Source of the DNA: an uncultured Sphingorhabdus sp.
GTDB taxonomy: Bacteria > Pseudomonadota > Alphaproteobacteria > Sphingomonadales > Sphingomonadaceae
Direction of reading: 5' to 3'
Assembly: GCF_937872355.1 (NCBI RefSeq)
Contig: NZ_CALMSV010000074.1
Coordinates: 1 to 33,794, forward strand
DNA length: 33,794 bases
Part shown: piece after piece, positions 1 through 33,794 of the stretch
Position numbering within the stretch: position 1 is the stretch's first letter
How the letters are laid out: each line of letters begins with the position of its first letter
The notes under the pieces: model-generated
What the model was told of the DNA's origin: nothing
Databases searched by the model: none
Seen by the model: only the letters and a program-made list of their open reading frames with translations
Translations under genes and position numbers: made by a program

Positions 1-4
1 AACC

Positions 5-25
5 CCCTCTCCCATTGGGAGAGGG
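5..25. repeat. Perfect hairpin 3' of the helicase gene
   Basis: Nine-base arms CCCTCTCCC and GGGAGAGGG face each other across an ATT loop, a few bases beyond the helicase stop codon at 32. It could act as a transcription terminator for the minus-strand helicase. However, only two T residues follow it on that strand before the window ends, so a U-tract cannot be confirmed. Hairpins of this composition recur between genes in sphingomonads (recollection), so it may equally be a dispersed palindromic repeat. Confidence 0.55.
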
Positions 26-31
26 AGTAGA

Positions 32-1552
32 TTACCGCGCCCGCTTCACCGCAGTCTTGAACTTGCCCAAACCTGATGGTTTGGGGCCATAGTTGCGGGG
101 ACGTTCACTGTCGCGGCCATGTGAGGCACCACTGATTGGCGGGCCACCACGTTTGTGGTTGGGGCGATTGTCGGCGCGGGGTGCACGCTGATCGTCGCGA
201 CGTTCGCTGCCACGATCATCGCGGACAGGAATTTCGTCACGGCCATAACCGTCGCGGCTCATCAACGGGCTGCCATGGGCCGGACGCGCGCGACCTGAAC
301 CTTGACGACCGCCGGGTCGACCCTGCCCCTGACGTTCGCCGCCCGGACGCCCGCCTGCACGGCGGGGGCGTTCTTTCCGCTTGGCGACGGATGGCTTGGG
401 CATTTCGGCTACCAGTTGGCGGAAACCTTCGGGCAGGCCAACCTGCATCAGGCGCACCTTGGTCAGCTTTTCGATATCCTTCAGATAGCCACGCTCATCA
501 TCGCTGACAAAACTGACAGCGATGCCGTCTGCCCCGGCACGCGCGGTGCGGCCGATGCGGTGGACATATTGGTCGGGCACATTGGGCAGCTCATAATTGA
601 ACACATGGCTGACGCCGGGGACGTCGATACCGCGCGCGGCGATGTCGGTTGCGACCAGCACTTTCAGATGTCCGTGGCGGAAGCCCTGCATCGCTGCGGT
701 GCGCTGTCCCTGGCTCTTATTGCCATGGATAGCGGCTGCCTTGATGCCTGCGCCCGCCAGATGGCGGACCACCCGGTCGGCACCATGTTTGGTGCGGGTG
801 AAGACAAGCGCACGCTCGACAGCCTCATCCTTGAGGCGATAGTTGAGCAAGGCCTGCTTTTCACCCTGCGTAACGAAGGTGACGAATTGATCGACGCGTT
901 CCGCCGTTGTCGCTGCTGGCGTTACCGAGACGCGCACGGGGTTGTTCAGGAAACGGTTTCCCAGTTCTGCAATCGCCTTGGGCATGGTGGCCGAAAAGAA
1001 CAGGCTCTGTCGCTTCTTAGGGAGCAGCAGGTCAATGCGCTTCAATGCGTGAATGAAGCCTAGATCCATCATCTGGTCGGCTTCGTCGAGGACGAAGATC
1101 TCGACGTCCTTCAGGCTCAACGCGCGTTGTTCGATAAGGTCGAGCAGTCGGCCAGGCGTTGCGACAAGGATGTCGGTGCCGGGCTGCAGCTTCTTCTTCT
1201 GCGTGAAAATGGGCATGCCGCCGAATACGCAGTTGACGGTTAGGCCCAGAAACTTGCCATAGTCGCGGAACTTTTCCGCAATCTGCGCGGCCAGCTCGCG
1301 CGTCGGCGAAAGCACCAGCATACGGCAGCCATAAGGCACGCGCGGTTTGATGTTGGTGGCGAAATGGTGGAGCGAGGGCAGCGCAAAGGCAGCGGTCTTG
1401 CCGGTGCCGGTCTGCGCAATACCGCACAGGTCGCGACCTTCCAGCAAAGGCGGTATCGCCTGCATCTGGATCGGGGTCGGGGTATCATATCCCGAAGCGG
1501 CAAGCGCCTTCAGGAGGGGTTGGGCAAGGCCCAGTTCTTCAAAAAAAGACAT
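32..1552 (-). CDS. rhlE: DEAD-box ATP-dependent RNA helicase, RhlE-like
   Basis: A 506-residue superfamily-2 RNA helicase that unwinds RNA or remodels ribonucleoprotein in the cytoplasm, likely in ribosome assembly or RNA decay. Visible motifs in order are the Q-motif PTPIQ near residues 25-29, Walker A AQTGTGKT at 46-53, PTRELA at 83-88, DEAD at 156-159, SAT at 187-189 and HRIGRTARAG at 331-340. The helicase core ends near residue 385. The remaining ~120 residues are a basic Arg/Gly/Asp-rich low-complexity tail, typical of RhlE-type proteins and probably RNA-binding. The start is supported by a GAGAG stretch about seven bases upstream. The gene diverges from the glycan cluster across 381 bp. 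The subfamily name (RhlE rather than DeaD, SrmB or DbpA) is an inference from core length and the tail. The helicase assignment itself is secure. Confidence 0.93.
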   Translation of the reverse strand: MSFFEELGLAQPLLKALAASGYDTPTPIQMQAIPPLLEGRDLCGIAQTGTGKTAAFALPSLHHFATNIKPRVPYGCRMLVLSPTRELAAQIAEKFRDYGKFLGLTVNCVFGGMPIFTQKKKLQPGTDILVATPGRLLDLIEQRALSLKDVEIFVLDEADQMMDLGFIHALKRIDLLLPKKRQSLFFSATMPKAIAELGNRFLNNPVRVSVTPAATTAERVDQFVTFVTQGEKQALLNYRLKDEAVERALVFTRTKHGADRVVRHLAGAGIKAAAIHGNKSQGQRTAAMQGFRHGHLKVLVATDIAARGIDVPGVSHVFNYELPNVPDQYVHRIGRTARAGADGIAVSFVSDDERGYLKDIEKLTKVRLMQVGLPEGFRQLVAEMPKPSVAKRKERPRRAGGRPGGERQGQGRPGGRQGSGRARPAHGSPLMSRDGYGRDEIPVRDDRGSERRDDQRAPRADNRPNHKRGGPPISGASHGRDSERPRNYGPKPSGLGKFKTAVKRAR

Positions 1553-1933
1553 AATAAACTCTCAAATATGCATGATGCAGCCCGCGCAGGCCTTTTGGCA
1601 GCGCGCGGCGCACAAGCGGGTTTAAGGGCAAGCGAAACGCCGACCCCTTGGAAACCACCCCGCGTGAATTGGGAAGCCTCTTGGCTGCGCGCATCTCTCG
1701 ATCGACGGAGCTTTTGAACAAGCTCTCACGCTGTCGATACTGCGGCGGTTATCCCCGCTCGCCTCATGCGCTTGAAGGCCATATGGCGGAGTGGGCACCA
1801 AAAAGCAAGAAATTACTGCAATGCAGCAATTATCTGTCGTGACTGGCCGCTTGACGCCCCTGTTAACTTTTCATTATCCATTTTCGTTCAGAGATTTCCC
1901 CGAAAGCCTATAGCCGCTGGAGGAAGTGCGAAA
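1553..1933. other. Divergent intergenic region (381 bp)
   Basis: This stretch separates the helicase (minus) from the FAD oxidoreductase (plus) and must hold both promoters and both leaders. Open frames running through it, including the 56-codon upstream extension of the oxidoreductase from 1766, lack a Shine-Dalgarno sequence and have no protein character. Apart from one plausible promoter at 1851-1879, I recognise no tRNA, riboswitch or repeat. The long helicase leader could be regulatory, as for other cold-inducible DEAD-box genes, but nothing visible proves it. Confidence 0.5.
1851..1879 (+). promoter_or_regulatory. Candidate sigma-70-type promoter for the glycan cluster
   Basis: TTGACG at 1851-1856 and TTATCC at 1874-1879 are separated by 17 bases, about 55 bp upstream of the start at 1934. 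The -35 element matches consensus at five of six positions and the -10 element is weaker. It is placed to drive the oxidoreductase, gtrA, sulfatase and GT-C genes as one transcript. Confidence 0.35.
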
Positions 1934-3514
1934 ATGTCGGGGCAAAAACAGGATTTGGTGGACGTAGCGATCATCGGCGCAGGACCCGCAGGGCTGACTG
2001 CTGCCTATCTGCTCTCCAAAAAGGGCTATAGCGTCACTGTTATCGAAAAAGACGAACGCTATGTCGGCGGCATCAGCCGCACCGTCGAAGTCGATGGCTA
2101 TCGTTTCGATATTGGCGGCCATCGCTTCTTTTCGAAGTCCAAGGAAGTCGTCGACCTCTGGAACGAAATCCTTCCCGATGATTTCATCCAGCGCCCGCGC
2201 ATGAGCCGCATCTATTATGAAGGCAAATTCTACAGCTATCCGCTGCGTGCGTTCGAAGCCCTGTTCAATCTTGGCATCATTCGTTCGACCTTGTGCATGG
2301 CGAGCTATGCCAAGGCGAAACTGCTTCCAAACCGCAACGTCCGCTCGTTCGAGGATTGGACGACGAACCAGTTTGGTTGGAAGCTCTATTCGATCTTCTT
2401 CAAGACCTATACCGAGAAGGTATGGGGCATGCCCTGCGACGAAATGTCGGCAGACTGGGCCGCGCAACGCATTAAGGGATTGAGCCTTGGTGCCGCGGTA
2501 ATGGACGGGCTGAAGCGTAGCCTTGGCCTCAACAAAAAGCCCAATGACGGCATGGAAACCAAGACTTTGCTCGAAACCTTCCGCTATCCGCGGCTGGGGC
2601 CGGGCATGATGTGGGATGCGGCACGCGATTTCGTCATCGCCAAGGGTAACAATGTACTGATGGGGCACAGCTTCAATCAGCTAGCGCAAGATGCCAAAGG
2701 CAATTGGCGTCTGTCGGCGACCAAGACCGATGGCAGCGAAACCGTTGTTCAGGCACGCCATGTGATCAGTTCGGCGCCCATGCGCGAGCTTTCGGCCCGC
2801 ATTCATCCGCTGCCACAAACTTCGCTCGAGGCATCAAACCTCAAATATCGCGACTTCCTGACCGTAGCCTTGATGATCAAGTCGGACGATCTGTTCCCTG
2901 ACAACTGGATCTATATCCATGACAGCAAGGTGAAGGTCGGCCGGGTACAAAATTTTCGCAGCTGGTCACCCGAAATGGTGCCTGATCCGTCGATAGCCTG
3001 TGTCGGCCTTGAATATTTCTGCTTCGAAGGTGATGGCCTCTGGTCATCGAGAGATGCCGATCTGGTCGAACTTGCGAAGAAAGAAATGGCGATCCTTGGC
3101 CTGTGCAACCCCGAAGACGTGGTCGGCGGCGCGGTTGTCCGTCAGGAAAAAGCTTATCCGGTTTATGACGACAGCTATGCCGCGAATGTCGAGGCGATGC
3201 GCTCGGAACTCGAAAGCAAATACCCGACGCTGCACATGGTCGGCCGCAACGGTATGCACCGCTACAATAATCAGGACCATGCGATGATGACGGCGATGCT
3301 GACGGTCGAGAATATTGAGGCTGGCGCGCGTGTCTACAATATCTGGAACGTCAACGAAGACGCCGAGTATCATGAGGCGGGCGACGAAGGCGAACAGGAA
3401 AAGATTGCGGTCAAGGTGACCGAGGATCAGGCCGCTGCGCTTGCTTCAGAACGTGACGTCCCGACCCGCGTGGCACCCGCAACGAAACAGCGCAAAATCG
3501 TCAAGGCGGCCTGA
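1934..3514 (+). CDS. NAD(P)/FAD-dependent oxidoreductase (COG1232-like; UDP-galactopyranose mutase/protoporphyrinogen oxidase superfamily)
   Basis: A 526-residue flavoprotein with an N-terminal dinucleotide-binding fold. [12 protein letters not shown] (glycines 15, 17 and 20) is followed by the acidic end of beta-2 (VIEKDE). A second flavin-contact segment lies near the C-terminus ([15 protein letters not shown]), and the last ~50 residues are acidic and probably disordered. The start at 1934 is chosen because GGAGGAA lies directly upstream and the fold begins there. The frame is open back to 1766, but that part has no protein character. Relatives annotated as amine-oxidase or UDP-galactopyranose-mutase-like proteins often sit with glycosyltransferases. 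Here gtrA follows after 5 bp. The substrate is unknown; a role in converting a nucleotide sugar or a polyprenyl-linked sugar is inferred only from the neighbours. Confidence 0.85.
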
Positions 3515-3519
3515 CTTCA

Positions 3520-3930
3520 ATGGAGCGGGCAATGGCCTCCGCCCTGCAGCTTTGGCAGCGGTTTACGATAACGCGCTACCTTGTCGCCAGCATCATTGCC
3601 TTGGCATTTGATGTGGCGCTGTTCTCGAGCCTTGTCGCGGTCAAGATCGATCCGACGCTTGCTTCTGCGGCGGGATATTGCGCTGGAATCGTGGTGCACT
3701 GGATGGTGAGTGCCAACTTCGTTTTCACGGGCAAGGCCAGGGTTGGCGCCGCGCTGCACATTCAGCGCGCATTGTTCGCCGGTTCGGCGCTTGCTGGCCT
3801 TGGAATAACAGTGGCGACTGTAGAATTTCTCGGCCGCGCGGGCGTGCATCCATTGCCATCCAAAGGAGCCGCTGTCGCAATCAGCTTTTTTGCGGTGTAT
3901 GCACTGCGCAAATGGGGGGTTTTCCGGTGA
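3520..3930 (+). CDS. GtrA family membrane protein
   Basis: A 136-residue protein with four hydrophobic segments spanning most of its length (about residues 17-37, 45-67, 81-102 and 112-130), the size and topology of the GtrA family. GtrA proteins are thought to flip polyprenyl-phosphate-linked sugars across the inner membrane for O-antigen, teichoic acid or arabinogalactan modification. A second ATG at 3532 has GGAG six bases upstream and may be the true start; either gives a complete four-helix protein. The stop overlaps the GTG start of the next gene (GTGA), implying translational coupling. No polyprenyl-phosphate glycosyltransferase (GtrB) lies beside it in this window, so its lipid-linked substrate must be made elsewhere. 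Confidence 0.85.
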   Translation: MERAMASALQLWQRFTITRYLVASIIALAFDVALFSSLVAVKIDPTLASAAGYCAGIVVHWMVSANFVFTGKARVGAALHIQRALFAGSALAGLGITVATVEFLGRAGVHPLPSKGAAVAISFFAVYALRKWGVFR

Positions 3931-5303
3931 CCACGCTAACAGCGCAGACCGTTCGCCCGCCATTTTGGGGCGTGGATGAGCAACTCAAAAGCTTTGGCCG
4001 TTGGCTCCTCATCTGGGTTGTCCTCGCCAATGCGGGATTTGCAGTGTTGTGGTTTTCCGGAGCACCGCCACGGCACATGGATATTGTCTATACCGGGGTA
4101 CTTGGCCTCATCGTGATGCGGACCAGTTTCTGGATACGGTACGCTGCGTTTGCCGGAGCCTTGATCTATTCGACGCTGCGTTTCATCGGTGGTCTGTTCA
4201 ATCTTGATATCTCCTCGTTGCTCTATTCGTTGAAATTCTTTGCCGAGATCAAGCCATCCAACTCCTATGACTATATAGCGGCGGCCATTGCGATTGTGAT
4301 GGTGCTTGGAATCGGTTGGCGTCTTTTGAAGCGCAACATCCATTTTTCCCGGCCGTTGCTGATTGCCGGTGCGGGCGGGCTTTTCTTCACCTTGGCCGGC
4401 GTCGACTTGTGGATGGGCAAGGACATGCGAGGCCACTATTTCCGTGCCGCGCCTGCGGGAGCGACATTCGATTCGGCAACCAAGAGCAGCGGGTTTGTGG
4501 CGCGCGCGGATGGGCAGCGGCACCTGATATTGATCGTCGTCGAAGCCATGGGTCTTCCCCAAAATAATCCCGAAATGTCGCGACTGATGTTTGCGCCGCT
4601 GTTGCAAGACAAGGATGTGCAGGCGAAGTTCGATTTTAGCAGGGGATCGGCGCCTTATTACAACAGCACCACAGCCGGAGAGATCCGTGAATTATGCGGG
4701 CGCTGGGGCGATTATTATGACCTTGTCGATCGCAAGGATGAAAAATGCATCCCGGCACAGTTGGTCGCAAAGGGCTATGACACGCTGGCGATGCACAGTT
4801 TCACGCCGAATTTCTTTGCGCGTGAAAAATGGTATCCCAATGTCGGCTTCAAGCACATGGCATTCAAAAACGACATGGTTGCGGAGGGTTCCGAGAAATG
4901 CGGCGGTGTTTTCCCTGGTGCATGTGACCGCGATATTCCTCGCCAGATTTCAGTGCGGTTGAAGTCTGCGGACAAGCCGACTTTTCTCTATTGGCTGACG
5001 CTCAATTCGCACTTGCCAGTGCCTGCGGGACTGAACCTCAATGTCGACAATTGTGAACGTGTCTCGCCTCTGTTGAAAAGCGATTATCCTCAGATCTGCA
5101 GGCAGTTTGCTATTTATGACGACATATTCACCGCACTCGCGAGTGAAATTTCGGCTGCCGACTTTCCCGAAGCGGATATTCTTATAGTTGGGGATCATAT
5201 GCCGCCTTATTTCGATCGGCATCACCGGACCCAGTTTAATCCCGCAAAGGTCCCCTGGCTGTATCTGAAGCATAAGCCGACTGTGCGGGTTGCGTCGAAT
5301 TGA
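3927..5303 (+). CDS. LTA-synthase-like sulfatase-fold membrane protein (probable phospho-group transferase)
   Basis: A 458-residue protein with about four to five N-terminal membrane helices (residues 25-165) followed by an extracytoplasmic alkaline-phosphatase/sulfatase-fold domain. Metal-site candidates are E206 in IVVEAMG and D423-H424 in VGDHMPPY. The nucleophile is probably T248 or T249 in NSTTAGE, and H362 lies in LNSHLPV. This layout matches LtaS/OpgB/EptA-like enzymes that move phosphoglycerol or phosphoethanolamine onto glycans or lipids. The GTG start at 3927 is preferred over ATG 3912: it gives the 4-bp overlap with gtrA and has a GGGGGG ribosome-binding stretch seven bases upstream. 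Several cysteines in the outer domain (257, 274, 325, 333, 376, 391) suggest disulfides, as in Ept enzymes. The transferred group and acceptor are not determined. Confidence 0.83.
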   Translation: MTTLTAQTVRPPFWGVDEQLKSFGRWLLIWVVLANAGFAVLWFSGAPPRHMDIVYTGVLGLIVMRTSFWIRYAAFAGALIYSTLRFIGGLFNLDISSLLYSLKFFAEIKPSNSYDYIAAAIAIVMVLGIGWRLLKRNIHFSRPLLIAGAGGLFFTLAGVDLWMGKDMRGHYFRAAPAGATFDSATKSSGFVARADGQRHLILIVVEAMGLPQNNPEMSRLMFAPLLQDKDVQAKFDFSRGSAPYYNSTTAGEIRELCGRWGDYYDLVDRKDEKCIPAQLVAKGYDTLAMHSFTPNFFAREKWYPNVGFKHMAFKNDMVAEGSEKCGGVFPGACDRDIPRQISVRLKSADKPTFLYWLTLNSHLPVPAGLNLNVDNCERVSPLLKSDYPQICRQFAIYDDIFTALASEISAADFPEADILIVGDHMPPYFDRHHRTQFNPAKVPWLYLKHKPTVRVASN

Positions 5304-5307
5304 ACCG

Positions 5308-7089
5308 ATGAACGGCGTTCCGCAAAATAACAGCAAAGAGTCCTTGCCCAAGCTGGCAGCCATCATCTGGCTCGCAGCTGCGGCCTTCCTTATCTATTCA
5401 AGCTGGCCCAATATCGCTTCTCGTTCCGGATGGGATCCCGATGATCAGCTGCGTATGGTGCAGCTGCGTGATTTTCTTGCCGGGCAAAGCTGGTTCGATA
5501 CCACCCAATATCGGTTGAATGCACCTGAGGGCGGCCCAATGCACTGGTCGCGACTAATCGAGTTACCGCTTGCTATCATTGTTATCATAGCAGCTCCGCT
5601 ATTTGGTCAGGCGGGTGCGGAGATGCTCGCCGGCACGGTCATACCCCTATTGTGCTACGCGACGATCGCCTACATTCTCGGCCGCGTAGCAATGTCTTTG
5701 GGGGGGAGGCTGGCTGGCGGGATTGCTGTCGTCATGACGTTGATGTCACCTGCAATAACGATGCAACTGCGCCCAATGCGGATCGACCATCATGGCTGGC
5801 AGCTGGTTTGCGCCGCCCTTACACTCTGGACGTTGTTCTGGCCTTCGCCCCGCAAAGCCGGGGTCGTAATGGGTCTGGCCATGGCGGTGTGGCTGCACAT
5901 ATCGCTGGAAGGGGCGCCCGCAGCAGCGGCGTTTTTTGCAGTTCTGGGCTGGCGCTGGGCTTTTAAGGGAGATGGTGCACAGCGGCTCGGCTGGGCTGTG
6001 CTTACATTTACCTCTGCTACTTTGGCTCTTTTCTTCGGCACGCAAGCGACGGGACTGTCTGCACCCAATTTTTGCGATACGATCTCGCCAGCGCATATTT
6101 ACGCGATTGCAGCCGCTGGCATGATTATCGCGCCACCCGCCCTCCTCCTGCAGATGGGCAGGGTGCCGCGCTTCGCAATCGTTCTGGCGGCAGCCCTTGC
6201 GTCGGCGGCAATTTACCTGAATGCGGCGCCCGATTGTGCGCGCGGCGCCTTTTCAACGATGGATCCGGTCGTTCGTGCCTATTGGTATGATATGGTGCGC
6301 GAAGGTTTGCCGGTTTGGCATCAGAAATGGGGCACAGCCATATTGATGCTGGCTGTACCGGCTGTCGGCCTTGCAACCCTGGCATTATTGTTGATCAGGT
6401 CAGACGTCGAGCAGCGTGCCAACTACGCCATCATCGCGTTTCTCAGTATTTACACGCTTCTGCTTTCGTTGCTGGTTTTCCGCACCGTTTCGACCGCCAC
6501 ACTGGTTGCAACGCCTGTCATCGCGACTGGTATTGCAAAACTGTTCAGCCGTTACAGAGCGGAGCCCGTGGCTATCCGCAGAATTGGGTTGGTCGCCCTT
6601 ATGGCGCTAATGCTCATGCCGGGACCATATTTTTCACAGATATTCAAATTGTTATCGCCGCATGTGGCAAACAGCCAGTTGGAGGTTGCGGGTGAGAAGG
6701 GCAGCGAAGCCGGGCAATGCGAATCCAGCGAATCGGTTCGTGCTTTGGCGGCTCTCAAACAGGCCAATATCGTCGCGCCGTTCGACATAGGTCCCAAAAT
6801 CCTGCTGAACACCTCGCACAGCGTCTTGGCCTCCAGCCATCACCGCAATGAAAAGGCCTTGCGCGCGCATATCGACATATACCGGCTGCCACCAATGCAG
6901 TCGCGGGGGATCATTAAGCGTCGCAAAATAACCCATATCGTCGCTTGTATCGATGAAGCCGAAATGAAAGGCTATCAACGGCGCAACCCTGATGGTCTCT
7001 GGGCGCAACTGGCGAAAGGCAACACGCCTGATTGGCTGGAAAAAATGCCCGATATGGGCGAAGGGCTGAAGGTCTGGCGCGTGCGTTAG
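5308..7089 (+). CDS. Large polytopic membrane protein, GT-C glycosyltransferase-like
   Basis: A 593-residue protein with roughly a dozen hydrophobic helices and a C-terminal soluble tail (about residues 455-593). An acidic DPDD motif (43-46) follows the first helix, with MHWSRL at 79-84 and RIDHHGWQ further on in extracytoplasmic loops. Acidic residues in the first outer loop followed by a histidine-rich loop are the pattern of polyprenyl-phosphate-sugar-dependent GT-C enzymes (PMT, ArnT, STT3 class). ATG 5308 is preferred to an in-frame TTG at 5290 because it avoids overlap with the preceding gene, although the ribosome-binding site is weak. It lies four bases after the sulfatase-fold gene, and gtrA supplies a possible donor flippase. 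I do not recognise a named family; GT-C is inferred from topology and motifs. I recall homologues sometimes labelled as AcrB-type pumps, which this is not. Confidence 0.6.
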   Translation: MNGVPQNNSKESLPKLAAIIWLAAAAFLIYSSWPNIASRSGWDPDDQLRMVQLRDFLAGQSWFDTTQYRLNAPEGGPMHWSRLIELPLAIIVIIAAPLFGQAGAEMLAGTVIPLLCYATIAYILGRVAMSLGGRLAGGIAVVMTLMSPAITMQLRPMRIDHHGWQLVCAALTLWTLFWPSPRKAGVVMGLAMAVWLHISLEGAPAAAAFFAVLGWRWAFKGDGAQRLGWAVLTFTSATLALFFGTQATGLSAPNFCDTISPAHIYAIAAAGMIIAPPALLLQMGRVPRFAIVLAAALASAAIYLNAAPDCARGAFSTMDPVVRAYWYDMVREGLPVWHQKWGTAILMLAVPAVGLATLALLLIRSDVEQRANYAIIAFLSIYTLLLSLLVFRTVSTATLVATPVIATGIAKLFSRYRAEPVAIRRIGLVALMALMLMPGPYFSQIFKLLSPHVANSQLEVAGEKGSEAGQCESSESVRALAALKQANIVAPFDIGPKILLNTSHSVLASSHHRNEKALRAHIDIYRLPPMQSRGIIKRRKITHIVACIDEAEMKGYQRRNPDGLWAQLAKGNTPDWLEKMPDMGEGLKVWRVR

Positions 7090-7094
7090 AATTT

Positions 7095-7113
7095 GTTTCA
7101 GTTTCACTGAAAC
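7095..7113. repeat. Small inverted repeat between convergent genes
   Basis: GTTTCAG and CTGAAAC form a 7-bp stem with a TTTCA loop in the 45-bp gap between the end of the GT-C-like gene and the end of the SDR gene. It could terminate transcription from either side, but no T-run follows it. Confidence 0.35.
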
Positions 7114-7134
7114 GGTGGGGACCCGCCTCAGACT

Positions 7135-7890
7135 CTAAAGGTGCATGAAGTCGCGCGGATAGCTGCGCAGATGTGCGCCACCATCGACGAAAACAATCTG
7201 CCCGGTCACGTGGCGGGCCTTGGCCAAGTACAGCACGGCATCGGCGATTGCTTTTGCATCCGGTAATTGGCCCAAGGGCATGTCTTCGTTGAGCCGCTGC
7301 ATCTGCCCATCGTCATAGTCATCGGTGGGAATCACCAGACCGGGGGCGACGCCATTGACCCGTGCGCGTTTTCCGAAAGCCGCCGCGAGCGAGCGAACCG
7401 AACCGGCCAGCGCCTGCTTCGACAGTGTGTAGCTCAGCTGATCGCCATTGGGGTTGGTGATGCGCTGGTCTACGATTTGGACGATTGCGGGCTGGGCTGT
7501 TTCAGCTGACGCCTGCACCAGTGCCCTGCTCAACAATATGGGTGCGAATAGATTGAGCGCAAAGTGGTCACTCAGGGAGTTGGCAGACAGCGCCTCCCAT
7601 CCATCCTGCCCGAACATCGCGGCATTGTTGACCAGCAGATCGGGTGCGCGACCGAAATGAGCCAGCACTTCAGACATCAGCGTTTCTGTCGCACCTTCTG
7701 CCGAAAGGTCGGCAGCAAAATACATCCAGTTGGTGGCGTTATGGTCGAGTGTAGCCGCAAGCTCAATATCCGGCGTGCCGTCGCCGTGGCTGGTCAGCGC
7801 GAGATCATATCCCGCATCCGCCAGTTGCGCTGCGATCACCGCGCCCAGCCGTCGCATCCCGCCAGTGACGAGCGCGAGTGGTCGGGTCAC
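7135..7890 (-). CDS. SDR family oxidoreductase, pteridine reductase/FolM-like
   Basis: A 251-residue short-chain dehydrogenase/reductase. The nucleotide-binding motif near the N-terminus reads TGGMRRLG. An Arg in place of the first usual Gly (TGxxxRxG) is a hallmark of pteridine reductases PTR1/FolM and favours NADPH. NNAAMF follows near residue 88 and the catalytic YTLSK further on. The C-terminus ends with the usual substrate-loop and VDGG region. The start overlaps the stop of folB by 4 bp (7887-7890), so it is translated with dihydroneopterin aldolase. Together these suggest dihydromonapterin or dihydrofolate reduction in the pterin/folate pathway. The reductase class is secure; the pteridine substrate rests on motif plus context. 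Confidence 0.82.
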   Translation of the reverse strand: MTRPLALVTGGMRRLGAVIAAQLADAGYDLALTSHGDGTPDIELAATLDHNATNWMYFAADLSAEGATETLMSEVLAHFGRAPDLLVNNAAMFGQDGWEALSANSLSDHFALNLFAPILLSRALVQASAETAQPAIVQIVDQRITNPNGDQLSYTLSKQALAGSVRSLAAAFGKRARVNGVAPGLVIPTDDYDDGQMQRLNEDMPLGQLPDAKAIADAVLYLAKARHVTGQIVFVDGGAHLRSYPRDFMHL

Positions 7891-8255
7891 TTGCGGTGCC
7901 TCGTCAACGTGATCCCGATCGATTCGCCGTCTTCAGAAATCGCCAGCTTGATGATCTTCACCGTCACATTCTGGACGCGCGGATCGGCGGCGAACAGCTT
8001 GTCGATGATATGGTCCGCCACCGCCTCTATCAGCGTGAAGTGCACGCCTTCGGGAAAAACCGTCGCGGCCTCTTTGATCGCCATATAGTTTTTCGAAGCC
8101 GACAACGGCGTGTCGGGCGCATAATGCGGCGCAACCTCGAGGTCGGCGCTGACCGAGATGTGCAGCGGCTGCGGCAGGTGTGTTTCCTGGCTGTAAATGC
8201 CGGTGAGCACATTGACGTGCAGGTCGTGCACTTCGAGGGTGAGAAGATCGTTCAT
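7887..8255 (-). CDS. folB: Dihydroneopterin aldolase
   Basis: A 122-residue protein of the usual FolB length. It cleaves 7,8-dihydroneopterin to 6-hydroxymethyl-7,8-dihydropterin and glycolaldehyde in folate synthesis, and forms a cytoplasmic octamer. The family start LLTLEVHDLHVNVLTGIYSQE, the segment PEGVHFTLIEAVADHIIDKLF and the lysine-bearing VTVKIIKLAI strand (catalytic Lys region near residue 100) are all present. One base separates its start from the stop of the methyltransferase upstream, and its end overlaps the SDR by 4 bp. Other folate genes (folK, folP, folE) are not in this window. Confidence 0.9.
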   Translation of the reverse strand: MNDLLTLEVHDLHVNVLTGIYSQETHLPQPLHISVSADLEVAPHYAPDTPLSASKNYMAIKEAATVFPEGVHFTLIEAVADHIIDKLFAADPRVQNVTVKIIKLAISEDGESIGITLTRHRK

Positions 8256-8256
8256 G

Positions 8257-9147
8257 TCAGTCCTGTTGCGACCATCTGGCGAAGATTGCGGTCGGTAATA
8301 ATAGCCCTCTTGCCTGTTCGCGAACAGCCAGTTCGCCGAATTCTACTTTGCCGGGCAGGTCAGCAAAATGCGCCTGCAGCAGGTTGCCCAGAGCGATTGC
8401 CGACATACGGACGGCATATACGGTGAGGAAGAGGAAACGTGAATTGGTGTCGAGCAGCTGGCGGCAGTTGGCGATCAGGCCGGGTAGGTCTTCCTCAAGC
8501 CGCCAAACTTCGCCATCGGGCCCGCGGCCATATTTGGGTGGGTCGAGGAGGATACCATCGTAACGCCGATCACGCCGCACCTCGCGTGCGACGAACTTGG
8601 CCGCATCATCGACGATCCATCGGATGGGCCGATCAGACATGCCTGATAGCGCTGCATTTTCGCGCGCCTGCGCCACCGATTTCTTGGAGGCATCGACATG
8701 CACCATCTGCGCGCCCGCTGACGAAAGCGCCAAGGTGCCAACGCCGGTATAGCCAAACAGGTTCATGCAATTGGGCTCGGGCGTTGCAGAAATCTGTCCA
8801 CGCATCCAGCGCCAGACCGGGTCCATGTCGGGAAAGAAGCCCAAATGTCGGAATGGGGTGCAACTTGCGGTGAAGCTGACCTCGTCATTCCATTTGAGCG
8901 GCCAGCCATCCTGCGGAACCGGCTTGTCATAATACCAGCGACCGCCGCCATCCTCGTCCGAGCCGGGCACGAATTCGCCATCGGCCTGCCAGTCCGCGGT
9001 GGCCGGTTCCCACATCGCTTGCGGCTCGGGACGGATAAAGCGGCGGTTGCCATAGGATTCGAGCTTACGGCCATTACCGCTGTCGATCAGCGTGTAATCG
9101 GGCCTCGGCTCGCTGACGAGGGTGACGAAATCAGGCGCGAGCGGCAT
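8257..9147 (-). CDS. Class I SAM-dependent methyltransferase, RlmI/RlmK-like
   Basis: A 296-residue Rossmann-fold methyltransferase. Motif I is in NLFGYTGVGTLALSSAG, followed by an acidic end of beta-2 (VHVDASKKS). The catalytic-loop motif LLDPPKYGRG (DPPK) is typical of the Methyltrans_SAM family, which modifies cytosine or guanine in 23S rRNA. No N-terminal PUA domain is present, so it is shorter than E. coli RlmI (about 396 residues). The start at 9147 is chosen because the family sequence begins at MPLAPDF and overlaps the 3' end of thrC by 17 bp. The in-frame extension to 9276 lies entirely inside thrC. An rRNA target is inferred, and the exact base is unknown. Confidence 0.82.
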   Translation of the reverse strand: MPLAPDFVTLVSEPRPDYTLIDSGNGRKLESYGNRRFIRPEPQAMWEPATADWQADGEFVPGSDEDGGGRWYYDKPVPQDGWPLKWNDEVSFTASCTPFRHLGFFPDMDPVWRWMRGQISATPEPNCMNLFGYTGVGTLALSSAGAQMVHVDASKKSVAQARENAALSGMSDRPIRWIVDDAAKFVAREVRRDRRYDGILLDPPKYGRGPDGEVWRLEEDLPGLIANCRQLLDTNSRFLFLTVYAVRMSAIALGNLLQAHFADLPGKVEFGELAVREQARGLLLPTAIFARWSQQD

Positions 9148-10525
9148 GGCCCAGCACATGGTCGCGCACCGCGACATAATCCGAAGGCAGCACGATAAAC
9201 CGCTCCTCACGGTCAAACAGATTGCCGACGCGCGAAGGCAAAGAAGGGCGCACGCCGGTTGCCCGTTCGACCGCATCGGGGAATTTGGCAGGATGCGCGG
9301 TCGCCAGCGTCACTACCGGAATGTCGGCCGAAATGCCTGCATTGCGCGCTGCGTGGAGCGCGATCGCAGTGTGCGGATCGACAATTTCGGCGCATTTTTC
9401 ATAGGCCCAGCGCATCGCGCCCGACATTTCATCGGCGTCAGCACGCGCGCTTTGGAAAATCCCCGCCTTGCTGCGCATGGCATCGCTCAGCGCCGTTTTG
9501 CCGTCCTGTTCGAACAACTTCATACGTGCAGCGGTCGCGCTGCCCTCACGGCCTTCAAGGTCGAACAGCAGCCGTTCGAAATTGCTCGACACCTGTATGT
9601 CCATCGAGGGTGCGGCAGTCGGCGTGACCGTGCCGACCGAATAATCGCCCTTGGCGAGCGCGCGGTGAAGGATATCGCTGACGTTGGTGGCCACGATCAG
9701 CCGCTCGATAGGCAAGCCCATTTGCGCCGCAACATAGCCGGCAAAAACATCGCCGAAATTACCGGTGGGCACCGAAAAGGCAATTTTGCGCTCGGGCGCG
9801 CCCAGTTGCAGCGCGGCCCAGAAATAATAGACCACCTGCGCCATCAGTCGCGCCCAGTTGATCGAATTGACCGCCGACAAAGTGATCGCACTGGTGACTT
9901 CGCTGTCACCAAACATCCGCTTCACCATCGCCTGCGCGTCGTCGAAGCTGCCTTCGATGGCGATATTGTGGACATTGGGGGCCAGCACCGTCGTCATCTG
10001 CCGCCGCTGCACGTCCGACACGCGGCCATGCGGGTGGAGCATGAATATCTCGATATTCTCGCGACCAGCCACCGCGTGGATAGCAGCGGATCCGGTGTCG
10101 CCCGAGGTAGCACCGACGATCGTCAGCGCTTTGTCACCGCCGCTCAAAAAGCGTTCGAAAAGATGGCCGAGCAGCTGCAGCGCAACATCCTTGAACGCCA
10201 GCGTCGGGCCGTGAAATAATTCGAGCAGCCACTGCTGGTTGTCCAGCTGAGTCAGCGGCGTGACCGCAGCGTGCGAGAAACTGCCATAGGCTGCGGCACA
10301 CAGTTCACGAAGTTCGTCCTCGGTCAGACTTCCCGCAGTAAAGGGCGCCATCACCTTGGCGGCCAGATCGACATAGGGAAGGCCACGCATCGCGGCGATT
10401 TCGGCCTGCGTGAAAGTGGGCCATGCACCGGGGACATAGAGCCCACCGTCGCTTGCGAGCCCCGCCAGCGTCACCCCCGCAAAATCGAGGTTCGACGCAT
10501 TTCCCCTGGTGCTGATATACTGCAT
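9131..10525 (-). CDS. thrC: Threonine synthase
   Basis: A 464-residue PLP enzyme that converts O-phosphohomoserine to threonine in the last step of threonine synthesis. The family N-terminus MQYISTRG fixes the start at 10525 (the frame is open to 10564). K112 in GPTLAFKDVA is the Schiff-base lysine. The serine/glycine-rich phosphate loop ATSGDTGSAAIHAV and the later FSVPTGNFGD are clear. It heads the minus-strand run thrC, methyltransferase, folB, SDR, with overlaps or single-base gaps. It diverges from valS across about 98 bp that must contain both promoters; no attenuator-like leader is obvious there. Confidence 0.95.
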   Translation of the reverse strand: MQYISTRGNASNLDFAGVTLAGLASDGGLYVPGAWPTFTQAEIAAMRGLPYVDLAAKVMAPFTAGSLTEDELRELCAAAYGSFSHAAVTPLTQLDNQQWLLELFHGPTLAFKDVALQLLGHLFERFLSGGDKALTIVGATSGDTGSAAIHAVAGRENIEIFMLHPHGRVSDVQRRQMTTVLAPNVHNIAIEGSFDDAQAMVKRMFGDSEVTSAITLSAVNSINWARLMAQVVYYFWAALQLGAPERKIAFSVPTGNFGDVFAGYVAAQMGLPIERLIVATNVSDILHRALAKGDYSVGTVTPTAAPSMDIQVSSNFERLLFDLEGREGSATAARMKLFEQDGKTALSDAMRSKAGIFQSARADADEMSGAMRWAYEKCAEIVDPHTAIALHAARNAGISADIPVVTLATAHPAKFPDAVERATGVRPSLPSRVGNLFDREERFIVLPSDYVAVRDHVLGHAARA

Positions 10526-10623
10526 GACGCGCGCGGCGTTAGCGGGTGCAGCATTTGGGCGCAAGTATAAGCGCGATTCCTAGGGGTTTTCCTTTGGGCA
10601 AAGCGCGGGTAAGGCGCGGGCCC

Positions 10624-13461
10624 ATGACTATCGACAAGACATTCGACCCGGCAGCAATCGAAACCAAATGGTTTGAGCATTGGGAAACGAGCGGCGCCTT
10701 CCGCCCCGAGCGCCCCGATGCGCAACCCTTTACCATTGTGAACCCGCCGCCGAATGTGACGGGCAGCCTGCATATCGGCCATGCGCTCGATAACACTTTG
10801 CAGGATATTTTAATCCGTCATGCCCGCTTGCAGGGCAAGGATGCGCTGTGGGTGGTCGGCATGGACCATGCGGGCATCGCAACGCAGATGGTGGTCGAGC
10901 GCCAGCTTGAAGAGCGTCAGGACAAGCGCACCAATTACAGCCGCGACGAATTTGTCGACATCGTCTGGAAGTGGAAGGCGGAAAGCGGCGGGCAGATTAC
11001 CCGCCAGCTGCGCCGCCTTGGCTGCTCGATGGACTGGGCGAACGAACAGTTCACCATGGACCCGCATTTCAACCGCGCGGTGCTCAAGGTCTTTGTTGAC
11101 CTTTACAATCAGGCGCTGATTTACCGCGACAAAAGGCTGGTCAATTGGGACCCGAAGCTGAAGACCGCGATTTCGGACCTTGAGGTCGAAACGCGCGAGG
11201 TGAAGGGCCATTTCTGGCACTTCCGCTATCCGCTGGCCGACGGCGTGAAGCTCGACAACGGCGCGGACCATATCGTCGTCGCCACCACCCGCCCCGAAAC
11301 AATGCTCGCCGATATGGCGGTTGCGGTGAATGCCGATGATCCGCGCTACAAAAGCGTCATCGGCAAATTTGTCGAGCTGCCGATTACCGGGCGCCGCGTG
11401 CCGATCGTCGCCGATGAACATGCCGATCCGGAACTGGGCTCGGGCGCAGTGAAGATCACCCCCGGACATGATTTCAACGACTTTGAAGTCGGCAAGCGCG
11501 CGGGGATTAAGCCCGGCGAGATGCTCAACATGTTCGATGCCGAGGCGCGGGTTGTGCAGACGGCGGACGGGCTGATCCCCGCCGATCTGGTCGGCATGGA
11601 TCGCTTCGATGCGCGTGCCGCTGTCGTTAAAAAGATGAAGGCGCTGGGCCGCCTTGTCCCGCATATCGTCAAATCGGCGGATGGTGAGGAAAGCGAACTC
11701 GACGCCGAACCGCGCACCATCCAGACGCCCTTTGGTGATCGCGGTGGTGTGGTGATCGAGCCTTGGTTGACCGACCAATGGTATGTCGACGCCGAAACGC
11801 TTGCGCAGCCGCCGATACAGGCCGTGCGTTCGGGCGCGATCGAAATCGTCCCCAAAAGCTGGGAGAAAACTTTCTTCAACTGGATGGAGAATATCCAGCC
11901 CTGGTGCGTCTCGCGCCAACTGTGGTGGGGGCACCGGATTCCAGCTTGGTATGGGCCTGCAAACATTGCTGGTGTCGCTTCGGATTACACGCAGGTTTTT
12001 GTCGCACAAAACTTTGAGGAAGCGCGTGAGCAGGCCGCAAAGTTTTATAATGTTCAGACGGATAATGTTTTCGAGGCAATCAACAATTTTGACGCATTCG
12101 AACAGTCCGTGGATGGTACCGATTGGAATGGCAAAATTGGCTTAGTCCAAGACAACGACGTCCTCGACACATGGTTCTCCTCTGCACTCTGGCCCTTCGG
12201 CACGCTCGGTTGGCCTAACCAGACCGATGCGCTGAAACGCCACTACCCCAATGACGTCCTGATCTCCGGCTTTGACATCCTCTTCTTCTGGGATGCGCGC
12301 ATGGCGATGCAGGGGATGCACTTCATGAAGGAAGTGCCGTGGAAGACGCTCTATCTGCACGGGCTGGTGCGCGCAGCGGACGGGCAGAAAATGTCCAAAT
12401 CCAAGGGCAATGTCGTCGATCCGTTGATCCTGATGGACAAATATGGCGCCGACGCACTGCGCTTCTTCATGGCGGCGATGGAAAGCCAGGGCCGCGATGT
12501 GAAAATGGATGAGCGCCGCGTCGAAGGTTATCGCAACTTTGCAACCAAGCTGTGGAATGCTGCGCGTTTCTGCCAGTCAAACGGTATCGGTGCGTCGACC
12601 ACGCTGCGCGCGCCGGAGGCGAGCCTTGCGGTCAACAAATGGATCATCGGCGAGGTTGTGGAAACGCTGGCGAAGCTCAATAAGGCGTTTGAAGAATATC
12701 GCTTCGACGCGATGGCCGATGCCATCTACCAGTTCGCGTGGGGCACCTTCTGCGACTGGTATCTCGAACTGATCAAGCCGACTCTGTCGATGCTTGCAGG
12801 TGCCAACGCAATTTTGGGCGATCCCAAAGAAGAAACGCGCGCCGTCGCCGGTTGGGTGCTCGACCAGATCCTGGTGATGCTCCACCCCTTCATGCCCTTC
12901 ATCACCGAAGAATTGTGGCATGCGATGGGTGAGCGGAACTATGACCTGATCGTCGCCAAATGGCCCGAGCCAAAGGCCGACCTCGATCTGGCCGCCGGTG
13001 CTGAAATCAACTGGCTGATCCAACTGGTCACAGAGGTGCGCAGCGCCAAAAATGAACTCGGCCTTGCACCGGGTGCACGCCTCAACGCATTTGTCCGTGA
13101 CGCTTCGCCCGAAACACTGGCGCGGATCGAGCGACAGACGGCAGCGATTGCCCGTCAGGCCCGGCTCGACAGCATCTCCAATGCCGAAGCGCCTGCAGGC
13201 GGTGCGGTGCAGATCGTGGTTGATGAGGCAACCTTCGTCATCCCGCTGGAAGGCATCATCGATCTCGACGCCGAACGCGCGCGTATCAACAAGGCGATCG
13301 AGGCGGTGTCAAAGGAAGCCAAGTCCTTGGAAGGCCGCCTTTCCAACCCCGCCTTTGTCGAAAAGGCAAAGCCCGAGGCGGTCGAAAAGGCCCGTGCTGA
13401 CCATGCCGAAAAGGCAGCCGAGGTCGAAAGGCTGAGCGCTGCGCTGGCGCGGTTGGGGTAG
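10624..13461 (+). CDS. valS: Valyl-tRNA synthetase
   Basis: A 945-residue class Ia aminoacyl-tRNA synthetase that charges tRNA-Val and edits threonine. The HIGH motif is at 50-53 ([12 protein letters not shown]) and KMSKS at 589-593. The CP1 editing region includes [15 protein letters not shown], the anticodon-binding domain follows KMSKS, and a C-terminal coiled coil rich in Lys, Glu and Ala ends the protein. ATG 10624 is chosen because family homology begins at [10 protein letters not shown]; the open frame back to 10546 is leader. Between [11 protein letters not shown] and [14 protein letters not shown] there are about 35 more residues than in E. coli ValRS. That stretch (about 11961-12180) has markedly lower GC than the rest of the gene (see findings). 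Function is secure. Confidence 0.96.
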
Positions 13462-13473
13462 TAACTTCGAGCC

Positions 13474-14310
13474 TTAGTCATGCACCTCGAAATAGAGGAG
13501 GCTGTGGTCCGAATGATCCTTGATCCATTTGTCCTTCGCGGCTGGCGTGGCGGCATCGGTCCAGCCGCGCACGGCGACCTCGGCCTGTGCGCCATCGGCG
13601 GCGGCGAATGTCTTGAAGGTCAGGTGATCGGCCGCGAACACATGGTCGAGTGCTGAATCGGGTATCGACGATGTGCTGCCATTCGACCAGCTGTTGGCGT
13701 GGGTCTTGGGCAGGCGGCGCATTTTGTATTTGGCCTTTTTCGCCTCCTTGTCCCATTTGTTGAGTTCATCGGCGCTCGGGATATTGTGGCCGGGATATTC
13801 GAGGCCCATCGAATTCAGATCGCCTAGGAAGATATAATTGGCGCGCTCGCCGGGCGCTGCCTGTTTGTCGAGCGTCTTTTTGAAGTCGATCGCCCGCATC
13901 ACCATATCATCGCGCAGCCCCATGCCGCGCGGATCGACTCCGCTTGCAAGATGCAGGAAGAGCACGGCATATTTTTCCTGCCCGACCATGAAAGACACCA
14001 GCTGGCCCGGCCGCATATGGGTGGTGCCTGACTTATATTCGGTGCGCTGGGTGATAAGAGAGGTCATTGTGCGCTTCACGCCGATCAGGATTTCCTGTGT
14101 CTGCTGCCCCTCGGTGATCTGGAAGGTGTAGTTGGGCATGCGCTGTACAAGCGTCTCGAACACGGTTTTGCCCTCGACTTCGAACATGCCGAATATGTCA
14201 GGCTTCTGCTCGGCCAGGAAGGCCACGACCCTGTCCACACGTGCCGAATCCGGGCCATCGCCCTTGAAATGTTCGACATTCCACGATGCTACCGAAAACA
14301 GCTTTGCCAT
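13474..14310 (-). CDS. Endonuclease/exonuclease/phosphatase family protein
   Basis: A 278-residue protein of the DNase I-like EEP superfamily. The first metal-site motif is ASWNVEHF (N11, E13), LGDLNSMG is the central DxN motif, and the C-terminal SDHSLLYFEV supplies the catalytic Asp-His pair. The superfamily includes DNases, AP endonucleases, sphingomyelinases and inositol phosphatases. This sequence lacks a signal peptide, so a cytoplasmic nuclease or phosphodiesterase is likely, but the substrate cannot be told. The start is the first ATG of the family match. It converges on valS with a 12-bp gap and diverges from the TauE-like exporter. Confidence 0.8.
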   Translation of the reverse strand: MAKLFSVASWNVEHFKGDGPDSARVDRVVAFLAEQKPDIFGMFEVEGKTVFETLVQRMPNYTFQITEGQQTQEILIGVKRTMTSLITQRTEYKSGTTHMRPGQLVSFMVGQEKYAVLFLHLASGVDPRGMGLRDDMVMRAIDFKKTLDKQAAPGERANYIFLGDLNSMGLEYPGHNIPSADELNKWDKEAKKAKYKMRRLPKTHANSWSNGSTSSIPDSALDHVFAADHLTFKTFAAADGAQAEVAVRGWTDAATPAAKDKWIKDHSDHSLLYFEVHD

Positions 14311-14329
14311 ATTTCAAACTCCATCCGAC

Positions 14330-14347
14330 TCTTGGCGAAAGCCAAGA
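14330..14347. repeat. Hairpin with GAAA loop upstream of the EEP gene
   Basis: TCTTGGC and GCCAAGA form a perfect 7-bp stem closed by GAAA on the plus strand (TTTC on the minus). It lies about 20 bases upstream of the EEP start, within the 190-bp divergent region 14311-14500. It may be an operator or a leader hairpin. No other structure was recognised in this interval. Confidence 0.4.
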
Positions 14348-14500
14348 TGGCACATTCCAAACCACCTGTCCGTGAGCAGGGTCACAGTTATGCGCCGGAT
14401 AATGCTCCCAGACGCCTTTATCACGCCGCAAAATCGGTTTAGGGTCTTGCCTGCGTCGCCATTCGTGCGGCGTTCAGGGGAAGGGATTTAGCGCGGCGCG

Positions 14501-15415
14501 ATGGATATCTACCTGCCTATAGCCGGGCTGTCGGTAAACATCGTTGTGATCATCCTGCTCGGCGGTGCCGTGGGCATGCTGTCGGGCATGTTCGGCGTAG
14601 GCGGCGGCTTTCTGACCACGCCTTTGCTCATCTTTTACGGCATTCCGCCGACGGTCGCCGCAGCCTCCGCCTCGACGCAGGTGACAGGCGCCAGCGTTTC
14701 CGGGGTGTTCGCGCATATGCGGCGCGGCGGGGTCGATTTCCATATGGGGGCAGTGCTCGTCGTCGGCGGGCTTTTGGGTACCCTGTTCGGTGCGCTGCTG
14801 TTCGAATTGCTTGAGGCATGGGGGCAGGCCGATACCGTCATCAATATCCTCTACACATTGCTGCTCGGCGGCATTGGTGGGCTGATGGCGAAAGATGCAT
14901 GGAGGAGTTTGTCCGCCAGCCGAAGCGGTAAACCCATGCCAGCCAGCAAAAGGCGGCACCATCCGCTCGTGGCGAGCCTTCCCGGTCGCTGGCGTTTCTA
15001 TCGTTCGGGGCTGTATATTTCGCCGCTCGCACCGCTAATCCTGGGTTTTCTGACCGGCATTCTCACCATGTTGCTGGGCGTCGGTGGCGGTTTCATCATG
15101 GTGCCGGCAATGCTCTACATATTGGGGATGAGCGCGAATGTCGTGGTCGGTACGTCGCTGTTCCAGATACTCTTCGTCACCATGTCTTCGACGATGGTGC
15201 ACAGCCTGACGACGCGCGCGGTCGATATCGTTCTCGCCATCTTCCTGCTGATCGGCAGCGTCACGGGAGCGCAGATCGGCGCGCGGCTAGCCCAGCGGAT
15301 GCGTCCCGATTATCTGCGCTTCCTGCTCGCGGCTATCGTGTTGATTGTGGCGTTGCGCATGGCGCTCGGGCTGGGTTGGCGACCCGATGAAATCTACACG
15401 GTGCAATTCCTGTGA
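14501..15415 (+). CDS. TauE/SafE-family sulfite/anion exporter
   Basis: A 304-residue inner-membrane protein with two related halves. Each contains the family signature GMFGVGGGFLTTP (first half, around residue 28) or LLGVGGGFIMVP (second half, around residue 190), with about eight helices in all. The family exports sulfite, sulfoacetate or other small organosulfur anions, and the direction and substrate here are unknown. The start at ATG 14501 matches the family N-terminus. A purine-rich GGGGAAGGG lies 15 bases upstream, which is rather far for a Shine-Dalgarno sequence. The stop overlaps the GTG start of the next gene (GTGA), tying it to the TIGR02186 protein, a pairing I recall as common in Alphaproteobacteria. 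Confidence 0.87.
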   Translation: MDIYLPIAGLSVNIVVIILLGGAVGMLSGMFGVGGGFLTTPLLIFYGIPPTVAAASASTQVTGASVSGVFAHMRRGGVDFHMGAVLVVGGLLGTLFGALLFELLEAWGQADTVINILYTLLLGGIGGLMAKDAWRSLSASRSGKPMPASKRRHHPLVASLPGRWRFYRSGLYISPLAPLILGFLTGILTMLLGVGGGFIMVPAMLYILGMSANVVVGTSLFQILFVTMSSTMVHSLTTRAVDIVLAIFLLIGSVTGAQIGARLAQRMRPDYLRFLLAAIVLIVALRMALGLGWRPDEIYTVQFL

Positions 15416-16185
15416 TTGTCCGGCTGCTCCTGATTCTCGCCTTCCTGCTGCCGCTTCCGGCGCTGGCGCAAAGCGCGGGCGAACCAAAGCTGGTGCCCGA
15501 TGTGTCGCAGCGCAAGATCAATATCCAGTCGCGCTTCACCGGCGCAGAGTTGCTGATGTTCGGTGCGATAATCTATCCGCGCGGCGTCGCCCCCGAAGGG
15601 CAGATCGACGTTGCGGTTGTGCTGCGCGGGCCGACACGTCCGATCATCCTGCGTGAAAAGCAAAAGGTGGCGGGCATTTGGGTCAACGCCGACAGCATCG
15701 ATTTCCGCTCGGCCCCGGCCTATTATGCCATCGCCTCTTCCCGCCCGATCGAAAAAATCGTCGATGCGCGGACGGCAGCGATTTACGAACTGGGCCTCAA
15801 GCGGCTGCAATTATCGCCTACTGGAGAAATCCAGACGCGTGAGGTGCGCCGCTTTACCGACGGGCTGGTTGAGCTGAACCGCAAGGACGGCCTGTTTGCG
15901 GAAGCCCCCGGCGAAGTCGATATCACCGATCAGGTTCTTTATCGCGCGCGTCTGACACTGCCGTCGAGCGTTCCGGAAGGCCGCTATATTGCCGAAACGC
16001 TGTTGATCCGGGATGGACGGGTGATCATGGCGGACGACAGTGTCGCGGTAGAGATCAGCAAGACCGGTTTTGAACGTTTTGTGACGATCATGGCGCAGGA
16101 ATATGGCCTGCTATATGGCGCATTTGCCGTTCTGATTTCGCTCTTTCTCGGCTGGTTTGCGGGCTATGTCTTTGGTCGGCTCTGA
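15412..16185 (+). CDS. TIGR02186 family exported membrane protein
   Basis: A 257-residue protein with an N-terminal signal peptide (LLLILAFLLPLPALAQS, cleavage likely after Ala in ALAQ). A periplasmic beta-rich domain beginning VSQRKINIQSRFTGAELLMFGAI follows, and a single C-terminal helix (about 227-255) anchors it in the inner membrane. This is the architecture of TIGR02186, a family of unknown function. It starts at GTG 15412 and overlaps the exporter stop by 4 bp, so the two products are probably made in step and may act together at the membrane. The shared role is inferred from this coupling only. Confidence 0.8.
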   Translation: MIVRLLLILAFLLPLPALAQSAGEPKLVPDVSQRKINIQSRFTGAELLMFGAIIYPRGVAPEGQIDVAVVLRGPTRPIILREKQKVAGIWVNADSIDFRSAPAYYAIASSRPIEKIVDARTAAIYELGLKRLQLSPTGEIQTREVRRFTDGLVELNRKDGLFAEAPGEVDITDQVLYRARLTLPSSVPEGRYIAETLLIRDGRVIMADDSVAVEISKTGFERFVTIMAQEYGLLYGAFAVLISLFLGWFAGYVFGRL

Positions 16186-16274
16186 TCGCGGCCGATTGGC
16201 TCGAAAAGCGGCTCGTTTAGCTGAAAATTAACCCCACCATCCTAGTCTGGAACCTGTAACAACAGGGTGATCAG

Positions 16275-18203
16275 ATGACCGATAATTTTTCAGGCCGCAC
16301 ATTTGGGCAGGGGCAGCCATATCAACCCGGAGAATCTGCGCAAAGTGCAGCCTCTTCGGGGCAAAGCCCCTATCAGCAGCCGGTCAGACCAGCGGTCCAG
16401 CCGACGCAGCCCTATTCCCCCGTCCAGCAAAACCCGCAGTCTGTAGCCCCTGCACAGCAAGCGGCACCCGTACCGACCGCGCAACCTGCTGCGCGCCCCA
16501 TAACCCAGCCGGCTCCGCAATCCTTTGCACCTGCCGCCCGGCAAGTGGGTCAGGATGCAATGGGGGTCCGGCAGACCCAGCGCAGCCATGAGGCAGCCGA
16601 TAGCGGTCTTCACAAGATTGGCACTGTCATTGAAATTGCAGGATCGGGTTCGCAGGTCAGCCTGAACGCAGCGTTGATTAACGCGCTGGTCGAACATCAT
16701 GATCCTTCGATTGCCATGGCCGGCCAGGTCGGAAGCCAGATCAAGATCCGTGTCGGCAATGTCTGGTTGCTCGCCAATATCCGCACGCAAAGGCTCGATC
16801 TGACCGATACCAAGACCATCCTTGCTCAGGTCGACTTCCTCGGCGAGGGCGATGAAGAACGGTTGACCGGCAAAATCTATAATTTCCGCCGCGGCGTCAC
16901 CCGTTACCCGGTTCCGGGTTCGGAAGTATATGCCGTTTCCAGTTCCGACCTCAAACAGGTTTATGCCGCCGATGGCCGGGCCAGTGTTAGCATCGGCACC
17001 GTTTTCCCGACCCGAGACATTCGGGGATCGCTGTATGTCGATGCGATGCTCGGCAAGCATTTCGCACTGCTTGGATCGACAGGTACCGGCAAATCGACCA
17101 GTGCGGCGCTCATCCTGCACAAGATTTGCGAACTGGCACCCGAAGGTCATATCGTGATGATCGACCCGCACGGCGAATATAGCGCCGCGTTCAAGGGTAA
17201 TGGCGCACTGTACGACGTCAACAACCTCGCCATGCCCTATTGGCTCATGAACTTCGCCGAGCATTGCGAAGTCTTTGTCACTTCATCTGGCGACGAACGG
17301 CAGGCGGACTGCGACATTCTGGCCAAATGCCTTTTGCAGGCCCGTTCGAAAAACCGGCTCGCGGAAAGCATTGGCAAACTGACCGTCGACGCACCGATTC
17401 CCTATCTGCTGTCTGATTTGACGACCATCATCCAGAACGAGATGGGCAAACTCGACAAGGCCACCAATACCGCGCCGTTCATGCGTTTGAAGGGCAAGAT
17501 TGAGGAACTGAAGGCCGATCCGCGCTACAGCTTTATGTTTTCCGGCATGCTGGTCGGCGATACCATGACCGACTTCCTCGGCAAGATTTTCCGCCTGCCG
17601 AGTGATGGCAAGCCGATCTCGATCATAGACGTTTCCGGTGTGCCTTCGGATATCACTTCGACAGTGGTCGCGGTGCTCTCGCGGCTGGTTTTTGACTATG
17701 CGATCTGGTCGCGCAATGAACCGCAGCGTCCGATCCTCCTCGTTTGCGAGGAAGCGCACCGCTACATCCCGTCGGATCGCGTCGCAGGTGGCAGTGCCGT
17801 CCGCACCATCCTGGAACGTATTGCCAAGGAAGGTCGTAAATATGGCGTCTCGCTGGGCCTGATTACCCAGCGACCTTCAGACTTGGCCGAAGGTGTGCTA
17901 TCGCAATGCGGCACGATCATCTCAATGCGTTTGAATAACGACCGTGACCAGGCCTATGTGCGCGCGGCGATGCCTGAAGGTGCGCGGGGCTTCCTCGACT
18001 CAATTCCGGCGCTCCGCAACCGCGAATGCATCATCTGCGGTGAAGGCGTGTCGATCCCGATCCGCGTTGCACTCGACACGCTTGAGGAAGAAAAGCGTCC
18101 GGCTTCGGAAGACCCGCTGTTCTCGGTCCTGTGGCAGGAAACGGGGGGTGAGGAAGAACTTCTCGACCGTGTTGTCCGCCGTTGGCGTGCTCAAGGACGA
18201 TAA
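16275..18203 (+). CDS. HerA-type ATPase (DUF87) with Pro/Gln-rich N-terminus
   Basis: A 642-residue FtsK/HerA superfamily ATPase. Residues 1-110 are low-complexity, rich in Pro, Gln and Ala, and resemble a disordered linker. Residues ~115-240 form a HAS-barrel-like beta domain. The motor carries Walker A GSTGTGKST (267-275) and Walker B ILLVCEEAH (E492, E493). A sensor-like LITQRPSDL and a C-terminal arginine-containing SMRLNNDRD segment follow. HerA rings translocate or pump DNA, classically with the NurA nuclease in archaea. No NurA or SIR2/DUF4297 partner is adjacent here, so a defence role is not supported. The gene is flanked by the TIGR02186 gene and a convergent beta-helix gene. The target substrate is unknown; the ATPase class is secure. 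Confidence 0.88.
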   Translation: MTDNFSGRTFGQGQPYQPGESAQSAASSGQSPYQQPVRPAVQPTQPYSPVQQNPQSVAPAQQAAPVPTAQPAARPITQPAPQSFAPAARQVGQDAMGVRQTQRSHEAADSGLHKIGTVIEIAGSGSQVSLNAALINALVEHHDPSIAMAGQVGSQIKIRVGNVWLLANIRTQRLDLTDTKTILAQVDFLGEGDEERLTGKIYNFRRGVTRYPVPGSEVYAVSSSDLKQVYAADGRASVSIGTVFPTRDIRGSLYVDAMLGKHFALLGSTGTGKSTSAALILHKICELAPEGHIVMIDPHGEYSAAFKGNGALYDVNNLAMPYWLMNFAEHCEVFVTSSGDERQADCDILAKCLLQARSKNRLAESIGKLTVDAPIPYLLSDLTTIIQNEMGKLDKATNTAPFMRLKGKIEELKADPRYSFMFSGMLVGDTMTDFLGKIFRLPSDGKPISIIDVSGVPSDITSTVVAVLSRLVFDYAIWSRNEPQRPILLVCEEAHRYIPSDRVAGGSAVRTILERIAKEGRKYGVSLGLITQRPSDLAEGVLSQCGTIISMRLNNDRDQAYVRAAMPEGARGFLDSIPALRNRECIICGEGVSIPIRVALDTLEEEKRPASEDPLFSVLWQETGGEEELLDRVVRRWRAQGR

Positions 18204-18211
18204 CAGAGGCG

Positions 18212-18232
18212 GCGGTAACGCTTACCGCTTTT
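18212..18232 (+). terminator. Rho-independent terminator of the HerA-type gene
   Basis: GCGGTAA and TTACCGC form a 7-bp stem with a CGC loop, followed directly by TTTT at 18229-18232. It begins nine bases after the HerA stop codon. It lies inside the last codons of the convergent beta-helix gene, whose stop codon (18222-18224) is part of the stem. Confidence 0.6.
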
Positions 18233-19166
18233 CGAACGGCTTCAAGCCCCGGCCCAGCCGGTTCGCACCCAGTACAATGGCATCGCCAGACCAGTCGGCG
18301 AGGAAGACTGTATTGCGATCAACACCGGTGGCAAGGCTGGCGTCGTTGCCGCTGATCGCAAGGCCTGCGCTGCTGCGTTGGCGGCCCTCGGCTGCAACGG
18401 CGATGAAGGCGCTGTAATTTTCCTTGTCCTTGCCCTGCACAAACACATTGCCACTGATCATGCCGGTGGCCCCGCCGGGCAGGTCGATCATATAATTGGT
18501 TGCCTGCCCGCGCGTATCGTCAAAGGCATTGTTCTGGATGATCGCGGTGGCAGCACGGCTTTTGATATAATGCCCGCCATTGCCGCGCTCGAAACGGCTG
18601 CGGGTGACGGTCAACGAGGCAAAGTCACCGATATAGATGCTGTGCGCGCAGGAAAGCCCCCTGTCGCAACGGCCCAGTTCGCTGAATGTCGTCTGGTCGA
18701 TTACGATTTCTCCTGCCGGATCCTGGGCGGTCAAGATGCCTTCTTCGCTGTTGCGAAAGACCGAACGGGTGACGGCCAGATTGCCCTTTTCCAGACGGAT
18801 GCCTGCGCCATTACCATCCGGCACAGCCATGTTCTGGAAGATCAGCCCGTCGACCGCCGCCGACCGACCGCGTAGTACCAATGCAGCCTTGCCTTCGCAA
18901 ATACCGCCGTCAAAGATAGACCGGCCGGCGATTTCGGCTTTGAACGAGATGTGGCCCGCAGATTGCACCGCACATTCGCGATAAGTGCCAGGCGCAATCA
19001 TAATCGTGGCTTGCCCGTCACCGACAGCCTCGATTGCGTCGGCAAGCCGGGTGAAGGTCTGCCCGTTTTCGGCGATCTGGAACGGCGCCATGCCTTGCTG
19101 GGCCGTTGCCGAGACGGTTGTGATCGCAGCAATCGCCGGAATAAGGAAACGGGTCGAACGCTTCAT
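18222..19166 (-). CDS. Secreted right-handed parallel beta-helix protein
   Basis: A 314-residue protein with a signal peptide (MKRSTRFLIPAIAAITTVSATAQ, cleavage near residue 22). A leading segment, ADAIEAVGDGQATIMIAPGTY, is the usual capping start of pectate-lyase-like beta-helices. Successive coils then repeat short strands with Asn/Asp turns (for example VDGLIFQNMAV, VTRSVFRNSEEGI, VTRSRFERGN and IIQNNAFDD). Such proteins act in the periplasm or outside the cell as polysaccharide lyases, epimerases or hydrolases, but many are non-enzymatic. No catalytic triad could be assigned. It is divergently transcribed from the antiporter and converges on the HerA gene with an 18-bp gap. Confidence 0.78.
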   Translation of the reverse strand: MKRSTRFLIPAIAAITTVSATAQQGMAPFQIAENGQTFTRLADAIEAVGDGQATIMIAPGTYRECAVQSAGHISFKAEIAGRSIFDGGICEGKAALVLRGRSAAVDGLIFQNMAVPDGNGAGIRLEKGNLAVTRSVFRNSEEGILTAQDPAGEIVIDQTTFSELGRCDRGLSCAHSIYIGDFASLTVTRSRFERGNGGHYIKSRAATAIIQNNAFDDTRGQATNYMIDLPGGATGMISGNVFVQGKDKENYSAFIAVAAEGRQRSSAGLAISGNDASLATGVDRNTVFLADWSGDAIVLGANRLGRGLKPFEKR

Positions 19167-19264
19167 TGGTCCACTTTCAATTGGTTCTCGGCACCAACCT
19201 GCCTCTTTTGGCTGATTCCCGCCAGTCGGTTAACCACGGCTGAAATCGGCTGTCCGGTTCGGGG

Positions 19265-19276
19265 ACATAGCTATGT
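19265..19276. promoter_or_regulatory. 12-bp perfect palindrome in a divergent promoter region
   Basis: ACATAGCTATGT reads identically on both strands. It sits between the divergent beta-helix and antiporter genes, 57 bp before the antiporter start. It may be an operator; no regulator gene is adjacent and the match may be chance. Confidence 0.3.
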
Positions 19277-19333
19277 GTGTTGCGGGGAAACACCCAGCGA
19301 GATAGTGCGCCAAGGGAGAGTGAAGAGGGGCAC

Positions 19334-20545
19334 ATGCACGCTGTAACCACGACCGAAGTTTTCCTGCTGGCGATGCTGATCATCTTCACATTGCCCTATC
19401 TGGTCTGGCGGCTGGGGCGGACGGAATATTTTGCCCCGCTGGTGGTGGTTCAGATCATCGCCGGGATCTTGCTCGGCCCAGGCGTACTGGGCGCGGCTTT
19501 CCCCGATTATTACAGCTTTGTCTTTCGACCCGAAGTCGTCACCGCGCTGAATGGCGTCGCCTGGTGGGCGGTAATGATGTTTGTCTGGGTGGCGGGGATC
19601 GAGCTTGATCTTGAAGAAGCGTGGAAGAGGCGGCGCGAAACCGGGGTGACGGCAGGCTTTGCGCTGTTCACGCCGTTGTTGTTTGGCAGCCTGGCAGCGA
19701 TCATCATGCTCCAGTTCAGCGACGGCTGGATGGGTGTGAAGGGCGCGCATTGGCAGGTCGTCGTGGGCATCGGCATGGCCTGCGCAGTCACGGCTCTGCC
19801 AATTCTGGTGCTATTCATGGAAAAGCTGGAAATTTTGCGCCAGCCAATCGGCCAGCGTATTCTGCGCTACGCCAGCCTAGATGATATTGCGATCTGGGGC
19901 GTGCTGGCGCTGATCCTGCTCGATTGGCAGCGGATCGGGCGACAGGGCGCATTCCTCGTAGTTTTCGCGGTGGCGACCTGGGCCATCCGCAAGCTGATGG
20001 TTCGCATTCCGGAACGCGACCGCTGGTATGTCGGACTGATCTGGCTCGCCGCCTGCGGGCTGGTCGCCGACTGGGCGGGTTTGCATTATATGGTCGGCGC
20101 TTTCCTTGCAGGCGCAGTGTTCGACAGCAAATGGTTTACCCTCAAAGATATGGACAATTTCCGAAATACCGTTCTGCTCGCGGTGATGCCTGTATTCTTC
20201 TTGTCGACCGGATTACGCACACAATGGGACGTTGGTGGGATGGTGGTATTCGGCGCAGCTGCGCTGCTGCTGGTCGCTTCAGTATCGGGCAAAATTGCGG
20301 GTATCCACATCGCCGGACGCATTCTGAAGTGGGAAAAGGGCGAAGCGTCGATCATCGGCTGGCTGCTGCAGACCAAGGCGCTGATCATGATCATCTTCGC
20401 CAACATCCTGCTCGATAAGGACATCATCACCAATGAAACCTTTACCGCACTGCTACTTATGGCAGTGGCATCGACAATGCTGACGATCCCGGTAGTGACG
20501 CCCAAGTTGAAGGCGCTGGCGGCGGTTATCGGGAAGCGGGCTTAG
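19334..20545 (+). CDS. Cation:proton antiporter, CPA2 family (Kef/NapA-like)
   Basis: A 403-residue integral membrane protein with about twelve hydrophobic helices. The Na/H-exchanger fold is recognisable from ILLGPGVLGAAFPDY in helix 2 and the paired-helix region. An acidic ASLDDIAIWGV segment probably carries the ion-binding aspartates. The second half includes HYMVGAFLAGAVF. There is no C-terminal TrkA-N/RCK domain, so it is an ungated antiporter rather than a KefB/C-type regulated one. The start at 19334 is supported by GAAGAGGGG nine bases upstream; the in-frame TTG at 19277 has none. It converges on metH with a 3-bp gap. The ion (Na or K) cannot be told. Confidence 0.85.
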   Translation: MHAVTTTEVFLLAMLIIFTLPYLVWRLGRTEYFAPLVVVQIIAGILLGPGVLGAAFPDYYSFVFRPEVVTALNGVAWWAVMMFVWVAGIELDLEEAWKRRRETGVTAGFALFTPLLFGSLAAIIMLQFSDGWMGVKGAHWQVVVGIGMACAVTALPILVLFMEKLEILRQPIGQRILRYASLDDIAIWGVLALILLDWQRIGRQGAFLVVFAVATWAIRKLMVRIPERDRWYVGLIWLAACGLVADWAGLHYMVGAFLAGAVFDSKWFTLKDMDNFRNTVLLAVMPVFFLSTGLRTQWDVGGMVVFGAAALLLVASVSGKIAGIHIAGRILKWEKGEASIIGWLLQTKALIMIIFANILLDKDIITNETFTALLLMAVASTMLTIPVVTPKLKALAAVIGKRA

Positions 20546-20548
20546 GCT

Positions 20549-23185
20549 TTATTCATTCAAATTCGGCCGTAAATATTGCCGTGCCTTGTCGAGCTCCAGC
20601 CCGCGCCGTGCGGCATAGTCCGCGACCTGATCTTCGCCGATCCGCGCGACACCGAAATATTCACTTTGCGGGTGGCCGAAATAGAATCCACTGACCGCTG
20701 CGGTCGGCAGCATCGCGAAGCTCTCGGTTAGCGTTATTCCCGTGCGGTGGGTGGCGTCGAGCAGGCCGAACAGCACCGGTTTCAGACTGTGGTCGGGGCA
20801 GGCAGGATAACCGGGGGCAGGGCGGATGCCGCGATATTGTTCGCGGATCAGCGCCTCGTTGGTCAGTTGTTCGTCGGGCGCATAGCCCCACAGTTCCTTG
20901 CGCACATGTTCGTGCATCCGCTCGGCAAAGGCTTCTGCCAGACGGTCGGCTAACGCCTTCAGCATGATGTCCGAATAATCGTCGATATGCGCCTTGAACT
21001 CGGCGAGTTTGGTGCCGATGCCGTGGCCGGTGGTGACGGCAAAGCCGCCGATCCAGTCGCCATCGGGGCTGATGAAATCGGCCAGGCACATATTGGCGCG
21101 ACCTTCGCGCTTCGCCACCTGCTGGCGCAGGAAGGGCAGGCGGACATGCTCTTCGTTTTCCAGATAGATGACCACATCGTCACCTTCGCGCGCGCAAGGC
21201 CATAGCCCCGCCACGCCACGGGCGCGCAGCCATTTCTCGCTAACAATCTTGTCGAGCATCGTTTGAGCATCAGCAAACAGGTGTCGCGCGCTTTCGCCGA
21301 CCACCTCGTCGTCAAGGATTGCCGGATAATTGCCGTGCAATTCCCAGGCGCGGAAGAACGGCGTCCAGTCGATATAGTCGCGCAGATCCCCAAGCGGCCA
21401 ATCATCATAGACATGGACGCCGGGCTGTTTCGGTGCCGGCGGCTTCAGGCTTTCGTCGATTTCAAAGGCATTGGCGCGCGCCTCTTCGAGCGTCGCCAGC
21501 GGCTTGGCGGTTTTGCCTGATCGGGCGTCGCGAATATGGCCATATTCGGAGCGGGTATCCGCCACAAATTTCTCGGCAAGCGTATCGCTGACCAAGGTGG
21601 AGGCCACACCGACCGCCCGGCTGGCATCGAGCACATGAACGGTCGGCCCAGAATAGCCCGGCTCGTGGCGCCCCGGGGTGGCTTTTTTTGACGTCGGGGC
21701 CCCGCCGATGAGCAGCGGCATCGTCATCCCCGCGCGCTGCATTTCTTCAGCCACAGTCACCATTTCGTCGAGGCTGGGGGTGATCAGGCCCGAAAGCCCG
21801 ATCATGTCGGCGTCATTTTCGACCGCACTTTTGAGGATTTCCTGCCATGGCACCATGACGCCAAGGTCGATGACTTCAAAGCCGTTGCACTGCAGCACCA
21901 CGCCGACGATATTCTTGCCAATATCGTGGACGTCACCCTTGACGGTGGCCATGATGATCCGGCCCTTGCCCTTGCTGTTTTCGTCTTTCTCGGCCTCGAT
22001 ATAGGGGAAGAGGTGGGCAACGGCCTTTTTCATCACGCGCGCGGATTTGACCACTTGGGGCAGGAACATCTTGCCGCTGCCGAACAGGTCACCGACGACA
22101 TTCATGCCGTCCATCAGCGGGCCTTCGATCACCTCGATCGGGCGTCCGCTGCGTTCCTTGATCGCGAGGCGCGCTTCCTCGGTATCCTCGACGATATGCG
22201 CGTCGATGCCCTTGACCAGCGCATGTTCAATGCGGCGCTCGACGTTCCAGCCGCGCCATTCGGCGGCGGCTTTCTCCTGCGCGGCGTCGGTGCCCTTGTA
22301 CCGTTCGGCGAGTGCGATTAGTCGCTCGGTCGCGTCAGGGTCTTTATTCAGTATCACATCTTCGCAGGCGGTGCGCAGTTCGGGATCGATCGTGTCATAG
22401 ACATCAAGCTGCCCGGCATTGACGATCGCCATGTCAAGCCCGGCGGGGATCGCATGATACAGGAATATGCTGTGCATCGCACGGCGCACGGGTTCGTTGC
22501 CACGGAAACTGAAGGAAAGGTTCGAAAGGCCGCCCGAATAATGCGCATGCGGGCACAGCACGCGCAGTTCCTTGACCGCCTCGATAAAGTCGACACCGTA
22601 ATTATTATGCTCTTCGATACCTGTCGCGACCGCGAAGATATTGGGGTCGAAGATGATATCCTCGGGCGGGAAACCGATACCGACCAGCAGATCATAGGCG
22701 CGCTTGCAGATCGCAACCTTGCGCTCTTTGGTGTCGGCCTGCCCGGTTTCGTCGAACGCCATGACGACAACGGCGGCCCCATAGGCCATGCACAGGCGAG
22801 CGTGATGCAGAAAGGCTTCCTCGCCTTCCTTCATCGAAATCGAATTGACCACGGGCTTGCCCGAAACGCATTTCAGCCCGGCCTCGATCACGCTCCATTT
22901 GGAACTGTCGATCATCACCGGCACGCGCGCGATATCGGGTTCGGCGGCGATGCGTTTGAGGAAAGTCGTCATGGCGAGCTCGGCGTCGAGCAGGCCTTCG
23001 TCCATGTTGACGTCGATAATCTGCGCGCCATTTTCGACCTGATCGCGCGCGACCTCAACCGCGGCTTCATAGTCGGCGGCGAGGATCAGTTTCTTGAACT
23101 TGGCCGATCCGGTGACGTTGGTACGCTCGCCGATGTTGACGAAGGAGGAGCCTGTGGGGCGGGTGGTATTGGCGGTCTGGTTCAT
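20549..23185 (-). CDS. metH: Methionine synthase, C-terminal subunit (pterin, B12 and reactivation domains)
   Basis: An 878-residue protein equal to the C-terminal two thirds of E. coli MetH. Its domains in order are methyltetrahydrofolate-binding ([13 protein letters not shown], about 14-275), the cobalamin cap (about 300-395), the cobalamin-binding Rossmann domain with DVHDIGKN (axial-ligand H420), and the AdoMet reactivation domain (about 570-870). With the separate N-terminal subunit it transfers methyl from methyl-THF via cobalamin to homocysteine. ATG 23185 is chosen over ATG 23206 because the latter lies in a palindromic repeat and adds no homology. It is last in the ArsR-metF-metH-metH operon, 126 bp after the N-terminal half. 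Split MetH is, as I recall, usual in this order, not a frameshift. Confidence 0.93.
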
Positions 23186-23204
23186 TGTCACTCTAATCAC
23201 TGTC

Positions 23205-23224
23205 ATTCCCGCGAAAGCGGGAAT
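23205..23224. repeat. Dispersed palindromic repeat (ATTCCCGC type) between metH halves
   Basis: ATTCCCGC and GCGGGAAT form an 8-bp stem with a GAAA loop, embedded in the string GTCATTCCCGCGAAAGC, which I recall as a common intergenic repeat in sphingomonads. It lies 20 bases upstream of the metH C-half start. Confidence 0.75.
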
Positions 23225-23268
23225 CCATGGCCGGACACGGCGGTTTAAACTTACTCTTCAGACCATGG

Positions 23269-23289
23269 ACCCCCAAACAAGTTGGGGGT
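23269..23289. repeat. Second dispersed palindromic repeat (ACCCCCAA type) between metH halves
   Basis: ACCCCCAA and TTGGGGGT form an 8-bp stem with a five-base loop, embedded in ATGGACCCCCAAACAAG, again a string typical of sphingomonad intergenic repeats (recollection). It lies 22 bases after the stop of the metH N-half on the minus strand. Confidence 0.75.
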
Positions 23290-23311
23290 GACACAATCCT
23301 TATTTTCTGAC

Positions 23312-24358
23312 TCAAGCCGCCATCACAAAAGGCTCCAGCCCGGCGAGCCGCGTCACCACTGGCGCGCTCGGCACCTGCCTCGGCGCTCGGTCGGCAACCG
23401 CCTTGGCAATCGCTGCGATATGCGCTGGCGTGGTGCCGCAGCATCCGCCGACGACATTCACCAGTCCTTCGTCGAGCCATTGCTCGATCAGCTTTGCGGT
23501 CTGCTCGGGCAATTCGTCATATTGGCCAAGCTCGTTGGGCAGGCCGGCATTGGGATAGGCCATCACCAGTGCATCCGCATTTTTGGCGAGTTCGGACAGA
23601 TAGGGGCGCAGCAGGTCTGCCCCGAACGAGCAGTTCAAACCGATGGTCAGCGGCTTAACATGGCGGATGGTGTTCCAGAAACCCTGCACGGTATGGCCAG
23701 ACAGGTTGCGGCCCGCCATGTCGGTGATCGTCATGCTGATCATCAGCGGTACATCGCGACCGCTTGCCGCCGCGGCCTCCTGCGCTGCCATTGCTGCGCA
23801 TTTGGCGTTGAGCGTGTCGAAAATCGTTTCGATCAGCAGAAAGTCGACCCCGCCTTCGATCAGCGCATCGCATTGTTCGCGATAGTCGGCCTTCAGCGTG
23901 TCGAAATCGACCTCGCGATAGCCGGGGTCGTTGACATCGGGCGATAATGACAGCGTTTTGTTGGTCGGGCCGATGGAGCCTGCGACGAAACGCTTGAGAC
24001 CATCCTTCGCCTCGGCCTTGTCGGCGCAGGCGCGAGCGAGCTTGGCGCTTTCGACATTGATGTGCCGAACCAGATGCTCGCAACCATAGTCGGCCATCGC
24101 GACACGGGTGGAGCTGAAGGTGTTGGTTTCGATCATATCCGCGCCCGCCTCCAGATAGGCATCGTGGATCGCGCCGATGATGTCGGGCCGGGTGATCGAG
24201 AGCAGATCGTTATTGCCCTTCTGGTCCTTCGCCAGATCAAGGTCGCCGCGATAATCGGCTTCCTCCAGCTTGTAGCGCTGGATTGATGTGCCATATCCGC
24301 CGTCGAACACAAGGATGCGTTCCTTGCAGCGGTGGTTGAACTCTTCGCGGGCGCTCAT
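23312..24358 (-). CDS. metH: Methionine synthase, N-terminal subunit (homocysteine-binding domain)
   Basis: A 348-residue TIM-barrel homocysteine S-methyltransferase domain, the N-terminal third of MetH. It starts at MSAREEF, overlapping the metF stop by 4 bp (ATGA at 24355-24358); the open frame further upstream to 24568 lies inside metF. FDGGYGTSIQ, ETNTFSSTR and GSIGPTNK are family segments. The zinc ligands are C243 in LNCSFGAD and the pair C306-C307 in VGGCCGTTP, so the metal site is complete. It needs the downstream cobalamin subunit to work with methyl-THF. An alternative use, as a stand-alone S-methylmethionine:homocysteine methyltransferase, is unlikely given the partner gene. Confidence 0.92.
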   Translation of the reverse strand: MSAREEFNHRCKERILVFDGGYGTSIQRYKLEEADYRGDLDLAKDQKGNNDLLSITRPDIIGAIHDAYLEAGADMIETNTFSSTRVAMADYGCEHLVRHINVESAKLARACADKAEAKDGLKRFVAGSIGPTNKTLSLSPDVNDPGYREVDFDTLKADYREQCDALIEGGVDFLLIETIFDTLNAKCAAMAAQEAAAASGRDVPLMISMTITDMAGRNLSGHTVQGFWNTIRHVKPLTIGLNCSFGADLLRPYLSELAKNADALVMAYPNAGLPNELGQYDELPEQTAKLIEQWLDEGLVNVVGGCCGTTPAHIAAIAKAVADRAPRQVPSAPVVTRLAGLEPFVMAA

Positions 24359-25296
24359 GCTGCGGCTTCCTTCGCGGTTTCGACCGGGCGTTTGCCGAGC
24401 AGGTGGCAGATGGCATAGCTGAGCTCTGCCCGGTTCAAGGTGTAGAAATGGAACTGGCGCACACCGCCTGCATATAGCCTGCGGCACATTTCGGCGGAGA
24501 TTGTGGCGGCGACAAGCTGGCGCGCCGAAGGGTGGTCGTCGAGCCCTTCGAACAGATGCGCCATCCATTCGGGGATTGCCGTGCCCGTCATTTTGGACAT
24601 GCGCTGGATCGCGGCGAAATTTGATACCGGCATGATGCCGGGAACGATCTCGGCTTCGACACCCGCTGCTGCCACGGCATCGCGGAAGCGGAAGAAGGTT
24701 TCGGGTTCAAAGAAGAATTGCGTGATTGCGCGGCTCGCGCCTGCATCCAGCTTGCGCTTCAGGAAGTCTATGTCTGATTGTGCGGTCGCGGCTTCGGGGT
24801 GGGTTTCGGGATAGGCGCTGACCGAAATCTCGAACGGGTGCAGCTTGCGCAGCCCTTCGACCAGCTCGGCCGCACTGGCATAACCCTGCGGGTGCGGTTC
24901 AAACTTGCCACCTGCATTGGGCGGATCTCCGCGCAACGCGACGATATGGCGCACGCCGGCCTCCCAATAGGCATGGGCGACCTCGGCAATCTCCTCACGC
25001 GTGGCATCGACACAGGTGAGGTGCGCCGCGGCGGGGATGTTCGTTTCCTTTGCAATGCGTGCGACCGTATTATGTGTCCGTTCGCGGGTAGAGCCGCCCG
25101 CGCCATAGGTCACCGAAACGAAGCGAGGGGCAAGCGGGGCGAGCGTCACGATCGAATCCCACAATTGCTCTTCCATCTTCTCGGTTTTGGGCGGGAAGAA
25201 TTCAAAGCTGATCTCGGCATCGCCCGGTAGCCCCGCAAAGAGTGAACTGGCGAGCGCGCGGCGCGATTCGGCCATCTGGTCGAGCGACAATATCAT
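24355..25296 (-). CDS. metF: Methylenetetrahydrofolate reductase
   Basis: A 313-residue FAD-containing TIM-barrel enzyme reducing 5,10-methylene-THF to 5-methyl-THF, the methyl donor used by MetH next door. The signature SFEFFPPKTEKMEEQLW holds the catalytic glutamate near residue 31. FVSVTYGAGGS, HLTCVDATREEI, LRGDPP and FFFEPETFFRF follow in family order, and the length is normal for bacterial MetF. Its ATG overlaps the stop of the ArsR-methyltransferase gene (25293-25296) and its stop overlaps the metH N-half start. The first three genes of the operon are therefore translationally linked. A second Met at residue 8 is a possible alternative start. Confidence 0.94.
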   Translation of the reverse strand: MILSLDQMAESRRALASSLFAGLPGDAEISFEFFPPKTEKMEEQLWDSIVTLAPLAPRFVSVTYGAGGSTRERTHNTVARIAKETNIPAAAHLTCVDATREEIAEVAHAYWEAGVRHIVALRGDPPNAGGKFEPHPQGYASAAELVEGLRKLHPFEISVSAYPETHPEAATAQSDIDFLKRKLDAGASRAITQFFFEPETFFRFRDAVAAAGVEAEIVPGIMPVSNFAAIQRMSKMTGTAIPEWMAHLFEGLDDHPSARQLVAATISAEMCRRLYAGGVRQFHFYTLNRAELSYAICHLLGKRPVETAKEAAA

Positions 25297-26273
25297 GCAA
25301 CTATCCTGAGTTTGGGAGATTCAATGGCACCATTGCCCCGCTGGCCGAGCCAGATTTTGACGGCGAGTTTGCCGCCCGCTAGCGTTTCGGTGCGCGCCGG
25401 TACGAGCCCGGTACCGGCAAAAGCCCGCGCCATGCTTTCATCGGTGAAGCCCAAGCGGGCATGGGCGTGGACGCTGCGCAGTTCTTCAAGATCATGGGCG
25501 GCGAAATCGACGACCAGCAATCGTCCTTCGACGGCCAATACGCGTGCCGCCTCTGCAATCGCCCGTTCGGGATGCTGGGCATAGTGCAGCACCTGATGGA
25601 AGAGGATGGTGTCGAAACTGCCGTCGGCGAACGGCAGGGTGTTGAAATCGCCGAGCACGATTTCCGTGTGCGCCTGCACCGTTGCGGCATCTTCCATCCC
25701 GCCCAGCTTGGCGCGTGCGAGCCGCAACATCTCCACACTGTTATCAAGCGCGACGAAGCGTTCGGCATCCCGCGCGAACAATTCGATCATGCGACCGGTG
25801 CCGGTGCCGATGTCGAGCACCCGGCCAACCGGCGCTTCACCCAGCAGCGCGCGCATGGCCGCCTCCACTTCCGCCTCGGCGATGTGGAGCGAGCGGATCT
25901 GGTCCCATTGTTCGGCATGGGCATCAAAATAGGCAGCTGCCATTTCGGTTCGCGCCGAGCGGACTTCTTGAAGTCGCGCCAGATCGCGCAGTACCGGTCG
26001 TGAATCCTCTGTCCCCGGCAGGCTGAACAGCGGCTCGATTGCAGGGTGCGACAACATAGGGCCCGGACGCAGGAAAACCCATGCCCCTTCCCGGCGGCGC
26101 TCCGCGATACCTGCTTCGTCCAAAATCTTGATGTGACGCGATACGCGCGGCTGGCTTTGGCCCAAAATCTGCACGACTTCGCTGACGGAAAGCTCCAACT
26201 GCCGTATCAACAGCGTGATTCGCATCCGCGTCGGATCGGCAAGCGCGCGCATTATGTTGAGCAAAGGCGTCAT
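25293..26273 (-). CDS. ArsR-family regulator fused to a SAM-dependent methyltransferase domain (SahR-like)
   Basis: A 326-residue protein. Residues ~1-95 are an ArsR winged helix (MRALADPTRMRITLLI, then SVSEVVQILGQSQPRVSRHIKIL as the recognition helix region). Residues ~130-300 are a class I methyltransferase fold with motif I VLDIGTGTGRMIELF and acidic VALDNS. No cysteine metal site typical of metal-sensing ArsR proteins is visible in the helix after SVSEV. SahR is described as an ArsR-family repressor of methionine-cycle genes sensing S-adenosylhomocysteine. Position at the head of metF-metH and an operator at its own promoter fit that role. Whether the methyltransferase domain is catalytic or only senses SAM/SAH is open. 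There is no Shine-Dalgarno sequence in front of ATG 26273. Confidence 0.85.
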   Translation of the reverse strand: MTPLLNIMRALADPTRMRITLLIRQLELSVSEVVQILGQSQPRVSRHIKILDEAGIAERRREGAWVFLRPGPMLSHPAIEPLFSLPGTEDSRPVLRDLARLQEVRSARTEMAAAYFDAHAEQWDQIRSLHIAEAEVEAAMRALLGEAPVGRVLDIGTGTGRMIELFARDAERFVALDNSVEMLRLARAKLGGMEDAATVQAHTEIVLGDFNTLPFADGSFDTILFHQVLHYAQHPERAIAEAARVLAVEGRLLVVDFAAHDLEELRSVHAHARLGFTDESMARAFAGTGLVPARTETLAGGKLAVKIWLGQRGNGAIESPKLRIVA

Positions 26274-26281
26274 CGGATTGG

Positions 26282-26310
26282 CATATAAAGAAATCTTTAT
26301 ATCATGTCAA
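26282..26310 (-). promoter_or_regulatory. Promoter of the ArsR-metF-metH operon
   Basis: On the minus strand a consensus -35 TTGACA (26305-26310) is followed after exactly 17 bases by TATATG (26282-26287). Only eight bases separate the -10 element from the ATG at 26273. Transcription would begin within a few bases of the start codon, giving a leaderless or near-leaderless mRNA, consistent with the absent ribosome-binding site. Confidence 0.65.
26283..26302. promoter_or_regulatory. Operator palindrome over the met-operon promoter (probable autoregulatory SahR-like site)
   Basis: ATATAAAGAAATCTTTATAT has 9-bp arms matching perfectly around a central AA. It covers the spacer and -10 element of the promoter, so a bound dimer would block RNA polymerase. 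The adjacent gene encodes an ArsR-family dimeric regulator, the natural candidate to bind it. The site assignment is an inference from symmetry and position. Confidence 0.7.
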
Positions 26311-26507
26311 TTGGCGCAATTGTGACACATTTTTGAACTGCTGGTCGCCAAATGCGGGCATACGGACGCACTCTACGCATTTTGTAGAAAAAACCCGATT
26401 GCGTTAAAAGTTTGAAGCCGCTAGTGCAGCGCTCGCAAGTCAAGCTATGCATAATGCATGCTGCTTGTCAGGATTTTCTGAAGTTCTTTGTTAGGGGGAT
26501 TTCCCAA

Positions 26508-26819
26508 ATGAAAAAGATTGCTGTTTCTCTCGTTCTCGCTTCTGCAATGGCTCTGGCTGCTTGCTCGGGCGCAGAAGAAGCTACCACTGAAGAAGCTGCT
26601 GCTGGTGCAGAAGAAGCTGCTGACGCAGCTGCTGCTGGCGCTGAAGCTGCTACCGACGCTGCTGCTGGTGCAGAAGCTGCTGCAACTGACGCAGCTGCTG
26701 CTGGTGCCGAAGCTGCTGAAGCTGGCAAAGAAGCTGCTGCTGCTGCTGGTGACGCCGCTGCAAAGGCTGGCGACGCTGCCGCTGCTGCTGGCGAAGCTGC
26801 AAAAGAAGCTACCAAGTAA
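26508..26819 (+). CDS. Small Ala-rich repeat lipoprotein
   Basis: A 103-residue lipoprotein. The signal peptide ends in the lipobox LAAC with lipidated C19; residue +2 is Ser, favouring the outer membrane. The 85-residue mature chain consists almost wholly of Ala, Glu, Asp, Gly, Lys and Thr. It is arranged as Gly-led units of 10-12 residues (GAEEAADAAAA, GAEAATDAAA and so on) and then 7-8-residue units (GDAAAKA, GDAAAAA), which predicts one long amphipathic helix. The start at 26508 has AGGGGGA eight bases upstream; the open frame to 26412 is leader. Alanine is coded mostly by GCT, unlike the GC-rich codons of neighbours, and a strong terminator follows. This suggests an abundant monocistronic product. 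An Lpp-like spacer or LEA-like stress protein is possible, but function is unknown. Confidence 0.8.
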   Translation: MKKIAVSLVLASAMALAACSGAEEATTEEAAAGAEEAADAAAAGAEAATDAAAGAEAAATDAAAAGAEAAEAGKEAAAAAGDAAAKAGDAAAAAGEAAKEATK

Positions 26820-26852
26820 TAGCTTCTTAGCTTTCAGCTAGAAATTGAAAGG

Positions 26853-26886
26853 GGCTGTCCTGCATTGCAGGGCAGCCTTTTTCTTT
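26853..26886 (+). terminator. Strong rho-independent terminator after the Ala-rich lipoprotein
   Basis: GGCTGTCCTGC (26853-26863) pairs with GCAGGGCAGCC (26867-26877) as an 11-bp stem with one G-U type mismatch and an ATT loop, followed by TTTTTCTTT. It begins 34 bases after the stop codon. Confidence 0.88.
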
Positions 26887-26920
26887 GCCTCCGCCAACGG
26901 CCAAATGTAACAGCGCAGTC

Positions 26921-27094
26921 ATGCGCAAATGCCTTCCACTGATCCTGTTGCTCTCGGCATGCGGTCCCGCGCCTACCGACCCGGGCCCAGGTGGCGTTTC
27001 CGTCGAGGATGCCAAAGCGCTGGACGAAGCCGCAGCGCGGCTCGAAGAAGAGCAGGCCGATCCGCCTACTCTTGCCGATAAGGTCAGCCAATAG
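26921..27094 (+). CDS. Very small putative lipoprotein
   Basis: A 57-residue protein with a lipoprotein signal peptide (MRKCLPLILLLSAC, lipobox LSAC, lipidated C14). A Pro/Gly-rich linker (GPAPTDPGPGG) and a short acidic helix (VEDAKALDEAAARLEEEQAD) follow. The upstream open frame to 26885 overlaps the terminator region and adds no signal-like sequence, so the start is taken at 26921. No clear Shine-Dalgarno sequence is present. It sits just behind the terminator of the Ala-rich lipoprotein, so it needs its own promoter, and it converges on the beta-lactamase-fold gene with a 3-bp gap. No function can be assigned. Confidence 0.6.
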   Translation: MRKCLPLILLLSACGPAPTDPGPGGVSVEDAKALDEAAARLEEEQADPPTLADKVSQ

Positions 27095-27097
27095 CGA

Positions 27098-28207
27098 TCA
27101 GCGATGGTTCGCGGCGACAGCCCGTGAAACCGCCTGCATCATCGCCATACGCGACGGAATGCCCGAAGTCGTACTCGCGATCATCACCACTACAGCATAG
27201 CGTGTGCCATCCGGCGCGGTCATGATTCCGATGTCGTTGTAACCGGTTGAAACCGGATCCAGTTCCTGTCCGGTACCGGTCTTGTGCCCGAAACGCCACC
27301 CGGGCGGGACACCTGCTTTCAAACGGTTCGGTCCGCTCTTGGTGCGCTCCATCATTGCCAGCAACAAGCGTGTCGAAGCGGGTGAAAGCAATTCACCTTT
27401 GGCCAGGCGGGCCAGCGCGCTGGCAATCGCATCAGGTGCAGCGCCATCTACCGGATCAGCCAGATAGGCATCCAGCGCCGCTTTGCGCCGTTCCAGGGGA
27501 ATTGCGGAGCGCGCCGTATAGAAACGTCTGCCAATGGAATAGTCCTGCTGCCAGCTCATCCCGGCAATCTGGCTTTGCATCAGCCGTTCGCCGGGACCGA
27601 AACGGATTTTCCCCAGCCGCTTGCGTTCGATGAAGTTGCGCACAGCTTCGGGCCCGCCTGCGGTACGTAGCAGGCTGTCATTCGCGGTATTGTCGCTGGC
27701 AGTAATCGCCTGCTCCAACAGGCTCAGAACTGTCTCTTCGATCTCTCCATTGGCAAGTACGCGATCCCGGATCGGTTGGTGGAAAACGGCGAGGTCCGAT
27801 GCTGTGATACGCACTTTCTGGTCAAGTCGAACGCGGCCATTGTCGATCTGATCGAGGATCGTCATTGCCACCCACATTTTGGAGACGCTTTGCTGTGGGA
27901 ACAGTTCGCCCAAGCGCTTTCCTGTTACCCAATCACCGTCAACCCTCTGCACCGCGATACCGGTGCGTCCGGGAAATTGCCGCCATGCGGTATCAATTTC
28001 GGCGATCAGCTGGTCAGGCACAGTCGCGCGAGCCAATTTTGCTGGCTCTGCCGGGCGAGGCGTTGGACGCTGCACAGATGGGGGGGCAGGCGGGGTTACG
28101 ATGATTCGCGGTTTGGACTGCGCCTGCGGCGGGACCTTTGCGGGTGCCGAAACGCAGCCACCAAGGCCCGCAAGCAGCAACAATATCAAAGCTGTTCTAG
28201 CAAACAT
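27098..28207 (-). CDS. Serine beta-lactamase/DD-peptidase-fold lipoprotein
   Basis: A 369-residue penicillin-interacting serine hydrolase. A lipoprotein signal (ILLLLAGLGGC, C18) is followed by a Pro-rich linker (about 25-58). The class A-like domain then shows the SxxK motif SVSK (S107, K110), the SDN triad at 171-173 and KTG at 309-311. Between SDN and KTG I cannot find the ExxLN omega-loop glutamate that deacylates penicillins in class A enzymes, so true beta-lactamase activity is doubtful. A peptidoglycan peptidase or related esterase is an alternative. The start at 28207 gives the signal peptide; the frame stays open to 28447 but that extension overlaps the divergent ATPase gene. It is anchored to a periplasm-facing membrane. 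Confidence 0.8.
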   Translation of the reverse strand: MFARTALILLLLAGLGGCVSAPAKVPPQAQSKPRIIVTPPAPPSVQRPTPRPAEPAKLARATVPDQLIAEIDTAWRQFPGRTGIAVQRVDGDWVTGKRLGELFPQQSVSKMWVAMTILDQIDNGRVRLDQKVRITASDLAVFHQPIRDRVLANGEIEETVLSLLEQAITASDNTANDSLLRTAGGPEAVRNFIERKRLGKIRFGPGERLMQSQIAGMSWQQDYSIGRRFYTARSAIPLERRKAALDAYLADPVDGAAPDAIASALARLAKGELLSPASTRLLLAMMERTKSGPNRLKAGVPPGWRFGHKTGTGQELDPVSTGYNDIGIMTAPDGTRYAVVVMIASTTSGIPSRMAMMQAVSRAVAANHR

Positions 28208-28424
28208 CCACACACCATAGCCCACGAAAATTTTACAAAGCATGACTAGCGGGCAAAGCAGCAGCGGAAAAGCGCTCCAATCAAGCTTTGCGGCCAGTTG
28301 ACTCGACTCATCCGACAAAGCGTTGCCGCATAAATCCAAGGTTATAGGAGTTGATATTACTTGACCTGAACGGGTTGGCGTAGTTGTCTTCATGCAATCG
28401 AAATCATTCACGGGAGCATGTTCA

Positions 28425-29996
28425 ATGTCCGAAGAAGGCCTTTTCATCGGTTCGACAGCCGAAGGCGCACGTCAGGCTATCAACTGGAAAAGAGCCAACC
28501 GGCACGGACTGATCGCAGGCGCAACCGGCACCGGTAAAACCATCACTTTGCAGGTGATGGCAGAGGGCTTTTCGCGCAATGGCGTTCCGGTCTTTGTTTC
28601 CGACGTGAAGGGCGACCTTGCCGGTATGGCAATGGCGGGTGCCGCAACGCAAAAGAACCACGAAAATTTCGTCAACCGCGCAAAAGAGATAGGCGACAGC
28701 GAATGGGTCTATTCGGACAATCCGGTGCAATTCTGGGATCTGTTCGGCGAAAATGGCCATCCGGTGCGGACCACAGTTTCCGAAATGGGGCCGCTGATGC
28801 TTTCGCGGCTGATGGATCTGAACGAGGTTCAGGAAGGCGTGCTGACGATCGCCTTCCATGTTGCCGACAAGGATGGGCTGCTGCTGCTCGACCCCGACGA
28901 TTTGCAGGCGATGCTGGTTAACATCGCCGAACGTGCCGAAGAGATGACCACCACTTATGGTAATGTGTCCAAGCAGAGCGTCGGTTCTATCCAGCGTTCG
29001 CTGCTGCAACTGCGTTCACAGGGCGGCGACCGGTTCTTCGGCGAGCCTGCGCTCGATCTGGATGACTTTATTGCCTGTGACGACAAGGGGCGCGGGGTCA
29101 TCAACATCCTGTCCGCTGAAAAGCTGATGCAGAGCCCCAAGCTCTATTCAACCTTTCTGCTTTGGCTGCTTTCCGAACTGTTTGAAACGCTTCCCGAAAT
29201 TGGCGATCCCGACAAGCCAAAGCTGGTGTTCTTCTTTGACGAGGCGCATCTGCTGTTCAGCGACGCGCCGAAAGCACTGGTCGAGAAGATCGAACAGGTT
29301 GTCCGCCTGATCCGCTCGAAAGGTGTCGGCGTCTATTTCATCACGCAGAACCCGATCGATATTCCTGATACCGTGGCGGGGCAGCTTAACAATCGGGTGC
29401 AGCACAAGCTGAACGCCTTCACCCCGCGTGATCAGGCAGCGGTCAAATCAGCAGCGGAGACCTTCCGCGCCAATCCTGGCGTCGATGTGACCACCGCGAT
29501 CACCGAGTTGAAGGTTGGCGAAGCACTTGTCTCGGTGCTGCAAGCAGATGGTTCGCCGACGCCGGTAGAACGCACGCTGATCAAGCCGCCCGCATCGCGC
29601 ACAGGCCCGCTCGACGCCAAGGAGCGGGGCGTGATGATCGCGACCGACGCGATTGGCGACAAATATGACGATCTGATTGACCGCGAATCTGCTGAGGAAA
29701 TTCTGATGGCCAAGGGCGCCCAAGCCGCCGCTGCCGCAGAGGCGGCAGAAGCCGCCGAGGAACAGGCCAAGGCCGATGCGATTGCTGCCAAGGAGCAGGC
29801 AAAACAGGAAGCAGCTGCAGCCAAAGAGGCTGCCCGCGAAGCCGCGCGTCAGGCGCGTGAGGCGGCCAAGCCCAGCATGGCTGAGAAGATGGTGCAATCG
29901 GCCGCACGGTCAGCGGCGACCTCGGTCGGGCGCCAGCTGGCAGGCAGTTTCGGCAAATCCTTGGTACGCGGAATTTTGGGCAGCCTGTTCAAATAG
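28425..29996 (+). CDS. yjgR: HerA-like ATPase, DUF853/YjgR family
   Basis: A 523-residue cytoplasmic P-loop ATPase of the FtsK/HerA superfamily. Walker A GATGTGKT is at 32-39 and Walker [10 protein letters not shown] at about 267-274 (D272, E273). A sensor-like [12 protein letters not shown] and [13 protein letters not shown] follow. The C-terminal ~90 residues are an Ala/Lys/Glu-rich coiled coil, then a short glycine-containing tail. Length and motif order match E. coli YjgR, whose role is not established. ATG 28425 has GGGAG eight bases upstream; ATG 28392 and ATG 28418 are less well placed. It diverges from the beta-lactamase-fold gene. It is unrelated in detail to the other HerA-type gene at 16275, lacking the HAS barrel and Pro/Gln tail. 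Confidence 0.9.
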
Positions 29997-30010
29997 GCAG
30001 GCCCGGAACG

Positions 30011-30045
30011 AAAAAGTGCGGCCGTGTTTTTAGGCACGACCGCAC
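30011..30045 (-). terminator. Rho-independent terminator of the CsgG-like/SH3 gene
   Basis: GTGCGGCCGTG (30016-30026) and CACGACCGCAC (30035-30045) pair over 11 positions with one mismatch. On the minus strand the stem is followed by TTTTT (30015 to 30011). It therefore ends the minus-strand gene whose stop is at 30073, and could also stop the convergent YjgR-like transcript. Confidence 0.7.
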
Positions 30046-30098
30046 GGGTGTCCGTCGAATGCAGATGGGTCGCTATTGCAGGTCTTCGACGGACACCC
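30046..30098. repeat. 14-bp inverted repeat spanning a stop codon
   Basis: GGGTGTCCGTCGAA at 30046-30059 is a perfect inverted copy of 30085-30098. The second arm encodes the Trp-Val-Ser-Val-Glu end of the CsgG-like/SH3 protein. The stop codon (30073-30075) is in the 25-base loop. It directly abuts the terminator stem at 30016-30045. Confidence 0.8.
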
Positions 30099-30927
30099 AC
30101 CCCCGGGTTCCAAAATTATCGGTCATTTCCACAAATAGGCCTTCGCGGTTGCCTGTGGGATTGAGGCTGGTTCCGGCCCGCAGTGCGCGCAGGACTGCAC
30201 TTTCCTTGTTTGCGGCTGCGTACATGCTTGTGTCGACGGCTGCGGTCGCACCTGCCCCGGCTTTTGGTGACGGTGCGGCTTGCGACAGGATTGATGCCTG
30301 CCCGCTGACGGCGTTAAAGGCTTTCATAAAGGCTTCGGCGAGCATTTTACCGTCCTTGCTCGAGCCATAGCCCGCGGCATTTACGCCGCTTTCCCAAGCG
30401 GAAGCCCCGGCAAAAGTAAGAGCGGATTTCTTGACTTCACCACTGCCGCTGACCAAGGTCAGGCCGTTGGCCGGGCTTACGACACGAATGCCGGCTGCAA
30501 CGGTCTTTTTCTTGCCACCCAAGCCGCCAAACATTCCCAGTAACGGTCCTGCGAGCGGCACGCCGCCAACCAGACCCCCGACTGCCCCCGAACGAACCAG
30601 CCCCTCGGTAACCGCCGCCTTGGCAAGGTTGATGCTCTTGTCGACTTCTTCCTTGTCGCCTGCGATCACATTCATCAAATAATTGGCGGGTTCACCGCTT
30701 GCCGGATTGTGCGGCGTGAAGCAGCCCGATTCGAGTGCAAGCGCATTGACCGGCTCGCGGGGGCTCCCCCAACCAAATTTCGTCCAGCCCTGGGTGTCGC
30801 CCTCGACCCCCGCGGTCGGGCCATAATTGGTTTCGCATTTTGATAAATTCAGCGCAGGTTCGTCGTCCTTCGCTCCTGCCCCCGCACACACCGCGACAAG
30901 CGCGGCAAAACCAATCAACTTACGCAT
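30073..30927 (-). CDS. Exported protein with CsgG-like segment and C-terminal SH3 domain
   Basis: A 284-residue protein with a short signal peptide (MRKLIGFAALVAVCAGAGA). The cysteine context VAVC is a poor lipobox, so ordinary export is likelier. Residues ~60-220 resemble the curli-transport CsgG/HfaB family: a glycine-rich hydrophobic stretch (GGLVGGVPLAGPLLGMFGGLGG), a strand pair with IRVVSPANGLTLVSGSGEV, then a helix KMLAEAFMKAFNAV. Residues ~235-284 form a bacterial SH3-like domain ending GTRGWVSVEDLQ. The resemblance to CsgG is by pattern and not proven. SH3b domains often bind peptidoglycan. A GGGAAA ribosome-binding site precedes the start. It diverges from the acyl-CoA dehydrogenase gene. 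Confidence 0.65.
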   Translation of the reverse strand: MRKLIGFAALVAVCAGAGAKDDEPALNLSKCETNYGPTAGVEGDTQGWTKFGWGSPREPVNALALESGCFTPHNPASGEPANYLMNVIAGDKEEVDKSINLAKAAVTEGLVRSGAVGGLVGGVPLAGPLLGMFGGLGGKKKTVAAGIRVVSPANGLTLVSGSGEVKKSALTFAGASAWESGVNAAGYGSSKDGKMLAEAFMKAFNAVSGQASILSQAAPSPKAGAGATAAVDTSMYAAANKESAVLRALRAGTSLNPTGNREGLFVEMTDNFGTRGWVSVEDLQ

Positions 30928-30999
30928 ATTTTCCCAGCCCCCTCGGATTATGCTCTGTGCCGGTTGGATATATCAGTGGACGGGTAAATAATTGTAAGA

Positions 31000-31024
31000 A
31001 CGCAACATGCGCTGTTGGTTGCGT
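31000..31024. repeat. 7-bp inverted repeat in the divergent region
   Basis: ACGCAAC and GTTGCGT flank an 11-base loop, midway between the CsgG-like gene and the acyl-CoA dehydrogenase. It could be an operator half-site pair or a chance hairpin. Confidence 0.3.
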
Positions 31025-31060
31025 CGCATGAAAAAATCGCTGAACAGGCATTGCAATCCT

Positions 31061-31084
31061 CGGTTTAATCGCGCAATTAAACCG
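31061..31084. promoter_or_regulatory. Palindromic operator candidate upstream of the acyl-CoA genes
   Basis: CGGTTTAAT and ATTAAACCG are perfect 9-bp inverted arms around CGCGCA, ending one base before the AGAGAGG ribosome-binding region and 17 bases before the start at 31102. Symmetry and size suit a TetR- or MerR-type regulator of fatty-acid or branched-chain degradation. As RNA it would form a hairpin next to the Shine-Dalgarno sequence. No regulator gene is nearby. Confidence 0.55.
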
Positions 31085-31101
31085 CGAGAGAGGAATCACA
31101 T

Positions 31102-32313
31102 ATGAGCTTGCCCGCCGCCCAAGAACTCGCCGATTTCGAGGCGCAATGCGACGCGTGGTTCCGCGAGCATACCGTCGCCGATCCGGGCTTCATGCTGCCA
31201 TTGACCTTCATGGAGGTTTCGACCGACCAGCAGTTTGATTTCCTGCAGAAATGGCAGAATCAGGTTTATGAGGCTGGTTATATCGGGATGAGCTGGCCCG
31301 CCGAATATGGTGGGCGCGGCATGCATCCGGAATTTCAGCGGATCGCGACGCGGATCATGAAGAAATATGATTCGCCGATCATGCTCAACGCGATCGGCAA
31401 TGGCTGGGCCGGGCCGTTGATCCTAGACATTGGCAGCGAAGAGCAGAAGAAGCGCTATATCAAGCCGATGCTGGCAGCGGAGGAAATCTGGTGCCAGGGC
31501 TTTTCCGAACCTGAAAATGGCTCGGACCTCGGTAACGCGCAAACGCGTGCCGTCCGCGATGGCGACGAATATGTAGTGAACGGCTCCAAGATCTGGACCT
31601 CGCTTGGCGACCGCGCGCATATGATGATCCTGCTCGCGCGGACCAATCCCGACGCGCCGAACAAATATGCGGGGCTCAGTTTCTTCCTTTCGCCTATGCG
31701 TATTCCGGGCATCGAAACCCGGCGGATCAAGAAGCTCACCGGTGAATATGGCTTCGTACAGACCTTTTTCGACAATGCCCGTATCCCGGCCAGCGACATC
31801 ATGGGCGAGGAAGGCCAGGGCTGGCTGGTCGCGATGAAGACGCTCGAATATGAGCGTGGGGCGAAGGCCAATCTAGCGGGGGGTTCCTTCGCCAAGGAAA
31901 TGGATGTCATGGAAATCCTCGACCTTGCACGCAGCGCGCAGCGCGGGGGCAAGCCGTTGCTCGACGACCCCGTGATGCGCGACAAGCTCGTCGAATTCCT
32001 GATCGATGCGCAAGCGCTCAACCTCAACAATGCCCGCAGACGGATGGCACCGCTCAATCAGGACCGCCCGATGGGGCTGTCGCTGATGAACAAATTAGCG
32101 CGGACCGAGTTGGTGCGCGAACTGACGCAATTTGCCTTGCAGTTTCAGGGTACCAAGGCGGGCTATTATGTCGGTGACGAAAATGCCGTCGATGGCGGCT
32201 TCTGGCACCGCAGCTATCTCAACAGTTTCTCTGCTACAATTGGTGGCGGAACCAGCGAAATTCAGCGCAACATCATCGGCGAGCATGTGCTCGGCCTTCC
32301 GAAAACCAAGTAA
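31102..32313 (+). CDS. Acyl-CoA dehydrogenase
   Basis: A 403-residue FAD flavoenzyme introducing the alpha-beta double bond into an acyl-CoA during beta-oxidation. Visible parts are GMSWPAEYGGRGM, the flavin-contact motif CQGFSEPENGSDL (131-143), NGSKIWTSLGD (160-170) and the C-terminal ATIGGGTSEIQRNIIGEHVLGL. The place of the catalytic Glu in short/medium-chain enzymes (YEGT) reads GGGT. The base is therefore probably E251 in EYERG, as in isovaleryl-/long-chain-type enzymes. AGAGAGG precedes the start. It is followed after 14 bp by a crotonase, and then by the start of an acyl-CoA synthetase gene, a coherent fatty-acid or related acyl degradation set. The chain-length preference is unknown. 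Confidence 0.92.
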   Translation: MSLPAAQELADFEAQCDAWFREHTVADPGFMLPLTFMEVSTDQQFDFLQKWQNQVYEAGYIGMSWPAEYGGRGMHPEFQRIATRIMKKYDSPIMLNAIGNGWAGPLILDIGSEEQKKRYIKPMLAAEEIWCQGFSEPENGSDLGNAQTRAVRDGDEYVVNGSKIWTSLGDRAHMMILLARTNPDAPNKYAGLSFFLSPMRIPGIETRRIKKLTGEYGFVQTFFDNARIPASDIMGEEGQGWLVAMKTLEYERGAKANLAGGSFAKEMDVMEILDLARSAQRGGKPLLDDPVMRDKLVEFLIDAQALNLNNARRRMAPLNQDRPMGLSLMNKLARTELVRELTQFALQFQGTKAGYYVGDENAVDGGFWHRSYLNSFSATIGGGTSEIQRNIIGEHVLGLPKTK

Positions 32314-32327
32314 AGAGAGGATAATTC

Positions 32328-33086
32328 ATGAGCGACGCATTGGTCGAAGCCCGCGACGGCATTTTGATCATCACGATCAACCGCCCCGACGCGAAGAACG
32401 CGATGAACAAGGAGGCATCGGAACTGATCGCCGCCGCCCTCGACCGGCTCGATGCCGAAAACGACCTGCGCGTCGGCATTGTGACCGGTGCAGGCGGAAC
32501 CTTTTGCTCGGGTATGGACCTCAAGGGCTTCCTGCGCGGCGAAACGCCCTTCGTTGCAGGCCGTGGCTTTGGCGGCATCACGCAGAAATCGCCTGCCAAG
32601 CCCTTGATCGCGGCGGTCGATGGCTATGCGCTGGCAGGCGGCCTTGAAGTCGCGATTGCCTGCGACATGATAGTCGCCAACGAAAATGCCAAATTCGGTA
32701 TCCCCGAAGTGAAGCGCGGGCTTGCCGCGGCAGCGGGCGGCCTGATGCGCCTACCGAAGAAAATCCCGCCGCACATCGCGATGGAACTGGCGCTGACGGG
32801 TGATTTTGTTGATGCCAAGCGCGCTTATGAACTGGGCCTCGTCAATCGCCTGACTTCCGGTGCCGCGCTCGACGCAGCTATCGAACTGGCGCAGACCATT
32901 GCAGGCAACGGTCCGCTTGCGATCAAGAAATCGAAGCAGGTCATCGTCGAATCGGGCGAATGGAGTGAAGCCGAAATGTGGCAGAAGCAGACCGAAACGC
33001 TCGGCAACCTGTTCGCCACCAACGATGCGCGCGAGGGTGCGGCGGCCTTTGCCGAAAAGCGCAAACCCAATTGGACGGGCACCTGA
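32328..33086 (+). CDS. Enoyl-CoA hydratase/crotonase family protein
   Basis: A 252-residue crotonase-fold enzyme that would hydrate the enoyl-CoA formed by the dehydrogenase just upstream. The oxyanion-hole segments GTFCSGMDLKG (57-67) and GYALAGGLEVAIACD (99-113) are present. Both catalytic glutamates of true hydratases have counterparts: E107 in GGLEVA and E127 in IPEVKRG. AAAGAGAGGA upstream of ATG 32328 is a good ribosome-binding site and the gap to the dehydrogenase is 14 bp, so the two are co-transcribed. Isomerase or hydrolase activity cannot be excluded from sequence alone. Confidence 0.9.
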   Translation: MSDALVEARDGILIITINRPDAKNAMNKEASELIAAALDRLDAENDLRVGIVTGAGGTFCSGMDLKGFLRGETPFVAGRGFGGITQKSPAKPLIAAVDGYALAGGLEVAIACDMIVANENAKFGIPEVKRGLAAAAGGLMRLPKKIPPHIAMELALTGDFVDAKRAYELGLVNRLTSGAALDAAIELAQTIAGNGPLAIKKSKQVIVESGEWSEAEMWQKQTETLGNLFATNDAREGAAAFAEKRKPNWTGT

Positions 33087-33104
33087 TCCGCGAACGGTAA
33101 GTTT

Positions 33105-33177
33105 TCACCGTAGTGCTGAGCCTGTCGAAGCACGCCTTGCCGATAAACGCCCTTCGACAGGCTCAGGGCTTCGGTGA
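33105..33177. repeat. Dispersed palindromic repeat (CTTCGACAGGCTCAG type)
   Basis: CTGAGCCTGTCGAAG (33116-33130) and CTTCGACAGGCTCAG (33152-33166) are a perfect 15-bp inverted repeat with a 21-base loop. Outer TCACCG (33105-33110) and CGGTGA (33172-33177) extend it. The string is a familiar intergenic repeat of sphingomonads (recollection). It lies between the hydratase and the start of the acyl-CoA synthetase and may act as a terminator or mRNA-stabilising hairpin. Confidence 0.85.
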
Positions 33178-33189
33178 CTTTGGAGAGAT

Positions 33190-33255
33190 ATGAAGATGCA
33201 CCCCAAGATTCATGCCACGGTTAACCCCGATAAACCCGCCGTCATAATGGCGGGG
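33190..33255 (+). pseudogene. 5' fragment of an acyl-CoA synthetase (AMP-forming) gene
   Basis: After GGAGAGAT, ATG 33190 (or 33196) opens a frame reading MKMHPKIHATVNPDKPAVI. This resembles the N-terminus of FadD-like acyl-CoA/AMP ligases, which activate fatty acids and would suit the dehydrogenase and hydratase upstream. The match stops at MAG (33255). The frame then continues through unrelated GC-rich sequence to a stop at 33358-33360. Only ~22 of an expected ~500 residues are present. The family call rests on a very short stretch and on context. Confidence 0.5.
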
Positions 33256-33293
33256 TTCCGCTTCGTGGTGGCCTCCGCCCCCCCTGCCGCCGC
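33256..33293. other. Junction of two unrelated gene fragments
   Basis: These 38 bases belong to neither flanking family: to the left the acyl-CoA synthetase match ends, to the right the minus-strand desaturase match ends (its last family residues, MAEHT, finish at 33294). No insertion-sequence end, direct repeat or terminal inverted repeat is visible. It may be a rearrangement scar or an artificial join. Confidence 0.55.
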
Positions 33294-33794
33294 GGTGTGC
33301 TCGGCCATGCGGATGGCGCGCAGCACCGGCTCGCCGAGGATGCGCGGCACCAGCCAATAGATCGCCGCCGCCCAGCTCTGCAGGACGATCGAGACCACCA
33401 GCACCCCGAGGTAGAGCGCCAGCAGCAGGCGCGCCTCGCGAGTCACGCGGCCGCGCTCGACGGCGGGAATGAAGGAGCGCTCGTCCGCATTGAAGCGGCC
33501 CAGCGCGCTGCGCCACAGCGTGCCGCACAGCTTGCCCCAGAAGGACAGGCCCAGGACGCGCGCCAGGTACTCGCCCAGGGTTCGCGGCAGCGGGACGATG
33601 TCGGGGTCCAGCGTCGCATGCTGGGTATAGGTGTGGTGGCTGGCGTGGCGATACTTGAAGTAGAGCGCCGGGCGCAGGGTCAGCATGGCGGCGAACCAGG
33701 CGACCGCCTGGTTCAGCCAGCGCGACCGGAAGGCGGTGCCGTGGGTGGTCTCGTGCAGGGCGCCGAACAGCAGCACGATCAGCACGCCCTGCAG
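33294..33794 (-). pseudogene. Fatty-acid desaturase, both ends missing
   Basis: A fragment of a membrane di-iron desaturase, running off the window at its 5' end. It keeps the first two histidine boxes (HETTHG, then HASHH in KYRHASHHTYTQH), two hydrophobic segments after them, and RAIRMAEHT. The third histidine box expected further on (HAEHH) is absent. After MAEHT the reading frame continues for 27 codons of unrelated sequence to a stop at 33210. GC is about 73-75% in the 60-base lines I counted by hand (33301, 33421), with strong G/C at third positions, above the flanking genes. As it stands it cannot encode an active desaturase. Confidence 0.75.

Follow-up and report, generated by a model that had tools for sequence, protein, structure and literature searches.

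A SahR-type operator placed inside a likely leaderless sahR promoter at the head of a metF–metH operon in Sphingorhabdus

How does a regulator of methionine metabolism control its own gene when operator, promoter and start codon share about 40 bp of DNA? The question is raised by a locus of an uncultured Sphingorhabdus sp. (Sphingomonadaceae; assembly GCF_937872355.1, contig NZ_CALMSV010000074.1), where positions 1 to 33,794 were analysed and are referred to here as the window. The best explanation, which we hold with considerable though not complete confidence, is a SahR autoregulatory promoter that would be released by S-adenosylhomocysteine (SAH) and give rise to a leaderless sahR message. 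The regulator and its operator are already known, since the sites in this genome correspond to the published SahR core regulon, which has been reported for Sphingomonadales. With the regulon known, the gain lies in the architecture: the novelty is the geometry of operator, promoter and start codon, a layout kept in most of the relatives examined.

The sahR–metF–metH operon and its regulon

The predicted fusion of an ArsR-type regulator with a methyltransferase is borne out by Pfam matches (PF01022, 1.5e-11; PF08241, 2.2e-22) to the helix-turn-helix (HTH) and class I SAM-methyltransferase domains of the sahR product (Table 1), whose reading frame opens at the first start codon downstream of a stop. 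Across 14 aligned relatives, the SAM-pocket motif DIGTGTGRM hardly varies, and the closest named relatives found belong to the Sphingomonadaceae (Sphingorhabdus, Sphingopyxis and MAGs; 62–65% identity). The gene order sahR–metF–metH1–metH2, with metF and both metH halves, is likewise as anticipated. The metF start and the sahR stop overlap (ATGA), and an AGGA ends 7 nt ahead of the metF start. The longest metH1 frame opens at 24568, but homology begins at its residue 71; the true start is therefore likely to be ATG 24358, which overlaps the metF stop in another ATGA. Judged by eye, purine stretches resembling a Shine-Dalgarno (SD) sequence precede metF and metH1, unlike sahR. Riboswitch control of the operon was rejected, as an Rfam scan of the window gave no family at the gathering score and hence no SAM/SAH riboswitch ahead of the operon.

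Table 1. Features of the sahR promoter region and the operon that it heads (window coordinates).
Feature	Position	Strand	Remark
-35 element TTGACA	26310-26305	minus	TTGAC at same offset in 29/29 genus loci
Spacer, 17 nt	26304-26288	minus	
-10 element TATATG	26287-26282	minus	5/6 bases inside downstream operator arm
8 nt from -10 to ATG	26281-26274	minus	without Shine-Dalgarno
sahR start codon ATG	26273-26271	minus	
SahR-type operator, 20-bp perfect palindrome	26283-26302	none	ATATAAAGA-NN-TCTTTATAT
sahR	25293-26273	minus	ArsR HTH (residues about 6-69) and class I SAM methyltransferase domain (about 150-260); 326 aa, no cysteine
metF, methylenetetrahydrofolate reductase	24355-25296	minus	PF02219 6.1e-98
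metH1, homocysteine-methyltransferase part of methionine synthase	23312-24358	minus	likely start ATG 24358
metH2, pterin-binding, B12-binding and activation part of methionine synthase	20549-23206	minus	105 nt after metH1

The genome scan for the palindrome that the original prediction had proposed finds it, in this genome (3.41 Mb, 98% complete), at three sites with at most 3 mismatches: before sahR, which heads metF–metH, before the SAH hydrolase gene ahcY (G000:C245:2284-2303, locus L002) and before the SAM synthetase gene metK (G000:C36:3577-3596, locus L003). A reversed control pattern gave no match in the same 3.41 Mb at the same limit. The core regulon sahR, ahcY, metH, metF and metK is thus fully present among the three sites. 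In the main-text passages of Leyn et al. (2014, PMC4239095), SahR of Alphaproteobacteria is described with a 20-bp palindrome, autoregulation and this core regulon, in 7/7 genomes of the Sphingomonadales; the palindrome, autoregulation and the targets metF, metH, ahcY and metK are common to that regulon and the one predicted in this genome. The fusion domains, the operator and the ahcY and metK sites all agree with the published SahR, and the case for the suggested identity is strong. An analysis of promoter register and leader at SahR sites is given here; none appears in those main-text passages (PMC4239095).

Regulator and operator also occur together across the family, sampled as 59 genomes with one per genus, this one counted. 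At least one operator site is found in 54/59 genomes and a strong SahR match (E at most 1e-36) in 54/59, three of these matches being broken (one internal stop in G052; two pieces each in G007 and G056). At least one operator is present in 52/54 genomes with a strong SahR match vs 2/5 without, and one of the latter two is a 380-contig assembly with its site at a contig edge. Three genomes (G008, G014 and G026) have neither a strong SahR match nor an operator at up to 3 mismatches while ahcY and metK are present, and the SahR regulon looks to have been lost there as a whole.

Two relatives have been studied experimentally. Brevundimonas sp. M20 carries the operon ArsR-M/metRFHH, composed of arsR-M, metF, HMT-1 and metH (Li et al. 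2023, PMC10190100), where, as in the window, an ArsR-methyltransferase fusion stands ahead of metF and two pieces of methionine synthase. The fusion protein gave a gel shift on the promoter of its own met operon, which it binds at a palindrome containing CTTTATAT, like the window operator (PMC10190100). In Ensifer aridi, as in this genome, operators are predicted before sahR, ahcY, metH and metK, and also before bhmT; the promoter activity of sahR was highest in a sahR deletion, which supports autoregulation, and the word "leaderless" is absent from the main text (PMC8877191). Autoregulation and binding to the own promoter are thus supported in relatives.

Spacing of operator and start codon

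The elements of the original prediction, namely TTGACA, a 17-bp spacing, TATATG, a 20-bp palindrome with 9-bp arms and eight bases to the ATG, are found exactly so on the minus strand. The operator arms (9 nt each, 100% complementary, 2 nt in the centre; 26302-26283) overlay 15 of the 17 spacer bases and five of the six -10 bases, and, as had been noted, the 8 nt preceding the sahR ATG (26281-26274) contain no SD-like motif. With up to 3 mismatches allowed, the window contains the palindrome once and 100 dinucleotide shuffles do not contain it at all. A generic promoter scanner left the minus-strand sahR promoter out of its list because it accepts only T as the final base of the -10; what it listed was a promoter-like site on the plus strand of the same palindrome (TTGGCA/TATCAT, 26278-26305, 10 of 12), facing a divergent lipoprotein-like gene. 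Within the genus, the minus-strand TTGAC never changes, while the plus-strand -35 TTGGCA falls in an unconserved stretch.

Within the genus, 40/41 genomes match; the 30 best loci were fetched, this one included, and one was dropped as its contig ends before the operator, leaving 29. TTGAC and both operator arms are free of any mismatch in all 29, in keeping with the predicted position of the operator over spacer and -10 element. The operator centre varies (identity 0.67), and the -10 element reads TATATG in 19 loci, TATATC in 9 and TATATA in 1. The 9 nt past the operator show a pairwise identity of 0.35 across 28 distinct loci, and no SD-like 4-mer is found in any of the 29 gaps. The distance from operator to start is 9 nt in 27/29 loci and 10 nt in 2/29, by a script that allowed 9 or 10 nt only; in an unrestricted list of starts, the first in-frame start lies at 9 or 10 in 28/29 and at 6, followed by an ATG at 9, in one. 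If the spacing between -10 and start codon were constrained, a nearly fixed gap length with a free sequence would be the expected outcome.

The tight spacing is also conserved in the family. Among 54 sahR loci, one per genus and including that of the window, 51 have the operator at up to 4 mismatches and three lack it; with the start codon taken as the one that best fits the protein alignment, the gap is 5–13 nt in 48 of the 51. The remaining three have gaps of 30 nt (L014), 111 nt and 166 nt (L022); the 111-nt locus has an in-frame ATG at 9 nt too, and the long gaps of L014 and L022 carry an SD-like motif. At the expected offset, a TTGACA-like -35 (at least 5 of 6) is seen in 33/51 loci, with weaker scores at the tested offsets of 4 of 6 in 1, 3 of 6 in 12 and 2 of 6 in 5, and a bare TTG stands at -9 to -6 in 45/51. 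The paired TA of the -10 belongs to the operator and so adds no evidence at sahR. A second sample took, by similarity, the best 80 of 577 named loci, partly from the same genomes as the family sample; the operator is present in 80/80 and the gap is 7–13 nt in 74/80. These best 80 include Sphingomonas, Sphingobium, Sphingopyxis, Novosphingobium, Erythrobacter, two Acidocella MAGs and Gluconobacter. Their clearest exceptions are both Zymomonas loci (L194 and L200), with the operator 166 nt ahead of sahR and an SD-like motif.

Across the class, 94/190 genomes have a SahR protein at an E value of at most 1e-40, and 93 of the 95 matches listed run from profile position 2–5 to 289–310 of 311. Setting aside three matches from family members, a fragment at a contig edge and a second, partial hit left 90 loci outside the family, of which 83 carry the operator at up to 5 mismatches, a looser limit than inside the family. 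A gap of at most 13 nt is found in 13 of these 83 vs 48/51 inside the family (Fisher p = 1.3e-20, inflated by shared ancestry). The choice of start is less certain there than inside the family; a hand count of any in-frame start 5–13 nt past the operator gives 21/83. The family f29 parallels the layout, with TTGACA and gaps of 7–8 in two genomes. On these counts, the tight sahR layout is typical of the family; elsewhere in the sample it is uncommon, though parallels exist. Two pattern searches were set aside: the exact promoter, operator and ATG pattern matched 5 of 289 class genomes, which was too strict, and was swapped for protein-anchored upstream regions, and a loose palindrome search matched 193 of 196 genomes of the order, with equally high controls in many, and was dropped as uninformative.

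A likely leaderless message and its signal

The arrangement suggests a simple switch. A SahR dimer on the 20-bp palindrome would cover the -10 box together with the spacer ahead of it and exclude RNA polymerase, turning sahR–metF–metH1–metH2 off. When SAH rises, it would bind the fused methyltransferase-like domain, SahR would leave, and the operon, ahcY and metK would be transcribed. Because the -10 and the ATG are only 8 nt apart, transcription is predicted to start at about 26276-26274, with a leader of 0–3 nt, so that sahR would be read from a leaderless message, defined as one with a 5' UTR of 0–9 nt (PMC9320726). Translation of metF and metH1 would follow through the ATGA overlaps and their own SD-like sequences. 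A short gap alone is no proof of a leaderless message, as some metK sites lie 8–11 nt from the start with promoter-like boxes upstream; at sahR, it is the short gap combined with the promoter boxes that appears to do the work. The metK register, which would place the sahR promoter further away, fits 0/51 family sahR sites. The comparative evidence is good, and a leaderless sahR message is likely. Among the titles and abstract beginnings listed from the open-licence literature on SahR, leaderless messages and repressor operators, none seems to describe this sahR layout. The sahR unit, with its nearly fixed spacing and free sequence before the start, offers a tidy natural example of a metabolic operon that would regulate itself from a likely leaderless message, and the prediction can be checked against public maps of transcription starts.

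We infer SAH as the ligand from the literature. A response to SAM instead, as corepressor or inducer, is fairly unlikely. It would find a precedent in SamR of the Xanthomonadales, which resembles SahR, represses methionine genes and has been proposed to respond to SAM (PMC4239095), and metK is among the targets in this genome; however, so is ahcY, whose product removes SAH. SamR also differs in its 24-bp motif, and SAM-cycle genes other than metK lie outside its regulons in the main-text passages of Leyn et al. (PMC4239095).

A quite improbable alternative keeps SahR autoregulation and gives the working message a leader, either from a second, upstream promoter or by a start at an internal ATG. 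The window has a second in-frame ATG 30 nt past the operator, and by peptides so do most genus loci, where residue 8 is Met as in the window, with Thr or Leu in two of 29. The internal Met is therefore not invariant in the genus; several family loci have no second start nearby, and no SD is seen before the internal ATG in the window. Across codons 2–7, identities in the genus are 0.71/0.78/0.52 at codon positions 1/2/3 and the changes are largely synonymous; coding thus appears to begin at the first start, before the internal ATG, and translation from the latter is disfavoured. Classical leaderless translation disfavours GTG starts, and the GTG in 3/29 genus loci at the first position therefore counts against the leaderless reading. 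The long gaps with an SD-like motif in L014 and L022, two among the 54 family loci, and the 166-nt distance at both Zymomonas loci also point to led messages.

It is highly improbable that the fusion protein acts as an ArsR-M, which would methylate arsenite, repress in response to arsenic and tie arsenic detoxification to methionine synthesis. The matching Brevundimonas operon was read in this way, as an arsenic enzyme and regulator with arsenite methylation activity that raised arsenite resistance in E. coli, and a cysteine, C134, was also invoked (Li et al. 2023, PMC10190100). The HTH of the window protein passes the general NCBIfam cut-off for the metalloregulator ArsR/SmtB family (71.7 vs 55); the best arsenite-methyltransferase NCBIfam match reaches 47.4 vs a cut-off of 240. 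Arsenite sensors and ArsM enzymes bind arsenic via cysteines. The window protein has 0 Cys in 326 residues and does not fit the Brevundimonas reading; in the 14-member alignment, Cys reaches at most 6/14 in any column. An arsenic sensor therefore seems unlikely, and the regulon of sahR, ahcY and metK speaks against it too: beyond sahR, the operator precedes only ahcY and metK in this genome at up to 3 mismatches. The comparison also suggests that the Brevundimonas "ArsR-M" is worth re-examining as a SahR.

Promoter registers at ahcY and metK, and neighbouring features

The same operator takes other positions at the other targets, which were compared in the first 30 loci and in 29 held-out, less similar loci. 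At ahcY, the first set has 25 sites with gaps of 59–127 nt and an SD-like motif in 24/25. TTG stands at +19 to +21 in 23/25 sites, against a mean of 0.8 and a maximum of 4 in background windows, and 21 of the sites also have TA at promoter spacing; among the held-out loci, the operator is present in 24, TTG in 20 and TTG with TA in 18. The sahR register (TTG plus TA) is seen at 0/25 ahcY sites of the first set and 2/24 held-out. The operator of ahcY would thus abut the -35 and leave a normal leader, while that of sahR fills the spacer. The register of metK is mixed. One arrangement fits 15/23 sites in the first 30 loci and 3/26 held-out; as it failed the held-out test, no single metK register is claimed. 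Gaps of 8–11 nt with promoter-like boxes upstream occur in 6/23 metK sites of the first 30 loci, and the held-out sites show other spacings by eye (post hoc, uncounted).

A tentative idea, possible but not favoured, is that one operator is used in different fixed registers within the family: inside the leaderless promoter of sahR, upstream of the -35 of ahcY, and variably at metK. With sahR moved to leaderless translation, the sensor and methionine synthesis would initiate by another route than the SAH-removing enzyme and may differ from it in their response to the shared signal and to the state of the ribosomes. The sahR and ahcY registers make it testable how the position of an operator sets the response of each gene.

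Around the operon, the divergent neighbour of sahR (26508-26819, plus strand) encodes a small, very Ala/Glu-rich, lipoprotein-like protein of 103 aa that has no Pfam match at E 0.001. Further along (27098-28447, minus strand) lies a class A beta-lactamase-like protein with about 150 additional N-terminal residues, whose score of 193.5 is just under the NCBIfam class A cut-off of 200. The 105-nt gap between metH1 and metH2 holds a REP-like palindromic repeat, ATTCCCGCTTTCGCGGGAATGACA (23201-23224), which, with up to 3 mismatches allowed, is found at 14 places in this genome, among them oppositely oriented copies about 85 nt apart on two contigs.
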